DNA of 64,000 nucleotides from Phycicoccus duodecadis. GTDB lineage: Bacteria > Actinomycetota > Actinomycetes > Actinomycetales > Dermatophilaceae. The DNA lies in the NCBI RefSeq assembly GCF_002846495.1, contig NZ_PJNE01000001.1:2852001-2916000 (forward strand). Reading direction: 5' to 3'. The translations under genes were made by a program, and so were the position numbers. Positions 1 through 64,000 of this stretch are shown here, piece after piece. The notes below the pieces were generated by a model. It was not told where the DNA came from and ran no database searches. It was given only the letters and a program-made list of their open reading frames with translations. The first letter of the stretch is position 1. Each line of letters begins with the position of its first letter.

Positions 1-1
1 G

Positions 2-187
2 GCGCAGCTGGCGAGGGGTGGTGCCACCGAGGCCGCGGCCTACGTCGGTGGGGTGCGGGCGGCCTTCGGGGTCGCGGCCGTGCTCGCCATCGGGGTCGTG
101 GTGCTCGCCGCGCTGCTGCCGAACCGGGCCCCGTCGCCCGACACCGACACCGACGCCGAGCCCGCGCCCGCGCCCGGCGACACCTGA
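2..187 (+). CDS. C-terminal end of an MFS transporter (partial)
   Basis: Only the last 61 residues are in the window; the gene begins upstream. The visible part has one strongly hydrophobic stretch (FGVAAVLAIGVVVLAALL) after a short loop, then a Pro/Ala/Asp-rich cytoplasmic tail ending PAPAPGDT. A last membrane span followed by a disordered tail is typical of 14-span drug-efflux MFS proteins (EmrB/QacA type), but so little remains that the family is an inference. The reading frame was chosen because it is open from the window edge, has consistent GC-rich third positions, and ends at a TGA just before a strong terminator hairpin. Confidence 0.6.
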   Translation, partial: AQLARGGATEAAAYVGGVRAAFGVAAVLAIGVVVLAALLPNRAPSPDTDTDAEPAPAPGDT

Positions 188-213
188 GAGCATCCGGAAG
201 CCGGCTCGCAGCT

Positions 214-258
214 CGGCACCGGAACCTTGGGGTCCGCACCCCTTCGGTTCCGGTGCCG
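214..258. terminator. Bidirectional terminator hairpin
   Basis: Arms CGGCACCGGAACC (214-226) and GGTTCCGGTGCCG (246-258) are perfectly complementary, and an inner stem GGGGT/ACCCC (229-233 with 238-242) extends the structure. It lies between the convergent MFS gene and the molybdopterin oxidoreductase gene, so it can serve both. There is no T-tract, as is usual in high-GC actinobacteria. Confidence 0.75.
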
Positions 259-300
259 GGCTGACGGTTGCCGCATCGGGCGAAAAGTTGCCCGGCGGGG

Positions 301-2718
301 TCAGCTGAGGTGGTGGGGCTCGACCTCGCTGCGGTGGGACCGGTCGCTGCCCGACGACACCCGCGAGGGCTCGCTGCCGCTGTGCGCGTCGCAGGACCCG
401 TGCGGCGCGAAGCGCACCACCACGGCCTTGGACACCGGGCAGTTGCTGCCCTCCGCGGTGTGGTCGAGCGGCACCAGCACGTTGCACTCGGGGTAGTACG
501 CGGCGGCACACCCGCGCGACGTCGGGTACGACACGACGCGGTAGCCGTGGACCACGCGCTCCGAGCCGTCGGTCCACACCGACACCACGTCGTAGAGCTC
601 ACCGTCGGTGAGCCCCAGCTCGCGGATGTCGTCGGGGTGCACCATCACGACCTGCCGGCCACCGGCGAGCCCGCGGTAGCGGTCGTCGTGCCCGTAGATG
701 GTGGTGTTGAACTGGTCGTGGCTGCGCAGGGTCTGCAGCAGCAGGTGCCCCTCGGGTGCCTCGAGCACCGCGATCGGGTTGACGGCGATCTCGGCCTTGC
801 CCGACGGGGTCTCGAAGATGCGGCCGTCGCGCGGGGGGTGCGGCAGGGTGAAGCCGCCGGGTCGCGAGACCTTCTCCTCGTACGCGTCGCAGCCGGGCAC
901 CACGTTGGCGATGTGGCGGCGGATGGCGCGGTAGTCCTGCGCCATCGCGGCCCAGTCGATGCTCGCGCTCTCGGGGCGGTCGCCGATCGCGGCCTCGGCC
1001 ATCTTCGCGATGATCCACGGCTCGCCGTGCAGCATCGGGCCGGCCGGCTCGTTGCGGCCGACCGACAGGTGCACGTCGGACATCGAGTCCTCGACCGTCA
1101 GGCCCTGCCAGCCGGCCTCGGTGATGTCCTTCTCGGTGCGCCCGAGGCACGGCAGGATGAGCATCTGCTTGCCGGGGATCACGTGGGTGCGGTTGGGCTT
1201 GGTCGAGATCTGGACGCCGAGGTCGACCGAGCGCAGCGCCTCGAAGACGGCGTCGGTGTCGGGGGTGGCCGAGGCGAAGTTGCCGCCGAGGCCCACCAGC
1301 ACCTTGACCTTGCCCTCCTGCATGGCCCGGATGGTGTTGACGACGTCGTGGCCACGCTCGGTGGGCGGGTCGAAGCCGAACTCCTGGCGCAGCGCGTCGG
1401 AGAAGTGGGCGGGGAGCTTCTCCCAGACGCCCATCGTGCGGTCGCCCTGCACGTTGGAGTGGCCGCGCACGGGGCACAGGCCGGCACCGGGCTTGCCGAT
1501 GTTGCCCTGCAGCAGAGCGACGTTGGTGATCTCCTTGATGGCGGCGACGGCGTGCTTCTGCTGCGTCACACCCATCGCCCAGCAGAACACCGTCTTGTTC
1601 GAGGCGGCCAGCATGTCGGCCAGGTTCTCGATCTGGGCCCGCGGCAGGCCGGTGGCCTTCAGCACCTCGTCCCAGTCCAGGTCGGCGACGTGGGCACGGT
1701 AGGACTCGTACCCCGTGGTGTGCCCGTCGACGAAGTCGTGGTCGACGGCGCCGCGCTCGATGAGCAGGGCACCCAGCGCCTGGAAGAGCGCGAGGTCGCC
1801 GCCGAGCCGGATGGGCAGGAACTCGGTGGCAAGGTCGGTGCCGAGGCCCACGAGGCCCTTGACCTTCTGGGGGTTGTCGAACTTGATCAGCCCCGTCTCG
1901 GGGAGCGGGTTGACCGCCACGATCCTGCCGCCGCCCTGCACGCACTTCTCGAGCGCGCTGAGCATCCGGGGGTGGTTCGTGCCCGGGTTCTGGCCGGCGA
2001 TGATGATGAGCTCGGCCTCGTGGATGTCCTGGAGGCTCACCGAGCCCTTGCCGATGCCGATCGACTCGGCGAGCGCGACCGAGGTCGACTCGTGGCACAT
2101 GTTCGAGCAGTCGGGCAGGTTGTTGGTGCCGTAGGCGCGGACGAAGAGCTGGTAGACGAAGGCGGCCTCGTTGGACGCGCGGCCGCTGGTGTAGAACACG
2201 GCCTCGTCAGGGTTGTCGAGCCCGCGCAGCGCGTCGGCGACGACCGCGAACGCCTCGTCCCACGACACCGGCTCGTAGTGCGTGCCGCCCTCGCGCAGCA
2301 GCATGGGCTCGGTGATGCGCCCGGCGCGCCCGAGCTGGAAGTCGCTCCAGGTCGCGAGCTCGGCCACCGAGTGCTGCGCGAAGAAGGCCGGGTCGGCGCG
2401 CTGCTTGGTGGCCTCCTCGGCGACGGCCTTGGCGCCGTTCTCGCAGAACTCCGCGAAGCTGCGGTGCTCGGGATCGGGGTCGGGCCAGGCGCAGCCCATG
2501 CAGTCGAAGCCCTCGGTCTGGTTCAGCCGGCGCAGCGTGTTGAGGGTGCGCAGCGGTCCCATCTGCCCGATGCCGCGGTTCATCGAGACGGCGACCGCCT
2601 CGAGGCCGGCGGCGGCCTTGCGCCGGTGGTGGACGTCGACGTCGGTGGGGTCGACATCGGCCTCGGGCGCACCGCGCCAGGGCTCGAGCATGCGGGTGAC
2701 ACGGTTGTTCTCGGGCAT
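301..2718 (-). CDS. YdeP/FdhF-like molybdopterin oxidoreductase alpha subunit
   Basis: An 805-residue member of the FdhF/YdeP branch of the DMSO-reductase superfamily (bis-MGD molybdenum enzymes related to formate dehydrogenase H). Cys73-x2-Cys76 lies in the N-terminal region. Cys208, in the context SNMCHESTSVAL, aligns with the Mo-ligating Sec/Cys of FdhH, so a Cys-ligated metal is expected. The motif AGQNPGTNHPRML and a C-terminal dinucleotide-binding domain are also recognisable. The substrate of this branch is not established; formate oxidation should not be assumed. The ATG at 2718 was chosen because the domain starts directly after it and a purine-rich GAGAGTGGGGG precedes it. The gene follows the response-regulator gene by 64 bp on the same strand, suggesting one operon with the dicarboxylate-type two-component system. 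Confidence 0.85.
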   Translation of the reverse strand: MPENNRVTRMLEPWRGAPEADVDPTDVDVHHRRKAAAGLEAVAVSMNRGIGQMGPLRTLNTLRRLNQTEGFDCMGCAWPDPDPEHRSFAEFCENGAKAVAEEATKQRADPAFFAQHSVAELATWSDFQLGRAGRITEPMLLREGGTHYEPVSWDEAFAVVADALRGLDNPDEAVFYTSGRASNEAAFVYQLFVRAYGTNNLPDCSNMCHESTSVALAESIGIGKGSVSLQDIHEAELIIIAGQNPGTNHPRMLSALEKCVQGGGRIVAVNPLPETGLIKFDNPQKVKGLVGLGTDLATEFLPIRLGGDLALFQALGALLIERGAVDHDFVDGHTTGYESYRAHVADLDWDEVLKATGLPRAQIENLADMLAASNKTVFCWAMGVTQQKHAVAAIKEITNVALLQGNIGKPGAGLCPVRGHSNVQGDRTMGVWEKLPAHFSDALRQEFGFDPPTERGHDVVNTIRAMQEGKVKVLVGLGGNFASATPDTDAVFEALRSVDLGVQISTKPNRTHVIPGKQMLILPCLGRTEKDITEAGWQGLTVEDSMSDVHLSVGRNEPAGPMLHGEPWIIAKMAEAAIGDRPESASIDWAAMAQDYRAIRRHIANVVPGCDAYEEKVSRPGGFTLPHPPRDGRIFETPSGKAEIAVNPIAVLEAPEGHLLLQTLRSHDQFNTTIYGHDDRYRGLAGGRQVVMVHPDDIRELGLTDGELYDVVSVWTDGSERVVHGYRVVSYPTSRGCAAAYYPECNVLVPLDHTAEGSNCPVSKAVVVRFAPHGSCDAHSGSEPSRVSSGSDRSHRSEVEPHHLS

Positions 2719-2782
2719 GCCCCCACTCTCGCATCCCGGGCGGGCCCGATGGCCCGCGGGTTCCTGAGAGAACACCGCGTCG

Positions 2783-3535
2783 TCACAGGTGGGAGGCCTG
2801 CCGAGGGCCTTCCCAGGCGTAGACGACCTCCGGCCGGCCCGCACCGGAGTACCGGTTGCCGCGGCGCGCGCGGCCGGAGTCGACCAGGTGCTCGGCGTAC
2901 CGGCGGGCCGTCACCCGGCTCACCCCGAGCACCGCGGCCAGCTCGGCCGCCGAGATGCCGTCGGCCGAGACCGCCTCGCGCACCGCCACGGCGGCCCGCC
3001 CCAGCAGCTCCTCGGTCATCCCCTTCGGCACGCTCGACGACGTGACCGGGCGCAGCCGCGTGAACAGGGTGTCGACCTCGGCCTGGGTGTCGGCCTCCCC
3101 CGCCTCGCGCCGGTACTCCGCGTAGGCGAGCAGGCGGTCACGCAGGGTCGCGAAGACGAACGGCTTGAGCACGTACTGCACGACCCCGAGCGACACCGCC
3201 GCGCGCACCAGTGCCAGGTCGCGGGCCGAGGTGACCGCCATGACGTCCGCCCGGTGCCCGTGGGACCGCATCGCGCGCACGACGTCCAGCCCGGGCAGGT
3301 CGGGCAGGCCCATGTCGAGCAGCACCAGGTCGACGCGCTCGGTGCCGAGGTGGCGCAGCGCGTCGCGCGCGGTGTGCACGACGCCGGAGACCACGAAGCC
3401 CTCGACACGGCCGACGTAGGTGGCGTGCGCGCGGGCCGCCACCGGCTCGTCCTCGACGACCAGCACGGCGATGGCACCGCTGACCCCGTCGACGCGGCCG
3501 ACCCCGTCACCCGTGGTGTCCGTGGCCCCGCTCAC
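2783..3535 (-). CDS. CitB/DcuR-type response regulator
   Basis: A 250-residue response regulator. The receiver domain (about 20-140) carries the acidic pair in VVEDEP, phospho-acceptor Asp74 (LVLLDMGLPD), a Thr in AVTSARD and the Lys of LKPF. The C-terminal part has a winged helix-turn-helix (ISAAELAAVLGVSRVTARRY), the arrangement of DctR, DpiA/CitB and DcuR regulators of citrate and C4-dicarboxylate use. The start is a GTG whose last bases overlap the sensor-kinase stop (GTGA), so the two are translationally coupled. The obvious target is the dctA-like symporter divergent from the kinase gene; the downstream molybdopterin oxidoreductase may be a second. Confidence 0.88.
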   Translation of the reverse strand: MSGATDTTGDGVGRVDGVSGAIAVLVVEDEPVAARAHATYVGRVEGFVVSGVVHTARDALRHLGTERVDLVLLDMGLPDLPGLDVVRAMRSHGHRADVMAVTSARDLALVRAAVSLGVVQYVLKPFVFATLRDRLLAYAEYRREAGEADTQAEVDTLFTRLRPVTSSSVPKGMTEELLGRAAVAVREAVSADGISAAELAAVLGVSRVTARRYAEHLVDSGRARRGNRYSGAGRPEVVYAWEGPRQASHL

Positions 3536-5145
3536 GGCGCCTCCCCTACCACCGGCAGCACCACGGTCACGGTCGCCCCCGGCGGGTCGTCGATGACCAG
3601 GCTGCCGCCCAGGCGCTCGACGGTCTCCCGCACCAGGGCCAGCCCGATGCCGCGCCCCGCCCCGGACCCGCCACCGGCCTTGGTCGAGAACCCCCGCTCG
3701 AGCACGCGCTCGCGCACCTCGGCCGGGATGCCGGGGCCGGTGTCGGCGACGACGAGCTCGACCCGGTCGCCCAGGTCACGGGCCGCCAGCTCGATCCGCC
3801 GCTCGCCGGTCTGCGGCAGCACGGCGTCGAGGGCGTTGTCGACGAGGTTGCCGACCACCGTCACGAGGTCACGGGGCGCCGCCACCCCGGCCGGCCAGCG
3901 CAACGCGGGGTCGAGCACGAGGTCGACCCCGCGCTCGTGCGCCTCGGCCGCCTTGCCCAGCAGCAGGGCCGACACCACGGGGTCGTCGACGCCCTCGACC
4001 ACGCGGTCGGTCAGCGACTGGGCCCGTGCCAGCTCACCGGTCGCGAACTCGACCGCCCGCTCGGGATGGCCGAGCTCGATGAGCGAGACCATGGTGTGCA
4101 GCCGGTTGCCCGACTCGTGGGCCTGCGAGCGCAGCGCCTCGGCCAGGCTGCGGGTGGCGCCGAGCTCACCGGTGAGCTCCTCGAGGTCGGTGCGGTCGCG
4201 GATGGTCACCACCGCCCCCAGGTCCGCGCCGTCGCGGTGGGCCCGGGCCTTGTTGAGCACCAGCACCCGGGCGCCGGTCACGTGCAGGTCGTCCTCGCGC
4301 ACGTCGGCATCGGTCATCGCCTCCACCAGCGCCGGCGCGAGCCCGAGGTCGGCGACCGGCCGCCCGCGCGGGTCGGCATCCAGGGAGAGCAGCCGGCGGG
4401 CCTCGTCGTTGGCCAGGCGGACGCGCCCCTCGGGGTCGACGAGCACCAGGCCCTCGGAGACCGAGTGCAGCACGGCGTCGTGGTGGTCGTGCATGGCCTG
4501 CAGCTCGGCCGCCCGCAGGCCTCGGGTCTGGCGGCGCACCCGTCGCGCGATGAGGGTGGTGCCGACCGCGGCCAGCAGCCCGGCCACCGACCCCGCGACC
4601 AGCAACGGCGGCAGCTCGCCCGTCAGGCGCGCGTTCACCGCCTCCTTGCGCAGCCCGACGGCGACCAGCCCGACGACCCGCTCGCCCTGGCGCACCGGGA
4701 CGACGGCGCGGCGGCTGGGCCCGAGGGTGCCGACGTAGTCCTCGACCACCGTGCCGCCGGCCTGCGCCGCCGCGATGTGGCCCACGAAGCGCTGGCCCAC
4801 CTGGGCCGGGTTGGGGTGGCTGTAGCGGATGCCGGCCGGGCTCATGATGACGACGAAGTCGGTGCCGGTGGCGGCGCGGGCCCCCTCGCCGAGGGCCTGG
4901 AGGGCACCGCCGGGGTCGCCGGCCGCGGTGCCCGCCACGACGTCGGGCTCGGCCGCCACCGACCGGGCGACGGCCAGCACCTGGGCCGTCGACTCGTCCG
5001 TCACCGCCCGCCGCGCCTGCAGGTAGGCCGCGCCGAGCCCGGCCGCGATCACCCCGAAGACCAGGGCCACCACCAGGGCCGCGGTCTGCCCCGCGACGCT
5101 GAGGCCGCGGCCTCCCTCGGCCTCGGGGCCCGCGGTGGTCGTCAC
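3532..5145 (-). CDS. CitA/DcuS-type membrane sensor histidine kinase
   Basis: A 537-residue sensor. It has an N-terminal membrane span (about 18-42), an extracellular PAS-like sensor domain (about 45-175), a second span (about 178-200), a cytoplasmic PAS domain (SEGLVLVDPEGRVRLAN), and a kinase core. The phospho-acceptor is His343 in AHESGNRLHTM, the H-box of the CitA/DcuS/DctB-like family that senses citrate or C4-dicarboxylates. N, G1 and G2 boxes are visible (NLVDNALDAV, DTGPGIP, GAGRGIGLALV). The start is GTG. It is coupled to the downstream response regulator and divergent from a DAACS symporter, which supports dicarboxylate sensing; the actual ligand is inferred. Confidence 0.88.
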   Translation of the reverse strand: MTTTAGPEAEGGRGLSVAGQTAALVVALVFGVIAAGLGAAYLQARRAVTDESTAQVLAVARSVAAEPDVVAGTAAGDPGGALQALGEGARAATGTDFVVIMSPAGIRYSHPNPAQVGQRFVGHIAAAQAGGTVVEDYVGTLGPSRRAVVPVRQGERVVGLVAVGLRKEAVNARLTGELPPLLVAGSVAGLLAAVGTTLIARRVRRQTRGLRAAELQAMHDHHDAVLHSVSEGLVLVDPEGRVRLANDEARRLLSLDADPRGRPVADLGLAPALVEAMTDADVREDDLHVTGARVLVLNKARAHRDGADLGAVVTIRDRTDLEELTGELGATRSLAEALRSQAHESGNRLHTMVSLIELGHPERAVEFATGELARAQSLTDRVVEGVDDPVVSALLLGKAAEAHERGVDLVLDPALRWPAGVAAPRDLVTVVGNLVDNALDAVLPQTGERRIELAARDLGDRVELVVADTGPGIPAEVRERVLERGFSTKAGGGSGAGRGIGLALVRETVERLGGSLVIDDPPGATVTVVLPVVGEAP

Positions 5146-5262
5146 GCCGGCCCGTCGCGACGGCCCGTGAACACTGCGTACACAACCGCGACCCTAGCCG
5201 CGCCGGCGAGCACGATGACCCCTGACCGCAGGACCCCTGCGTCGGACGAAGGAGTTCACGCC
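5146..5262. promoter_or_regulatory. Divergent promoter region of sensor kinase and symporter
   Basis: This 117-bp gap is the only non-coding space between the sensor-kinase gene (minus) and the symporter gene (plus), so both promoters and any response-regulator sites should lie here. I see a -10-like TAGGGT on the minus strand near 5190 without a convincing -35. A clear Shine-Dalgarno, GAAGGAG, sits at 5248-5254, 8 bases before the symporter ATG. Confidence 0.45.
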
Positions 5263-6648
5263 ATGACCGCAGACGCGCCCGCCCGGCGCCACGAGGGGGA
5301 GCCCGGACCGGCCCCCCGCCGTGACCGCACCCACATCCTCTACATCGCGGTCATCGTCGCGATGCTGCTCGGCATCCTCATCGGGTTCCTCTTCCCGGAG
5401 TTCGGCAAGGAGCTCAAGCCGCTCGGGACGTTGTTCGTCAACCTCATCAAGATGATGATCAGCCCCATCATCTTCGCCACCATCGTGCTCGGCATCGGCT
5501 CGGTGCGGCGTGCGGCGCAGGTCGGCCGGGTGGGCGGTCTGGCCCTCGGCTACTTCCTCACCATGTCGACCGTCGCGCTGGCCGTGGGCCTCGTGGTCGG
5601 CAACATCGTCAAGCCCGGTGCGGGCCTGCACCTCACCGACGAGCTCGCCAAGACCGGGCAGAGCCAGGTGGGCGCCGAGGCCGAGACGACCGTCGACTTC
5701 CTGCTCGGCCTGGTGCCCGACACCCTCGTGTCGGCCCTGACCTCCGGCTCGGTGCTGCAGACCCTGCTGGTCGCGCTGCTCGTCGGCTTCGCGCTGCAGA
5801 AGATGGGCCCCGCCGGCGAGCCCATCCTGCGCGGCATCACGCACTTCCAGAAGCTGGTCTTCCGCCTCATGGCCATGATCATGTGGGTCGCACCCGTCGG
5901 TGCCTTCGGGGCCATGGCCGCGGTCGTCGGCGCGACCGGCCTCCAGGCGCTCAAGAGCCTCGGCCTGATCATGGTGGCCTTCTACATCACCTGCGCCATC
6001 TTCGTGTTCCTGATCCTGGGCACGATCCTGCGGATGGTCGCGCACATCAGCGTGTTCTCGCTGTTCCGCTACCTGGCGCGTGAGTTCCTCCTCATCCTGT
6101 CGACCTCGTCGTCGGAGTCGGCCCTGCCGCGGCTCATCGCCAAGATGGAGCACCTCGGAGTGTCGCGTCCGGTCGTCGGCATCACCGTCCCGACCGGCTA
6201 CTCGTTCAACCTCGACGGCACCGCCATCTACCTGACGATGGCCTCGCTGTTCATCGCCGAGGCGCTCGACAAGCCGTTCAGCATCGGCCAGCAGATCGGC
6301 CTGCTCGTCTTCATGATCATCGCCAGCAAGGGCGCGGCCGGCGTCACCGGCGCGGGCCTGGCCACGCTGGCCGGCGGTCTGCAGTCGCACCGCCCCGACC
6401 TGGTCGACGGCGTGGGCTTCATCGTCGGCATCGACCGGCTGATGAGCGAGGCACGGGCGCTGACCAACTTCGCGGGCAACTCCATCGCCTGTGTGCTCAT
6501 CGGCACCTGGGTCCACGCGGTCGACCGCGAGCAGATGGAGGCGGTCCTGGCGGGCCACCGGCCGTTCGACGAGACCACGATGATCGACGAGCACCGCGGC
6601 GACGTCGTCGAGGGCTCCCTCGTGGAGGCCGGCCCCGCCCGACCCTAG
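5263..6648 (+). CDS. dctA: DctA-type dicarboxylate/amino acid:cation symporter
   Basis: A 461-residue DAACS-family (TC 2.A.23) secondary transporter that imports C4-dicarboxylates or acidic amino acids with H+ or Na+. Diagnostic parts: the serine-rich hairpin STSSSESALPR near residue 280, GYSFNLDGTAIYLT near 311-324 (the substrate/cation-binding NxDGT of TM7), SKGAAGVTGAG (second re-entrant loop), and DRLMSEARALTNFAGN (TM8 with the substrate-binding Asp and Asn). The ATG at 5263 has a strong GAAGGAG Shine-Dalgarno. Being divergent from a CitA/DcuS-like two-component system favours C4-dicarboxylates over glutamate. It is slightly longer than E. coli DctA because of N- and C-terminal hydrophilic tails. 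Confidence 0.88.
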   Translation: MTADAPARRHEGEPGPAPRRDRTHILYIAVIVAMLLGILIGFLFPEFGKELKPLGTLFVNLIKMMISPIIFATIVLGIGSVRRAAQVGRVGGLALGYFLTMSTVALAVGLVVGNIVKPGAGLHLTDELAKTGQSQVGAEAETTVDFLLGLVPDTLVSALTSGSVLQTLLVALLVGFALQKMGPAGEPILRGITHFQKLVFRLMAMIMWVAPVGAFGAMAAVVGATGLQALKSLGLIMVAFYITCAIFVFLILGTILRMVAHISVFSLFRYLAREFLLILSTSSSESALPRLIAKMEHLGVSRPVVGITVPTGYSFNLDGTAIYLTMASLFIAEALDKPFSIGQQIGLLVFMIIASKGAAGVTGAGLATLAGGLQSHRPDLVDGVGFIVGIDRLMSEARALTNFAGNSIACVLIGTWVHAVDREQMEAVLAGHRPFDETTMIDEHRGDVVEGSLVEAGPARP

Positions 6649-6657
6649 GCTGGCGCC

Positions 6658-7494
6658 GTGGGAGCCGACGAGGAGCAGGCCGTCGTGGCCGCCGAGGTCG
6701 TGCGGCGGCTGGCCGGCGCCGGTTTCGCCGACCAGGTCGTGGCGGCGGTGGCCGAGCTCCTCGCGGCCGCCGCGGGCGGCGGCTCCCCCGCGCCGGTCGA
6801 GCTCACCGAGCCGGTGCTGGGCGTCGACGGCTGCCCGGCCGGGTGGGTGGGGGCCCTGCTCGAACCCGGCGCCCCCCGCCCCCGGGTCGTGGTGGCCGCC
6901 ACGATCGCCCAGCTCGTCGAGACGGTGCGCGAGAACGCCGCGGTGCGGGTCGTCGGCATCGACATCCCCATCGGCCTGCCCGACGACACCACGCGGCAGG
7001 CCGACGCCCTGGCGCGCCGCGCGCTGCCCGGCAAGGCGTCGTCGGTGTTCACGACCCTGACGCGGGCCGCGTACGCCGCGCCCGACCGCGCCACGGCCGA
7101 CGCCGTCAACCGTGGGCTCAGCGGCCAGGGGGTCGGGGCCCAGGCGTTCGCCCTGCGCGCCAAGATCCTCGAGGTCGACGCCTGGGTGCGCTCGCACCCC
7201 ACGGTCGAGGTGCTCGAGGTGCACCCGGAGGTCTCGTTCGCGGCCATGGCCGGGGCCCCGCTGGCTCCCGGCAAGAAGACCGACGCCGGCCGGGCCGCCC
7301 GGCTGGCGTCGCTGGCCGCCGCCGGGATCGCCCGGCCGTCGGTGCTCGAGGGTCGCGGCTACGCGGCCGACGACGTCCTGGACGCCTGCGCCGTCGCCTG
7401 GACCGTCGCCCGCCGGGTGGCCGGGCGCTCGCACCGCCTGCCCGACCCGCCCGAGGTCTTCTCCGACGGCATCCCGGCCGCCATCACGGTCTGA
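6658..7494 (+). CDS. DUF429 family protein
   Basis: A 278-residue protein. Residues from about 55 onward match the DUF429 family: LGVDGCPAGWVGALL, GIDIPIGLPD, the GKASSVF loop, and EVHPEVSFAAM, with a final Asp in DDVLDACAVAWT. The family has an RNase H-like fold and conserved acidic residues and is predicted, not proven, to be a nuclease. The first 50 residues are an Ala-rich helical extension. The GTG start at 6658 has no Shine-Dalgarno. TAGGCT at 6646-6651, exactly 6 bases upstream and overlapping the dctA stop, looks like a -10 box for a leaderless transcript, so the gene may have its own promoter. Confidence 0.75.
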   Translation: MGADEEQAVVAAEVVRRLAGAGFADQVVAAVAELLAAAAGGGSPAPVELTEPVLGVDGCPAGWVGALLEPGAPRPRVVVAATIAQLVETVRENAAVRVVGIDIPIGLPDDTTRQADALARRALPGKASSVFTTLTRAAYAAPDRATADAVNRGLSGQGVGAQAFALRAKILEVDAWVRSHPTVEVLEVHPEVSFAAMAGAPLAPGKKTDAGRAARLASLAAAGIARPSVLEGRGYAADDVLDACAVAWTVARRVAGRSHRLPDPPEVFSDGIPAAITV

Positions 7495-7543
7495 GCCAGA
7501 ACCCGGTGGCGACCGTGGGCAGGCCGGTGGCAGGCTCGCGGGC

Positions 7544-7939
7544 ATGACCTCCCGTGTCGCGCACACGACCGTCGACTGCCACGACGCCTACGCACTCTCG
7601 CAGTGGTGGAAGGGGGTGCTCGACTACGTCGACCTCGAGGGGGACCCCAACCTGCCCGGCCACGAGGAGTGCCTGATCGTCTCGCGCGACGGCGCGCACC
7701 GGCTGCTGTTCATCGAGGTCCCCGAGGGCAAGACGGTCAAGAACCGCCTCCATCTCGACCTCGAGCCGGTCGAGGGCACCCGCGACGACGAGCTGGCGCG
7801 GCTCCTGGCCCACGGGGCCACGGAGGTGTCCGACCACCGCGGCCAGTACGGGCCGGGCACCGGCTGGGTCGTCCTGGCCGACCCCGAGGGCAACGAGCTC
7901 TGCATCCTGCGCAACGCCACCGAGAGGCAGGACGGCTGA
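7544..7939 (+). CDS. VOC (glyoxalase-like) domain protein
   Basis: A 131-residue single-domain protein with two beta-alpha-beta-beta-beta modules of the vicinal oxygen chelate superfamily: AHTTVDCHDAYALSQWWKGVLDY at the N-terminus and GTGWVVLADPEGNELCIL at the C-terminus, plus the central NRLHLDLEP. This subgroup is widespread in actinobacteria and mostly uncharacterised (glyoxalase-like domain). The enzymatic function cannot be assigned. A CAGGCT box 7 bases before the ATG and the absence of a Shine-Dalgarno suggest a leaderless start. It is convergent with lutC with a 26-bp gap. Confidence 0.75.
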   Translation: MTSRVAHTTVDCHDAYALSQWWKGVLDYVDLEGDPNLPGHEECLIVSRDGAHRLLFIEVPEGKTVKNRLHLDLEPVEGTRDDELARLLAHGATEVSDHRGQYGPGTGWVVLADPEGNELCILRNATERQDG

Positions 7940-7965
7940 CGCCCGGCGAGGAGCGGCCGACCACC

Positions 7966-8571
7966 TCAGCCCTCGACCAGGACGACGTGCAGCCGTCGCG
8001 GCCCGTGCACCCCCTCGACCCGGTCGAGCTCGATGTCGCTGGTGGCGCTCGGCCCCGAGACCCAGGTCTGGGGGCGCACCGGGTCGAGCCGCGCCACGGC
8101 GTCGGTGACCCCGCGGACGACCTGACCGGCCTCCACGACACACACGTGCAGGTCGGGGACGAGGCTGAGGGCCCGCCGCCCCTGCCCCGGGCCGTGGTCC
8201 AGCACGACGGTGCCGGTCTCCGCGATGCCCAGGGTCGCTCGCGTGACGACCGCGTCGACCGCGTCGAGGGCGGTGGCCGTGAGGGCGTCGTCGGGGACCG
8301 CCCCGGGCACGTCGAGGTCGAGGCCGTCGGGCACCACCACCCGCGCGGCGCCGCCCAGCGCCTGAGCCACGGCGTCCACGAGATCGGCTGCGGTGCAACG
8401 GGTCACGGTGGCCCGGTAGTCCTCGACGCGCTCGACGAACAGGTCGACCACACCGGCACCGGCCGGCAGCGGGTCACGGCCCCGGTAGGCGCGGTCGACC
8501 TCGACCGCCGGGCGCCGCTCGGGGCCGAGGGCGGCCCGGACCGCGGCGAGCACGTCGTCGCGGGCGCTCAC
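7966..8571 (-). CDS. lutC: LutC/YkgG-type lactate utilisation protein C
   Basis: A 201-residue LUD-domain protein, third component of the LutABC L-lactate oxidation complex that converts L-lactate to pyruvate. Visible family features are the nucleotide-binding-like segment ARVVVPDGL, ATLGIAETGTVVLDHG (the LUD signature shared with LutB) and LVPDLHVCVV, followed by SGPSATSDIELDRVEGVHGP, the conserved C-terminal motif. The GTG start at 8571 overlaps the lutB stop (GTGA), so translation is coupled. It is the last gene of lutABC on the minus strand. Confidence 0.9.
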   Translation of the reverse strand: MSARDDVLAAVRAALGPERRPAVEVDRAYRGRDPLPAGAGVVDLFVERVEDYRATVTRCTAADLVDAVAQALGGAARVVVPDGLDLDVPGAVPDDALTATALDAVDAVVTRATLGIAETGTVVLDHGPGQGRRALSLVPDLHVCVVEAGQVVRGVTDAVARLDPVRPQTWVSGPSATSDIELDRVEGVHGPRRLHVVLVEG

Positions 8572-10046
8572 CGGCGGACCTCCTCGTCGCGGCCGGCCCG
8601 GCGCCACCAGGCGCGGAACGACTCGACGGGCGGCGTGGGCAGGTCGCGGGCCCCGGTCCAGCGCGACCCCGGGAACGGCAGCCACGACAGCGCGCCCCGG
8701 CCCCCTGGCATCCCCCGCCGGCGCGGCAGCCGGCCGACCAGCCCCGAGACCTTCTCGCCGAGCGCCATCCGGCCGGCCTCGCCCAGGCCCCACGCGGCCG
8801 CCCGCATCGCGAGCGCCTCGGCCTTGGGCCGGTCACCGCGGTGGGCGTCGACGACCTTGACGCGTTCGTGCACGAGGATGCCGGGGATGTCGATCGCCAC
8901 CGGGCACACGTCGCCGCACGCGCCGCAGAGGGTCGAGGCGTACGGCAGGGAGTCGGTCACGGGGTCGGAGCCGACGCCCTTCAGCAGCGGGTTCAGGATC
9001 GCGCCGATCGGGCCGGGGTAGACCGACCCGTAGGCGTGCCCGCCGACCCGCTCGTACACCGGGCAGACGTTGAGGCAGGCCGAGCAGCGGATGCAGCGCA
9101 GCACCTGGCGCGCGTACTCGTCGGCCAGCGCCCGGGTGCGGCCGTTGTCGAGGAGGACGACGTGCACCTCCTGCGGGCCGTCGCCGGGGGTCACCCCGGC
9201 CCAGGTCGAGGTGTACGGGTTCATCCGCTCGCCGGTGGACGAGCGTGGCAGCAGCCGCAGGAAGAGGTCGAGGTCGGCGTAGGTGGGCACGACCTTCTCG
9301 ATGCCGACCACCGAGACCAGCACCTCGGGCAGCGTCAGGCACATCCGGCCGTTGCCCTCGGACTCGACGACGACCAGCGTGCCCGTCTCGGCCACGGCGA
9401 AGTTGGCCCCCGAGACGGCCATCCGCGCCGCCAGGAACTTCTCGCGCAGGTGCAGGCGGGCCGCCCCGGCCAGCGCGGCCGGGTCGTCGGTGAGGTCGTC
9501 CGGTGCCGGGCGGCCGGCGGCCGCCATCCGGGTGCGGAAGATCTCGCGGATCTCGCTGCGGCCGCGGTGGATCGCCGGCACCAGGATGTGGCTCGGCAGG
9601 TCGTCGCCCAGCTGCACGATGAGCTCGGCCAGGTCGGTCTCCCACGCGGCGATCCCGCGAGCGGCCAGGGCCTCGTTGAGCCCGATCTCCTGGGTGGCCA
9701 TCGACTTGACCTTGACCACCTCGTCGATGCCGTGGGCCCGGGCGACCTCGGCCACCACGGCGCACGCGTCGGCGGCGTCGCGGGCCCAGTGCACGATGGC
9801 GCCGCGCTCGGTGAGGGCCGCCTCGAGGGTCAGGAGGTGCTCGTCGAGGTGGGTCAGCGTCTCGTCCTTGACGGCCGCGGCCTGCCGGCGCAGGTCCTCC
9901 CAGTCGTCGAGCTCGGCCACGACCGCGGCCCGCTTGGCCCGGATGGTGGCGGTGGCGTGCCCTAGGTTGCGGCGCAGCCGGGTGTCGGCCAGGGCGGTGC
10001 GGGCGGCCTCGGGGAAGGGCGGCATCCCCACGAAGGTGGCGCCCAT
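8568..10046 (-). CDS. lutB: LutB iron-sulfur subunit of L-lactate dehydrogenase
   Basis: A 492-residue LutB/YkgF homologue. The N-terminal LUD domain contains VKVKSMATQEIGLNEAL and NFAVAETGTLVVVESEGN. Two 4Fe-4S binding motifs follow: CIRCSACLNVCPVYE and CGACGDVCPVAIDI. A C-terminal extension of about 100 residues, ending in a conserved Trp-rich segment (FRAWWRRAG), is usual. It probably carries electrons between LutA and LutC in the membrane-peripheral complex. The ATG at 10046 overlaps the lutA stop as TGATG. Lactate permease and a LutR-type regulator are not seen in the window. Confidence 0.92.
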   Translation of the reverse strand: MGATFVGMPPFPEAARTALADTRLRRNLGHATATIRAKRAAVVAELDDWEDLRRQAAAVKDETLTHLDEHLLTLEAALTERGAIVHWARDAADACAVVAEVARAHGIDEVVKVKSMATQEIGLNEALAARGIAAWETDLAELIVQLGDDLPSHILVPAIHRGRSEIREIFRTRMAAAGRPAPDDLTDDPAALAGAARLHLREKFLAARMAVSGANFAVAETGTLVVVESEGNGRMCLTLPEVLVSVVGIEKVVPTYADLDLFLRLLPRSSTGERMNPYTSTWAGVTPGDGPQEVHVVLLDNGRTRALADEYARQVLRCIRCSACLNVCPVYERVGGHAYGSVYPGPIGAILNPLLKGVGSDPVTDSLPYASTLCGACGDVCPVAIDIPGILVHERVKVVDAHRGDRPKAEALAMRAAAWGLGEAGRMALGEKVSGLVGRLPRRRGMPGGRGALSWLPFPGSRWTGARDLPTPPVESFRAWWRRAGRDEEVRR

Positions 10047-10795
10047 CAGCGCTCCCCGGCCGGGTGCTCGGCGGTCGAGGCCAGGACCTCCGCCAGGTGC
10101 ATGGTGCGCACGCCGGCCCGCTGCCGCGAGAGCAGACCACCCACGTGCATCAGGCAGGAGGCGTCGCCCGCGACCAGCACCTCGGCCCCGGTCTCGCGCA
10201 CGTGGCGGGCCTTGTCCGAGCCCATGGCGACCGAGGTGTCGGCGTTCTTCACCGCGAAGGTTCCGCCGAAGCCGCAGCACTCCTCGGCCCCCGGCAGGTC
10301 GACGAGGTCGATGCCGCGGACCTCGCGCAGCAGGCGCAGCGGGCGGTCGCCGACCCGCAGCATCCGCAGGGAATGGCAGGTGGGGTGGTAGGTGACCCGG
10401 TGGGTGAAGGTGGCCCCGACGTCGGTGACGCCGAGCACGTCGACCAGGAACTCGCTCAGCTCGTAGGTGCGCGGGGCCAGGCGGGCGACCCCGTCGGCCA
10501 GCGCGGCGTCACCGCTGCGCTCGGCCACCAGGCGGTGCTGGTGGCGCACCGAGCCGGCGCAGGAGCCGGACGGCACGACGACGGCCTCGTACCCCTCGAA
10601 CGCCCCGACGGTGGTGCGCACGAGTGGGACGGCCTCGTCGAGATAGCCGGTGTTGACCATCGGCTGGCCACAGCACGTCTGGGCGTCGGGCACGGCGACG
10701 TCGACCCCGAGCCGGCGCAGGAGGCGCACCGTGGCCCGTGGGGCGTCGGGGAACATCGCGTCCCCGAGGCACGTGGCCATCACCGCGACCGTCAT
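10046..10795 (-). CDS. lutA: LutA CCG-domain subunit of L-lactate dehydrogenase
   Basis: A 249-residue protein with two CCG (DUF224) cysteine-rich domains: [15 protein letters not shown] and [16 protein letters not shown], with CAGSV and TYHPTCHS as the partner cysteine motifs. CCG domains hold an Fe-S cluster in related heterodisulfide reductase/GlpC proteins. It is the first gene of lutABC. The ATG at 10795 is preceded 6 bases upstream by a -10-like CAGGAT (10802-10807, minus strand) with no Shine-Dalgarno, suggesting a leaderless operon transcript. Confidence 0.92.
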
Positions 10796-10940
10796 CCGGC
10801 CATCCTGCCCGATCCCGGCGCGATCCGGCCCCGGCCGGGAGCCACGGACCGCCGGGAGGGCCCGCGGCGCGGAATGGTGCGTCCGCCTCGCTCGTTCCAC
10901 CGTCGGGCCACCCCGCCCATCCGCACCACGAGAGGACGCC

Positions 10941-11855
10941 ATGAGCCGCTGGACCGCCGAGGACATCCCCGACCTCACCGGGAAGCGAGCCCTGGTCACG
11001 GGGGCCAACTCCGGCATCGGGCTCGTCGAGGCCCGCGCGCTGGCCCAGAAGGGCGCCGACGTCGTGCTGGCGGTCCGCAACACCGCCGCGGGTGAGCAGG
11101 CCGCCGAGCGCATCCGCCGCACCGGCGCCCCGGGGTCGGTCACGGTCGAGACCCTCGACCTCGCGTCGCTGGCGTCGGTCCGGGCCCTCGCCGAGCGGTT
11201 CACCGGCCCGCTGCACCTGCTGCTCAACAACGCCGGCGTGATGATGCCGCCGCGCTACCGCGAGACCGCGGACGGCTTCGAGCTGCAGTTCGGCACCAAC
11301 CACCTCGGCCACTTCGCGCTCACCGGGCTGCTGCTGCCGCGGCTGCTCGAGGCCCCCACCGCGCGGGTGACCACGGTGTCGTCCATCGCGCACCAGGCCG
11401 GCGACGGCGCGGTGTGCGAGGGCAACCCGCGCCAGGGCTACGACCCGCAGACCGCGTACGGGCGCTCGAAGCTGGCCAACCTGCTGTTCGCCCAGGAGCT
11501 GCAGCGGCGCGCCTCGGCCGCCGGGGTGCCCCTGACCTCGACCGCCGCCCACCCGGGAGTCTCGGCCACCAACCTCATCGCCAGCAAGGACGGCCTCGGC
11601 GCCATCCCCGTGGTCGGCTCCCTGATGCAGCTGGCCTCCAAGGTCGTCTTCCCGGGCCCCGAGAAGGGTGCGCAGGGCCCGCTCTACGCCGCGACCGTCG
11701 CCCGGCCCGGGTCGTACTCGGGCCCCACCGGCATCGGCGAGAGCCGCGGCGCCGTCGGCGAGGCCAAGCGCTCGCAGTGGGCCCGCGACGAGACCCTGGC
11801 CCGCACGCTGTGGGACCGCTCCGAGGACCTCACCGGCGTCGTCTTCCGGTTCTGA
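10941..11855 (+). CDS. Short-chain dehydrogenase, retinol-dehydrogenase-like
   Basis: A 304-residue classical SDR. The Rossmann motif is VTGANSGIG (19-27), the NNAGVM motif is intact, Ser is in VSSIAHQ, and the catalytic YxxxK is [11 protein letters not shown]. The NHLGHFALT segment and the long C-terminal region are typical of the RDH/WWOX-like branch common in actinobacteria, usually NADP-linked. The substrate is unknown. The Shine-Dalgarno AGAGGA at 10931-10936 fixes the ATG. It is divergent from lutABC, and the 145-bp gap between them should hold both promoters. Confidence 0.85.
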
Positions 11856-11898
11856 CCCCGGTCGGCGGTGCGGCCGCGTCGGTGTGAGGATGACGGCC

Positions 11899-12798
11899 AT
11901 GCGCATCCTCGTCACGGGCGGCAGCGGCAAGGCCGGCCGCCACGTCGTCCCGTACCTGCTGGAGCACGGGCACACCGTCACCAACCTCGACCGGGCGCCG
12001 CTGGGCCTCGACGGGGTCACCGACCTCGACGTCGAGCTGACCGACCTCGGTGCGCTCGTGTCGGCGCTGCGGATGCCGGCCTCGTTCGCCGAGCTCGACG
12101 AGCCCCAGGAGCGGGCGTACGACGCCGTCGTGCACCTCGCGGCCGTGCCCCGCATCCTGCTGCGCTCGGACCACGACACGTACGTCACCAACGTGGTGTC
12201 GACGTGGAACGTGCTGGAGGCCGCGGCGCTGCTCGGCATCCGCAAGGTCGTCTTCGCGTCGTCGGAGACCACCTACGGCATCTGCTTCGCCCGCGGTGAG
12301 TGGCGGCCCGAGTACCTGCCGGTCGACGAGGAGCACCCGACGGTGCCCGAGGACGCCTACGCGATCTCGAAGGTCGCGAGCGAGGTGACGGCGCGCTCGG
12401 TGCAGCGGCGCACCGGGGCCGACGTCTACGGGCTGCGGATCAACAACGTCATCGAGCCGCACGAGTACGCCGAGCTGTTCCCGACGTTCCTCGAGAGGCC
12501 CGAGCAGCGGCGGCGGAACATCTTCGCCTACATCGACGCCCGAGACCTGGGCCAGATCATCGACCGCTGCCTGCACACCGACGGGCTGGGCTACGAGGTG
12601 TTCAACGTCGCGGCGGCCGACCACTCGGTGGCGGCGCCGACCTCGGAGCTGGTGGCGCGGTTCTACGACGGCGTCGAGGTGCGCCGCGAGCTGGGTGAGC
12701 GGGAGACGTTCTACTCGATCGAGAAGGCGCGCCGGCTGCTCGGGTACGAGCCGCAGCACTCGTGGCGCGACGTGCTCGACGACCCGCGCGCCGGCTGA
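11899..12798 (+). CDS. NAD-dependent epimerase/dehydratase family protein
   Basis: A 299-residue extended SDR. The NAD-binding glycine motif is VTGGSGKAG, the active site has FASSETTYG, and the catalytic YxxxK is AYAISKVASE. The C-terminal substrate domain (IEPHEYAELFPTFL, FAYIDARDLGQIID) resembles sugar-nucleotide epimerases or uronate dehydrogenase-like proteins. The exact substrate cannot be told. An ATG at 11890 is also in frame, but GTGAGGA at 11884-11890 overlaps it. The ATG at 11899 has that Shine-Dalgarno at 8-base spacing and starts directly at the Rossmann strand, so I prefer it. Confidence 0.82.
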   Translation: MRILVTGGSGKAGRHVVPYLLEHGHTVTNLDRAPLGLDGVTDLDVELTDLGALVSALRMPASFAELDEPQERAYDAVVHLAAVPRILLRSDHDTYVTNVVSTWNVLEAAALLGIRKVVFASSETTYGICFARGEWRPEYLPVDEEHPTVPEDAYAISKVASEVTARSVQRRTGADVYGLRINNVIEPHEYAELFPTFLERPEQRRRNIFAYIDARDLGQIIDRCLHTDGLGYEVFNVAAADHSVAAPTSELVARFYDGVEVRRELGERETFYSIEKARRLLGYEPQHSWRDVLDDPRAG

Positions 12799-12800
12799 GG

Positions 12801-12894
12801 CCCGACCGGCTTCTGCCCGACGGGCCGGCTTTCGCCCGACGGGGCGGCTTGACCCAACGGGGCCGGCTGGGGCCCGGCTGGGGCCCGGCTGTGG
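12801..12894. repeat. Degenerate tandem repeat, CCCGACGGGGCCGGCT-type unit
   Basis: Six successive units begin with CCC at 12801, 12816, 12835, 12853, 12873 and 12884. The first four are 15-20 bp and read like CCCGACGGGCCGGCTTTCG; the last two are shortened to CCCGGCTGGGG. The repeat lies just behind the stop of the epimerase gene and could fold into several GC-rich stems that stop transcription, or be a simple slippage product. Confidence 0.6.
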
Positions 12895-13025
12895 CACTGC
12901 GCGTGGCCTTCACAGGCGGCCTGGATGGCGGGTTCCGCGGTCGCTCCTCGCCGCGGCCCGGCGCCTTCTCCTGTGGTCGTCACATCCGCCCCTTCCGTTG
13001 CGCTGTTGGCGGGAAACTCGTTGGC

Positions 13026-13040
13026 CCAATTCTGAATTGG
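13026..13040. promoter_or_regulatory. Perfect 15-bp palindrome next to the SOS box
   Basis: CCAATTC and GAATTGG flank a single T. It is AT-rich against a very GC-rich background and ends 5 bp before the LexA-like box, directly upstream of the -35 of the HNH gene. The protein that would bind is unknown. Confidence 0.45.
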
Positions 13041-13045
13041 TGTCC

Positions 13046-13061
13046 TCGAACGCTTGTTCGT
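13046..13061. promoter_or_regulatory. LexA (SOS) box
   Basis: TCGAAC-GCTT-GTTCGT matches the actinobacterial/mycobacterial LexA consensus TCGAAC-N4-GTTCGA at 11 of 12 defined positions. It overlaps the -35 (TTGTTC) of the promoter for the 13E12 HNH gene, a position suited to repression. Mycobacterium tuberculosis 13E12-repeat genes are known to be LexA-controlled, which supports the call. Confidence 0.75.
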
Positions 13062-13082
13062 GCCACCTCCTCCGGGTAGGAT
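13054..13082 (+). promoter_or_regulatory. Promoter of the 13E12 HNH gene
   Basis: -35 TTGTTC (13054-13059), 17-bp spacer, -10 TAGGAT (13077-13082), 25 bases before the ATG. The -35 lies inside the LexA box. Confidence 0.6.
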
Positions 13083-13107
13083 CGTGGGTACAGGGGAGGG
13101 GGTTCCG

Positions 13108-14736
13108 ATGGCAGTGACGACCGGTCCGCAGGACGTTCTGAGTGCCGCACGTTCAGCGCGTCAGATGTTGACGGACGCTCTGTCCCCGAGCGAGTTGTGC
13201 GGGTCGCAGGAGGAGTGGGCCCAGGCCCTGGGCGAGCTGCAGGCCGTGATCGACACCGCGACCGCCGCGCAGGATGCCGCGATCGTGCGGCTGGCGGCGA
13301 TCGAGCCGCAGGTCCTCGACGACGGGGAGGTCATCGAGACCCATCGCGCCCTCGGCCACGTCGCGCTTGACGCACCCGCGATGGTGTCGTGGACGCTCAA
13401 TCTGTCGGCGGTGCAGGCCGAGCGGCGGGTGCGGGCCGCCGTGCGGCTGGCCGCGGACGGTCCGGAAGGCACGCCCACCGAGACCGGGCTGGGTGGGTTG
13501 CACGAGGCGATGGGTGCCGGCCGCCTGGACGCCTACCGGGCGTCGGTGGTGGCGACCGAGCTGGAGGAGGCACCGGCCGAGGTCGCCGCGTCGGTGGTCG
13601 GCGGCCTGGACGAGTACTTCGGCAGCGAGGACGGGCCGAGGCTGCGGCGCCGGGTCCGGCGGATGCTCGCCCGGATCTCGCCCGACCTGCTTCGCCAGCG
13701 CGCGGTGCGGGCCCGGTCCGAGTGCCGCCTCGAGCGGTGGGTCGGTGAGCCTGGGGTCGACACCTGGCACGGGACCTTCCCCTCCGAAGAAGCAGCCCAG
13801 GCCTGGGCCGCCATCGACGCCCTCGCCCAGCAGTACGTCACCGACGGGGTCTGTGACCGGGTCGACCGGGCGAGGGCGAAGGCCCTGACCGACCTCGTCG
13901 CCGGGAACGCGACCATCGACGTCCAGGTCGTCCACGCAGTCGCGGTGGGCGCTCCCGCGAGCGAGGTCGTCCACAACGACGAACGCGCGACGGACTTCGT
14001 CGAGGTGACGGGAGTGCGCCCCGGCGAGCCGATGCTCGTGCCCCGCGAATGGCTCGACCGCGTCGGCCCGAACGCTCTACCCCCTGGCGAAGGCTCCGGC
14101 GCCGCGAGGGACGCCACCTCACGCCCGACCGAGCAGCGAGCATGCGACCCGCTCACCGGCGCCCTGCTCGACCCCGACGGCGCCCTCACCACCGACTCCT
14201 ACCGGCCCGGGAAAGCCCTGGTCGCGCTGGTCAAGGCCCGCGACGGACACTGCCGCTTCCCCGGCTGCCACGTCGCCGCCCGCTTCTGCGACCTCGACCA
14301 CGTCACCCCCTGGCCCACCGGCCCGACATCAGCAGCCAACCTGGCCTGCCTCTGCCGCCGACACCACCGCATCAAACAACGCCCCGGCTGGCGCGCCGTT
14401 CTCCACCCCGCCGCCACCCTCACCTGGACCGACCCCACCGGCCGGAACCGCACCACCCACCCCGTCGACCACCTCCACCGCGCCGTCCTACCCGACCGGG
14501 GAAGCGACCCCGCCCCCGTGATCTCCAACCCCCGCCTCGTCACCCCCGACGGGCCCCACAGCACCCTCGAGTACCACCTCGAACACACCCTCGGCCCACC
14601 CGAACCGAGCCGACCCCACCCCCGCTGCCGCATCGACCACCACCACCCGACAGCCGCCGGCGCCCACCTCACCGACACCGCAACCCATCCACCCCGGCAC
14701 CAGCCACCCGAGCCCGAGGACCGCCCACCGTTCTGA
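13108..14736 (+). CDS. 13E12-repeat family DUF222/HNH endonuclease protein
   Basis: A 542-residue protein. An N-terminal DUF222 domain (about 20-330, largely helical, RARAKALTDLV) is followed by an HNH nuclease motif: RDGHCRFPGC, then DLDHVTPW, then TSAANLACLCRRHH, giving the Cys pairs, the first His, the Asn and the last His. A Pro/His-rich disordered tail ends the protein. These proteins occur in many copies in actinobacterial genomes and in M. tuberculosis as 13E12 repeats; their cellular role is not settled. The ATG at 13108 has a strong Shine-Dalgarno (AGGGGAGGG). The gene has its own SOS-type promoter. No terminal repeats or att sites are visible, so mobility cannot be shown here. Confidence 0.9.
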   Translation: MAVTTGPQDVLSAARSARQMLTDALSPSELCGSQEEWAQALGELQAVIDTATAAQDAAIVRLAAIEPQVLDDGEVIETHRALGHVALDAPAMVSWTLNLSAVQAERRVRAAVRLAADGPEGTPTETGLGGLHEAMGAGRLDAYRASVVATELEEAPAEVAASVVGGLDEYFGSEDGPRLRRRVRRMLARISPDLLRQRAVRARSECRLERWVGEPGVDTWHGTFPSEEAAQAWAAIDALAQQYVTDGVCDRVDRARAKALTDLVAGNATIDVQVVHAVAVGAPASEVVHNDERATDFVEVTGVRPGEPMLVPREWLDRVGPNALPPGEGSGAARDATSRPTEQRACDPLTGALLDPDGALTTDSYRPGKALVALVKARDGHCRFPGCHVAARFCDLDHVTPWPTGPTSAANLACLCRRHHRIKQRPGWRAVLHPAATLTWTDPTGRNRTTHPVDHLHRAVLPDRGSDPAPVISNPRLVTPDGPHSTLEYHLEHTLGPPEPSRPHPRCRIDHHHPTAAGAHLTDTATHPPRHQPPEPEDRPPF

Positions 14737-14805
14737 CGGGTCGTCGCGCCGCCCCTCTCGCTGTCCGTCGCCCCGCGCCGCCGGGCCGCGGCATAGGCTG
14801 GAGCC

Positions 14806-16452
14806 ATGAGCCTGAGGTCGGCGAACATCGAGCGTATCGACGGAGGCTTCTTCGACGTCCTCGTCGTCGGAGCCGGCATCAACGGTGCCGTGTCGGCGGC
14901 CGCGCTGGCCGGTCGGGGGGCCTCCGTGGCCCTCGTCGACCGGGGCGACTTCGGCGCCTTCACGAGCCAGGAGTCCTCCAACCTGGTCTGGGGCGGCTTC
15001 AAGTACCTCGAGAACTACGAGCTCCCCCTCGTCTTCGGCCTGTGCCGCTCGCGCAACCGCCTGATGAAGGCCTACCCCGACAACATCAAGGAGATCGGCT
15101 TCCTGGCCGCGCTCTCCAAGGACGCCCCCTACGCCCCCTGGTTCGCCGGGCTCGGGGCCACCGCCTACTGGGGCATCGGGCTGTTCGGCACCAAGCGCCC
15201 GCGGCTCTTCGACGCCGAGGCCGTCAAGGACGAGGAACCCGCGATCGACACCCGCGACGTGCGTGGAGCCATCCAGTACCAGGACGCCTACCTCGTCGAC
15301 AACGACTCCCGGTTCGTCTTCTCGTTCGTCCGCTCGGCGCTCGAGGCGGGCGCCGCCGTCGCCAACTACGTCGAGGTCGTCACCGCCCGGCGGGTCGGCG
15401 ACCGCTGGGTCGTCACGCTGCGCGACACCGACTCCGGCGCCGAGATCACGACCAGTGCTCGGGTCCTCGTCAACGCCGCCGGTCCCTTCGCCGACGGGCT
15501 CAACGAGGCCTGGGGCGTCGACACCGAGCACCGCATCGTCTACTCCAAGGGCATCCACCTCGTCGTCCCTCGGCTGACCACGACCCGCCACGACCGCGTG
15601 CTCGCGTTCTTCGACGACACCGGCCGCCTCTTCTACGTCATCCCGATGGGGCGCCGCTCGGTCATCGGCACCACCGACACCCGTGTCGAGTCGCCGTACA
15701 CGGAGGTCACCGACGAGGACCGTGAGTTCCTGCTCGAGCAGATCAACGCGCGCCTCGACCTGCCCCGCCCCCTCACCACCGACGACGTCATCGCCGAACG
15801 CTGCGGGGTGCGCCCCCTGGTCGTCACCCGCGGCACCGGGGACCAGAACGAAGCCGACTGGACGTCGCTGTCGCGCAAGCACGAGATCGAGCGCGACGAC
15901 CACGAGGCCGTCGTCTCCGTCCTCGGCGGCAAGCTCACCGACTGCCTCAACGTCGGCGAGGAGGTCTGCCACGAGGTCGCGGCCCTCGGCATCCCCCTCG
16001 AGAAGGACCACGGCACCTGGTACGGCGAGCCCGCCGCCCAGACCCGCGCCGAGTTCTACCGCCAGGCCCGTCTGATGCGGCTCGACGCCCTGCGCACCAA
16101 GCCCGACACCGAGCCGCTCACCGACCGCCTGTGGCGGCGCTACGGGCGCCGGGCCTTCGACCTGCTGGAGGCCATCCGCGCCGACCCGGCGATGGGCGAG
16201 GACGTGATGGGCTCGGCCGACTACCTGCGCGCCGAGCTGTACACCGCGGCCGAGGCCGAGATGGTCGTGACGCTCGACGACTTCATGCGCCGGCGCTCCA
16301 AGATCGAGCTGGTCGTCCCCGACGACGAGATCGACGGCTCCGAAGGCCTGAACGAGGTCGCCCGCATCCTGTTCGGCGACGACGCCGAGCGCCGGCTCGC
16401 CGAGTACCGCGCCGGCAAGCAGGCCGGCCGCCGCCCCGCCCCGTCCGCCTGA
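14806..16452 (+). CDS. glpD: Aerobic glycerol-3-phosphate dehydrogenase (GlpD-like)
   Basis: A 548-residue FAD-dependent dehydrogenase. The dinucleotide motif is G22-x-G24-x-x-G27, followed by VALVDRGDFGAFTSQESSNLVWGGFKYL (31 to about 70), close to the SGTSSRSTKLVHGG region of GlpD. GlpD hallmarks VLVNAAGPFAD, SKGIHLVVP, FYVIPMGRRSVIGTTDT, GVRPLV and VLGGKLTDCLNVGEE are present, followed by a C-terminal helical domain. The enzyme oxidises sn-glycerol 3-phosphate to DHAP and passes electrons to quinone at the membrane. The start has TAGGCT 6 bases upstream and no well-spaced Shine-Dalgarno, indicating a leaderless monocistronic mRNA. No glpK or glpF is nearby. Confidence 0.85.
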   Translation: MSLRSANIERIDGGFFDVLVVGAGINGAVSAAALAGRGASVALVDRGDFGAFTSQESSNLVWGGFKYLENYELPLVFGLCRSRNRLMKAYPDNIKEIGFLAALSKDAPYAPWFAGLGATAYWGIGLFGTKRPRLFDAEAVKDEEPAIDTRDVRGAIQYQDAYLVDNDSRFVFSFVRSALEAGAAVANYVEVVTARRVGDRWVVTLRDTDSGAEITTSARVLVNAAGPFADGLNEAWGVDTEHRIVYSKGIHLVVPRLTTTRHDRVLAFFDDTGRLFYVIPMGRRSVIGTTDTRVESPYTEVTDEDREFLLEQINARLDLPRPLTTDDVIAERCGVRPLVVTRGTGDQNEADWTSLSRKHEIERDDHEAVVSVLGGKLTDCLNVGEEVCHEVAALGIPLEKDHGTWYGEPAAQTRAEFYRQARLMRLDALRTKPDTEPLTDRLWRRYGRRAFDLLEAIRADPAMGEDVMGSADYLRAELYTAAEAEMVVTLDDFMRRRSKIELVVPDDEIDGSEGLNEVARILFGDDAERRLAEYRAGKQAGRRPAPSA

Positions 16453-16560
16453 GCCATTGGCGCTGAGCCACGCCGGGCGGCCCGTCGAGGTTCGACAGCC
16501 CGCCGTGAGGGTGGTCACCCCGCCGCGCGAACGCCCGCACCGGCTGGACAGACTCGACCC

Positions 16561-17298
16561 GTGCCGTTCGACCCTCTCCCCCCGCCACTGGTGGGTCCCC
16601 GCTCGATGAACCAGCAGTGGCTCGACATCACCTTCGTGCACTGGGCCGTCGACCCGGCCGTCGTCGCCCCCCACCTGCCGGCCGGCACCCGCCCGGACGT
16701 CCTCGACGGCGCCACCTACGTCGGCCTCATCCCGTTCCGGATGGTGGGGGCGGGCCTCGGCCGCGGACCCGCCGTCCCGTGGCTGGGCACCTTCCTGGAG
16801 ACCAACGTCCGGCTCTACTCGGTCGACGACCAGGGGCGGCACGGGGTGGTCTTCGCCTCGCTCGAGGCGTCGCGGCTCCCTGTGGTCCTGGCCGCCCGGG
16901 CCCTCGTCGGGACCCCCTACACCTGGGCCCGGATGCGCGAGTCACGGCGCGGCGAGCGCCGGCAGTACGACTCGACCCGACGCTGGCCGGCGCCGCGGGG
17001 CGCCCACAGCCGGATGGTCGTGGAGGTCGGCGAGGCGGTGGCCGAGCCGACGCCGGAGGAGCACTTCGTCACCGCGCGCTTCGGCCTGCACACCCGCATC
17101 GCCGGGCGCACCTGGTGGATCCCCAACACCCACGAGCCCTGGCCCCTGCGCCGCGCCACCCTGGTCACGCTCGAGGACGAGCTGGTCGAGGCGGCCGGGT
17201 TCCCCGGGCTGGCGGCCACCCCACCGTCCAGCGTCCTGCACTCGCGCGGGACCGCGACCGAGTTCGGGATGCCCCGCCGGCTCGCCCGCCCCCGATGA
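16561..17298 (+). CDS. DUF2071 (YqjF-like) family protein
   Basis: A 245-residue member of the DUF2071/YqjF family. Signature parts are the N-terminal MNQQWLDITFVHWAVDPAVV and LPAGTRPD, then TYVGLIPFRM, FLETNVRLY, GVVFASLEAS and the C-terminal LVTLEDELVEAAG. The family resembles acetoacetate decarboxylase in fold but has no confirmed reaction. The GTG start is preceded by CAGACT at 16549-16554 (6-base gap) and no Shine-Dalgarno. Its stop overlaps the start of the next membrane-protein gene (ATGA), so the two form a coupled pair. Confidence 0.8.
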   Translation: MPFDPLPPPLVGPRSMNQQWLDITFVHWAVDPAVVAPHLPAGTRPDVLDGATYVGLIPFRMVGAGLGRGPAVPWLGTFLETNVRLYSVDDQGRHGVVFASLEASRLPVVLAARALVGTPYTWARMRESRRGERRQYDSTRRWPAPRGAHSRMVVEVGEAVAEPTPEEHFVTARFGLHTRIAGRTWWIPNTHEPWPLRRATLVTLEDELVEAAGFPGLAATPPSSVLHSRGTATEFGMPRRLARPR

Positions 17299-17705
17299 GC
17301 CCCCTGGTCGCCCTGGCAGTGGTGGCGGCCGCGCACGCCGGGTTCCAGGTCACCGTGACGGCCCTCGCCTACCCGGCCCTGGCCACCGTCCCCGCCGACC
17401 GGTTCGCGGCCGCGCACGGCGCCCACTCGCGCCGCATCGTCCCCCTCGTCGGGCTCGTCTACCTCGGCGTCCTGCTGGTGGGCGGATGGGCCCTCGTGGC
17501 CGCCCCGCTCGGCGCCGCGGCGCTCACAGCCCTGGCCGCGCAGGCCGCCGTCCTCCTCGTCACCGCCGCCCAGGCCGCCCCGCTGCACGCGGCCCTCGGA
17601 CGCCGGGGTGCCGAGCCGGCGCTGCTCCGCCGGCTGCTCGGGGTCGACCGGGTGCGGGCGGCCCTGACGGTCACTGGGCTGGTCGCCGCGCTCCTGGCCC
17701 TGTGA
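17295..17705 (+). CDS. Small four-span membrane protein
   Basis: A 136-residue hydrophobic protein with about four predicted spans (2-26, 50-70, 72-95, 120-135). Segments such as FQVTVTALAYPAL, HGAHSRRIVPLVGLVYLGV and LHAALGRRGAEPALLRRLLGVDRVR resemble actinobacterial DUF1772-like membrane proteins, with a cluster of conserved His and Arg in loops. The function is unknown. The ATG overlaps the DUF2071 stop, which suggests the two proteins work together or at least are made in fixed ratio. Confidence 0.7.
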   Translation: MSPLVALAVVAAAHAGFQVTVTALAYPALATVPADRFAAAHGAHSRRIVPLVGLVYLGVLLVGGWALVAAPLGAAALTALAAQAAVLLVTAAQAAPLHAALGRRGAEPALLRRLLGVDRVRAALTVTGLVAALLAL

Positions 17706-17765
17706 GGGCCGCCACCCGAGGCCGACCGGCGGAACAGCGACCGTCGCGCGGGGGTTGGCCCTCAC

Positions 17766-18434
17766 ATGAACGTTCTCGTGATCGGCGGCCACGGCAAGGT
17801 GGCCCGGCTCCTGCACCCCCTCCTCGCCCAGCGCTCGCACACGGTGGCCGCGGTCATCCGCAACCCCGAGCACGCCGACGACGTCGAGCGCGACGGGGCC
17901 ACCCCGCTCGTCGCCGACGTCCAGCAGCTCGACACCACCGAGCTCACCGACCTCGTGCGCGGCTACGACGCCGTGGTGTGGTCGGCCGGTGCCGGGGGCG
18001 GCAGTCCGGAGCGTACCTACGCCGTCGACCGCGATGCCGCGATCCGCTCCATCGACGCCGCCGAGGCGGTCGGAGTGCAGCGGTACGTGATGGTGTCGTA
18101 CTTCGGCGCCGGGCCGAACCACGGCGTGCCCCAGGATGACCCGTTCTTCGCGTACGCCGAAGCCAAGACCGCGGCCGACCAGCGGCTCCAGGAGTCGGCC
18201 CTCGCGTGGACGCTGGTCCGCCCCAGCGCCCTCACCGACGACCAGCCCACCGGCGGCATCGAGACCCCGCGCACCGGCGCCGGCAAGGGCTCGGTCCCCC
18301 GGGCCGACGTGGCCCACGTCATCGCCGACGTCCTGGACCGGCCGGCCACCGCGGGGCACGTCCTCGAGTTCAACGGCGGGGCCACGCCCGTCGCCGAGGA
18401 GCTCGACGCCCTCGCGCCGACGCCGGGTCAGTAG
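17766..18434 (+). CDS. NAD(P)-binding atypical SDR (NmrA/YwnB-like)
   Basis: A 222-residue protein with a Rossmann motif at the very N-terminus ([16 protein letters not shown]), VVWSAGAGG at the end of strand 4, and VMVSYFGAG plus [27 protein letters not shown] near the active-site region. This is the atypical SDR group 5 (NmrA-like, YwnB/YhfK) that binds NAD(P)H; members act as reductases or redox sensors. It overlaps the 3 prime end of the convergent arginine deiminase gene by 7 bp. Confidence 0.8.
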
Positions 18435-19666
18435 TCGACCGGGTCGCGCACCAGCGGGCAGGTCATGCAGTGCCCGCCACCGCGGCCCCGGCCCAGCTCG
18501 GAGCCGACGATCTCGAGGACCTCGATGCCGGCCCCCCGCAGGAGAGCGTTGGTCGTGGTGTTGCGGTCATAGGTGAAGACCACCCCCGGCTCGACGGCCA
18601 CGGCGTTGTTGCCGCTGTCCCACTGCTGGCGCTCGGAGGCGTAGACGTCGCCCCCGGTCTCGATGACCCGCAGCCCGCCCAGCCCGAGCGCCTCGGCGAC
18701 CACGCGGGTGACCGTCCCGGCGCCGCGGTCCTCGATCTCCACGCCGGGAGCCGTGTCGGCCGGGTGCAGCACGAAGGTGTGCACGTCGTCGACGATCCGC
18801 GGGTAGAGCGTGACGACATCGCGGTCGGCGAAGGTGAACACCGTGTCGAGGTGCATCGCGGCCCGCAGGCTCGGCATCCCGGCCACGACCACCTTGTCGG
18901 CGGCCCCCTGGGCGAAGAGCGCGGCCGCGGCCTGGGTGATGCCCTGGCGTGAGCTCCGCTCGCTCATCCCCATGAGGACCACGCCGTTGCCCACCGGCAT
19001 CACGTCTCCGCCCTCGAGGGTCGCCTCGCCCCACTCGGCCTCGGGGTCGCCCCACCAGACGCGGGCGCCGCGGTAGTCGGGGTGGAAGGAGTAGAGGGCC
19101 TTGTAGAGCAGGGTCTCGTGCTCGCGGGCCGCCCAGTGCAGCGGGTTCAGCGTGACGCCGCCGTAGATCCAGGACGTCGTGTCGCGGGTGAAGAGGGTGT
19201 TGGGCAGCGGCGGCAGCAGGTACTCCCGCGCACCGGCCTGCTCGCGTGCCAGCATCGACCACGGCGACTGGAACTCCTCGGGCAGGTCGGCGATGGCGAG
19301 ACCCCCGATGAGGAACTCCGCCAGCCGGTTCGCACCCAGGGTCTCGAGGAAGGCCCGGGTGCCGTCGACCAGCCCGAGCCCCACCAGGTTGGGCACGATG
19401 GTGCGGTCGAGCAGCCAGTCGCGCGCGCCGGGCACCGCCAGGGTGTCGGCCAGGAGGTCGTGCAGCTCCACCACCTCGACGCCCCGGGCCCGGAGCTGGC
19501 CGACGAAGTCGGCGTGGTCACGCTGCGCCTGCTCGACCCACATCACGTCGTCGAAGAGCAGGCCGGCCGACGTGCTGGGAGTCAGCCGGCGATGCGCCAG
19601 GCCCGGGCGGCAGACGAGCACCTCGCGCAGCCGCCCGACCTCCGAGTGGACCCCGAGACGGCCCAC
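18428..19666 (-). CDS. arcA: Arginine deiminase
   Basis: A 412-residue arginine deiminase (arginine to citrulline plus ammonia). Visible signatures: [18 protein letters not shown] at the N-terminus, [16 protein letters not shown] (substrate-binding Asp/Arg), [34 protein letters not shown] (catalytic His/Asp) and the nucleophile Cys400 in GGHCMTCPL. The length matches the family. The start is GTG at 19666, 11 bp behind the stop of the SRPBCC gene; the Shine-Dalgarno GAGGG overlaps that stop, so the two are probably cotranscribed. No ornithine carbamoyltransferase, carbamate kinase or arginine/ornithine antiporter gene is in the window, so the full ADI pathway is not clustered. Confidence 0.92.
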
Positions 19667-19677
19667 AGCCGGCGCCC

Positions 19678-20157
19678 TCAGACCCGACCGGCAGCGAAAT
19701 CCTCCTGCGCCGCATCCCGCAGCCGGGCCAGCCCCTTCTCCATGTCCGGCCCGACGAGCTCCTCCATCGGCTTGACCACCGAGAAGACCCGCATCACCGC
19801 CGTCAGCTCGCCGCGCATCACCCACTCCACGTGGGTCTCCTCCTCCTGCGGGGTGAGCACGAACTCGACCTGCGAGCGCGACGCGAAGGGCTTCTCGAAC
19901 GCCAGGGCCACCTCGACGCGCTCCGGCTCGGCACCGGTGATCTCCATGGTGCCGCGCCCGGCCTTCTTGTTGCCGTCCCACGCGTAGTGAGCGCCGACCC
20001 CCCGCTCGGCACCCGAGTACGTGCGCTGCATCGCGGGGTCGAGGTCCTCCCAGGGGGACCAGCGAGACCAGGAATGGAAGTCGTCGAGGAGGGCGCGCAC
20101 GCGCTCCGGGGGGGCCGCGACGATGGTCTCGCGGCTCACGGTGTAGGGCTTGGCCAT
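19678..20157 (-). CDS. SRPBCC (START/polyketide-cyclase-like) family protein
   Basis: A 159-residue protein with the SRPBCC ligand-cavity fold: N-terminal [23 protein letters not shown], then [12 protein letters not shown], a central [23 protein letters not shown], and a C-terminal long helix ([17 protein letters not shown]). This is the polyketide cyclase 2 group, usually a small-molecule carrier or enzyme of unknown substrate. It is the first gene of a two-gene unit with arcA, an unusual partner. The ATG at 20157 is directly before the family start. Confidence 0.8.
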
Positions 20158-20233
20158 GGCGACAGTGTGACCGAGCCGGGCGCGTTGGTCGAGACCCGTT
20201 CTCGCCGGGGGCGGCTCACGGCATACTCCGTGC

Positions 20234-20941
20234 GTGACCCACGCGCCCCTCGTCCCGTCCTCCCGCCCGGCCCGCACGCTGCTCGCCCTCAACGCGGGGG
20301 TCGCCTGGCTCGGGGTCGCCCTGACCACGGTCATCTCCGCCGCCGGCGGGTATCGCGAGACCATGCCCCCCGTCGGGCTCTACGGCAGCCACCCGGACGG
20401 CGCGGCCGGGGTGCTCTCACGGGTCTCGGACACCCTGAGCTACTTCACCATCTGGTCCAACGTCGTCGTCGCCCTCTCGGCGACCCTGCTGCTGGTCCGG
20501 CCCCGCGACCAGGGCCTGGTGGCGCGGGTCCTGCGCCTGGACGCCCTGCTGATGATCACCATCACCGCCATCGTCTACCAGGTGCTCCTGGCCCCCACGG
20601 CCGACGTGCAGGGCTGGTCGCTGCTCACCGACCCGATGCTGCACAAGGTCACCCCGGTACTCACCGTGCTCGCGTGGGTCGTCGCCGGCCCTCGCGGCTG
20701 GGTGCGCGGCCGCCTGGTGCCGCTGGCGCTGGCGGTGCCGCTGCTGTGGATCGCGTGGATGCTCCTGCGCGGCGCCGTCATCGGCGCCTACCCGTACGAC
20801 TTCGCCAACGTGACCGCCCTGGGCTACGGCGCCGTCGCCCGCACCCTGGCCGCGATCCTGGTCTTCGGGCTCGCCGTCGCGAGCCTGTACTGGGGTCTGG
20901 ACGTGGCGCTCGAACGCATCACCCGGCGCCGGCGACGCTGA
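20234..20941 (+). CDS. Pr6Pr family membrane protein
   Basis: A 235-residue protein with six to seven predicted membrane spans. Characteristic Pr6Pr/FAR-17a-like parts are LSYFTIWSNVVVALSATLLL, RLDALLMITITAIVYQVLL, MLHKVTPVLTVLAWVVAG, and AYPYDFANVTALGYG, matching the FTxQSN, vLHxxxP and PYxF motifs of the family. The function is unknown. The GTG start lacks a Shine-Dalgarno; CATACT at 20222-20227 lies 6 bases before it. It is convergent with the XRE regulator gene (13-bp gap). Confidence 0.8.
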   Translation: MTHAPLVPSSRPARTLLALNAGVAWLGVALTTVISAAGGYRETMPPVGLYGSHPDGAAGVLSRVSDTLSYFTIWSNVVVALSATLLLVRPRDQGLVARVLRLDALLMITITAIVYQVLLAPTADVQGWSLLTDPMLHKVTPVLTVLAWVVAGPRGWVRGRLVPLALAVPLLWIAWMLLRGAVIGAYPYDFANVTALGYGAVARTLAAILVFGLAVASLYWGLDVALERITRRRRR

Positions 20942-20954
20942 CACCGACGGGCCG

Positions 20955-21827
20955 CTACCGGGGTGCCGGCGCGGTGAGGTCCTGGATGCCGACGACGCGT
21001 AGCAGGGCGAGGGACTCAGCTGCCGCAGAACCCGGTTCGGCCGAGTACACGATCAGCAGCTGGTCGCAGTCGGGGAGGTGGAGGGTGTCGCACTCGAGCA
21101 CCAGCTCGCCCAGCGCGGGGTGCAGCACGGTCTTGGTGTGGCTGCGCCAGGCGCCGGCCTCGGCCGTCTCCCACAGGTGCCGGAACTCGGCCGACCCCGC
21201 CAGCAGGTCGGCCACGAGGCGCCGCAGGCCGGGGTCGTCGGGGTAGCGTGCGGCCGCCGAGCGCAGGCTCGCCACACTCTGGCGCGAGGTCGCCGCACGC
21301 TCCTCGGCCGAGCCGCCGACCATCGAGCGTGGCGGGTCGCTCGGGTCGGGGAGGAACCGCAGCCGCAGCTGGTTGCGGCGTTCCGGCGCGAGCGCCGACC
21401 AGTCACCGGTCAGGGCCGACGACATCGCGTTCCAGGCCAGGATGTCGCCCTTGGCGCTCTGCACCAGCGCCGGCAGGTCGGTGAAGCGCTCGATGAGGCG
21501 CAGCACGCTGGGCCGCACCCGCAGGTCGATCCGCCCGGACCGCGGCGGTTCGACCCCGGCCAGGCGGAAGACGCGGTCGCGCTCGTCGTCGCCGAGGCGC
21601 AGCGCCCGGCACAGCGCCGCGACGACCTGCTCCGACGGATGGGGGCCGCGCCCCTGCTCGAGGCGCACGACGTAGTCGACGCTCACGCCGGCGAGCAACG
21701 CGACCTCCTCCCGGCGCAGCCCCGGGACGCGCCGTCGGACCCCCGCCGGCAGGCCCGCGTCCTCGGGCCGGACCCGGGACCGGGCGCGGCGCAGCGCGGT
21801 GGCGAGCTCGTCGCGGTCACCCTTCAC
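20955..21827 (-). CDS. XRE-type regulator with MmyB-like ligand-binding domain
   Basis: A 290-residue regulator. The N-terminal Cro/CI helix-turn-helix (about 30-90: LRREEVALLAGVSVDYVVRLEQG) is followed by an MmyB-like PAS-fold ligand-binding domain (about 105-280: LPALVQSAKGDILAWNAM, and the C-terminal LECDTLHLPDCDQLLIVYSAEPGS). In related proteins the cavity binds fatty-acyl ligands and the regulator controls the neighbouring divergent SDR gene, which is the arrangement here. It starts at 21827 with GAGGTG just upstream. Confidence 0.88.
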   Translation of the reverse strand: MKGDRDELATALRRARSRVRPEDAGLPAGVRRRVPGLRREEVALLAGVSVDYVVRLEQGRGPHPSEQVVAALCRALRLGDDERDRVFRLAGVEPPRSGRIDLRVRPSVLRLIERFTDLPALVQSAKGDILAWNAMSSALTGDWSALAPERRNQLRLRFLPDPSDPPRSMVGGSAEERAATSRQSVASLRSAAARYPDDPGLRRLVADLLAGSAEFRHLWETAEAGAWRSHTKTVLHPALGELVLECDTLHLPDCDQLLIVYSAEPGSAAAESLALLRVVGIQDLTAPAPR

Positions 21828-21937
21828 CTCCTCATCATGACGCGGCCCGGGCGCTCGCGGGGAGACGATCCTGGTACCGCCGGTCCCACGACGCGCCGAC
21901 CCTGGCCGAGCCTCCGGGCCGGCCGCAGGGTGGACGC
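21828..21937. promoter_or_regulatory. Divergent promoter region of MmyB-type regulator and SDR
   Basis: A 110-bp gap between the divergent regulator and SDR genes. The operator should be here. I see CCCTG/CAGGG half-sites near 21900-21930 but no palindrome strong enough to name. Confidence 0.35.
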
Positions 21938-22687
21938 ATGAGCACCCACGACACCCCCACCACCCGCCCCACCGACCGCACCACCGCCCTCGTCACCGGC
22001 GCCAACAAGGGCCTCGGTGCCGAGACCAGCCGCCGGCTCGCCGCCCTAGGCTGGACGGTCTGGATGGCCGCTCGCGACACCGCGGCTGCGGAGGCCGCGG
22101 CCGCCCGCATCCGCGCCGAGCAGCCCGACGCCGACCTGCGCGTCGTCGCCCTCGACGTGACCTCGGACGCCTCGGTCGCCGCGGCCGTCGAGGCCGTGAC
22201 CCGCTCGGGCACCGGGCTCGACGTCCTCGTGAACAACGCGGGCATCAGCGGCGCCGGCCTCGACACCCTCTCGACCACACCGGCCGACTTCCTGCCGGTG
22301 TTCGGCGTCAACGTCCTGGGCCCGGTGCGGGTCACCCACGCGTTCCTGCCCCTGCTGACCGCCTCGTCCCGGCCCCGGCTCGTGATGGTGTCGAGCGGGC
22401 TGGGCCGGCTCGAGCACGTCAACGACCCCTCGCGGACGGAGTTCGGCGTGCCCGGGATGGTCTACCAGTCGTCCAAGGCGGCCCTGACCATGATCGGGAA
22501 CCAGTACGGCAAGGCGCTGCCCGGCGTGCGGGTCGCGACGGTCGACCCCGGCTACACCGCCACCGACCTCAACGGCCACCGCGGCTCGCAGACCGTCACC
22601 GAGGGCACCGACGCCATCGTCGCGGCGGCCGGCGCCGACCGCATCCCGCGCTCGCCCTTCGACCGCCATGACCTCGTGGACGGCTGA
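21938..22687 (+). CDS. Short-chain dehydrogenase
   Basis: A 249-residue classical SDR of the carbonyl-reductase-like group: Rossmann VTGANKGLGAETSRRL, Asp in ALDVTSD, intact NNAGISG, catalytic Ser in VMVSSGLG, and YxxxK in YQSSKAALTM. DPGYTATDLNGHRG is the C-terminal substrate loop, typical of NADP-dependent carbonyl reductases. The substrate is unknown. It is divergent from the MmyB-type regulator, the usual neighbour of that regulator family, so it is probably its target. Confidence 0.87.
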   Translation: MSTHDTPTTRPTDRTTALVTGANKGLGAETSRRLAALGWTVWMAARDTAAAEAAAARIRAEQPDADLRVVALDVTSDASVAAAVEAVTRSGTGLDVLVNNAGISGAGLDTLSTTPADFLPVFGVNVLGPVRVTHAFLPLLTASSRPRLVMVSSGLGRLEHVNDPSRTEFGVPGMVYQSSKAALTMIGNQYGKALPGVRVATVDPGYTATDLNGHRGSQTVTEGTDAIVAAAGADRIPRSPFDRHDLVDG

Positions 22688-22804
22688 CCGGGCCGCGGCC
22701 GACCGGGCGGGAGTTCACCCGACGTTCGCCCCCGCGTCGGCCGCCGCGGCTCGTCCGCTGGCAGGTTCCGAAGGTCAGCCCCCTCCGTCCCCCCGAGGTG
22801 CCCC

Positions 22805-24004
22805 GTGCCCGTCCTCCGCCTGCCCCGAACCCGCATCGCCGCTGCCCTCGTCCTCGGCGTGGCCCTGGCCGCCCCCACCACCGCGGTCGCCGCCGGCGAG
22901 CGCGGCGACGACCACCGCCCGCCGCGCACCTTCGCGTACGCCGTGTACGGGGATGCCCCGTACGGCACCTCCCCCACCGACACCTCCCAGACCGAGGCCA
23001 CCCCCGCCTTCGTCGCGGCCGTCAACGCCGACCGCGCCGTGTCGGGCGTGCTGCACGTCGGCGACATCCACTCCGGCAGCCAGTACTGCACCCAGGCCTA
23101 CGACCAGCAGGTCGCCGACCTCTGGCGGGGGTTCACCGACCCGCTCGTCTACACGCCGGGTGACAACGAGTGGGCCGACTGCCACAAGAAGAAGGAGGGA
23201 GGGGGCGTGTACAACCCCGCCACGGGGCAGGTCGACTACGTCACCGACGCCTCGGGTGCGCCGGCCGACTACGCCGGGGGCAACCCGGTCGACAACCTGG
23301 CCCTGGTCCGCTCGACCTTCTTCCCGCAACCCGGCCGCACCCTCGGCAGCGGCTCCCTGCGCGTCCTCTCGCAGGCACAGGTCGACAACCGTGCCCACCC
23401 GACCGACGGCCAGTACGTGGAGAACGTGCTCTGGATGCGTGACGGCATCCTCTTCGTCGCCGTCGACGTACCCGGCGGCTCGAACAACGGCACCGACCCC
23501 TGGTACGGCGCCCCCACCGCCTCGCCCCAGCAGGTGACGGAGGTCGCGAACCGCACCGGCGCCGCCCTGCGGTGGCTGCAGCGCTCCTTCGCCACCGCCC
23601 GCGAGGCCAGGGCCCGTGGCATGGTCGTGATGACCCAGGCCGACCTCTGGGACCTCGACGGCAAGGCGGCCTCCCACGTCGCCGGCTACGAGCCCGTGGT
23701 CGGAGCGCTCGCCGATGGCGCCACCGCGTTCGGTCGCCCGGTGCTGCTCCTCAACGGCGACTCGCACGTCTACCGCTCGGACGACCCGTTCCGGGCCGGG
23801 GCGTCGTGCACCGGGGACGACGGTGTCTGCGCCTACGACGCGCACGACAGTCACCCGGGCTACGACGTGGCGAACATCCACCGTGTCGTGGTGCACGGCA
23901 GCACCGTCCCGCTGGAGTACCTACGGCTCACGGTCTCGCCGCGCACCGCACCGGCGAGCGCGACGTCGTTCGGCCCGTTCTCGTGGGAGCGCGTCACGCA
24001 CTGA
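22805..24004 (+). CDS. Secreted calcineurin-like metallophosphatase
   Basis: A 399-residue protein. The N-terminus has an Arg-rich start and hydrophobic segment ending AVAAG, fitting a Sec signal peptide cleaved near residue 29. The mature part carries the metallophosphoesterase pattern: YGDAPYG, LHVGDIHSG (GDxH), PGDNEWADC (GDNE) and NGDSHVYR (GHxH equivalent changed to GDSH). It would act outside the cell on a phosphoester. The GTG start at 22805 has GAGG 6 bases upstream; no upstream ATG is better placed. Confidence 0.8.
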   Translation: MPVLRLPRTRIAAALVLGVALAAPTTAVAAGERGDDHRPPRTFAYAVYGDAPYGTSPTDTSQTEATPAFVAAVNADRAVSGVLHVGDIHSGSQYCTQAYDQQVADLWRGFTDPLVYTPGDNEWADCHKKKEGGGVYNPATGQVDYVTDASGAPADYAGGNPVDNLALVRSTFFPQPGRTLGSGSLRVLSQAQVDNRAHPTDGQYVENVLWMRDGILFVAVDVPGGSNNGTDPWYGAPTASPQQVTEVANRTGAALRWLQRSFATAREARARGMVVMTQADLWDLDGKAASHVAGYEPVVGALADGATAFGRPVLLLNGDSHVYRSDDPFRAGASCTGDDGVCAYDAHDSHPGYDVANIHRVVVHGSTVPLEYLRLTVSPRTAPASATSFGPFSWERVTH

Positions 24005-24076
24005 GCCGACCCCGACAGGGGACCAGTCCGTGGGCGGCGGTTGCCGCGGTGGCGCCCCCGCGCGGAGCGTGGTGAC

Positions 24077-24871
24077 ATGACGTCCTACACCCACGGGCAC
24101 GCCGAGCCGGTCCTGCGCTCGCACCGTTGGCGCACGGCCGAGAACTCGGCCGCGTACCTCCTGCCGCACCTGCGGCCCGGGCTGCGGCTGCTCGACGTCG
24201 GATCCGGGCCCGGCACCATCACCGCCGACCTGGCCGCCCTGGTCGCCCCCGCTGAGGTCACCGCCCTCGAGGCCACCGCCGAGGCACTGGGTCTCACCGC
24301 CGCCGAGCTGCGGCGGCGTGGCATCCGGGCCGACCTGGTCGTGGGCGACGTGCACGACCTGCCCTTTCGCGACGACGCGTTCGACGTCGTGCACGCGCAC
24401 CAGGTCCTGCAGCACGTGGCCGACCCGGTCGCGGCGCTGCGCGAGCTGCGCCGGGTCTGCCGGCCGGGTGGCCTGGTGGCGGTGCGCGACGCCGACTACG
24501 CGGGCTTCACCTGGTGGCCGCGCGATCCCGGGATCGACACCTGGCTGCGGCTCTACGACGCCGCCGCCCGGGCCAACGGCGGCGAGCCCGACGCCGGGCG
24601 CCGCCTCCTCGGCTGGGCACGGGCGGCCGGCTTCCCCGACCCGGTCGCCACGGCGTCCACCTGGTGCTTCGCGACGCCGGAGGACCGCGAGTACTGGGGT
24701 GGGATGTGGGCCGAGCGCATCGTCGGCTCGGCCCTGGCCGACCAGCTGGTCGCCGAGGGACGCTGCACCCGCGCCGACCTGGCCGACGTCGCCGCGGCCT
24801 GGCGCCGCTGGACGGCCGACCCCGACGGCTGGTTCGTGGTCCTGCACGGCGAGGTGCTGGCCCACCCCTGA
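24077..24871 (+). CDS. Class I SAM-dependent methyltransferase (UbiE-like)
   Basis: A 264-residue methyltransferase. Motif I is LLDVGSGPGTITADL, the post-I acidic residue is in VTALEAT, motif II is LPFRDDAFDVVHAHQVLQHV, and motif III is PGGLVAVRDADY. These are features of the methyltransfer_11 / UbiE-like family. The C-terminal region (YWGGMWAERIVGSA) is shared by an actinobacterial subgroup of unknown substrate. It ends just before a strong terminator and is convergent with the aldo-keto reductase gene. Confidence 0.85.
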   Translation: MTSYTHGHAEPVLRSHRWRTAENSAAYLLPHLRPGLRLLDVGSGPGTITADLAALVAPAEVTALEATAEALGLTAAELRRRGIRADLVVGDVHDLPFRDDAFDVVHAHQVLQHVADPVAALRELRRVCRPGGLVAVRDADYAGFTWWPRDPGIDTWLRLYDAAARANGGEPDAGRRLLGWARAAGFPDPVATASTWCFATPEDREYWGGMWAERIVGSALADQLVAEGRCTRADLADVAAAWRRWTADPDGWFVVLHGEVLAHP

Positions 24872-24878
24872 GCGAGCA

Positions 24879-24910
24879 GCGGCCCCCCGACCCGAGGGTC
24901 GAGGGGCCGC
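24879..24910. terminator. Bidirectional terminator hairpin
   Basis: Outer arms GCGGCCCC (24879-24886) and GGGGCCGC (24903-24910) and inner arms CGACCC/GGGTCG (24888-24893 with 24896-24901) form an almost perfect 14-pair stem. It lies between the convergent methyltransferase and aldo-keto reductase genes. Confidence 0.8.
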
Positions 24911-24926
24911 CGTCACAGGCCGAGCG

Positions 24927-25772
24927 TCAGTCGGGGATGTAGTCGAAGACGTCGGGGTTGGGGCCGGTGCGGCCGGCCTCGCCACGGTCGAGCGCGGAGA
25001 TCCGCGAGACCTCGTCGGGGCTGAGCTCGAAGCCGAAGATGTCGAAGTTCTCCTGCATCCGCGAGGGGGTCACCGACTTCGGGAAGACGATGTCGCCACG
25101 CTCGATGTGCCAGCGCAACGCCACCTGGGCGGTCGTGACGTCCTTGGCCGCCGCGATTTCCCGGAGCACGGCGTCGTCGAGGACCTTGCCCTGGGCGATG
25201 GGCGACCAGGCCTCGGTCGCGATGCCGTGGGCGGCGTTGGCCGCGCGGGCCTCCTCGTTGCCCAGGTACGGGTGCACCTCGATCTGGTTCACCGCCGGCA
25301 CGACGCCGGTCTCGTCGATGATCCGCTGCAGGTGGGCGGGCTGGAAGTTCGAGACGCCGACCGACCGGGCCCGGCCGTCCTCGACGAACGAGGCCATGGT
25401 GCGCCAGGTCGAGACGAAGTCACCGTCGTAGCGGGTGGGAAGCGGCCAGTGGATGAGGAACAGGTCGATCTGCTCGAGGCCGAGCTTCTCGAGGGTCTGC
25501 GCGAACTCGCGGGTGGCGTCCTCGGGCCGGTGGAAGCCGTTGTTGAGCTTCGAGGTCACGTAGATCTCGTCGCGCGGGATGCCGGAGGCCGCGATGGCCT
25601 CCCCGACCCCACGCTCGTTGCCGTACATCTGCGCGGTGTCGATGTGGCGGTAGCCGATCTCGAACGCGCGGGTCACGGCCTCGGCGGTCTCGGCGGGGTC
25701 GATCTGGAACACCCCGAAGCCGAGCTGGGGGATCGTCGAGCCGTCGTTGAGTGTGATGGTGGGAACGGTCAT
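24927..25772 (-). CDS. Aldo-keto reductase (AKR5-like, 2,5-diketo-D-gluconate reductase type)
   Basis: A 281-residue NADPH-dependent reductase. The catalytic tetrad is visible: Asp and Tyr in HIDTAQMYGNE, Lys in VTSKLNN and His in LIHWPLP. Further signatures are VSNFQPAHLQRII, NQIEVHPYL and IVFPKSVTPSRMQENFDIF (coenzyme binding). It belongs with AKR5 enzymes that reduce aldehydes and ketosugars; the natural substrate is unknown. The ATG at 25772 begins the conserved TITLNDGSTIPQLGFGVFQ. It is divergent from the aminotransferase gene. Confidence 0.92.
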   Translation of the reverse strand: MTVPTITLNDGSTIPQLGFGVFQIDPAETAEAVTRAFEIGYRHIDTAQMYGNERGVGEAIAASGIPRDEIYVTSKLNNGFHRPEDATREFAQTLEKLGLEQIDLFLIHWPLPTRYDGDFVSTWRTMASFVEDGRARSVGVSNFQPAHLQRIIDETGVVPAVNQIEVHPYLGNEEARAANAAHGIATEAWSPIAQGKVLDDAVLREIAAAKDVTTAQVALRWHIERGDIVFPKSVTPSRMQENFDIFGFELSPDEVSRISALDRGEAGRTGPNPDVFDYIPD

Positions 25773-25895
25773 GCCAGGTCCAGCGCCCGCGGCGCCCCCT
25801 CTTATTCCGACGAACACCGTGGTCAGGGGCTCGACGCGGGCGGTGGCGGCCCGCTCCCGCGCGCCGCGGCGCACCATCGCGGGCAGGATGACCGC

Positions 25896-27020
25896 ATGGA
25901 CCGACGCGACGACTACCCGCTCGTGCCGGGGAAGACCTTCCTGAACCACGGGTCGTTCGGGGCCACCCCCCTGCCCGTGCTGCGGGCCGCCCGGGCGCTG
26001 CGCATCGAGGCCGAACAGGACTATCCCGCCTTCTACTACGACCGCGTCTTCCCCGTCCTCGAGGGCTCGCGCCGCGCCGTGTGCGACCACCTCGGCATCC
26101 CGATGGGCCGCGGGGTCTTCGTCCGCAACTCCACCACCGCCATGCAGACGGTCGTCGACCACCTCGCGCTGCGCGAGGGCGAGCACGTCGTCACCACCTC
26201 GCGCGAGTACGAGGCCACCGTCGTGCTGATGCGCCTGCTCGAGCAGCGTGGTGTGGTGGTCGACACCGTCGACGGCCGCCACGAGGGGCTGGTCGAGCGC
26301 ATCCTCGACGCCTGCGGGCCGCGCACCCGCGCCGTCGTCGTCAGCCACGTCACCTCGCCGTGGTCGCAGGTCAACGACGTCGACGCCCTCACCGCCGCCC
26401 TCGAGGGCAGGGGCGTGGCCACCGTCGTCGACGCCGCCCACACCGCGGGCCAGATCCCGCTGCCGGTGATGCGGCCCGGGGTCTACCTCTGCCTGACGCT
26501 GCACAAGTGGCTGCACCTGCCCAAGGGCTCCGGCTTCCTGGTGGTCCCCGACGAGGAGGCCGACGACGTGCGGCCCGTCGTCACGAGCTGGTACGCGGAG
26601 GCCGAGACCATGCCCCGGCGCTTCTCGTGGGCCGGTACCGACGACGTCATCGCCCACCTGGTCGGCGTCGAGGCGGTCGCCTACCAGCACGAGGTCCTGG
26701 CCCAGGGCCTGCTCACGCACTGGCGCGTCCTCACCGCGCGGGCCGAGGAGGGCCTGCTGGCCATCCCGGGGGTCAGCACCCTCGCCCGGGCCCCGCGCTC
26801 GCCCGCCATGGTCTCGGTGCAGCTCCCCGACGTCGACCCCGAGGCGATGCTGCGCGAGCTGCACGGCCGCGGCGTCGACCTCTGGTGCGGCCTCACCGAC
26901 GAGGGCCCGGTGCTGCGGCTCTCGGTGGCGCCGTACACGACCGCCGCCGACGTCGACCACGGCATCGGGGTCCTCGAGCAGGTGCTGGCGGGCGCCCGGC
27001 GTGCGGTCGCCGCCCGCTGA
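25896..27020 (+). CDS. Class V aminotransferase (isopenicillin-N-epimerase-like)
   Basis: A 374-residue PLP enzyme of the aminotransferase class V/cysteine desulfurase fold. It begins with FLNHGSFGATP, has FVRNSTTAMQTVVDHLAL (phosphate binding), VVDAAHTAGQIPL (Asp pairing with the pyridine nitrogen, and His), and LHKWLHLPKGSG with the Schiff-base Lys. The group is often annotated isopenicillin N epimerase or ergothioneine-EgtE-like C-S lyase; no partner genes allow a choice. AGGA at 25885-25888 fixes the ATG at 25896. Confidence 0.85.
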   Translation: MDRRDDYPLVPGKTFLNHGSFGATPLPVLRAARALRIEAEQDYPAFYYDRVFPVLEGSRRAVCDHLGIPMGRGVFVRNSTTAMQTVVDHLALREGEHVVTTSREYEATVVLMRLLEQRGVVVDTVDGRHEGLVERILDACGPRTRAVVVSHVTSPWSQVNDVDALTAALEGRGVATVVDAAHTAGQIPLPVMRPGVYLCLTLHKWLHLPKGSGFLVVPDEEADDVRPVVTSWYAEAETMPRRFSWAGTDDVIAHLVGVEAVAYQHEVLAQGLLTHWRVLTARAEEGLLAIPGVSTLARAPRSPAMVSVQLPDVDPEAMLRELHGRGVDLWCGLTDEGPVLRLSVAPYTTAADVDHGIGVLEQVLAGARRAVAAR

Positions 27021-27035
27021 CGCCGCGGATCGCGC

Positions 27036-28235
27036 TCAGCCGGTGAGCGACTGGTACGCGGCCGTCTCGAACTCCAGGTAGCCGGTGAAGGACGGCGCGT
27101 CGGCGAACGGCAGGATCTGGGTGGCCCAGAAGCCGCCGATGCCGTTCTCGCGGTCGACCCAGTAGTAGAGGTTGGCCAGCCCCGCCCAGCCCTGCGCTCC
27201 GGCCGGCCGGCCGGTGGGCGCGACCTCCTCGTTGACCATGAACGGCAGCGACCACGACTTGCGCTGGCCCGGGAAGAACTCGGCGTCGTTCGAGATCGAC
27301 GGGATGACGCCGGGCAGCCTCGTGACCTCGAGGTCCTTCGCGAGGTGGCGTTGCACGGCCATCTCGACGGTCTCGGGCGCCAGCACGCGCCCGTTCTCGC
27401 CCCGGCCGTCGTTCAGCCACATCCGGAGGAAGCGCAGGTAGTCGGGCACGGTGCCGTAGAGGCCGTGGCCGCCGAACTCGACCTCGGGCGGCGAGGGCAG
27501 CTCGAACTCGATCGGGGCGAGCGAGCCGTCGGCGGCGCGGGCGTGCATCCCGGCCACCTTCGCGCGACGGGCGTCGTCGATGGCGAAGGTCATCGACGTG
27601 ATGCCGCACGGGGCGAAGACCCGCTCGGCGAGGACATCACCGAGCCGCTGCCCGGTGATGCCCTCGACCACCTGGCCGACCCAGTCGATGTTGCTGCCGT
27701 ACTCCCACCGCGTACCGGGGTCGAAGAGCAGCGGGGTCATCAGTGCCGCGCGGGAGGCGGTGATGACGCCGGGCTGGCCGTGGTCGCGGTTGAGGCGGGC
27801 GTACGTCTCGTTGAAGAAGTCGTAGCCGAAGCCCCCGGTGTGGGTCAGCAGCTGGCGGGTCGTGACGTCGCTCGCGGGGGGCCGCAGCCGCGGCTGCCCC
27901 TCGTCGTCGAAGCCGTCGACGACCTGGAGGGTGCCGATGGCCGGCGCGTACTCCCGGGCCGGGGCGTCGAGGTCGAGCCGGCCGTCCTCGACCAGCTGGA
28001 GGGCGGCGGTGGCCGTGACGGCCTTGGTCGTGGAGAAGATGGCGAACACGGTGTCAGCCGTCATCGGCTGGTCACCGCCCAGCACGCGCTGCCCCGCGGT
28101 GCCCTCGTAGAGCGTGTCGTCGGCGTCGGTCAGCATGGCGACCACGCCGGCGACGGGAGCAGGGGCGTCGACCACGCCCTGGAGGATGGCGTCGGCCTTC
28201 TGGGCGAAGACCTCGGCGTCGAGGCGTGCGGGCAT
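27036..28235 (-). CDS. Serine hydrolase of the beta-lactamase/EstB family
   Basis: A 399-residue class C beta-lactamase-like hydrolase. The nucleophile motif S-x-x-K is [11 protein letters not shown], the second motif is [13 protein letters not shown] (Y-x-N), and the late [11 protein letters not shown] segment replaces the KTG/HxG motif. No signal peptide is present, so it is cytoplasmic, like EstB-type esterases rather than resistance enzymes. The Shine-Dalgarno GGAAGGAC directly precedes the ATG at 28235. It is convergent with the aminotransferase gene (15 bp). Confidence 0.87.
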
Positions 28236-28347
28236 GGCTGCGTCCTTCCGTCGTCGGTGACCGAGGCGTCCCGGCCATCGTCGCCGACGGAGGAGCCGCC
28301 CACCAGGGGGCGCGGGTGCCGGGTCGCCGAGCGGTCGGCGCGTCGCT

Positions 28348-29328
28348 TCAGCCGAGGAGGTTGGCGCGTCGCGCCGCGAGTGCCTCGCGGCGGTGGGCGT
28401 TGCCGTGCAGGCCGAGGTAGGCATCGCCGAACCGCGAGAGCAGGTCGTCGTCGAGCCGGCGCACCGCCCCGGGCGGGTAGCGGTAGCCCATGGCGGCCGT
28501 CACCGAGGCGCTGTCGACGTCGCGCAGGGTCGCCCCGAGCTCCTCCAGGGAGGCGATGCCCAGCTCGAGCAGCAGCCCCGAGATCCACTCGTAGTGCTCG
28601 GTGCGCGACCAGCCGGCGCTCGAGTAGCGCCCGGCGAGGAAGGTGGCGAGCTCGGGGGCACCGATGCGCGGGTCGTGCTCGTCGCCGGCGCCGACGTCGC
28701 TGTCGCCGAGCCCCACCTGCAGGCGGTCGCGGATGGTCTCGAACTCGCGGTCGGCCAGCTCGAGCAGGCCGGCGGCCAGGGTGAAGCGGCGGTCGAGGTC
28801 GGGGACCTGCTCGGGCGGCACCGTGCCCTTGTAGCGGATGTCGTGCTCGAACTCGGCCCACGCGTGCTGGAGCACCGTGCGCAGCTGGATCGACGCGCAC
28901 CGCAGCGGCTCGTACCCGGCGTCGGCCGACGCGGCGCGGGTGACGAGCAGGTGGCGGCTGGCGTACCCGAAGCGGCCGGCCGCGGCGGTCTCCTCACCGA
29001 GGTCGCGGTCGTCCAGGACGATGAACTGCTCGGCCAGCAGGTCGGCCACGGCGTCGATGTCGCGCTGGACGTAGGTGATGACCCGCACGCCCACCTGGTC
29101 GGTGACGGCGACCAGGGGGTCGGCCCGGCCGCTGTCGGCCAGCACGCCCCGGGCCTTGGCCGCGAACGACGGGACGGACTTGGTGCGCCCCGTCACGCTG
29201 AGGTAGTTGATGCCCGCCTCGTCGATGGTCCTGGTGACCTCGGCGACGAACTCCCGGGTGGCCGGCTCGAGGCGGGGGCGCAGGGCGGTGTAGTCGGCCA
29301 CCGCCCGGTCGATCCGCCGCATGGACAT
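28348..29328 (-). CDS. RelA/SpoT-domain small alarmone synthetase
   Basis: A 326-residue protein with a RelA/SpoT synthetase domain in residues 1-200: [16 protein letters not shown] (ATP-binding R-x-K-x-x-S), [19 protein letters not shown] (the D-x-x-G-x-R motif with catalytic Asp), and [20 protein letters not shown] (catalytic Glu and Gln region). No hydrolase (HD), TGS or ACT domain is present, so it is a small (p)ppGpp synthetase of the YjbM/YwaC or DUF-extended type. A C-terminal helical region of about 125 residues is longer than in YjbM. Two ATGs (29328, 29322) are possible; GAGAGTGGG precedes both. Confidence 0.85.
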
Positions 29329-29373
29329 GACGCCCACTCTCGCACGCCGGGTGGCCGGCGTGCTCGTCCCCCG

Positions 29374-29424
29374 GGGGTGGCGCGTGGTCGTCATCCCGGC
29401 CGGACACCGACCGGCCGCCACCCC
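29374..29424 (-). terminator. Nested hairpin behind the Lrp gene
   Basis: The core stem CGGCCGG (29397-29403) with CCGGCCG (29411-29417) is continued by GGGGTGG (29374-29380) with CCACCCC (29418-29424) across a one-sided bulge. It lies 20 bp beyond the stop of the Lrp/AsnC gene and would end the peptide-use operon. Confidence 0.55.
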
Positions 29425-29444
29425 TGCGCGGGGGCGCGCCCGTC

Positions 29445-30434
29445 CTACGCCACCGCCGCCGCGCGCCACCACGGGGTCTCGAGGAAGCCGCGCGTGATGG
29501 TGAGGAGCTCCAGGCTGGCCTCCCATCCGAGGACCCCGTCGATCCGGCCGAGCACCTGGGTCAGGAACGAGTACACCTCGGACGTGGAGGGGAGGATGAG
29601 CTCGCACATCAGCGAGCAGTCGAGGGTCGCCGCGAGGTAGCGCACCCCGACGAAGTCGGTGAGGGCGCGCGCGACGTCGTCGAGGCGGGCCGGGCTCACC
29701 GAGACGTTGAGCAGGATCTCGGCCTCGAACCCCAGGGCCGGCGCCGAGACCAGGGTCAGCACGACCGCGCACCCCCGCTCGATCATCGCCTCGAACCGGC
29801 GACGCACCGTGCTCTCGTTGACGCCGATCTCGTCGGCCACCGAGCGGAAGCTGGCGCGACCGTCGAGCTTCAGCACCTCGAGGATCTGCCGGTCGGTGTC
29901 GCCGAAGTGCGACGGGTCGCAGACGTGCGGCTCGGCGGCGCTCTCGTCGCCCCGCTCCTGGCGCGCGAGGACGCTCTGGAGCCAGTGCTGGGACACCTTG
30001 TACTGGTGGAGGACGAGGTCGGTGCGGCAGGTCTCGACCCCGTCGATGGCCTGGATCTCGTCGATCAGCCGCGCGTGCAGCACGTCGAGCTTCGGGATGA
30101 CGATCTCGGCGACCAGGTCGTTGGCGCCGGTCACGAGGCAGAGGAAGCGCAGGTCGCGCCGCTCGGCCAGCACCTTCGCGACGTCCATCTGCCGGCCCGA
30201 GCGGCAGCGGATGCGCAGGACGAAGAGGTCGGCGGCGAGCGGGGTGTGGATCGCGTGGCTGACGCCCACCGCCACGACCCCGCTGGCCAGGAGCTGCTGG
30301 CCACGCCGGGTGACCGTGGCCAGCGAGCTGCCGACCCGCTCGGCGAGGTCGGTCCAGCTCGCGCGCCCGTCGGCCTGCAGCGCGGCGATGATCCGCCGGT
30401 CCAGCTCGTCCACCCTCGTGTCGCCCCCTGTCAC
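29445..30434 (-). CDS. Double-length Lrp/AsnC-family regulator
   Basis: A 329-residue regulator that is a tandem duplication of the normal 150-residue Lrp/AsnC unit. Helix-turn-helix 1 is about 8-55 (LDRRIIAALQADGRASWTDLAERVG), RAM-type ligand domain 1 about 65-150, helix-turn-helix 2 about 180-225 (DTDRQILEVLKLDGRASFRSVADEIG), and ligand domain 2 about 235-320. Such two-unit forms occur in actinobacteria and archaea. It lies 10 bp behind the alpha/beta hydrolase gene, at the end of the dipeptide operon, so it probably senses an amino acid or peptide and controls that operon. The GTG at 30434 is used; a GTG at 30413 (VDELDRR) is possible. Confidence 0.88.
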   Translation of the reverse strand: MTGGDTRVDELDRRIIAALQADGRASWTDLAERVGSSLATVTRRGQQLLASGVVAVGVSHAIHTPLAADLFVLRIRCRSGRQMDVAKVLAERRDLRFLCLVTGANDLVAEIVIPKLDVLHARLIDEIQAIDGVETCRTDLVLHQYKVSQHWLQSVLARQERGDESAAEPHVCDPSHFGDTDRQILEVLKLDGRASFRSVADEIGVNESTVRRRFEAMIERGCAVVLTLVSAPALGFEAEILLNVSVSPARLDDVARALTDFVGVRYLAATLDCSLMCELILPSTSEVYSFLTQVLGRIDGVLGWEASLELLTITRGFLETPWWRAAAVA

Positions 30435-30444
30435 GGTTCGGCCC

Positions 30445-31296
30445 TCACGCGGGAGCGGTACGCTCCAGCGCCTCCCTCAGGAAGGACCGCACAATACTCT
30501 GGAACTTCTCGGCCTCCTCCACCTGCGGTGAGTGCCCGGACTCCTCGAACACCTCGAGCCGCGCCCCGGGGATGAGCTCGACGATGCGCTCGCTGCACGA
30601 GACGGGCGTGATCCAGTCACCCCGCCCGACGGTGACCAGGGTCGGGCAGGTCACCGCGCCGAGGCGGTCGGTGACGTCGTAGGCCGGCATGTTGTGGGTG
30701 AACGCGTAGTTGTGGGTGCGGTACCGGTACGGGGTCTGCTCGACCTTGCGGGCGACGACGGCCGGGTCGTAGACGTGGTCGTACAGGGGCAGGATCTCGG
30801 CCCAGCACTCGCGCAGGTCGTCGTCGTCGCGCACCGCGCCGTCCATGATCCGCCCGAACTTCTCGAGGTCCAGCTCGACCCGCGCGCTCGCGAGCGCGTT
30901 GGCCCGCGCCAGCTCCTCGTTGGAGGAGTCCGGCGAGGTGTCGCGCAGCACCATGGCGAGCAACCGCTCCGGGTGACGCACGGCGTACTCCATCGAGATG
31001 AAGCCGCCGTAGGACCCGCCCGCCATGACGAACCGCTCGGCGCCGGCCCACTCGCGCAGGGCCTCCACGTCGGCGACCCACTGCTCGTGGGTGAACGGCT
31101 CCTTGCCCTCGCTGTTGCCCGAGCCGCGGGCGTCGAACACGAGCACCCGGTAGGTGTCGGCGAGCGGGCCGAAGCTGGCCCGCGGTTCGGCCTTGCTGCC
31201 CAGCCCGGGCGCACCGTGGTGGACGATGATGAGCGGGGCCCCCTCCGGGCCGGTCAGCTCGACGTCAAGGGCGTTGCCGTTGATCTCGACGAACAT
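30445..31296 (-). CDS. Alpha/beta hydrolase, proline-iminopeptidase-like
   Basis: A 283-residue alpha/beta hydrolase. The oxyanion region is VHHGAPGLGS, the nucleophile elbow GGSYGGF, the acid GRGDWITP and the His ESGHSPQ. VFDARGSGNSEG is typical of proline iminopeptidase-like (S33) enzymes. With a dipeptide transporter, a dipeptidase and an M24 protein in the same operon, it likely hydrolyses an amide or ester in the same pathway. The Shine-Dalgarno AGGAGAAGG precedes the ATG at 31296, and it follows the M24 gene by 17 bp. Confidence 0.85.
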   Translation of the reverse strand: MFVEINGNALDVELTGPEGAPLIIVHHGAPGLGSKAEPRASFGPLADTYRVLVFDARGSGNSEGKEPFTHEQWVADVEALREWAGAERFVMAGGSYGGFISMEYAVRHPERLLAMVLRDTSPDSSNEELARANALASARVELDLEKFGRIMDGAVRDDDDLRECWAEILPLYDHVYDPAVVARKVEQTPYRYRTHNYAFTHNMPAYDVTDRLGAVTCPTLVTVGRGDWITPVSCSERIVELIPGARLEVFEESGHSPQVEEAEKFQSIVRSFLREALERTAPA

Positions 31297-31313
31297 GGGT
31301 ACCTTCTCCTGGT

Positions 31314-32486
31314 TCAGGCCGCGATGACGATGCTGTCGAGCGACGTGGGGTGGGTGGTGAACGGCCGGGCGCCGTCGGCGGTGACGAGCACGGAGTCCGA
31401 GATGCGGTAGCCGGCGTGGCCGGGTACGTACACACCGGGCTCGTTGGAGAGGACGAAGCCCTCGCGGATGACGGTGTCGTCGCCGTCCTCGAGCCACGGC
31501 GGCTCGTGCATCCCGAGCCCGATGCCGTGTCCCTGGCGGTGCTGGAGGAACCCGCCGAGCCCGGCGTCGCGGATGACCCCGAGGCAGGCCGCGTTGGCCT
31601 CGGCGCAGGTGGCGCCCGGGCGGATGCTGCGCAGCCCCTCGGCGTGCGCGGCCCGCACCGCCTCGTAGAGCCGGACCTGGTCCGATGACGGCTCACCGAG
31701 CAGGAAGGTGCGCTCGCCCTCGACGAAGCGGCCGCCCACGGCGCACCCCAGCGAGAGCATGAACGTCTCCCCCGGGCGCAGCCGGTGGCCCGAGGGAAGC
31801 CCGTGCGGGCGGGCACTGTTCGGGCCGGAGTAGACCAGGCCGCCGGCCAGGAACCCGGTGACGACGACGTCCTCGTGCTCGTCGTACATGGTGCGAACCC
31901 CGACCGAGCCGACGTGGGCGGCCAGCTCGGCCTCCGACGGCAGCTCACCGCCACCCTCGAGGGCCTCCCGGACGAGCCCGACGCCCGCCTCGAGCATGAG
32001 GTCGGTGATCCGGCCCGCCTCCGCGTGGAGCGCGACCTCGGCGGCCGTCTTGACGCTGCGCGCCGTCACGGTGACCCGCGAGGTGACGAACGAGGTGGCG
32101 GGCAGCAGCGCCTGCAGCAGCTCGAGGCGACCGACCGAGGTGGTCGGTGCCACGCCGACCCGCCCGCGTGCGACGCGCGGGGCCAGCAGCGAGAGGGGCT
32201 CGACGACGCCGGGGTACTCCGGGTAGACGACCAGCTCGGCGCACACCCGCTGCCAGCCGGCGTGCTCCTGCTCGAGCCGCGGCACGAGGAGGACGGTGGT
32301 GCCGTCGACCCCGAGCCACACCGCGACGGGGCGCTCGCACGGGTGGTGGAAGAAGCCGGTGAGGTAGGCGACGTCCTCGGGGTGGTCCAGGAACAGCCCC
32401 GACAACCCCTCCTGCGCCGCGAGGTCGCGCACGGTCTGCTGGACGGCGCGGTGGTGCTCGGCGTCGAGCCGCTGGCGGAAAGCCAC
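31314..32486 (-). CDS. M24-family (Xaa-Pro peptidase/creatinase-like) protein with altered metal ligands
   Basis: A 390-residue pita-bread protein: creatinase-like N-terminal domain (1-150), then catalytic domain with SGPNSARPHG, GHGIGLGMHEPPW and VLSNEPGVYVPG. Compared with Xaa-Pro aminopeptidases, the His of GHGIG and the Glu of SNEPG are kept. The first metal Asp is Ser245 (MLSLGCA), the second Asp is Glu256 (FVEGERTF), and the last Glu is Ser363 (YRISDSV). Creatinase, a non-metal relative, shows such losses, so this may not be a metallopeptidase. The GTG at 32486 abuts the dppC stop. It probably acts on an imported amide such as a modified amino acid. Confidence 0.85.
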   Translation of the reverse strand: MAFRQRLDAEHHRAVQQTVRDLAAQEGLSGLFLDHPEDVAYLTGFFHHPCERPVAVWLGVDGTTVLLVPRLEQEHAGWQRVCAELVVYPEYPGVVEPLSLLAPRVARGRVGVAPTTSVGRLELLQALLPATSFVTSRVTVTARSVKTAAEVALHAEAGRITDLMLEAGVGLVREALEGGGELPSEAELAAHVGSVGVRTMYDEHEDVVVTGFLAGGLVYSGPNSARPHGLPSGHRLRPGETFMLSLGCAVGGRFVEGERTFLLGEPSSDQVRLYEAVRAAHAEGLRSIRPGATCAEANAACLGVIRDAGLGGFLQHRQGHGIGLGMHEPPWLEDGDDTVIREGFVLSNEPGVYVPGHAGYRISDSVLVTADGARPFTTHPTSLDSIVIAA

Positions 32487-33383
32487 TCAGTCCTCCCGGG
32501 TTCGCGGGTTACGGGCGTCGTTGTAGGCGATGGCGACGAGGGTCGCCGCGATGACGAGGACGAGGATCGCGATCGAGGGGAACAGGGTGGTCCACCACGC
32601 CGACGTCATCGACCCGGACTGCTGCGACTCGTAGAGGATCCGACCCCACGACCAGCTCGTCGGGTCGCCGAGACCGAGGAAGGACAGCCCGGCCTCCGAC
32701 AGGACCGCGCGGCTCGCGGTGAGCACGACCGTCACGCTGATCACGGGGGCCACGGCGGGCAGGAGGTGCTTGCGCAGGATCCAGCCGTGCCCGCCGCCGA
32801 GCACGCGGGCGGCGTCCATGTAGGGCAGCCCGACCACGGCCAGCGCCTGCGCCCGGACGACACGCGCGACCTCCGGCCAGGAGAAGAAGGAGATGACGAG
32901 GATGATCGTGGGGAGCGAGGGGCCGGCCAGGGCGGCGACCAGGATCATCAGGGGCAGCACGGGCAGCGACAGCGACAGGTCGACGACCATGCGCAGGATC
33001 GCGTCGACCCGCCGCACATAGGCGCTCAGCACCCCGACCACCACCCCGAGGGCGATGGCCAGGGCCGACGCCGCGGCACCGACGAACATCGAGACGCGGG
33101 TCCCCCAGACGACCTGGCCGAAGATGTCGCGGCCGAGGTTGTCGGTGCCGAACCAGTGCGCTGCCGAGGGTTCCCGGAGCACGTCGGCGCTGAAGCCGCT
33201 CGGGTAGTCGGCGATCAGCGGCGCGGCGAGGGCCACGACGACGAGGAGGCCGAGCACCGCTGCGGAGGCGACGCCCATCGGGTTGCGGCGGAAGGCCTCC
33301 CACGTCTCACGACGGGCGGGCTCACCCACCTCCCCACGGGGCGCGAGGTCGCCCGTGAGGTCCTGTTCGAGGGCCGCTGTCAT
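32487..33383 (-). CDS. dppC: Peptide ABC transporter permease (DppC-like)
   Basis: A 298-residue inner-membrane permease of the DppC/OppC family: N-terminal cytoplasmic tail, first span VASAAVLGLLVVVALAAPLIA, the ADYPSGFSADVL-HWFGTDNLGRDIFGQV loop that is the family signature, four to five further spans, and the ATPase-coupling EAA loop YMDAARVLGGGHGWILRKHLLPA. FGLGDPTSWSWG near the C-terminus is typical. The ATG overlaps the dppB stop (ATGA). It forms the heterodimeric channel with DppB. Confidence 0.92.
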   Translation of the reverse strand: MTAALEQDLTGDLAPRGEVGEPARRETWEAFRRNPMGVASAAVLGLLVVVALAAPLIADYPSGFSADVLREPSAAHWFGTDNLGRDIFGQVVWGTRVSMFVGAAASALAIALGVVVGVLSAYVRRVDAILRMVVDLSLSLPVLPLMILVAALAGPSLPTIILVISFFSWPEVARVVRAQALAVVGLPYMDAARVLGGGHGWILRKHLLPAVAPVISVTVVLTASRAVLSEAGLSFLGLGDPTSWSWGRILYESQQSGSMTSAWWTTLFPSIAILVLVIAATLVAIAYNDARNPRTRED

Positions 33384-34345
33384 GAGTTCCTCACTCTCGG
33401 GTCGAGCAGGCCGTACGCGAGGTCGGTCAGCATGTTCGCGACGACGACCGTGGCGGCCAGCAGGAGGAAGGCCCCCTGGAGCACCGGGAAGTCGAGCCGG
33501 ATGACGGACTCGTAGATGGCTCGCCCCACCCCGGGGTAGGCGAAGATCGTCTCGGTGAGGACCGAGCCGCCCACGAGGAAGCCGAGCTGGAGGCCGAGGA
33601 GGGTCGTGGTCGGGAGCAGGGCGTTGCGCAGGCCGTGCTTCCAGACGACGAGCCGCTCCGGGGTGCCCTTGGCCCGGGCCAGGGTGCAGAAGTCCTCGCC
33701 GAGCGCGTCGATGAGCGTCGATCGCAGGGTCAGCACGTAGGACCCGATCGACACCATGACCAGGCTGAGCAGCGGGAGGGCCAGGTGCCGCAGCACGTCG
33801 AGGTACCACGCGGCGCCGTACACGCCCTCCCCGTAGGCGCCCCCGATGGGGAACCACCCCAGCTGGAGCCCGAACACGTAGAGCAGGAAGATGCCGACGC
33901 TCGGGACGAACAGCGACTGCCCGGTGACGCCGAGGACCTGGACGGCCCGGTCGAGGGCGCCCTGCGCGTGGGTCGCGGCCGTCACCCCGAGCGGGATGCC
34001 GATGAGGACGGTGAGGAGGACCGTCGACCCGGCGAGGAGGACGGTCCAGGGCAGGCGCGCCATGAGGACCGTCGTCACCGGCTGCGACTGGCTGAACGAG
34101 GTGCCCAGGTCACCGTGCAGGAGCTGGCCGATGTACTTCGCGTACTGGACCGGGAGCGGGTCGGTGAGGCCGTACTTGGTGAGCAGCTCCTGGCGCATCT
34201 GCGCGTCCATGTTCGTGCTGGCGATCGCCGTCGCCGGGTCACCGGGGAGCAGCCGGAGGAGGAGGAAGGTGATCGTCACGGCGAACCACAGCGTGACGAG
34301 GCCGTGGCCGACCCGTTTGAGGACGAAGAGGGCGAGGGGTGGCAT
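33380..34345 (-). CDS. dppB: Peptide ABC transporter permease (DppB-like)
   Basis: A 321-residue permease of the DppB/OppB family: first span FAVTITFLLLRLLPGDPA (with the characteristic LLPGDP), the periplasmic MRQELLTKYGLTDPLPVQYAKYI region, DLGTSFSQSQPV, five further spans, the EAA coupling loop YVLTLRSTLIDALGEDFCTLARAKG and the C-terminal DFPVLQGAFLLLA. It is separated from the binding-protein gene by a strong hairpin. It should import di- or oligopeptides or peptide-like amides. Confidence 0.92.
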   Translation of the reverse strand: MPPLALFVLKRVGHGLVTLWFAVTITFLLLRLLPGDPATAIASTNMDAQMRQELLTKYGLTDPLPVQYAKYIGQLLHGDLGTSFSQSQPVTTVLMARLPWTVLLAGSTVLLTVLIGIPLGVTAATHAQGALDRAVQVLGVTGQSLFVPSVGIFLLYVFGLQLGWFPIGGAYGEGVYGAAWYLDVLRHLALPLLSLVMVSIGSYVLTLRSTLIDALGEDFCTLARAKGTPERLVVWKHGLRNALLPTTTLLGLQLGFLVGGSVLTETIFAYPGVGRAIYESVIRLDFPVLQGAFLLLAATVVVANMLTDLAYGLLDPRVRNS

Positions 34346-34362
34346 GGCGCTCCCTGGGGTCG

Positions 34363-34398
34363 TGCGGTCGGCGCCCGGATGACCGGGCGCCGACCGCA
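34363..34398 (-). terminator. Intra-operon hairpin between binding-protein and permease genes
   Basis: Perfect 16-bp arms TGCGGTCGGCGCCCGG (34363-34378) and CCGGGCGCCGACCGCA (34383-34398) with loop ATGA. It sits 6 bp behind the binding-protein stop and before dppB. It probably acts as a partial terminator or 3 prime stabiliser so that the binding protein is made in excess. Confidence 0.8.
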
Positions 34399-34403
34399 GC
34401 GGG

Positions 34404-35999
34404 TCACTTGCTCCGGGTCACCTGGGCGAGGGACTCGGGGTCGATGATCGAGAGCAGCTCGCTCGGCTTCGTCACGAAGCCGGTCCAGTCCGCACGGTGG
34501 GCGACGTACAGGTTCTGGACGTACATGATGTTGTCGATCATCTCGTCGTGGACGTACGCGGCCGCCTGGCGGACGAGGGCCATCTGCTGCTCGGGGTCGA
34601 CCGTCCCCTGCGCCTGCTGGATGAGCGAGGTGAGCTTGGGGTCGTCGACCTGCGAGTAGTTGATCGCCCCGTCGGGGAGGTACTGCAGGGCCATGTTGGA
34701 GACCGGCTCGTCCATGATCGCGAAGGACCCGGCGTAGATGTCGTAGTCACCCTCGGAGGTCTTGGCGAGGTAGGTGTTGCGGTCCATGCCCTTCAGCTCG
34801 ATGGTGATGCCGGCCTTGGCCGCACCCTCCTTGACGATGGAGGTCCACGCCGAGACCACGGGGTCCTGGAGCGAGTAGATCATCGTGAAGGTGGGGTTGG
34901 AGACGCCGGCCTCGGCGAGGAGCTTCTTGGACATCTCCGGGTCGTACGAGTACTCCTTGAGGTCGGGGTTCGCGTACTGCTTCAGGGAGTCGGTGATCGG
35001 GCTGCTGTTGGCCGTGACCGCCTGACCCTGCACCGCGACCTTGCGGATCGAGTCGTAGTCCACCGCGTGCGCCAGCGCCTGGCGGACCCGGGGGTCGTCG
35101 AGCGGCTTGCGCTTCATGTTGTAGGTCATGTGGGTGAAGCCCAGGCCCGGGACCTCCTCCACCGCGATGCCGTCGGTGCTGCGCAGGCTGTCGACCTGTG
35201 CCGGGGGCAGCGCGTTCGCGATGACGTCGACGTCACCCTTCTTCAGCGCGAGGATCTCGGTGTTGACGTCGGGGTAGACCTTGAACTCCACCGCGGCCAG
35301 CGTCGGCTTGCCGTCCGGTGCCACCGGGTACCCGGCCACGCGCTCCAGGGTGTAGCTCTGGCCCTTGGCGACCTTGGACAGCTTGTACGGTCCGGCACTG
35401 ACCCAGTTGGAGTCGTTGGCGAAGTCGTCGATGTTCTCGTGCGTGCTGAACACGTGCTCCGGCACGACGGTCATCCAGAAGCCGACCTCGGGGACGACGA
35501 TGCTGTCCGGGCGGGTCAGGGCGATCTCGACCCGCGTGTCGGACACGGCCTTCGCCGAGTCGACGCTGCCCATGAAGCCGTTGACGACGCCACCCTTGGG
35601 GTTCTTCGTCTTGATCGTGTTGATCGTGTACGCGACGTCCTTGGCCGTCAGCTTGGTGCCGTCGCTCCAGGTGAAGTCGTCCCGGATCTCGTACCAGCCG
35701 GTCTTGCCGTCGTCGCTGTACCCCCACGACTTCGCCAGGTACGGCTTCTTGCTGCCGTCCGCGGCGATCGTCATGAGACGGGGGTACATGAGGTCGGTGA
35801 CCCACGAGTCGGTGCGCGAGTTGCCGAGCATCGGGTTGAGGTTGACGACGTCGGTCGTCGTCGCGATCCGCAGGGTGTCCCCACCCCCGGCGCTCCCGGA
35901 CGCGGCCGAGCCCTGCTGGGGCGCGCTCGGGGCGCACGCCGTCATGGCCAGGGCCGCCAGGGCGGCGACGACGCCGCCTACCAGTCGTGGTGAACGCAT
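34404..35999 (-). CDS. dppA: Peptide-binding lipoprotein of the ABC transporter (SBP family 5)
   Basis: A 531-residue extracellular solute-binding protein, family 5. The signal peptide ends with the lipobox LAMTAC and lipid-anchored Cys22, followed by a Ser/Gly-rich linker. Family signatures: LAKSWGYSDDGKTGWYEIRDDFTWSDGTKLTAKDVAYTI (about 90-130), and DDPRVRQALAHAVDYDSIRK. It captures the peptide and delivers it to DppBC. The Shine-Dalgarno GAGGAGGTG is very strong. The ATG overlaps the stop of the upstream dipeptidase gene (TGATG), so these are coupled. Confidence 0.92.
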   Translation of the reverse strand: MRSPRLVGGVVAALAALAMTACAPSAPQQGSAASGSAGGGDTLRIATTTDVVNLNPMLGNSRTDSWVTDLMYPRLMTIAADGSKKPYLAKSWGYSDDGKTGWYEIRDDFTWSDGTKLTAKDVAYTINTIKTKNPKGGVVNGFMGSVDSAKAVSDTRVEIALTRPDSIVVPEVGFWMTVVPEHVFSTHENIDDFANDSNWVSAGPYKLSKVAKGQSYTLERVAGYPVAPDGKPTLAAVEFKVYPDVNTEILALKKGDVDVIANALPPAQVDSLRSTDGIAVEEVPGLGFTHMTYNMKRKPLDDPRVRQALAHAVDYDSIRKVAVQGQAVTANSSPITDSLKQYANPDLKEYSYDPEMSKKLLAEAGVSNPTFTMIYSLQDPVVSAWTSIVKEGAAKAGITIELKGMDRNTYLAKTSEGDYDIYAGSFAIMDEPVSNMALQYLPDGAINYSQVDDPKLTSLIQQAQGTVDPEQQMALVRQAAAYVHDEMIDNIMYVQNLYVAHRADWTGFVTKPSELLSIIDPESLAQVTRSK

Positions 36000-37210
36000 C
36001 AGAACCACACCTCCTCTAGAACACGAATGATGTTGCCGCCGACGACGGCTCGGATCTCGTCGTCGGAGTAGTCGTGGCTGACCAGCCAGCCGATGATGTT
36101 GTAGAAGCACTCGGCGGGGTTCTCCAGCCCGTCGACGTAGGGCTGCTTCTCGTACTCGACGTGCCCGTGGGCCTGGCCGATGGACAGGTTGCCACTGAAG
36201 GCGTCGTGCAGGCCCACGTGGTCACCGAAGAGGGTGTCCGGACCGAAGGCGACGTGCTCGATGCCGACCACGTCGACCAGGTGGGTGAAGTGGTCCATCA
36301 CCGACTCGAGCGAGTGCTTCGGGTGGGCCGGCGAGAGCGTGGTGTGCGGAGCGGCCTCGAGGCCGATGACGCCGCCGCGCTCGGCCATGGCCGAGATCAC
36401 CGCGTCGGGCTTCATCCGGTTGGTCGGCCACACCTCGCGCGAGCCGCAGTGGGTCATGAAGACCGGCTTGCTCGAGTGCTTGATGACGTCCAGGCTGGTG
36501 CGGTCACCGGAGTGCGAGATGTCGATGGCCATGCCGAGCTGGTTCATCCGCGTGACGGCACGCTCGCCGAAGTACGTGAGACCACCGTCCCCGCGCTCCT
36601 TGAGCCCCGAGCCCAGGTAGTTGGCCTCGGAGTACGCGATGCCGATCTGCCGGACACCGAAACCGTGCAGGATGTCGAGCCGGTCGACCTCGTTCTCGAT
36701 CATCGTCGCGGCCTCGAGCCCGAAGACCAGCGCCATCCGGCCCTCGTCGTGGGCCCGGCGGATGTCGGCGAGCGACTCGCCCTTGATGAGGTAGTCCTGG
36801 CGGGCGAGATCGGACATCCGCATGCCGAGGTCGTGGAGGACGTCCGTCCACTTCCAGCCGCCGTCACTGCTGATGCAGCAGGTGCCGTCCATGACGTTGT
36901 CGAACACGGCCGTCATGCCCGAGCGGGACAGGCCCTCGTACCCGGTGAACTCGCGACCCGTGCGGATGTAGGCCCGCAGGTCACGGTGCAGGTCCTCCGG
37001 GAAGATCGAGGGATGATCGTGCAGGGAGATCACCATGGACTCGCGCAGCAGCCCTTCGGTGCGCTCCTTCTGCGTGGTCGAGAGGTCCAGCCCCTCGTAG
37101 GCCGGGACCCGACCCACCTGCTGGGCGAGGGGGATGTCCGGGAAGTCGACGCCGGCCTCGAGATGGCTGTAGGACCGGTACGGCGTGTACTGCGGCGACG
37201 GGTCGAGCAT
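35999..37210 (-). CDS. M19 (renal-dipeptidase-like) amidohydrolase with atypical first metal motif
   Basis: A 403-residue M19/membrane dipeptidase-like protein, with no signal peptide. The usual H-x-D ligand pair is replaced by His64-Asp65-His66 (ISLHDHPS). The remaining ligands are recognisable: the Glu in VFGLEAATM, His in AIDISHSGDRT and His in VFMTHCGSREV, plus FGPDTLFGD near the C-terminus. Family members cleave dipeptides, often with a D-residue or dehydro-residue at the C-terminus. It is the first gene of the minus-strand operon and overlaps dppA. The Shine-Dalgarno AGGAG and a sigma-70-like promoter precede the ATG. The substrate could be a D-amino-acid dipeptide or related amide. Confidence 0.87.
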   Translation of the reverse strand: MLDPSPQYTPYRSYSHLEAGVDFPDIPLAQQVGRVPAYEGLDLSTTQKERTEGLLRESMVISLHDHPSIFPEDLHRDLRAYIRTGREFTGYEGLSRSGMTAVFDNVMDGTCCISSDGGWKWTDVLHDLGMRMSDLARQDYLIKGESLADIRRAHDEGRMALVFGLEAATMIENEVDRLDILHGFGVRQIGIAYSEANYLGSGLKERGDGGLTYFGERAVTRMNQLGMAIDISHSGDRTSLDVIKHSSKPVFMTHCGSREVWPTNRMKPDAVISAMAERGGVIGLEAAPHTTLSPAHPKHSLESVMDHFTHLVDVVGIEHVAFGPDTLFGDHVGLHDAFSGNLSIGQAHGHVEYEKQPYVDGLENPAECFYNIIGWLVSHDYSDDEIRAVVGGNIIRVLEEVWF

Positions 37211-37255
37211 GGGCACTCCTGACGGTGGGTGAGAGCATTGGGCGTTCTGGCGCTC

Positions 37256-37285
37256 AGAATGGCAACTATCCGGCATGTACGTCAA
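37256..37285 (-). promoter_or_regulatory. Promoter of the dipeptidase-dppABC operon
   Basis: On the minus strand, -35 TTGACG (37280-37285), 18-bp spacer, -10 CATTCT (37256-37261), about 40 bases before the dipeptidase ATG. The 160-bp gap to dppD is markedly less GC-rich than the genes. No clear Lrp site could be picked out. Confidence 0.6.
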
Positions 37286-37370
37286 GAGGTTGATAGAAAT
37301 TCGGCAGAAGCCCTTCCGTCCCGGCGTGCGATCGGCCATCATCGTCGGAGCCCCGCCTCGGAGGAGACCG

Positions 37371-38408
37371 ATGAGCACCGCCTCGACCGACCCCGCCCGC
37401 CCCGCACCTTCCGGTGCGCCGGGCACGCCCGCCCTGCGCATCCGCGACCTCTCGGTCACCTTCCGCTCCCGACGGGGCGAGGTGCCGGCCGTGCGCGACG
37501 TCGACCTCGACGTGCGTCGCGGCGAGCTCGTCGCGCTGCTGGGGGAGTCCGGGTCCGGCAAGTCCGCCACCGCGCGCGCGGTCCTGGGGCTGCACGACCC
37601 GCGGCGCACCGAGGTCCGCGCGGGCGTCCTGGAGGTGGCCGGCCACGACGTCCTCACCGCGAGCCCCGAGCAGCTGCGGCGTCTGCGCGGCGACACGGTG
37701 GGCCTGGTCTTCCAGGACGCGCTGTCCGCGCTGAACCCGGTCCTCACCGTCGGCCACCAGATCGGCGAGCTGTACCGGCAGCACCGGGGCGCGTCCCGCC
37801 GCGCCGCCCGGGCGCAGGCCGCCGAGATGCTGGCCCTGGTCGGGATCCCCGGCGCCCGCCAGCGGGTCGACGACTACCCCCACCAGTTCTCCGGCGGTAT
37901 GCGGCAGCGCCTGCTCGTCGCGATGGCCATCGCCCTCGAGCCCGAGCTGTTGATCGCCGACGAGCCGACGACGGCTCTCGACGTCACGGTGCAGGCGCAG
38001 ATCCTGGCGCTCATCGACCGGCTCCGCACCGAGCTCGACATGGGTGTCCTGCTCATCACCCACGACCTGGGGGTGGTCTCCGAGGTCGCCGACGAGGTCG
38101 CCGTCATGTACGCGGGCCGCATCGTCGAGCGCGCGGGGGCCGACGACCTCTTCGACGGGCCGGCCCACCCGTACACCGAGGCGCTACTGCGCTCGGTCCC
38201 TCAGGTCGACGCGGTCGGGGGCAGCCTGGCCGTGATCCCCGGTACTCCGCCCCGCCCGGGCCACCTGCCCCCCGGCTGCGCCTTCCACCCACGTTGCGGT
38301 TGGGCGCTGCCGGCCTGCCGGGAGGACCGTCCCCCGCTCACCGAGGTCGGCCCGGGCCGGTCCGCGGCCTGCCTGCGCTCATCGGAGGTGCTCGATGCCC
38401 ACGCCTGA
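37371..38408 (+). CDS. dppD: Peptide ABC transporter ATPase (DppD-like)
   Basis: A 345-residue ATPase: Walker [13 protein letters not shown]-loop [18 protein letters not shown] signature [10 protein letters not shown], Walker [14 protein letters not shown] and switch His in LITHDLGVV. The C-terminal oligopeptide/dipeptide ABC domain has the [14 protein letters not shown] cysteine pattern that holds an Fe-S cluster or zinc in DppD/OppD proteins. The Shine-Dalgarno GAGGAGA fixes the ATG at 37371. It is divergent from the operon carrying dppABC and is coupled to dppF. Confidence 0.92.
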
Positions 38409-39420
38409 CCCCGTCCTCGTCTGCGACGACGTCAGCAAGACGTTCGTCAGCGGCCCTCCCGGGTTCGGCCGGACCCGGGTCAGCGCCGTGCACCACGTGT
38501 CCCTGTCCGTCGCCCCCGGCGAGTCCGTCGGCATCGTCGGCGAGTCCGGGTGCGGGAAGACGACCCTCGCGCGGATGCTCGTGGGCCTGGAGCGCCCCGA
38601 CCAGGGCACCATCACGGTCGCCGGGCGCGACGTCACCTCGGCCCGCGGCCGCGACCGCCAGGCGCTGAGCCGGCAGGTGCAGATGGTCTTCCAGGACCCC
38701 TACCTCTCCCTCAACCCGAGGATGACCGTCCTCGACCTGGTCGGCGAACCGCTCGTCGTGCACCGGACCCACCGAGGGGCCACCGAGCGACGCGAGCGCG
38801 TCGCGGAGCTGCTCGACGCCGTCGGGCTGTCGCCGGACATGATGTCGCGCTACCCGCACCAGTTCTCCGGGGGCCAGCGGCAGCGGATCGGCATCGCCCG
38901 CGCCATCGCGCTCGAGCCGTCGGTCCTGGTCTGCGACGAGCCGGTCTCCGCCCTCGACGTGTCCGTCCAGGCCCAGGTGGTGAACGTCCTGCGCGGGCTC
39001 CAGGAGCGCCTCGGCCTCGCCATCGTCTTCATCGCGCACGACCTCGGGGTGGTGCGGCACATGACCGACCGCACGGCCGTCATGTACCTCGGCACCGTCG
39101 TGGAGGACGCCCCGTCCGCGATCCTCTTCGACGCCCCGACCCACCCGTACACGCAGACCCTGCTCGCCGCGTCGCCCCGGATGGGGCGGCGGGGCGAGCG
39201 CCGGCGCCGGGACCGGGTGGTGCCGGTCGGCGAGCCCCCGTCGCCGACCGACCCGCCGAGCGGCTGCCGCTTCCACACCCGGTGCCCCCTCGCCACGCAG
39301 GTCTGCCAGGACGTCGAGCCCACCTTGGGTTCGCGGGGGCCGGGTCACACCGTCGCCTGCCACCACGCCGACGAGGCCACCGGGCGCGGCGCGGCGCTCG
39401 CCCGGGTGCAGCTGGGCTGA
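38395..39420 (+). CDS. dppF: Peptide ABC transporter ATPase (DppF-like)
   Basis: A 341-residue ATPase that overlaps dppD by 14 bp. Walker A is GESGCGKTTLARM, the Q-loop MVFQDPYLSLNPRM, signature FSGGQRQRIGIARA, Walker B VLVCDEPVSALDVS and switch His in FIAHDLGVVRHM. The C-terminal CRFHTRCPLATQVC pattern marks the oligopeptide subfamily. Together with DppD it would power the DppBC channel encoded on the opposite strand; splitting one transporter into two divergent transcripts is less usual than a single dppABCDF operon. Confidence 0.92.
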   Translation: MPTPDPVLVCDDVSKTFVSGPPGFGRTRVSAVHHVSLSVAPGESVGIVGESGCGKTTLARMLVGLERPDQGTITVAGRDVTSARGRDRQALSRQVQMVFQDPYLSLNPRMTVLDLVGEPLVVHRTHRGATERRERVAELLDAVGLSPDMMSRYPHQFSGGQRQRIGIARAIALEPSVLVCDEPVSALDVSVQAQVVNVLRGLQERLGLAIVFIAHDLGVVRHMTDRTAVMYLGTVVEDAPSAILFDAPTHPYTQTLLAASPRMGRRGERRRRDRVVPVGEPPSPTDPPSGCRFHTRCPLATQVCQDVEPTLGSRGPGHTVACHHADEATGRGAALARVQLG

Positions 39421-39491
39421 GGCCGCGGCCCGGGTGGTGCGGGCGTGGCCCGCGGTGGAGGCAGCCGCGTGGGCGGGGCAGACTCGGCCCC

Positions 39492-40505
39492 GTGACTCCT
39501 TCCGCCCCCGGCCGCCGAGCGGTGCTGCTGCTCGGGTCCCTGGCGCTGGCGGGCTGCTCGGCCGAGGGCGCCGGCGGGAAGCCTCCGTCGTCCCCCGCGA
39601 AGAAGGGCGCCGAGCCGGCCGACGCCCCGACCCCCACCGTGGCCGCGGCGGGGAAGGTCGCGCCGGCGGGCTACGCGGCCGAGGGGATGGTCTTCGACGA
39701 GCTCACGGCGTCGCTGGTCGTGGGGGCACGGCGCCCGGACCGCATCGTGGTGCTCGACCCCACGACGCTGGCGGAGCGGCGGTCCGTGAGGGTGGCGGGC
39801 ACGGTGCGCCACCTCGGGCTGATGCCGCCCGGCGGGGTCGTGCTGGTGCCGAACGAGGCGGGCGACACCGTCTCGGAGGTCGACCTGCGCACCGGTGCCG
39901 TGCGCTCGACGCCGGTCGGCCACGTGCCGCACGACGCGGCAGGCACCGCCGCCGGTGAGGTCCTCGTGGCCGACGAGTTCAGCCGGTCGATGAGCGTCGT
40001 GCGGGACGGGCGCGTCGTGCACACCTTCGACGACCTCGTGCAGCCCGGAGGCGTGGTGGCGGCCGGCCGCCTCGGTCTCGTCGTCGACGTCGGCGACTAC
40101 ACGGTGAGCGCCTACGACCTCGACCGGATGGCGAGGGTCGGCCGCGTCGCCGCCGGCGCCGGGCCCACCCACGCCGTGCTCGCGGCACCGACCCGGCTGG
40201 CGGTGGCCGACACCCGTGGGGGCCGGCTCCGGCTGCTCTCGGTGGACCCGCTGCGGGAGGTGGCGGACTTCGCCGTGGGGCCGAGCCCCTACGGTCTGGC
40301 CGCCGACCCCGGCGAAGGGCTGGTGTGGGTGACGCTGAGCGGCTCGAACGCGGTGGTCGGGGTGTCGGTGGCGGGCGACGACCCGCGCATCGTCGCCCGC
40401 TACCCGACCGTGCGACAGCCGAACTCGGTGGCCGTCGCGCCCGGGTCGCGCACGGTGTTCGTGTCCAGCCGCACCGACGCCCTGGTCCAGCGCATCGCCC
40501 GCTGA
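39492..40505 (+). CDS. Lipoprotein with YncE/SMP-30-like beta-propeller
   Basis: A 337-residue protein. The signal peptide ends in lipobox LALAGC (Cys22), then a Pro/Ala/Lys linker (25-55), then about six repeats of a four-strand blade, e.g. GMVFDELTASLVVGARRPDRIVVLD, HVPHDAAGTAAGEVLVAD, SPYGLAADPGEGLVWVTL and QPNSVAVAPGSRTVFVSSR. These resemble YncE/LpqB-like surface propellers. It is surface anchored; ligand and role are unknown. The GTG has CAGACT 7 bases upstream and no Shine-Dalgarno, so it is probably leaderless. Confidence 0.8.
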   Translation: MTPSAPGRRAVLLLGSLALAGCSAEGAGGKPPSSPAKKGAEPADAPTPTVAAAGKVAPAGYAAEGMVFDELTASLVVGARRPDRIVVLDPTTLAERRSVRVAGTVRHLGLMPPGGVVLVPNEAGDTVSEVDLRTGAVRSTPVGHVPHDAAGTAAGEVLVADEFSRSMSVVRDGRVVHTFDDLVQPGGVVAAGRLGLVVDVGDYTVSAYDLDRMARVGRVAAGAGPTHAVLAAPTRLAVADTRGGRLRLLSVDPLREVADFAVGPSPYGLAADPGEGLVWVTLSGSNAVVGVSVAGDDPRIVARYPTVRQPNSVAVAPGSRTVFVSSRTDALVQRIAR

Positions 40506-40519
40506 GCGGTCTCCCCTGG

Positions 40520-40544
40520 CCCGTGGCGGGAGGCCGCCCACGGG
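40520..40544. terminator. Terminator hairpin between convergent genes
   Basis: CCCGTGG (40520-40526) pairs with CCACGGG (40538-40544), with a smaller GC-rich inner pairing. It fills the gap between the beta-propeller gene and the M23 peptidase gene. Confidence 0.6.
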
Positions 40545-41066
40545 TCAGGGCCAGAGGTTGGGGTTCTTGTCGGTGCCGTAGCCGCCGTAGCGGGGGCGGC
40601 GCTCGAGGTGCAGGTGCGGGCCGGTGGTGTTGCCGGTGTTGCCCGAGTACCCGATGAGCTGGTTGGTGGCGACCCGTTGGCCGTCGAAGACCACCCGCTT
40701 CGACAGGTGGCAGTAGCCCCAGTCGGAGCCGTCGACGTTGTCGTTGATGAGGATCATGGTCCCGTAGGCGGAGCCCCAGCTCGCCCGGCCGGTGCGGACG
40801 TCGCCGCCGATGGTCGCGTACACCGGGGTGCCGACGGGGCAGCCGATGTCGACGCCGGTGTGGTAGCCCGCCTGCCAGCTGCCGGGGATCCGCCACGCCG
40901 CCGTGATCGGGTGAGCGGTGGGGTTCTTCACCGGCCGCACGTACGACGCGGCCAGGGCGGACGGGGCGCCGGCCACTCCGGCGACGGTGAGCCCGGCGAG
41001 CGTGGCACCCCCGCCGAGGACGAGGCGACGGCTGGGCGTTCTCGATGGTTCCTGACGATCTGACAT
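40545..41066 (-). CDS. TAT-exported M23 (LytM-type) peptidase
   Basis: A 173-residue secreted protein. The N-terminus is a twin-arginine signal (Arg13-Arg14 in SRRLVLGGGATLAG, cleavage near ALA-A40). The rest is a compact LytM zinc peptidase: His69-x3-Asp73 (HTGVDIGCP), TMILINDNVDGS, YCHLS and HLHLERRP (H-x-H). It should cut peptidoglycan cross-links. It has no cell-wall binding domain. A 191-bp leader separates it from the upstream sulP gene and may hold a regulatory RNA, as is common for actinobacterial wall hydrolases. Confidence 0.87.
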   Translation of the reverse strand: MSDRQEPSRTPSRRLVLGGGATLAGLTVAGVAGAPSALAASYVRPVKNPTAHPITAAWRIPGSWQAGYHTGVDIGCPVGTPVYATIGGDVRTGRASWGSAYGTMILINDNVDGSDWGYCHLSKRVVFDGQRVATNQLIGYSGNTGNTTGPHLHLERRPRYGGYGTDKNPNLWP

Positions 41067-41257
41067 GACAGCTCTCCCCTTCGATGTCGGCGGACAACGG
41101 GCGAGACCTCGCCCGTAGCCGCCCTTCCCCCCTGCGGGGACGTGGTCGCCCCCGTGCCGGTGTCGACCCGCACGAGCCCACCGTCGCCGAGCCCGCTACG
41201 CGTCGGCTGCGATACCGCTGTGCGCAGCGGGCGGTCGCCCGCCCGACCGGGCCGGCG
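41067..41257 (-). ncRNA. Structured leader of the M23 peptidase gene, possible c-di-AMP (ydaO-type) riboswitch
   Basis: A 191-bp non-coding stretch, long for this genome. Read on the minus strand it has stems, including GGGCGAG/CTCGCCC around 41097-41116, a GGGGGAAGG segment and GCCGACATCGAAGGGGAG just before the start. Actinobacterial ydaO/yuaA riboswitches stand before cell-wall hydrolase genes and have similar pieces, but the core CAGCTAACC-like element is not recognisable, so this is tentative. Confidence 0.25.
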
Positions 41258-42790
41258 TCAGTGCGAGGGGAGCGAGCCGGTGAGCCGGCCGTGCCGCGCG
41301 GCACTCGAGGGGTTCAGCCCGACGATCCCGACCGTCGTGCCGCGGCGCTCGTACTTGGTGGTGATCGCGTCGAGCGCGGCGACCGTGGAGGCGTCCCAGA
41401 TGTGCGAGCGGCTCAGGTCGATGACCACGCGGGCGGGGTCGGCGGCGTAGTCGAACTGGGTGTACAGGTCGTTGCTGGAGGCGAAGAAGAGCTCGCCGGT
41501 CACGGTGTAGCGGGCCGTGACGCTGCCGTCGGCGGCCTCGACCAGCTCGCGGTGGGTGTCGGTGAGGTGCGCGACGCGGCGGGCGAACAGGACCATCGCG
41601 ACGAGCACGCCGACGACCACCCCAATGGCGAGGTTGTTCGTGGCGACGACCACCACGACGGTCGAGACCATGACGGCGGTCTCGGAGCGCGGCATCCGGC
41701 GCAGGGTGGCGGGGCGGATGCTGTGCCAGTCGAAGGTGCCGACCGAGACCATGACCATCACCGCGACGAGGGCCGCCATGGGGATGAGCGCCACGACGTC
41801 GCCGAGGCCCACGACGAGCACGAGCAGGAAGACCCCCGCGAGGAACGTGGAGATGCGGGTGCGGGCCCCCGAGACCTTCACGTTGATCATGGTCTGCCCG
41901 ATCATCGCGCAGCCGCCCATGCCCCCGAAGAGCCCGGTGACGACGTTGGCCGCGCCCTGGCCCCAGGACTCGCGGGTCTTGTGCGAGGGGGTGTCGGTGA
42001 TGTCGTCGACCAGCTTGGCCGTGAGCAGCGACTCGAGGAGGCCGACCACGGCCATGGCGAGCGCGTAGGGGGCGATGACGCGCAGGGTGTCCAGGGTGAG
42101 CGGGACATCCGGGACGAACAGGGTCGGCAGGCTGTCGGGCAACGCGCCCTCGTCACCGACGGTGGGCACGCTCACGGCGGCCAGCAGCGTGAAGCCGGTG
42201 AGCGCGACGATCGCGACCAGCGGTGCCGGCACGATGCGCGTCACCCGGGGCAGGGCGACGATGACGGCGATGCCGACGGCGACCATCGGGTAGACGGCCA
42301 GGGGCACGTCGACCAGGTGCGGCAGCTGGGCGAGGAAGATGAGGATGGCGAGCGCGTTGACGAAGCCGACCATCACCGAGCGCGGGATGAAGCGCATCAG
42401 CCGGGCCACCCCGGCGAGGCCGAGAACCACCTGGAGGAGGCCGCCGAGCAGGACGGTGGCGACGAGGTAGTCGAGGCCGTACTCGCGCGAGACGGGGGCG
42501 ACGACCAGGGCGATCGACCCCGTGGCCGCCGAGATCATCGCCGGGCGCCCGCCCAGGACGGCGATGGAGACGGCCATCGTGAACGAGGCGAAGAGGCCGA
42601 CCCGGGGGTCGACGCCGGCGATGATCGAGAACGAGATGGCCTCGGGGATCAGGGCCAGGGCCACGACCAGGCCCGCCAGGACCTCGGTGCGCAGCAGCGC
42701 CGGCGAGCGCAGGGCGGCGCGGACGCCGAGGGCCGGGGTGGCGGGGGTGGCCGGGGCGGCCACGGGGGCGTCGGGCGTGGACGTGCTCAC
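41258..42790 (-). CDS. SulP-family anion transporter with STAS domain
   Basis: A 510-residue SLC26/SulP transporter. A membrane part of about 12-14 spans (28-405) has VALALIPEAISFSIIAGVDPRVGLF and RPAMISAATGSIALVV, the conserved N-terminal SulP pattern, and GLFGGMGGCAMIGQTMINVKVSG. A C-terminal STAS domain (about 420-495, VVIDLSRSHIWDASTVAALDAI) follows. It may import sulfate or bicarbonate (BicA-like); sequence alone does not decide. It starts with GTG at 42790 and is divergent from a MerR-family gene around a perfect palindrome, so MerR control is likely. Confidence 0.88.
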   Translation of the reverse strand: MSTSTPDAPVAAPATPATPALGVRAALRSPALLRTEVLAGLVVALALIPEAISFSIIAGVDPRVGLFASFTMAVSIAVLGGRPAMISAATGSIALVVAPVSREYGLDYLVATVLLGGLLQVVLGLAGVARLMRFIPRSVMVGFVNALAILIFLAQLPHLVDVPLAVYPMVAVGIAVIVALPRVTRIVPAPLVAIVALTGFTLLAAVSVPTVGDEGALPDSLPTLFVPDVPLTLDTLRVIAPYALAMAVVGLLESLLTAKLVDDITDTPSHKTRESWGQGAANVVTGLFGGMGGCAMIGQTMINVKVSGARTRISTFLAGVFLLVLVVGLGDVVALIPMAALVAVMVMVSVGTFDWHSIRPATLRRMPRSETAVMVSTVVVVVATNNLAIGVVVGVLVAMVLFARRVAHLTDTHRELVEAADGSVTARYTVTGELFFASSNDLYTQFDYAADPARVVIDLSRSHIWDASTVAALDAITTKYERRGTTVGIVGLNPSSAARHGRLTGSLPSH

Positions 42791-42915
42791 GGTGCTCCGT
42801 TCGGGGAGGCCGTCTCGAGGCGTCGCGTGCCGACGCCCCGGTGGGGCTGAGAGGGTGGGGGTGCGCCCTGGGCGCGGCCGGCACCATCGCCGGCGGAAGT
42901 CTGCGACAACCCTAC

Positions 42916-42932
42916 CCTCACGTAACGTGAGG
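42916..42932. promoter_or_regulatory. MerR-type operator palindrome
   Basis: CCTCACGTAACGTGAGG is a perfect 17-bp dyad (CCTCACGT / ACGTGAGG around one A), the form of MerR-family operators such as the SoxR box. On the minus strand it lies between a -35-like GTGAAA and a -10-like TAGGGT (18-bp spacer), i.e. at the place where MerR regulators act, reading toward sulP. Confidence 0.75.
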
Positions 42933-42962
42933 TTTCACCTCCGTGCCAGCGAGAGCGACCCC

Positions 42963-43367
42963 GTGACCCCCGACGCGCCACCGCCCGACCCCCGGCCGAC
43001 CATGCAGATCGGCGAGGTCGCCGCGCGCACCGAGCTGTCGCTGCGGAGCCTGCGGCACTGGGACGAGGTGGGGCTGCTGCGGCCGTCGGGGCGCAGCGAC
43101 GGCGGGTTCCGCCAGTACACCGAGGCCGACGTCGAGAAGATCCTGCTCATCCGCCGGATGAAGCCGCTGGGCTTCACCCTCGAGCAGATGGCGGCGGCGC
43201 TGCGCGACATCGAGGCCCTCGACGCCGGCTCGGAGGCCGGGGTGGCCGAGGCCCGAGCGAGGCTCGTCGGCACCCTGGCCGACGCCACCGCGCGGCGCAC
43301 CGACCTGGAGCGCCGGCTCGCCATGGCCGACGAGTTCATCGCGCTGCTCGGCGACCGCCTGGCCTGA
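42963..43367 (+). CDS. MerR-family transcriptional regulator
   Basis: A 134-residue regulator. The winged helix-turn-helix (about 14-80: MQIGEVAARTELSLRSLRHWDEVGLLRPSG and GGFRQYTEADVEKILLIRRMKPLGF) is followed by a dimerisation coiled coil (about 95-130). No cysteine is available for metal or Fe-S sensing, so it is not a SoxR/CueR-type metal sensor. The GTG at 42963 has GAGAG 7 bases upstream; an ATG at 43002 starting directly at the DNA-binding domain is possible. It is divergent from sulP across the palindrome and probably regulates both. Confidence 0.87.
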   Translation: MTPDAPPPDPRPTMQIGEVAARTELSLRSLRHWDEVGLLRPSGRSDGGFRQYTEADVEKILLIRRMKPLGFTLEQMAAALRDIEALDAGSEAGVAEARARLVGTLADATARRTDLERRLAMADEFIALLGDRLA

Positions 43368-43533
43368 CCCGAGCCGCGCTGGCGTCGGTTCGTGGCGAGC
43401 CCGGTCGAGGGAGCCGAGCCGGGTCGATGCGCCCGAGCCTGCTGCAGAAGGCTCACCGCCACCGAACCGGCTCGCGAACGCTCACCCGGCTCCCGAACGC
43501 GCACCCGCCGCGCGCATCCGAGGGACCGGCGAC
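43368..43533. other. Gap between convergent merR and dnaB with imperfect inverted and direct repeats
   Basis: No gene. GGTTCGTGGCGAGCC (43387-43401) is imperfectly complementary to the GGCTCACCGCCACCGAACC segment at 43450-43468, a possible weak terminator. Two near-identical 18-bp copies, CCGGCTCGCGAACGCTCA (43466-43483) and CCGGCTCCCGAACGCGCA (43485-43502), follow. Confidence 0.35.
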
Positions 43534-46140
43534 CTAGAAGCCGTTGTCCTGGGCCATGTTGCTGAAGCGCGAGTAGTGCCCCTGGAACGCCAGCACGATG
43601 TCCTTGGTGGGGCCGTTGCGGTGCTTGGCCACGATGACGTCGGCCTCCCCCTCGCGCTCGGCGTCGCCGCGGTCGCGGTGCAGCAGGATGACGACGTCGG
43701 CGTCCTGCTCGATCGAGCCCGACTCACGCAGGTCCGACATCTGGGGCCGCTTGTCGGTGCGCTGCTCGGGGCCACGGTTCAGCTGGCTGATGGCGATGAC
43801 CGGCACCTCGAGCTCCTTGGCCAGCAGCTTCAGGGCCCGCGAGAACTCGGCGACCTCCTGCTGGCGCGACTCGACCTTCTTGCCGCTGGTCATCAGCTGC
43901 AGGTAGTCGATGACGATGAGCTTGAGGTTGTGCTGCTGCTTGAGCCGGCGCGCCTTGGCCCGGATCTCCATCAGCGACATGTTCGGGCTGTCGTCGATGA
44001 ACAGCGGGGCGTTGGAGATCTTGCCCATGATCCGCGCCAGCTTGGTCCACTGTTCCTGGTTCTTCAGGCCGCGACGCAGGTCCTGGAGCTGGATGGTGGC
44101 CTCGGCCGACAGGATGCGCATGGTGATCTCGGTGCGGCTCATCTCGAGCGAGAACACCGCCGCCGCCATGTTGTGCTTGATGGCCGCCGCCCGCACGATG
44201 TCGATCCCGAGCGTGGAGTTGTGCGTCGGGACCATCGTGCGGCCCGCGAGGTAGAGGTGGTCGGCGTTGTCGACCTCGACGCAGCGCACCGGCACCGGCT
44301 CGACCGGACGCACGTCGACGATGAAGCGGGAGTCGCGTCGTTGGAACCGGCGACCGCGCAGCTCCTTGTGCCGGATGACCTTGCGAGTCAGCCGGAAGAC
44401 ATCCTCGTCGGCCGAGAACGTCAGGGTGAACGCCGTGGAACTGGACTCCGTACGCCCTCGTACGGTCCTGGTGGAGATCCCGTACCGGTAGCCCAGCCCC
44501 GACACGAGCTCGCAGACGTCGTCACGCAGCCGCGCACTGGTGGTGGTGAACTGCACACATCCGGTCGCCGTCACCGTGCCGTCGGTGTCGAGCAGCCCGG
44601 CCAGCAGGGCTCTGCGCTGCGTCTCGGACGCCCGCTGGTACGCACCGGGGATGTGCTTGTCGCCCAGCACGCCCACCGAGCGGAGAAGCCCCACGACCGT
44701 CCCGTGGTCGCTACGACAGGCCTGGCACCGTCGCAACCCCGTACACAGGGCGCCACAGTCCGGGCAGCGGGGCTCGAGCTGCTCGGTCCCCTTGGCCCTC
44801 CCCCCGCACGACCGCCCGCACGTCTTGACCTGGCTCGTGCGCGGCACGAACTCGTCACCGCACACCACGCAGTGACGCGGCGTCACCGGTGCTTCCGGCA
44901 GCCTCAAGGAGTACCGCATGGGCGAAGAGGTCGGGGTGACCGTGAGCCCCTCGGCCTCCAGGTACATGACGATCTCGGCGTCGGCGGTCGTGATCTGCGC
45001 CGCGGCGGAGGTGCCGTCGCCGAGCCAGGCACCGAGAACGTACGGCGCGAGGGGCAGGTCGACCTCCGGCCCCACCAGGGGCTGCGCGAGGCGCACGCTG
45101 TGGTTGAGCCGGGCCTCCGCAGTCGGCGTCCGCAGAGTCGCCGCGATCTCCTCGGTCGTGCGCACCGCCGCGAACGTCCCTTGATGGCGCATCCGGTTGC
45201 GGCCGGCACGGGCGGCCTGCGCCGAGCGCCGCGAGGACCGGGTGTCGGTGAGCCACTGGTGCTGGGCGTCGGCCACCACGACCGTCCCGTCGGAGAACTC
45301 GACCTCGAAGCAGGGGCGTCCCACCATGACCTCGGTGGCGGCCACCACGGTCGTCACGTGGCCGTCAGCACCGAACAGCCGGTCCCCGACCGCGACCTCG
45401 CCCATGGTCGTCCATCCGTCGGGGGTCGGCAGAGGGGTGTCGAGAGCCAGCGCCTTGCCGACGGCCGGGCGCGCCGCGACGACGATCATCTGGCCCGGGT
45501 GCAGCCCGTGGGTGAGCTCGTCGAGCTCGATGAAGCCGGTGGGCACGCCGATGAGGTCGTCGGTGCGCCCCGAGGCGGCCTCGATCTCCTCCATCGTCTC
45601 GTTGAGCAGCTCGCCGAGCACGTGGTAGTCCTCGCCGCCGCGCTGCTCGGCCACGCCGTAGACCTCGGCCTGGGCGCGGTTGACGATGTCGGCGATGTCG
45701 CCCTCGCCCTGCGCGTAGCCCATCTGCACGATGCGGGTGCCGGCCTCGACCAGGCGCCGCAGCACCGCGCGCTCGTGCACGATCTCGGCGTAGTAGCCCG
45801 CGTTGGCGGCCGTGGGGACCGACTGGATGAGCTGGTGCAGGTACGCCTGGCCGCCGACCCGCACCAGGTCGCCGCGCTTGCCGAGCTCGTCGGCGACGGT
45901 GATGGCGTCGGCCGGCTCACCGCGCCCGAACAGGTCGAGGATGGCGTCGAAGATCGCCTCGTGCGCCGGCCGGTAGAAGTCGTGGGCCTTGCACTCCTCG
46001 AGGCAGTCGGCGATGGCGTCCTTGTCGAGGAGCATCGAGCCCAGCACCGACTGCTCGGCGTGCAGGTCCTGCGGGGGGACGCGGTCGTCCGGGGCTCGCT
46101 CGGACCCGGTGTAGCCGGTGCCCAGCTCGGCGATGCTCAC
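43534..46140 (-). CDS. dnaB: Replicative DNA helicase DnaB (intein-containing precursor)
   Basis: An 868-residue precursor; after intein removal the helicase is 456 residues, the normal DnaB length. The N-terminal primase-binding domain (about 20-130: PPQDLHAEQSVLGSMLLD) and RecA-like motor are typical. The Walker A loop is split exactly: PAVGK229 before and S642-TLG after the intein, restoring ARPAVGKSTLG. After it come VFSLEMSRTEI, LIVIDYLQLM (Walker B), ISQLNRGPEQRTDKRPQMSDLRESGSIEQDADVV in motif 4, and VAKHRNGPTKDI. The GTG at 46140 has GAGAGGGG upstream. It unwinds DNA at the replication fork. Usual neighbours rpsF-ssb-rpsR-rplI are not in the window. Confidence 0.95.
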   Translation of the reverse strand: MSIAELGTGYTGSERAPDDRVPPQDLHAEQSVLGSMLLDKDAIADCLEECKAHDFYRPAHEAIFDAILDLFGRGEPADAITVADELGKRGDLVRVGGQAYLHQLIQSVPTAANAGYYAEIVHERAVLRRLVEAGTRIVQMGYAQGEGDIADIVNRAQAEVYGVAEQRGGEDYHVLGELLNETMEEIEAASGRTDDLIGVPTGFIELDELTHGLHPGQMIVVAARPAVGKALALDTPLPTPDGWTTMGEVAVGDRLFGADGHVTTVVAATEVMVGRPCFEVEFSDGTVVVADAQHQWLTDTRSSRRSAQAARAGRNRMRHQGTFAAVRTTEEIAATLRTPTAEARLNHSVRLAQPLVGPEVDLPLAPYVLGAWLGDGTSAAAQITTADAEIVMYLEAEGLTVTPTSSPMRYSLRLPEAPVTPRHCVVCGDEFVPRTSQVKTCGRSCGGRAKGTEQLEPRCPDCGALCTGLRRCQACRSDHGTVVGLLRSVGVLGDKHIPGAYQRASETQRRALLAGLLDTDGTVTATGCVQFTTTSARLRDDVCELVSGLGYRYGISTRTVRGRTESSSTAFTLTFSADEDVFRLTRKVIRHKELRGRRFQRRDSRFIVDVRPVEPVPVRCVEVDNADHLYLAGRTMVPTHNSTLGIDIVRAAAIKHNMAAAVFSLEMSRTEITMRILSAEATIQLQDLRRGLKNQEQWTKLARIMGKISNAPLFIDDSPNMSLMEIRAKARRLKQQHNLKLIVIDYLQLMTSGKKVESRQQEVAEFSRALKLLAKELEVPVIAISQLNRGPEQRTDKRPQMSDLRESGSIEQDADVVILLHRDRGDAEREGEADVIVAKHRNGPTKDIVLAFQGHYSRFSNMAQDNGF
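44218..45453 (-). other. Class 3 intein with LAGLIDADG homing endonuclease and zinc-finger-like insert
   Basis: Residues 230-641 of the DnaB precursor (412 residues), in the P-loop between GK229 and S642. It begins with Ala instead of Cys/Ser and ends HN641. The class 3 WCT set is present: Trp296 (AQHQWLT, block B), Cys620 (VRCVEVD, block F) and Thr639 (PTHN, block G). LAGLIDADG-type motifs VLGAWLGDGT and LLAGLLDTDGTV give a homing endonuclease. Between them lie Cys424-x2-Cys427, Cys441-x3-Cys445, Cys459-x2-Cys462 and Cys472-x2-Cys475, two four-Cys zinc-binding candidates. Splicing must occur for a working helicase because the ATP site is interrupted. Confidence 0.92.
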
Positions 46141-46263
46141 GCGCCCAACCCCTCTCGATGTCCACCGGATGACCCGGACCGCCGGACCCGGACCTGCTCG
46201 ACCGGACGGGACCAAGACCACCAGAGAGGTCCGACACCGACCCCGACCGGGGCCTGCCGAGTC

Positions 46264-46292
46264 ACCGTAGGACGGCGACGCCGCCCCCTCAA
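46264..46292 (-). promoter_or_regulatory. Candidate dnaB promoter
   Basis: On the minus strand: -35 TTGAGG (46287-46292), 17-bp spacer, -10 TACGGT (46264-46269), giving an untranslated leader of about 115 bases. Confidence 0.45.
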
Positions 46293-46321
46293 AGTCGAGG
46301 CGCGCACATCGTCCGAACGGC

Positions 46322-46491
46322 TGGGGACAAGCGGTGGATGACCTGTGGAGAACCGCCGGGCACGTTGTGCACCGACGGTGGGCAACCCTGTGGACAACCG
46401 CCGAGGGCCGGCCCTGACAACGTCCTGACCTGCAGGTTCGTCGTCCACGGGGTGTGCACGTGAGAAAGTCCCGGGCGTGTCGCCATCCACA
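46322..46491. promoter_or_regulatory. Cluster of DnaA-box-like sites
   Basis: TGTGGACAA at 46389-46397 is a perfect reverse copy of the actinobacterial DnaA box TTGTCCACA. TGGGGACAA (46322-46330) and TGTGGAGAA (46344-46352) have one mismatch. TTGTGCACC (46365-46373), TCGTCCACG (46441-46449), TCATCCACC (46333-46341, minus) and CCATCCACA (46483-46491) have two against TTGTCCACA or TTATCCACA. Confidence 0.5.
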
Positions 46492-46532
46492 GGCGTGGCG
46501 CCCCGTCGGGGGGCCGAACGGCGGCTCGCGGC

Positions 46533-46808
46533 TCAGCCGGTGCGGCCGTAGCGCTCCGCCGCGCGGGCCCGGGCCTTGGTCGCCTCGACCTCGCGGTCCT
46601 TGGGCGGCGCGGCCGTGACGAGGGCGTCGAGCAGCCGCTGGGTGACCTCGGCGACCTCCTCGACGGCCCGGGCGAAGGCCTCAGCGTTGGCCTGCGAGGG
46701 GCGCGTGGCGCCGCTGACCTTGCGCACGTACTGCAGGGCCGCGGCCGCCACCTCCTCGCTGGTCGCGGGCGGCTCGAAGTTGTGGAGCTGGCGGATGTTG
46801 CGGCACAT
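46533..46808 (-). CDS. DUF2277 family protein
   Basis: A 91-residue protein that matches the DUF2277 family along its length: the N-terminal MCRNIRQLHNFEPPATSEEV with the invariant Cys2-Arg-Asn-Ile, then AALQYVRKVSGATRPSQANAEAF and a C-terminal helical tail rich in Ala/Arg. The function is unknown; the Cys, His and Arg near the N-terminus are conserved in the family as I know it. The ATG at 46808 is followed directly by the family motif. It is divergent from the CoA-transferase gene. Confidence 0.88.
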   Translation of the reverse strand: MCRNIRQLHNFEPPATSEEVAAAALQYVRKVSGATRPSQANAEAFARAVEEVAEVTQRLLDALVTAAPPKDREVEATKARARAAERYGRTG

Positions 46809-46884
46809 GCCTCCACGGTAGGTCGGCCGTGCACCCCGAGGAAGTGCCGACGCACCCCCGGCCGGCCGGGAGCATGATGAGCCC

Positions 46885-48111
46885 ATGCGCACCGTCGGCA
46901 CGGACGAGCTCGGTCGGCACCTGGCCGCCCTCCCGGGGCGTCCCCGGGTCGTGGTCTCCGGCAACGTCGCGGTGCCGTGGGAGGTGGTGCGGCTGCTCGA
47001 CGCCCACTGCGAGAGCTACGTCCTGCACGCCCTCAACGCGCCCGCCGGCATCCCCGACCGCCCCGGGGTGACCGCCGAGACATGCTTCGTCGGGCCCGGG
47101 ATGCGCCGGCACAGCGACCTCTCGTACGTGCCCAGCCGGCTGTCGATGGTGCCGGTGCTCTACCGCGGCCCGCTCGCCCCGGACGTCGTGGTCGTGCACT
47201 GCGCCCCGCCCCGCGACGGGATGCTCTCGCTCGGCATCGAGGTCAACGTCCTGCCCGCGGCCGTGGAGGCCTGCCGGGCCCGCTCGGGCCTGGTGGTGGC
47301 GGTGGTCAACGAGGCGATGCCCTACACCGGCGGCGACGCCCTCCTGGACGTGACCGCCGTCGACCTGGCCGTCGAGGTGACCGCCCCGCTGCCCAGCCTC
47401 GCGCCCCCCGCGCCCGACGACGACAGCCGCCTCATCGGCGAGCGGGTCGCGAGCCGGGTCGGCGACGGCGCCACGCTGCAGGCCGGCATCGGCAGCATCC
47501 CGGACGCCACGATCGCGGCGCTGGCCGAGCGCCGGGGCCTGCGGGTGTGGACCGAGATGTTCTCCGACGGGGTCGTCGCGCTCGACCGGGCCGGCGCCCT
47601 CGACCCCGACCACCCCCTCATCACCTCGTTCCTGTTCGGCTCCGACGAGCTCTACGCCTGGGCCGACGGCAACCCGCGGGTGCGCATGACGCGTACCGAG
47701 ACCACCAACGACCCCGCCCTCATCGCCCGGCAGCGCGCGATGACCTCGGTCAACAGCGCCCTGGAGGTCGACCTCTTCGGCCAGGCCAACGCCTCGCGGA
47801 TCGACGCGCGCATCCATTCCGGCTTCGGCGGCCAGACCGACTTCGTCGTCGGCGCCCTGCACTCCCCCGGCGGCCAGGCGTTCATCGCCCTGCGGTCCTG
47901 GCACCCCAAGGCCGACTGCTCGACCGTGGTCCCGCTGCTCGACGAGCCGGTCACCAGCGTGCAGCAGAGCGCCGTCGTCACCGAGCAGGGGATCGCCGAG
48001 CTCTACGGCCACGACCAGCGCGCCCAGTGCCGCCACCTCATCCGCGACGCCGCCCACCCCCGCGTGCGCGACGAGCTGTGGGAGGAGGCCCGCGCCCTCG
48101 GCCTGGCCTGA
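46885..48111 (+). CDS. Acetyl-CoA hydrolase/transferase family (4-hydroxybutyrate CoA-transferase-like)
   Basis: A 408-residue family I-type CoA transferase of the Ach1/Cat1/4-HB-CoA transferase branch. Catalytic Glu lies in VWTEMFSDGVV, and LQAGIGSIPDA, SVNSALEVDLFGQANAS, GFGGQTDFVVGA and VTEQGIAELYG are family signatures. It moves CoA between acyl donors such as acetyl-CoA and a carboxylate, or hydrolyses acyl-CoA. The donor/acceptor pair is not evident from neighbours. The start ATG has CATGAT 6 bases upstream, possibly leaderless. Confidence 0.88.
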   Translation: MRTVGTDELGRHLAALPGRPRVVVSGNVAVPWEVVRLLDAHCESYVLHALNAPAGIPDRPGVTAETCFVGPGMRRHSDLSYVPSRLSMVPVLYRGPLAPDVVVVHCAPPRDGMLSLGIEVNVLPAAVEACRARSGLVVAVVNEAMPYTGGDALLDVTAVDLAVEVTAPLPSLAPPAPDDDSRLIGERVASRVGDGATLQAGIGSIPDATIAALAERRGLRVWTEMFSDGVVALDRAGALDPDHPLITSFLFGSDELYAWADGNPRVRMTRTETTNDPALIARQRAMTSVNSALEVDLFGQANASRIDARIHSGFGGQTDFVVGALHSPGGQAFIALRSWHPKADCSTVVPLLDEPVTSVQQSAVVTEQGIAELYGHDQRAQCRHLIRDAAHPRVRDELWEEARALGLA

Positions 48112-48123
48112 CCGACCCGACCC

Positions 48124-49479
48124 TCAGAAGGTGGCGCCGACGACCATCCAGCGATCGGTGTGCACCCGCAGCCACATCAGCGTGGCGCGCACGGCCATGA
48201 AGGTGGTGAAGGCCAGCCAGAGCCAGGTCAGGGCGTCGCCGGTGCCCTGCCGACCCCCGTCGCCCAGCAGCCAGTCGCCCGCCAGGTGCACGGCCAGGGC
48301 CACCGGCAGGTAGAGGGCGAGGTTGACCAGCATGGCGCGCGCCAGCCAGGGCCCGTCGCCGGCGCCGATCAGCACGCCGTCGACCACGAAGACGTACCCC
48401 GAGAGCGGCTGCCCGAGCGCGACGACCAGCAGCGCCGTGTCGATGGCCGCCTGCACCTCGGGGTCGGAGGTGAACAGCGGGCCCACGAAGGGGCGCACCA
48501 GCAGGAGCAGCACGCCCAGCACGACGCCGCCGAGCACGCCCCAGCGCACCATCAGCCGGGTCGCGGCGCGGGTCGTCACCAGGTCGCCCGCGCCCAGGGC
48601 CCGCCCGGTGATGGCCTGCGCGGCGATGGCCAGGGCGTCGAGCGCGAAGGTGAGGAAGGACCACACCGTGGCCGACACCTGGTAGGCCGCCAGCGGCACG
48701 TCGCCCAGGCCCGCGGCCACCCAGGTCGTGAGGAGGAGGACACCGCGCAGCGCCAGGGTGCGCACCAGCAGGGGCACGCCACCGCGGGCGGCGACCAGGA
48801 CCCGGCCGGGATGCGCGCGCAGCGGCACCCGCGCACGCCGCGCCTCGCGGACCAGGACGGCGGCGAGCCCCGCCGCCATCGCGGTCTGGGCGATGACGGT
48901 GCCCCAGGCCGACCCGGCGATGCCCCAGCCGAGGCCGTGGACGAACCAGATGTTGAGGGCCGCGTTGGCCGAGAAGCCGAGCACGGCCGCGACCAGCGGG
49001 GTGCGGGTGTCCTGGAGGCCGCGGAGCACGCCGGTGGTGGCCAGCACGACCAGCATCCCGGGCAGGCCCAGGGCCGAGACCCGCAGGTAGGTGACGGCCT
49101 CGTCGAGCACCCCCGGCGAGGCGCCGAAGACCCCGGCCAGGTCGCCGGCGAACAGCCCCACGAGCACCGCCGTGACGGCCCCCAGCCCGACCGCCAGCCA
49201 GGTGCCGTCGATGCCGGCCGACACAGCACCGGCCCGTGACCCGGCCCCCAGCCGGCGCGCGACGACGCTGGTGGTGCCGTAGGCGAGGAAGACGAAGACG
49301 TTGGCGGCGGTGAGCAGGACGGCGCTCGCGATGCCCAGCCCGGCCAGCGGCTCGACCCCGAGCCGGCCCACCACGGCCGAGTCGACCAGCAGGAACAGCG
49401 GCTCGGCGACCAGGGCGAGGAACGCCGGCCCGGCGAGGCGCACCACCTCGCGGTGGTGGCTCCCCGGCGCCTGGCTCAC
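48124..49479 (-). CDS. MATE-family efflux transporter (DinF-like)
   Basis: A 451-residue polytopic protein with about 12 spans arranged as two six-span halves. Typical MATE pieces: VRLAGPAFLALVAEPLFLLVDSAVVGRLG at the N-terminus, RRLGAGSRAGA, GVLRGLQDTRTPLVAAVLGFSANAALN and, in the second half, DALAIAAQAITGRALGAGD. The acidic Glu in AEPLF and Asp in LVDSA are in place for cation coupling (DinF subfamily). The substrate is unknown. The start is GTG at 49479. It is convergent with the CoA-transferase gene with a 12-bp gap. Confidence 0.88.
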   Translation of the reverse strand: MSQAPGSHHREVVRLAGPAFLALVAEPLFLLVDSAVVGRLGVEPLAGLGIASAVLLTAANVFVFLAYGTTSVVARRLGAGSRAGAVSAGIDGTWLAVGLGAVTAVLVGLFAGDLAGVFGASPGVLDEAVTYLRVSALGLPGMLVVLATTGVLRGLQDTRTPLVAAVLGFSANAALNIWFVHGLGWGIAGSAWGTVIAQTAMAAGLAAVLVREARRARVPLRAHPGRVLVAARGGVPLLVRTLALRGVLLLTTWVAAGLGDVPLAAYQVSATVWSFLTFALDALAIAAQAITGRALGAGDLVTTRAATRLMVRWGVLGGVVLGVLLLLVRPFVGPLFTSDPEVQAAIDTALLVVALGQPLSGYVFVVDGVLIGAGDGPWLARAMLVNLALYLPVALAVHLAGDWLLGDGGRQGTGDALTWLWLAFTTFMAVRATLMWLRVHTDRWMVVGATF

Positions 49480-49555
49480 CCCCGCACTCTCTCGTGGATG
49501 GCCGCGGGACGGGGTGCGACGCACCGGGGGCGGACGCCCGGGGCCGCCCCCCCAA

Positions 49556-51082
49556 TCAGGGCAGGACGGCGACCGCGGCCTCGCGCCGCGGGTCGCCGGC
49601 CGCCTGCAGCCGGCCGTCCTCGCGGCGGTAGGCGGCCCCGACCCCGCCGAAGTACATCGAGAGCGCGCCGTGGTCGTGGGCGGCCAGGCCGGCCGCGGCC
49701 ACCGCCGCGCTGATGCCGGGGTCGGCCTCGTGCTCGACGACGGGCCGACCGTCGGGCTCGAAGCGCACGTGCAGGCGAGGCGCCTCGATGGCCGCGGCCA
49801 GGTCGGCGCCGTGCAGGCAGCCCTGGCCCAGCACCTGCATCAGGGCGGTGGTGATGCGGTCGGCTCCGGGCGAGCCCACGGCGATGACCCGCCCGTCGCG
49901 GGTGCGGCCGGTGGTGGGCGCCATGTTGGAGGCCAGCCGGGTGCCCGGGGCCAGCGCGTGCAGCCCGAGCCGGTTCAGCTCGGGCTCGCCGAGGGCGTTG
50001 TTGAGCAGCATCCCGGTGCCAGGCACCGTCACCCCGGCGCCGTAGCCGGCCGACATCGTGATCGCGCAGGCCAGCCCGTCGGCGTCGACGGCCGACACGT
50101 GCGCGGTCGACGCCGAGGTCGGCAGCCCCGCCAGCCCGTGCCGGTCGATGCCGGCCAGCAGCGCGTGGCCCGCGGCCTCGAGGTCGTCGGCCTCGTCGTG
50201 CACCTCGAGCCGGTAGCGCAGCACGGCCTCCTGGGCCCGGAGCACGTCGGGCCAGTCGTAGCCGCCGACCCGGGCCAGCTCGCCGAGCATCACCGCCAGC
50301 ATCGGGCCGCCCACCGACGGCGGCGGGTTGACGGCCAGGTCCCAGTCGCCCACGACCCGCCGCAGTGGCGTGCGGACCACCGGGGCGTAGGCCGCGAGGT
50401 CGGCGTCGGTCACGAGGCCGCCGCGCGCCGCGAGGTCGGCCGCCATGGCCCGCCCCACCTCGCCGGTCGAGAGCACAGCCGCACCCTCGCGCCCCACGAG
50501 GTCGAGCAGGTCGGCGAGCGGGCCGTTGGTGGCGGTCTCGCCCACCGCCAGCGGGGCGCCGCCGGGGCCGGTGACCACGGTGTGCGCCTCGGGGTCGGCG
50601 CCGAAGAGGGAGTGCGCGACGAAGCCGAGGTAGCGGGCGGCCGCCCCGCCCACGCGGTACCCGTCCCGGCAGGCGCGGGCGGCGGGTGCCACGACGTCGG
50701 CCCACGACGCGACGCCGTGCCGGGTGACGGCGTCCTCGCACGCGAGTGCCGCGCCCGGGGTGGCCACCGAGCCGGGGCCGACGTGCATGGTGACGCCGCC
50801 CCCGTACTCGGTGAAGACCTCGCGCACCCCGCCGCCGAAGGCCTCCGGCGCCAGGCCGCGGCCGGGCATCTCGACGTTGCCGTCGACGACCTCCGGCTCC
50901 TCGCCGGCGGCCCAGACCGCCACGTAGGCGCCCCCACCCAGCGAGACGATGCCGGGCTCGGTGGCCATCGCCGCGAGCGCGGCGGCCACGGCCACGTCGA
51001 CCGCGTTCCCGCCCGCCCGCGCGACCTCGCGGCCGGCCGCCAACGAGACCGGGCCGGTCGCCGCCAGCGCCACCTCACCCAT
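49556..51082 (-). CDS. Gamma-glutamyltransferase-family (Ntn) hydrolase
   Basis: A 508-residue gamma-glutamyltranspeptidase-family protein. N-terminal NAVDVAVAAALAAMATEPGIVSLGGG is the family start; the autoprocessing nucleophile is Thr326 in STAHVSAVDADG; GMLLNNALGEPELNR and GSPGADRITTALMQ form the oxyanion and substrate loops. No signal peptide is present, unlike secreted GGTs, so it is likely a cytoplasmic amidase-like member (cf. cephalosporin acylase-like proteins). The ATG at 51082 has CAGGAT 8 bases upstream. It is divergent from the MTAP-like gene. Confidence 0.88.
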   Translation of the reverse strand: MGEVALAATGPVSLAAGREVARAGGNAVDVAVAAALAAMATEPGIVSLGGGAYVAVWAAGEEPEVVDGNVEMPGRGLAPEAFGGGVREVFTEYGGGVTMHVGPGSVATPGAALACEDAVTRHGVASWADVVAPAARACRDGYRVGGAAARYLGFVAHSLFGADPEAHTVVTGPGGAPLAVGETATNGPLADLLDLVGREGAAVLSTGEVGRAMAADLAARGGLVTDADLAAYAPVVRTPLRRVVGDWDLAVNPPPSVGGPMLAVMLGELARVGGYDWPDVLRAQEAVLRYRLEVHDEADDLEAAGHALLAGIDRHGLAGLPTSASTAHVSAVDADGLACAITMSAGYGAGVTVPGTGMLLNNALGEPELNRLGLHALAPGTRLASNMAPTTGRTRDGRVIAVGSPGADRITTALMQVLGQGCLHGADLAAAIEAPRLHVRFEPDGRPVVEHEADPGISAAVAAAGLAAHDHGALSMYFGGVGAAYRREDGRLQAAGDPRREAAVAVLP

Positions 51083-51155
51083 GTCTGCGCATCCTGCCAC
51101 CGGGGCCGGCGATCGGTGTGCCCGGTGGCCACGTCGCCCGGTAGCGTTGCGAGGC

Positions 51156-51950
51156 ATGACCCTGCCCCCGCTCGCCGTCGTCGCCGGCACCGGGTTCTAC
51201 GACCTCGACGCGCTCGAGGGCCCCACCGAGGAGACCGTCGAGACCGCCTGGGGCGCCGCCCGGGTCGTGCGCGGGCACTGGCACGGCCTGCCCGTGGTGT
51301 TCCTCACCCGGCACGGTGCCGGCCACTCGGTGCCGCCCCACCTCGTAAACTACCGGGCGAACATCCGGGCCCTGGCCGACCTCGGCGTCGAGGACGTCGT
51401 CGCCGTCAACGTCACCGGCTCGATCGACCCCGACCTCGCGCCCGGCGACCTCGTCTGCCTCGACGACTTCCTCGACCTCACCCGCCAGCGCCCGCTGACC
51501 TTCTTCGACGGCTCGGGCCCGGAAGGCGTCGTGCACACCGACGTCAGTGCCCCCTACGACACCGGCCTCCGCCGCGAGATCCTCGAGGCGGCGGCCGCCG
51601 TCGGGCAGCCGATGCGCGACGGCGGGGTGTACGCGGCCTTCGAGGGCCCGCGCTTCGAGACCGCCGCCGAGATCCGCCTCGCCCGACTGGCCGGCGGCAC
51701 CGTGGCCGGGATGACGGGCGTACCCGAGGTGACCCTGGCCCTCGAGGCCGGGCTGCGCTACGCGGCCGTGTCCCTGGTGGTCAACCCCGCCACCGGGGTC
51801 GGGCCCTCCGACGAGCCCATCACCATGGACGAGATCGAGGTGGTGCTGGCCCGCAGCCGCGCCGCCGTCCTGGCCGTGCTCGACGAGCTGGTCCACACCC
51901 GGGCGACCTTCGCCACCGATGACGCCGACCAGCCCGAGGAGCCCGCGTGA
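51156..51950 (+). CDS. MTAP/PNP-family nucleoside phosphorylase
   Basis: A 264-residue purine nucleoside phosphorylase family 2 (MTAP-like) protein: GTGFYDLDAL (phosphate-binding Gly loop), LTRHGAGHSVPPHLVNYRANIRAL (family signature with phosphate-binding Arg-His and Asn), VNVTGSIDPDLAPGDLVCLDDFLDLT, YAAFEGPRFETAAEIR (ribose/base site) and GMTGVPEVTLALEAGL. It splits 5-methylthioadenosine, methylthioinosine or related nucleosides with phosphate. Residue identity in the base site suggests the inosine/MTI-type rather than strict MTA specificity, but that needs a test. The stop overlaps the amidohydrolase start (GTGA). Confidence 0.85.
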   Translation: MTLPPLAVVAGTGFYDLDALEGPTEETVETAWGAARVVRGHWHGLPVVFLTRHGAGHSVPPHLVNYRANIRALADLGVEDVVAVNVTGSIDPDLAPGDLVCLDDFLDLTRQRPLTFFDGSGPEGVVHTDVSAPYDTGLRREILEAAAAVGQPMRDGGVYAAFEGPRFETAAEIRLARLAGGTVAGMTGVPEVTLALEAGLRYAAVSLVVNPATGVGPSDEPITMDEIEVVLARSRAAVLAVLDELVHTRATFATDDADQPEEPA

Positions 51951-53341
51951 GGACCGTCGTCATCCAGGACGTCTCGTACCTGCTCACCGTCGACGAGCAC
52001 GACACCGTGCTCACCGACGTCACCGTCGTCGTGCAGGACGGCCTCATCACCGCGGTCGGCGACCGCGAGGGGCCGCAGCCGGCCCCGCATCCCACCGCGG
52101 GCGCGACGCCCGACGAGACGGTCGTCATCGGCGGCCGCGGCCGCCTGCTGCTGCCGGGCCTGGTCAACCTGCACACCCACCTGCCGATGACGCTGCTGCG
52201 CGGGCTGGCCGAGGACGTCGACCTCCAGGCCTTCCTGACCCGGGTCTGGGCGGCCGAGGGGGCCGTGATGGACCCCGGCACCGTCGAGCTCGGCGCCACC
52301 CTCGGGGCGCTCGAGTCGCTCCTCGGCGGCTGCACGACCCAGCTCGACATGTACTTCCACCACGAGGCCGCCCACCGCGGCGCGGTCGCCGCCGGCAGCC
52401 GGCACGTCATCGGGCCGGTCTTCATGGACGGCCCCGGCCCCGACGGCCTCGCCTGGGACGAGCGCCTGACGCTGCTGCGGGCCTGGCGTACCGCCCTGCT
52501 CGAGATCGGCGGCCCCGAGGTGCCGCTGGCCGCGATGCCGCACGCCACCTACACCTGCTCGCCGGAGCACCTGGCCGAGGTGGTCGCCACCCTGCGCGAG
52601 ACCTGTGCGCAGCCGACCCCCGGCGCGGCCCCGGTGAGGCCGGTGCTGACGACGCACGTGTCCGAGAACGCCGCCGAGAACGCCGACGTGCTGGCCCGCC
52701 ACGGCGCCACGCCCACGGCCGTCCTCGACGGCGCGGGTTGGCTCACCGGCGACATCCCCTTCGTGGCCGGGCACGGGGTGCACCTGAGCCCCGACGACCT
52801 CTCCCTCCTCGCCGCGGCGGACGCGACGGTGGCCCACTGCGCCGGCTCGAACCAGAAGCTCGCCAGCGGCGCCCTCCCCTGGGAGCAGGTGCGCGACGCC
52901 GGCGTGCGGCTCGGCATCGGCACCGACGGCTGCTCGAGCTCGAACGACCTCGACATGTGGCAGGCGATGCGCCAGGCCGCGCTGCTGGCCCGCCTCACCA
53001 GCGGCCGCCCCGACGTCGCGAGTGCGCACGACGTGCTGCGCGCCGCCACCATCGAGGGGGCCCGGGCCTTGGGCCTCGACCACCTCATCGGCTCGGTCGA
53101 GCCCGGCAAGCGGGCCGACCTGGTGCTGCTCGACCTCGGGAAGCCGCACCTCACCCCGGTGCACGACGTCGCCGCGCTGCTGGTCTTCGCGGCCGGGCGG
53201 GCCGACGTCACCGACGTCCTGGTCGACGGCGAGGTCGTGGTCCGCGACGGCGTCAGCACCCGCCTCGACACCGCCGACCTGCTGGCCCGCGCCCGCGACC
53301 GCGGCGCCACGGCGGCCCGCGCGGCGGCCGAGGCGTCATGA
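51947..53341 (+). CDS. TrzA/MtaD-type amidohydrolase (MTA/SAH deaminase or 8-oxoguanine deaminase-like)
   Basis: A 464-residue amidohydrolase-superfamily member. Metal ligands: H-x-H in NLHTHLPMT, His in TTHVSENAAEN, His in GHGVHLSPDD and Asp in GIGTDGCSSSNDLDMW. The AtzA/TrzN/MtaD/SsnA subgroup signature LPMTLLRGLAEDVDLQAFL is present. These enzymes deaminate MTA, SAH, adenosine-like or guanine-like bases. Coupled translation with the MTAP-like phosphorylase suggests that a deaminated nucleoside is passed on for phosphorolysis. It starts with GTG overlapping the phosphorylase stop and is itself coupled to the DUF985 gene. Confidence 0.88.
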   Translation: MRTVVIQDVSYLLTVDEHDTVLTDVTVVVQDGLITAVGDREGPQPAPHPTAGATPDETVVIGGRGRLLLPGLVNLHTHLPMTLLRGLAEDVDLQAFLTRVWAAEGAVMDPGTVELGATLGALESLLGGCTTQLDMYFHHEAAHRGAVAAGSRHVIGPVFMDGPGPDGLAWDERLTLLRAWRTALLEIGGPEVPLAAMPHATYTCSPEHLAEVVATLRETCAQPTPGAAPVRPVLTTHVSENAAENADVLARHGATPTAVLDGAGWLTGDIPFVAGHGVHLSPDDLSLLAAADATVAHCAGSNQKLASGALPWEQVRDAGVRLGIGTDGCSSSNDLDMWQAMRQAALLARLTSGRPDVASAHDVLRAATIEGARALGLDHLIGSVEPGKRADLVLLDLGKPHLTPVHDVAALLVFAAGRADVTDVLVDGEVVVRDGVSTRLDTADLLARARDRGATAARAAAEAS

Positions 53342-53829
53342 CCCAGGTCCCCGAGATCGAGCCCCCCGACGAGAGCGCCGAGGAGGTCATCGAGCGCCTC
53401 GGCATGGTGCCCATCCCGGAGGAGGGCGCCTGGTACGTCGCCGGCCCGCGCACCCAGGCCCTCAACGGCATCACGGTGCTGCTCACGAACCGCCCCGACG
53501 GCTTCTCGGCCATGCACCGGCTCGCGATCGACGAGGGCTGGCAGTGGCTCGGCGGGGCGCCGGCCGCGCTGCTGCGGCTGCGGCCCGGGGGCTCCGGGGT
53601 GCTCAACTACCTCGGCGCCGAGCACGCGCAGATCCTGGTCCGCAAGGGCACCTGGATGGGCGCGACGACGCTCGGCCACTGGACCCTGCTGTCGTGCTGG
53701 TGCGCCCCGGCCTTCCGCCCCGAGCACTTCGAGCTCGGCGAGCGCCGGGCGCTGGTCGAGGAGTACCCGCAGTTCACGACCGAGATCGAGACCCTGACCC
53801 GCGAGGAACCCGTCGGGCGGATGCGATGA
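53338..53829 (+). CDS. DUF985 cupin-superfamily protein
   Basis: A 163-residue cupin of the DUF985 (YML079w-like) family: EEVIERLGMVPIPEEGAWYV, LTNRPDGFSAMHRLAIDEGWQWLGG with the His and Glu of cupin motif 1, RKGTWMGATTL, and the C-terminal APAFRPEHFELGERRALVEEYP signature. The family has an RmlC-like fold; no reaction is agreed. The usual EGGYYRET motif is changed to EEGAWYVAG. The ATG overlaps the amidohydrolase stop (ATGA), so it belongs to the purine-salvage-like operon. Confidence 0.85.
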   Translation: MTQVPEIEPPDESAEEVIERLGMVPIPEEGAWYVAGPRTQALNGITVLLTNRPDGFSAMHRLAIDEGWQWLGGAPAALLRLRPGGSGVLNYLGAEHAQILVRKGTWMGATTLGHWTLLSCWCAPAFRPEHFELGERRALVEEYPQFTTEIETLTREEPVGRMR

Positions 53830-53839
53830 GGCGCCTCCG

Positions 53840-54598
53840 GTGACCGCGCTGGTCACCGGCGCCAGCGGCGGCCTCGGGCGGGGGGTGGCACGGGCCCTGG
53901 CCGTCGCCGGGCACGACGTGGCGGTCCACTACCGCGGCGACGCCGACGGGGCCGCGGCCGCCGTGGCCGAGGTGGAGGCCGCCGGCGGCCGCGCCGTGGC
54001 CCTGCACGCCGACCTCGACGTGGCTCTCGACGACCCCAGCGGCCTCGACGCCCGCTGCGCCGACCTGCTCGACCGCTGCGAGGCGGCGCTCGGCCCCCCC
54101 GACGTGGTCGTGCTCAACGCCTTCCCCCAGCACCACGTGGCCTGGGACGACCTCGACGCCGCCGCCTGGGACGCCTACCACCGAGCCGGGCTGCGCCCCA
54201 CCGCCGTGCTGCTCCGGCAGGCCGCCGCCCGGATGGGCGCGGGCGGCGCCGCGGTGCTCGTCGGCTCCATCGAGGGGCTGCGGGCGATGCCCACCCACGC
54301 CCCCTACGCCGTGGCCAAGGCCGCCCTGCACCACCTGGTGGGGGCGGCGGCCACCGAGCTCGGCCCCCGCGGGGTGCGCGTCGTCGGGGTGGCGCCCGGC
54401 CTCGTCGAGCGCGACGGGCTGGAGGCGGCCTGGCCCGAGGGCGTCGCCCGCTACCGCGCCGCGTCGGCCCTCGGGCGCCCGGTCACGGCCGACGAGGTGG
54501 CGACCACGATCGCGTTCCTGACCTCAGCGGATGCCTCCGGTATCACGGGCACCACCGTCACCGTCGACGCCGGGTGGTCCGCCGGGCCCGGCTGGTAG
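53840..54598 (+). CDS. Short-chain dehydrogenase
   Basis: A 252-residue SDR: VTGASGGLGRGVARAL at the N-terminus, catalytic Ser in VGSIEGLRA and YxxxK in YAVAKAALHHLV, ending with the usual FLTSADASGITGTTVTVDAG. The normal NNAG motif is replaced by LNAFPQHH, keeping only the Asn. The GTG at 53840 follows the DUF985 stop by 10 bp, which makes it the last gene of the phosphorylase-deaminase-cupin unit. Together these may process a purine nucleoside or sugar product; the substrate is unknown. Confidence 0.85.
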   Translation: MTALVTGASGGLGRGVARALAVAGHDVAVHYRGDADGAAAAVAEVEAAGGRAVALHADLDVALDDPSGLDARCADLLDRCEAALGPPDVVVLNAFPQHHVAWDDLDAAAWDAYHRAGLRPTAVLLRQAAARMGAGGAAVLVGSIEGLRAMPTHAPYAVAKAALHHLVGAAATELGPRGVRVVGVAPGLVERDGLEAAWPEGVARYRAASALGRPVTADEVATTIAFLTSADASGITGTTVTVDAGWSAGPGW

Positions 54599-54711
54599 GC
54601 GACGGGCGACCCGTCGGTAACGACCGCGCAACGAAGCCGTGGCGTGTGCGGTGGGAGGCCGAACTGGTCGTAGGATCCGCAGGTCTGACCCGACCTCCCG
54701 AAGGATCCTCC

Positions 54712-55812
54712 ATGAAGTCCACGCGTTACCTCGTCGCGGTCCCCGCGGCGCTCGCCCTGGCCCTCGCGGGCTGCGGCGGCAGCACCGGCACCTCCGGCGG
54801 CGGCTCCACCGCCTCCGGCTCCGGCTCCGCCGGCGCTGCCGGCGCCCCGACCGACGACTCGAAGTGCGCGGACCCCGCCGTGTTCTGCGTCGGCCTCGTC
54901 ACCGACACCGGCAAGGTCGACGACAAGTCGTTCAACCAGTCGGCCCACGAGGGTGCGATGGCCGCCGCCAAGGACGAGGGCGGCTTCTACAAGTACATCG
55001 AGACCCAGGACGCCAAGGACTACGCGGCGAACATCTCGCAGTTCACCAACAAGAAGTACGACGTCATCGTCACCGTGGGCTTCCTCATGGCCGACGCCAC
55101 CACCGCGGCCGCCACGGCCAACCCCGACACCAAGTTCATCGGGGTCGACCAGGGCTACGACGCCACCAAGGTCACCGCCAAGAACGTGACCGGGCTGGTC
55201 TTCCCCGAGGACCAGGCGGGCTACGGCGCCGGCTACCTCGCGGGCCTGATGACCAAGACCAACAAGCTCGGCCAGGTCCTGGGTCTCGAGATCCCGCCGG
55301 TGCAGAAGTACGCCAAGGGCTTCGAGGCCGGCGCCAAGGCCGCCAACCCCAAGGTCACCGTCGCCACGGTCTACCACCCCGCCGCCGACAACGCCTTCAA
55401 CGACCCGGTATGGGGCGCGGGCGAGGCCAAGAAGATGCTCGCCCAGAAGGCCGACATCATCTTCGGCGCCGGCGGCAACACCGGCAACGGCGCGCTCCAG
55501 GAGATCGCCAAGGCCTCCGGCGCGGGCACCGACGTGTTCTGCATCGGCGTCGACACCGACCAGTGGGACACCGTCCCCGCGGCCCAGCCGTGCCTCATCA
55601 CCTCGGCCGAGAAGCTCATCAGCCAGGGCGTCACCGACACCGTCAAGACCGCCAAGGCGGGCGACTTCGAGGGTCTGCAGACCCTCGGCAAGGCGGGCCT
55701 GTCGCCGTTCCACGACTTCGACAGCAAGATCCCGGCCGACGTCAAGGCCAAGGTCGCCGACGTCGTCAAGCAGATGGAGGCGGGCACGCTGAAGACCGGC
55801 GTGACCCTCTGA
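54712..55812 (+). CDS. BmpA/PnrA-type nucleoside-binding lipoprotein
   Basis: A 366-residue BMP-family binding protein. The signal peptide ends with lipobox LALAGC (Cys21), then a Gly/Ser/Thr-rich linker (22-45). Family motifs: GLVTDTGKVDDKSFNQSAHEGAM, FIGVDQGY, GLVFPEDQAGYGAGYLAGLM, FEAGAKAANP, IIFGAGGNTGNGALQ and CIGVDTDQWD. PnrA/BmpA proteins bind purine nucleosides. The Shine-Dalgarno AAGGA at 54701-54705 fixes the ATG. It heads an ABC operon (permeases and ATPase follow after a hairpin) next to nucleoside-salvage genes. Confidence 0.92.
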   Translation: MKSTRYLVAVPAALALALAGCGGSTGTSGGGSTASGSGSAGAAGAPTDDSKCADPAVFCVGLVTDTGKVDDKSFNQSAHEGAMAAAKDEGGFYKYIETQDAKDYAANISQFTNKKYDVIVTVGFLMADATTAAATANPDTKFIGVDQGYDATKVTAKNVTGLVFPEDQAGYGAGYLAGLMTKTNKLGQVLGLEIPPVQKYAKGFEAGAKAANPKVTVATVYHPAADNAFNDPVWGAGEAKKMLAQKADIIFGAGGNTGNGALQEIAKASGAGTDVFCIGVDTDQWDTVPAAQPCLITSAEKLISQGVTDTVKTAKAGDFEGLQTLGKAGLSPFHDFDSKIPADVKAKVADVVKQMEAGTLKTGVTL

Positions 55813-55847
55813 CGTCGCTCAGCGGTCACCGCGCGTGACCACCCGTC

Positions 55848-55889
55848 CCGAGGGGGCGAGCATCCCGACCCGGATGCCCGCCCCCTCGG
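55848..55889 (+). terminator. Intra-operon hairpin behind the nucleoside-binding-protein gene
   Basis: Arms CCGAGGGGGCG (55848-55858) and CGCCCCCTCGG (55879-55889) are perfect, continued by GCATCC/GGATGC (55860-55865 with 55872-55877). It lies 36 bp after the stop and 136 bp before the first permease gene, and may reduce read-through to the permeases. Confidence 0.75.
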
Positions 55890-56024
55890 CACGTCCCCGC
55901 CGGTGACCGGGCCGCGGCGAACGGCAGAACCTGCCCAGACGGCCGCCGCGGATCCGGTACCCCCGCACTTCCGCCCGCGTCCGGCTCAGGTCAGACTGTG
56001 GGCACCCCGAGTCATTGGAGACCC

Positions 56025-57170
56025 ATGTCCGAGACCAGCACGGCAGCGCCGCCGTCGCCGCCCGCGGAGCCCGCGCCCCGCGAGCCGCGCGACCGTGGCG
56101 GCCTGCTCGCCTACCTCATCGGCCACCAGAGCGGCGTGGTCATCCTCGTCGCGCTCGTCATCTCGCTCCTCGTGGGGGCCGCGCTGATCCGCTACCAGGG
56201 CGTCAACCCCTGGTTCGCGTACGAGACGCTGGTCCGCGAGGCGCTGGTGACCCCCGGCGCGTTCACCCGCACGCTGCAGAAGACCGCGCCGCTGGTCCTC
56301 ACCGGGCTGGCCGTCGTCCTGCCGCTGCGGCTCGGGCTGTTCAACATCGGAGGCCAGGGCCAGTTCGCCATGGGCGCCGTGATGGGCGCCTGGGTGGCCT
56401 ACGTGGCCGGGGGTACCGGGTTCCTGGGCGCCCTGCTCGGGATGCTCGTCGGCATCGTCTTCGGTGCCCTGGTCGGGCTCCTCGTGGGGGTGCTCAAGGC
56501 CTACCGCGGCGTGCACGAGGTGATCTCGACGATCATGCTCAACTACATCATCGCGGGCATCACGTTCTGGCTGGTCGTCGGCCCGCTGCAGGGCGAGTCG
56601 TCCAAGACCAGCGGCATCCCGCAGACCGAGCCCATCCCCGAGGCCGCCCAGCTGGGCGCGCTCGGCGGCGTCCCCATCGGGTTCGCCATCGCCGTCGTGC
56701 TGGCCGTGGCCGGCTGGTGGATGCTCTCGCGCACCACCCTCGGCTTCCGGTTCAACACCGTCGGGGCCAACAAGAGCGCGGCCGGGTACGCCGGCATCCC
56801 GATCAACAGGGTCGTCGTGCTGTCGATGATGCTCGGGGCCGGCCTGGCCGGCCTCGGCGGGGCCCTCGAGGCCGAGGGCACGCTGCACCGCTTCGAGCCC
56901 GCCATCGTCGGCACCCTCGGCTTCGACGGCATCACCATCGCGCTGCTCGCGCGGGCCAACCCCCTCGCGACCATCCCGGCCGCGTTCCTGGTCGGCGTCC
57001 TGCGCACCGGCGCGGCGGGCCTGCAGTTCAACACCGGCATCGCGCCCGAGATCGTCGACCTGCTGCTCGCCATCATCCTGCTCATGGTCTCGATCCCGGT
57101 CCTGGGCCGGTGGCTGTTCCGCAGCCGGGCGGCCAAGACGAGCGTCGCCACCACGAGCTGGGGGAGCTGA
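56025..57170 (+). CDS. Nucleoside ABC transporter permease 1 (BmpB-like)
   Basis: A 381-residue permease of the BPD_transp_2 (RbsC/BmpC) family with about ten spans. LVLTGLAVVLPLRLGLFNIGGQGQFAMGAVMGAW is the diagnostic loop, and YRGVHEVISTIMLNYI and GANKSAAGYAGIPI the coupling segments. It pairs with the next gene to form the channel. The ATG at 56025 has GGAG 4 bases upstream; a cytoplasmic tail rich in Pro/Glu/Arg precedes the first span. It is 1 bp from the second permease gene. Confidence 0.92.
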   Translation: MSETSTAAPPSPPAEPAPREPRDRGGLLAYLIGHQSGVVILVALVISLLVGAALIRYQGVNPWFAYETLVREALVTPGAFTRTLQKTAPLVLTGLAVVLPLRLGLFNIGGQGQFAMGAVMGAWVAYVAGGTGFLGALLGMLVGIVFGALVGLLVGVLKAYRGVHEVISTIMLNYIIAGITFWLVVGPLQGESSKTSGIPQTEPIPEAAQLGALGGVPIGFAIAVVLAVAGWWMLSRTTLGFRFNTVGANKSAAGYAGIPINRVVVLSMMLGAGLAGLGGALEAEGTLHRFEPAIVGTLGFDGITIALLARANPLATIPAAFLVGVLRTGAAGLQFNTGIAPEIVDLLLAIILLMVSIPVLGRWLFRSRAAKTSVATTSWGS

Positions 57171-57171
57171 C

Positions 57172-58169
57172 ATGGGCACCTGGGTCGCCAAGAACCGCAC
57201 CACCCTGGTCGTGGCCGCCGTCGTGCTGGTCGCCGCCTACGTCTTCTACTACGCCAAGAACGACATCGCGCCGTCGATGTACGGCGCCGCGTGGGGCTAC
57301 GCCATCCCGCTCGTGCTGGCGGCCCTGGTGGGCGTCATCGGCGAGCGCTCGGGCGTGGTCAACATCGGCATCGAGGGCCAGATGCTGCTGGCGGCCTTCG
57401 CGGGCTTCTTCAGCGCCGCGGCCACCGGCTCGATGGCCGTCGGCATCCTGGCCGGCATCGGCACCGGCCTGCTCGCGGGCGGCTTCCTGGCCTGGACCAC
57501 CGTCCGCTGGCGGATGGACCAGATCATCGCCGGGGTGGTGCTCAACATCATCGCCACCGGCCTGACCTCGTTCTACCTGGTGTCGGGCAAGACCCTCCCG
57601 GGGGTCATCCCCAACATCGAGGTGCCGCTGCTGTCGCAGATCCCGCTCATCGGCGACACCTTCTTCAGCGGCCGCAGCGCCATCGCCCTGGTCGCGATCA
57701 TCGCCGCCGTCGTCGTGCACGTCGGGCTGTTCCACACCCGCTGGGGCCTGCGCACCCGGTCCGTGGGCGAGTACCCGTCGGCGGCCGACACCGCCGGCAT
57801 CAACGTCGAGCGCCTGCGGCTGGTCAACGTCACCCTGGCCGGCTCGCTGGCCGGCCTGGCCGGGGTGTACCTCTCGATGGACGCGTCGAGCTCGTTCGAG
57901 CGCGGGATGACCGCCGGGCGCGGCTTCCTGGCGCTGGCGATCATGATCATGGGGGCGTGGCGACCGCTGCGGGCCGTGGCGATGGCCCTGTTCTTCGGGT
58001 TCGTCAACGCCGTCGCCTCGCAGCTGCAGCAGACCGGGGGCTTCGACGTCCCGCCGCAGCTCACCGGCACCCTGCCCTACGTCGCGACCCTCGTCGTCCT
58101 GGCCCTGGCCGCCGGTCGGGTGCGGGGGCCGGCCGCCGCCGGGCAGCCCTACGTGAAGAAGGACCAGTG

Positions 58170-58170
<1 letters not shown>
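57172..58170 (+). CDS. Nucleoside ABC transporter permease 2 (BmpC-like)
   Basis: A 332-residue permease of the same BPD_transp_2 family with eight to ten spans. ALVGVIGERSGVVNIGIEGQMLLAAFAG is the typical loop, WRMDQIIAGVVLNIIATGLTSFYL the membrane-coupling part, and LRTRSVGEYPSAADTAGINV the cytosolic coupling helix. The stop overlaps the ATPase start (TGATG). The two unlike permeases and a single double-domain ATPase are the standard set of actinobacterial nucleoside importers. Confidence 0.92.
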
Positions 58171-59819
<1,649 letters not shown>

Positions 59820-59844
59820 CGCACGGGGAGGCGGAACACGCCGC

Positions 59845-59879
59845 AACCTACGGACTCGTAAGTTACGCCAACGTAGGTT
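59845..59879. promoter_or_regulatory. Two overlapping TetR-like operators
   Basis: AACCTACG-GACT-CGTAAGTT (59845-59864; arms match 7 of 8) and AAGTTACG-CCAA-CGTAGGTT (59860-59879; 6 of 8) overlap. The outer AACCTACG and CGTAGGTT are perfect complements. They cover the place of the promoter just before the ferredoxin-reductase gene. Confidence 0.65.
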
Positions 59880-59884
59880 ACGCT
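59879..59884 (+). promoter_or_regulatory. -10 box of a leaderless ferredoxin-reductase/desaturase transcript
   Basis: TACGCT, 7 bases before the ATG at 59892, with no Shine-Dalgarno. Transcription would begin at or next to the start codon. It directly abuts the operators. Confidence 0.5.
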
Positions 59885-59891
59885 CGGGTAC

Positions 59892-61052
59892 ATGAGTGCA
59901 CCGAGCATCGACCGAGCGACCCCGTCCGCGGGCGCCACCCGGCCGCGCCTCGGGGCGCACACCGACGGCCCGCTCGGCGGCGTCGTCCGGGGCGCCCGCA
60001 AGCTGGCCGAGGCGCTCGCGACCCCCCTCGTCCCCGCCGACTACCTCGACCTCATCGACCCGATGCGCAGCGGCGCCGACCTGCGCGGGCGCATCGTCGA
60101 GGTCCGCCCCGAGACCGCCGACGCCGCCACCGTCGTCATCCGGCCCGGGCGCGGCTGGAGAGGGCACGTCCCCGGCCAGTACATCCGCATCGGCATCGAC
60201 ATCGGCGGCGTGCGCCACTGGCGCGCCTACAGCCTCACCCACCGCGCCGACGGCTCGCCGGCTGCGGGCATCCCGGCCGGCTGCATCGCCATCACCACCA
60301 AGGCCATCCCCGAGGGCAAGGTCAGCCGCCACCTCGTGCGCGAGGCCGGCCCCGGCACCCTGGTCATGCTCGACCAGGCGACCGGCGACTTCACCCTGCC
60401 CAGCCCGGCCCCGGCCAAGGTCCTCTTCCTGACCGCCGGCAGCGGTATCACCCCCGTCATGGGGATGCTGCGCAACCACCTCACCGAGCTGCGCGACGTG
60501 GCCCACGTGCACTGCGCGCCGAGCGAGCGTGACGTCATCTTCGCCGCCGAGCTCGCCGCCCACCATGAGAGCGGGCGGATGGCGCTGAGCCTGAACCTCG
60601 ACGACGTGCACGGGATGCTCGAGCTCGACCGCCTCGATGCGCTGGTCCCCGACTGGCGCGAGCGCGAGACCTGGCTGTGCGGCCCGACCGCCCTGCTGGA
60701 CGCCGCCGAGGCGCACTGGGCCGACGCCGGCATCCCCGAGCGCCTGCACGTCGAACGCTTCCGGCCCAGCGTGGTCGAGCCCGGCGAGGGCGGCACCGTC
60801 ACCTTCGCGCGCAGCGGCCTGACCCTCGAGGCCGACGGCGCCACCCCCATCCTCGACGCCGGCGAGGGGGCCGGCATCCTGATGCCGAGCGGCTGCCGGA
60901 TGGGCATCTGCTTCGGCTGTGTCCTGCCGATGCGCGCCGGCGCCATCCGCGACCTGCGCACCGGCGAGGTCACCGTGCACGAGTCCGACGAGCCGCTGCC
61001 CGTGCAGACCTGCGTCAACGCCGTCGCCGGCTCCTGCGAGATCGACATCTGA
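59892..61052 (+). CDS. Ferredoxin reductase, electron donor of the fatty-acid desaturase
   Basis: A 386-residue FNR-type flavoprotein fused to a C-terminal 2Fe-2S ferredoxin. FAD-binding domain: PGQYIRIGIDIGGVRHWRAYSLTH (the RxYS motif), NAD(P)H domain: LFLTAGSGITPVMGML and ETWLCGPTALLDA. The plant-type cluster ligands are in SGCRMGICFGCVLPM and VQTCVNAVAG. The protein resembles Rv3230c of M. tuberculosis, the partner of DesA3. It lies 106 bp before the desaturase gene in the same direction. It would pass electrons from NADPH to the di-iron desaturase. Confidence 0.9.
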   Translation: MSAPSIDRATPSAGATRPRLGAHTDGPLGGVVRGARKLAEALATPLVPADYLDLIDPMRSGADLRGRIVEVRPETADAATVVIRPGRGWRGHVPGQYIRIGIDIGGVRHWRAYSLTHRADGSPAAGIPAGCIAITTKAIPEGKVSRHLVREAGPGTLVMLDQATGDFTLPSPAPAKVLFLTAGSGITPVMGMLRNHLTELRDVAHVHCAPSERDVIFAAELAAHHESGRMALSLNLDDVHGMLELDRLDALVPDWRERETWLCGPTALLDAAEAHWADAGIPERLHVERFRPSVVEPGEGGTVTFARSGLTLEADGATPILDAGEGAGILMPSGCRMGICFGCVLPMRAGAIRDLRTGEVTVHESDEPLPVQTCVNAVAGSCEIDI

Positions 61053-61158
61053 CCCGCCCCTCGGTGCCTCCGTACGGATGCTCCGAACCGTGACCCCCCA
61101 CCCCCAGCCCCCGAGACCCAGCCCAGCCCCCGCGAGCGACACGGAAGGACCCACCCTC

Positions 61159-62448
61159 ATGACCCTCGCCCCCGAACGCCACGCCTCGACCAAGCCGCAG
61201 GGCATCAACCCGCGGCTGCGCGTCCAGAGCGACACCCCGCGCCCGCAGCGCCCGGCCCTGAAGAAGTCCGGGCGCCCGAACCCCGCGGCGCACCTGACCC
61301 CCGAGCAGATCGAGGGCATCGGCCACGAGCTCGACGCCCTGCGCAAGGAGGTCATGGACAGCCGCGGCGAGCGCGACGCCGCCTACATCCGCAAGGTCAT
61401 CAAGACCCAGCGCTACCTCGAGATGGGCAGCCGCGCCGTCCTGCTCTTCTCGGGGGTCAAGGTCAAGGGCATCCGGCCCGCGTGGTGGCTCGGCACGGCC
61501 GGGCTGTCGGTGGCCAAGATCCTCGAGAACATGGAGATCGGCCACAACGTCATGCACGGCCAGTGGGACTGGATGCGTGACCCCAAGATCCACTCGACCG
61601 CGTGGGAGTGGGACAACGCCTCCCCGGCCAGCCAGTGGAAGCACAGCCACAACGAGATCCACCACACCTTCACCAACGTCCTCGGCCGCGACAACGACCT
61701 CGGCTACGGCATCCTGCGCGTCGACGAGGACCAGAAGTGGACCCTCTTCTCGCTGTTCCAGCCGATCTGGCACGTGGGCAACGCGCTGCTGTTCGAGTAC
61801 TCGATCGCCGCCTACGACCTCGAGCTCGGCAAGTACGTCGCCACGAAGAACCGGATGACCGACGAGCAGAAGGCCGAGTTCCGCGCCAACCGCTCCGAGG
61901 TGCTGCAGAAGATCAAGCGCCAGGCGACCAAGGACTACCTGGTGCACCCCGCGATGTCGGCCGTCACCGGTTCGGCCCGCACCACGCTGACGGCCAACCT
62001 GGTCGCGAACCTGGTACGCAACGTGTGGACCAACACCGTCATCATCTGCGGGCACTTCCCGCCCGGCATCTCCACCTTCGAGAAGACCTCGATCGAGGGC
62101 GAGACCCGCGGCGAGTGGTACCTGCGCCAGATGCTGGGCTCGGGCAACATCAGCGGCTCCAAGGCCATGCACGTGATGACCGGCAACCTCAGCCACCAGA
62201 TCGAGCACCACCTGTTCCCCGACATGCCGAGCAACCGGTACGCCCAGATCGCCCCGCGGATCCAGGACCTGATGGAGCGCCACGAGCTGCCCTACGTCAC
62301 CGGCAGCCTCTGGAAGCAGGCCGCCTCGGTGTACTGGAAGGTCGTCGAGCTCTCGCTGCCGAACAAGGTCGAGGGCCGTCGCCGCCGCGACATCGTGCGC
62401 CTCGAGCTGAAGAAGGCCCAGCAGAAGCGCCGGCGCGCCCGCCGCTGA
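61159..62448 (+). CDS. Acyl-CoA/fatty-acid desaturase (DesA3-like)
   Basis: A 429-residue membrane-bound di-iron desaturase. The three His boxes are His129-x3-His133 (HNVMH), His164-x3-His168-His169 (HNEIHH) and His346 with His350-His351 (HQIEHH-LFPDMPSNRY). LEMGSRAVLLFSGV and LVRNVWTNTVIICGHFP are the membrane segments. It is close to M. tuberculosis DesA3 (Rv3229c, stearoyl-CoA delta-9 desaturase). The C-terminus is rich in Lys/Arg. The Shine-Dalgarno GGAAGGAC precedes the ATG. It forms an operon with the reductase and is likely controlled by a TetR protein responding to acyl-CoA. Confidence 0.92.
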   Translation: MTLAPERHASTKPQGINPRLRVQSDTPRPQRPALKKSGRPNPAAHLTPEQIEGIGHELDALRKEVMDSRGERDAAYIRKVIKTQRYLEMGSRAVLLFSGVKVKGIRPAWWLGTAGLSVAKILENMEIGHNVMHGQWDWMRDPKIHSTAWEWDNASPASQWKHSHNEIHHTFTNVLGRDNDLGYGILRVDEDQKWTLFSLFQPIWHVGNALLFEYSIAAYDLELGKYVATKNRMTDEQKAEFRANRSEVLQKIKRQATKDYLVHPAMSAVTGSARTTLTANLVANLVRNVWTNTVIICGHFPPGISTFEKTSIEGETRGEWYLRQMLGSGNISGSKAMHVMTGNLSHQIEHHLFPDMPSNRYAQIAPRIQDLMERHELPYVTGSLWKQAASVYWKVVELSLPNKVEGRRRRDIVRLELKKAQQKRRRARR

Positions 62449-62472
62449 CGCGAGACCGCCCTCCGCGCGACC

Positions 62473-62501
62473 GACCCGCCCCTCCCCCGGAGGGGCGGGT
62501 C
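62473..62501 (+). terminator. Terminator hairpin behind the desaturase gene
   Basis: Perfect 13-bp arms GACCCGCCCCTCC (62473-62485) and GGAGGGGCGGGTC (62489-62501) around CCC. Confidence 0.85.
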
Positions 62502-62629
62502 CTTCGCGTTCGGGCCTCCTGACGGGCGGTGCCGTGTCATCGTGGGCGCGGATGAGGCGGGCAGGGCGCGTCGTCCCCCGCCCCCCGTACCCCCGGGCCG
62601 CCCCGCGGCCCACCCCGAAGGTGATCCCC

Positions 62630-63181
62630 GTGCTCCGAGACCTCCTCGCTCCTTCTGCCCGCGCCCTGGCGGTCGGGTCCGTCGTGGCGGCCGCGGTCGC
62701 CCTCGCCGCCCCCGCCGACGCGCGCCCGCTGCCGCGCCCGGGCGGCGTCGCCAAGGTGACGTGGGTGCAGCGGAGCACGACCACGACCACCAGCCCCGAC
62801 GCGACCATGGCGCGCGAGGTGCTGACGCTGGTCAACGTCGAGCGTGCCAAGGCCGGCTGCCCCGCGGCGCACTGGGACACCCGCCTGGCCGAGGCCGCCC
62901 GCCTGCACAGCGTCGACATGGCCACGCGGAACTACTTCAGCCACACCTCGCTCGACGGCCGCTCGCCGTGGGACCGCATCCGGGCCCAGGGCTACCTGTA
63001 CGGCTCGGCCGAGAACATCGCCGCCGGCCAGCCCTCGGCCTCGTCGGTCATGGCGGCCTGGATGAACAGCTCCGGGCACCGCGCCAACATCCTGGCCTGC
63101 GCCAACGTGGCGGTGGGCGTCGGCGTCGGCCGCGGCGGCAGCTACGGCATCTACTGGACCCAGGACTTCGGCCGGGTCTGA
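62630..63181 (+). CDS. Secreted CAP-domain protein (SCP/PR1-like)
   Basis: A 183-residue protein. A signal peptide (about 1-33, ending ADA) is followed by a short Thr-rich linker and a CAP domain: LTLVNVERAKAGCPAAHWDTRLAEAARLHSVDMATRNYFSHTSLDGRSPWDRI, GSAENIAAG, VMAAWMNSSGHRANILAC and YWTQDFG. The CAP cavity residues (His in LHSVDM, Glu in AENIA, His in GHRANI) are all kept. The family is widespread in actinobacteria (YkwD-like) and of unclear role. The GTG at 62630 has GAAGG 8 bases upstream; starts further upstream would add a Pro/Arg-rich stretch before the signal peptide. Confidence 0.85.
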   Translation: MLRDLLAPSARALAVGSVVAAAVALAAPADARPLPRPGGVAKVTWVQRSTTTTTSPDATMAREVLTLVNVERAKAGCPAAHWDTRLAEAARLHSVDMATRNYFSHTSLDGRSPWDRIRAQGYLYGSAENIAAGQPSASSVMAAWMNSSGHRANILACANVAVGVGVGRGGSYGIYWTQDFGRV

Positions 63182-63256
63182 GCCGGTGGCGGCCCGGCAT
63201 CGGGCCGCTCGTGGTCGCTCGGAGCACCCGGACCGCGTCGCCCGTAGCCTGCGGGG

Positions 63257-64000
63257 ATGCTCGACCTCTTCGGCGGGACCCTCGTGGGCCTGGCCCTCAT
63301 GGCAGTGGGCGCGGTTGTCATCGGGTACTCCAAGACCGCGCTCGGCGGACTGGCCGTCCTGGCCGTGGCCCTCTTCGCCTCGGTGCTGCCGGCGCGGCAG
63401 TCGACGGCCGCCATCCTGGCCGTCCTGATCGTCGGTGACCTCGTGGCGGTGTGGCACTACCGCCGCGACGCCGACTGGGCGCTGGTGCGGCGCCTGCTGC
63501 CGGCGGTGCTGCCCGGGCTGGCCCTGGGCTCGCTGTTCCTGGCCCACGTCGGTGACCAGACGCTGCGCCGCTCGATCGGTGGCGTGCTGCTCGTGCTGCT
63601 CGGGCTCCAGCTGTGGTCGCGGCGGCGCCGGGCCGGCAGCGACGAAGGCGCCGCCGGGGCGGCCCGGGCCGCGGGCCATCCGGCCGCCGCCTGGGCTGCC
63701 GGCAGCGCCGCCGGGTTCGCGACGATGACCGCCAACGCCGCGGGGCCGGTGATGACCCTCTACCTGTCGGCCGCCGGCATCGACAAGCGCCGCTTCCTCG
63801 GCACCAACGCCTGGTTCTTCCTGGTGGTCAACCTCGTGAAGGTGCCGTTCTCGATCGGGCTCGGCCTGCTGCACGGCGCCGACGTCGCCCGGGCCGGCCT
63901 GCTGGCCCCGCTGGTCGTGCTCGGCGGGGTGGTGGGGTCCGCCACCGTGGCCCGGATCAGCCAGCGCGGGTTCGACGTGGCGGTGCTCCTCACCTCGGCT
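63257..64000 (+). CDS. TauE/SafE (TSUP) family permease, 3 prime end beyond the window
   Basis: The first 248 residues of a TSUP-family membrane protein (TC 2.A.102), with seven or eight spans visible. Features: GYSKTALGGLAVLAVALFASVLPARQSTAAILAVLIVGD (the family repeat 1), LPAVLPGLALGSLF, and in the second half TANAAGPVMTLYLSAAGIDKRRFLGTNAWFFLVVNLVKVP, which repeats the first. The family exports or imports sulfonates, sulfite and other small anions; the substrate is not known. Start: ATG with TAGCCT 6 bases upstream (63245-63250), a leaderless pattern. Confidence 0.85.
   Translation, partial: MLDLFGGTLVGLALMAVGAVVIGYSKTALGGLAVLAVALFASVLPARQSTAAILAVLIVGDLVAVWHYRRDADWALVRRLLPAVLPGLALGSLFLAHVGDQTLRRSIGGVLLVLLGLQLWSRRRRAGSDEGAAGAARAAGHPAAAWAAGSAAGFATMTANAAGPVMTLYLSAAGIDKRRFLGTNAWFFLVVNLVKVPFSIGLGLLHGADVARAGLLAPLVVLGGVVGSATVARISQRGFDVAVLLTSA

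Follow-up and report, generated by a model that had tools for sequence, protein, structure and literature searches.

The dnaB locus of Phycicoccus duodecadis raises the question of what eight paired cysteines are doing inside the homing endonuclease of an intein, and whether they serve splicing, the endonuclease or neither. The window, by which we mean the whole 64,000-nucleotide stretch of DNA that was analysed, contains a dnaB gene whose Walker A motif is interrupted:

43534..46140, minus strand: dnaB precursor, 868 aa, GTG start (DnaB_C, E 2.2e-97; DnaB N domain, E 4e-35; P0001 in the database has the same length)
45454..45459, minus strand: Walker A Gly-Lys, the codons that end the N-extein
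44218..45453, minus strand: class 3 intein, 412 aa, Ala1 to His411-Asn412
44212..44217, minus strand: Walker A Ser-Thr, the codons that open the C-extein, with the +1 Ser

The dnaB open frame extends to 46221 (minus strand), and the GTG at 46140 is its most likely start. Because this GTG lies 27 codons downstream, residue numbers in the open frame exceed those of the original prediction by 27; W323, C647 and T666 of the open frame, 296, 620 and 639 of the original prediction, and W67, C391 and T410 of the intein are the same three residues. The intein is flanked by ...ARPAVGK before Ala1 and STLGIDIV... after Asn412, and is thus at the DnaB-b site (Walker A of DnaB, between GK and S/T). The insertion was predicted to separate GK from ST over 412 residues, and it does so exactly. 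This site of DnaB is already known to host class 3 inteins. Because Walker A is split, the precursor should be unable to bind ATP before splicing.

Samples of related inteins were compared with that of the window. A database search scored 7,994 candidates, of which 7,661 proteins passed at E 0.001; 117 of the best 120 (one of them the window's own protein) were aligned with the window to give 118 rows, and three partial sequences were left out. Surveys of 58, 396, 394 and 248 genomes, which overlap, yielded 155 loci and 151 intein rows, with no paired intein match at five of the loci (L020, L044, L045, L146 and L151); the loci are the best listed matches plus hand-picked places, are biased to clear cases, and give proportions that are not frequencies. 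At the DnaB Walker A site there are 122 survey rows, made up of 11 mini-inteins and 111 inteins of at least 200 aa.

The splicing domain carries these residues:

45310..45312, minus strand: Cys48, at the alignment position of DnaBi1 Cys48, the redox partner in M. smegmatis (Cys in 226/228 full-size rows)
45253..45255, minus strand: Trp67 of the WCT triplet, block B (228/228)
44281..44283, minus strand: Cys391, block F nucleophile (equivalent to Cys118 of M. smegmatis DnaBi1)
44224..44226, minus strand: Thr410 of the WCT triplet, block G
44218..44223, minus strand: His411-Asn412, C-terminal end of the intein

Class 3 inteins are defined by a WCT triplet in blocks B, F and G (PMC5050341). The window's intein has the triplet (W67, C391 and T410), with D62xxH65 beside W67 in block B and VPTHN as block G; position 1 is not Cys, Ser or Thr but an Ala, as in all 118 aligned inteins. 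The class 3 type proposed from Ala1 and the WCT set is thereby upheld. Both the triplet and D62, H65 and N412 are unchanged in all 228 full-size rows (111 survey, 117 database). Judged by these residues, Cys391 would attack the N-terminal junction, the N-extein would move to Ser+1, and Asn412 would cyclise.

Between the splicing blocks lies the endonuclease, which contains the cysteines in question:

45010..45042, minus strand: first LAGLIDADG motif, YVLGAWLGDGT, with Asp146
44575..44607, minus strand: second LAGLIDADG motif, LLAGLLDTDGT, with Asp291
44701..44892, minus strand: putative zinc module, intein residues 188-251, between strand β4 and the helix preceding the second LAGLIDADG motif
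44806..44871, minus strand: finger 1, Cys195, 198, 212 and 216, CxxC-x13-CxxxC
44716..44766, minus strand: finger 2, Cys230, 233, 243 and 246, CxxC-x9-CxxC

The LAGLIDADG_3 match scores 29.7 bits (cut-off 22.5), and the acidic residues of both motifs, D146 and D291, which we take to be the catalytic Asp, are present. The names of strands and helices are our own assignment, made by eye from the LAGLIDADG fold. Nine Cys lie between the motifs; eight form the two sets at the positions originally given, and the ninth, C237, which had been omitted, is variable (Cys in 12 of the 118 aligned inteins). For comparison, the intein in the DnaB-like helicase of Brevibacterium phage Rousseau, the one intein examined of 379 phage records matching that of the window, has the class 3 residues, lies between GAGK and TT, and retains an intact LAGLIDADG pair, but lacks the module: it reads from strand directly into helix where the window's intein carries these 64 residues. 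Thus, the module is an insertion in the β4-α3 loop. The eight Cys would form two separate four-Cys zinc ribbons in this one loop of the N-terminal endonuclease half.

The pattern is not a product of chance, since in every one of the eight columns at least 117 of the 118 aligned inteins have Cys. All eight are kept in 115/117 full-length relatives (among the best 120 of 7,661 matches, the window's own included), so the original prediction, which had staked itself on conservation in the closest inteins, stands on this point. In named genomes, which include Nocardia, Rhodococcus, Mycobacterium, Blastococcus, Saccharopolyspora, Nonomuraea, Nocardiopsis, Streptomyces and others, 75 of 80 inteins (the best 80 of 238 loci) have all eight; the exceptions lack one or two Cys (L216, L257, L264), most of finger 1 (L258) or the module (L265). 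In this named set a single gap at C391, T410 and N412 falls in L208, whose row was clipped by the rule used to locate intein ends. The 111 full-size survey inteins at the DnaB Walker A site are more diverse: 62 carry a module of at least 55 residues (all eight Cys in 61 of them), five have finger 2 only (L092, with Gly at position 243, L100, L101, L103 and L113), one is partial (L109), and 43 have neither finger. Because finger 1 has been lost alone in several lineages, the fingers are separable units. At other sites the module, scored as two or more CxxC pairs mid-intein, occurs in 1/29 survey inteins (L090). With the phage Rousseau intein also devoid of it, the module is, as had been proposed, no standard part of intein endonucleases.

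Presence of the module goes with an intact endonuclease. A complete core, defined as Asp146, Asp291, strands β3-β4 and the following helix, is found in 60/62 survey inteins with the module vs. 8/49 without the full module (Fisher p 7e-20, a test that ignores kinship); for both Asp only, the counts are 60/62 vs. 18/49 (Fisher 1e-12, again ignoring kinship). The eight complete cores that lack the full module have no finger (L093, L099, L102), finger 2 (L092, L100, L101, L103) or a partial module (L109), and both Asp are also kept in L265 and L258 of the named set. Since such module-poor inteins keep the core or the Asp, an endonuclease can look intact without the module. An early generalisation from 18 inteins, that intact LAGLIDADG motifs occur here only with the module, was overturned by 13 module-free inteins that keep both motifs. 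Even so counted, of the 68 complete cores in the survey 60 come with the module, and in actinobacteria an intact endonuclease at this DnaB site normally carries it.

On a tree of 117 inteins, built with the module columns excluded, the state of the module changes 24 times (at least 17 changes are forced by well-supported branches), in some cases inside a single genus group (L093 next to L077 and L081; L094 next to L087). Among 17 independent pairs, loss of Asp accompanied loss of the module in 7.0 on average, the reverse held in 0.1, and 9.8 showed no difference (sign test, median p 0.016, range 0.002-0.375). In 25 pairs, dN/dS was 0.27 for the module, 0.30 and 0.23 for the endonuclease halves, and 0.14 for the splicing domain. 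The module thus behaves as a part of the endonuclease, given the similar strength of selection and the shared pattern of loss; as far as sequences can tell, it tracks the endonuclease and not splicing.

What does the module resemble? We aligned 27 of 49 diverse module sequences. At E 0.1, phrog_1333 was matched by 25/27 members, phrog_1271, a phage HNH endonuclease, by 20/27, phrog_6975 by 18/27, and the Pfam double zinc ribbon DZR_2 by 18/27 (best E 7.5e-5); the window's own module scores 12.5 bits against DZR_2, under the cut-off of 27. When ten shuffles with the Cys held fixed were run against PHROGs as a control, none matched phrog_1333, phrog_1271 or phrog_6975, and one gave two other weak PHROG matches (best E 0.006). 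The best hit in a profile search of solved structures was a designed zinc-finger protein (E 0.003), with no single stretch passing; further structure matches, at E of at least 0.02, were C2H2 fingers, ribosomal bL32/eL37, a polymerase subunit and nuclear receptors. Matches to nuclear-receptor zinc fingers (VDR, ERR2; E 0.07-0.59) were dismissed as a likeness of spacing. A search of 50,697 phage records with the module alone found nothing at E 0.01, and viral contigs searched with the module alignment and one peptide pattern gave 18 pattern matches and no confirmed relative. An HNH endonuclease frame with the finger-1 pattern is present in L299. Across 394 genomes of the class, the module profile matches 52, with nearly all places, judged by eye, inside surveyed inteins; the exceptions are five places in G547, G555, G643 and G734, and those in G555 and G643 are frames rich in CxxC in which no endonuclease is visible.

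Zinc-binding elements are found in several kinds of homing endonuclease. CxxC...C pairs similar to those of the window's module occur in DZR_2 and in HNH homing-type endonucleases (phrog_1271, the ShiLan element), although the core of the latter is HNH and that of the window is LAGLIDADG. The ShiLan HNH enzyme has flanking zinc fingers (PMC11855218), and a review counts zinc fingers among the elements that contact long DNA targets in other homing endonuclease families (PMC3943268). An architectural parallel is yeast HO / WHO, in which, as in the window, a LAGLIDADG intein-like endonuclease is joined to CxxC zinc fingers; HO requires zinc, and its finger residues are essential for cleavage (PMC7282813). 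In HO / WHO, however, the finger domain is C-terminal, exteins and block G are missing, and there is no splicing, whereas the window's module is internal (residues 188-251 of 412), in an intein with block G and with DnaB exteins on both sides. According to PMC7282813, no organism is known to have intein-zinc finger fusions other than HO and WHO, and in the text accessible for the openly licensed PMC literature we found no report of a bacterial intein endonuclease with internal zinc fingers.

The module is also found in other P-loop hosts. In L090 the host is a HerA-like ATPase (Pfam DUF87, 18.1 bits; cut-off 23.2), which the intein splits between GSGK and T. A search from its endonuclease returned 1,579 proteins, and 16 of the best 120 have no DnaB domain; these hosts include proteins with AAA_10 and TraG P-loop domains, the AAA_10 proteins being presumably VirB4/TraC-like. 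The module is at the same spot in 14/16 (the strict four-CxxC pattern in 10/16). The exceptions are P0123, a terminase, whose row is that protein's second intein and is not at its P-loop, and P0133, whose start is doubtful. In the 14 module-bearing hosts the junction falls between GK and S/T in 13 and between RK and S in P0129. By eye, Cys243 is replaced by His, another zinc ligand, in P0124, P0125 and P0161. In a 49-row tree with module columns excluded (20 DnaB-site and 11 other-site rows hand-chosen; midpoint root), the 34 module rows, 27 double and seven in which one finger, the second or the first, is reduced or altered, form one clade (98/90) together with L093, which has lost the module; the clade leaves out the 14 other module-free rows, P0123 and P0133 among them. 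The simplest reading of this tree would be a single gain of the module. Tentatively, and at somewhat less than an even chance, one class 3 lineage may have specialised in Walker A (GK-S/T), gained the double zinc ribbon once near its base, and come to occupy DnaB, AAA_10, TraG-type and other P-loop ATPases. In that case the fingers would act as a separable arm for target reading, through which a single endonuclease fold could reach GK-S/T codons in unrelated genes, and endonuclease decay would repeatedly involve loss of the arm.

In the congeners of the window the target site is empty. All 11 other genomes of the genus that were compared have an uninterrupted DnaB_C match (positions 1-255), and in 11/11 of these congeners the joined flanks of the window align ungapped across the site (285-300 nt, 90-98%). 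The intein query matched 20/58 related genomes, the window's own included, with eight matches of full length. DnaB of the nearest congener is 99.8% identical to the window's exteins, and the nearest intein copy among the matches listed is 78% identical. Because the congener sites are empty, the exteins nearly identical and the nearest listed intein only 78% identical, the intein is probably a recent horizontal arrival. The LAGLIDADG endonuclease would cut intein-free dnaB across its P-loop codons, and repair would copy the intein in.

For the eight Cys, the original prediction had offered two roles, DNA-target reading and zinc or redox control of splicing. The former fits the comparative data; the latter does not, as the module changes state 24 times while W67, C391 and T410 stay constant and the known control site lies elsewhere. 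Cys-rich ribbons can release zinc upon oxidation, a general property that we counted in favour of a zinc or redox switch on splicing and hence on DnaB activation. In addition, zinc and oxidation inhibit splicing of inteins of the M. smegmatis DnaBi1 type (PMC7360933, PMC6195587). DnaBi1 (class 3 mini-intein; PDB 6bs8, 6own) occupies the same Walker A site as the window's intein, aligns with it ungapped over residues 1-67 and the last 34, and shares Ala1, D62xxH65, W67, the block F Cys, Thr, His-Asn, the +1 Ser and Cys48. It differs in that it is 139 aa long and has lost the endonuclease, so it has no module. Its inhibition runs through the splicing domain, where the residues described as controlling it are Cys118, Val119, Tyr128 and Cys48 (PMC7360933, PMC6195587). 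These align with C391, V392, Y401 and C48 of the window. Since they lie outside the module, a splicing switch in the window, if any, would need no module, and zinc or redox control, if present, would more likely use the Cys48/Cys391 site. Moreover, 43/111 full-size inteins and 11 mini-inteins at this site lack both fingers and keep the WCT residues, which makes control of splicing by the module improbable. The match to the DnaBi1 control residues is itself incomplete across the family: position 401 is Tyr in 201/228 and Phe in 27/228, and position 392 is Ile or Leu in 68/228. Cys48 was termed non-conserved in the DnaBi1 paper (PMC6195587); its near invariance at the DnaB Walker A site (226/228) puts the redox-sensing Cys48 in context.

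The main rival is a purely structural one, in which zinc bound by the module holds the endonuclease together without touching DNA. The position of the module between the two LAGLIDADG halves, and the decay of the core that accompanies its loss, would agree with such a role. Against it, motifs are intact without the module at other P-loop sites (phage Rousseau, L027, L028, L125, L126 and L152); as these module-free relatives show, the endonuclease fold does not need the module as such, and the profile relatives of the module include an HNH endonuclease family. We regard a structural role as rather unlikely, though well ahead of a splicing switch. That the module rides along as an unselected insertion is hardly credible, for all its many losses on the tree: the eight Cys are near-invariant, dN/dS is 0.27, and most survey inteins with a complete core carry it. 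Target reading remains the favoured reading, and most likely the ribbons would widen or stabilise contact with the DNA target during homing. Taken together, the comparisons make it probable that the window holds a full-length, apparently intact and recently acquired mobile class 3 intein, in which two four-Cys zinc ribbons most likely serve target contact in this way, would be dispensable for splicing, and are lost in the course of endonuclease decay.

The intein of the window is one ordinary intact member of its group, and the finding is the module-bearing group itself. The combination of zinc finger and LAGLIDADG endonuclease, built differently from that of HO / WHO, occurs in true inteins of Nocardia, Rhodococcus, Mycobacterium, Streptomyces and others. 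With two-finger, one-finger and no-finger forms among close relatives, natural variants are at hand for testing what the fingers contribute to a LAGLIDADG endonuclease. The putative fingers, common to many relatives, suggest a means, open to experiment, by which such elements might locate their targets.

The redox partner cysteine of the M. smegmatis DnaBi1 mini-intein, Cys48, aligns in the window intein with a codon at

45310-45312 (-): Cys48 codon

Among survey and database rows, this column is Cys in 226 of the 228 full-size inteins at the DnaB Walker A site, and in the mini-inteins there as well (11/11). By contrast, the M. smegmatis DnaBi1 paper (PMC6195587) describes Cys48 as non-conserved.

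The column is mostly Val or Ile in the inteins of a further set of survey rows:

L015-L019, L040-L043, L046-L049: inteins of class 3, inserted at PLAxMRGR|TLNx

Most of these inteins, whose host is presumably PhoH-like, have both LAGLIDADG motifs; none has the zinc module (two four-Cys sets, predicted to bind zinc).

Nine surveyed DnaB-site inteins (L134-L141 and L143) with the zinc module are enlarged to 486-501 aa, the extra ~80-90 aa lying between block B and the endonuclease, and fall in two family groups. The module also occurs in two class 3 inteins of 617 aa each, L090 (-), hosted by a HerA-like ATPase, and P0122, whose host protein has no Pfam match; both carry another insert of ~200 aa.

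At locus L299, sequence reading gave two nested frames:

L299:103-1086 (+): frame with intein-like ends
L299:288-971 (+): enclosed HNH endonuclease, in a different reading frame

The endonuclease has two fingers, both of the type of finger 1 in the window intein (CxxC-x13-CxxxC there), and the arrangement resembles the out-of-frame HNH endonuclease published for the ShiLan element (PMC11855218).
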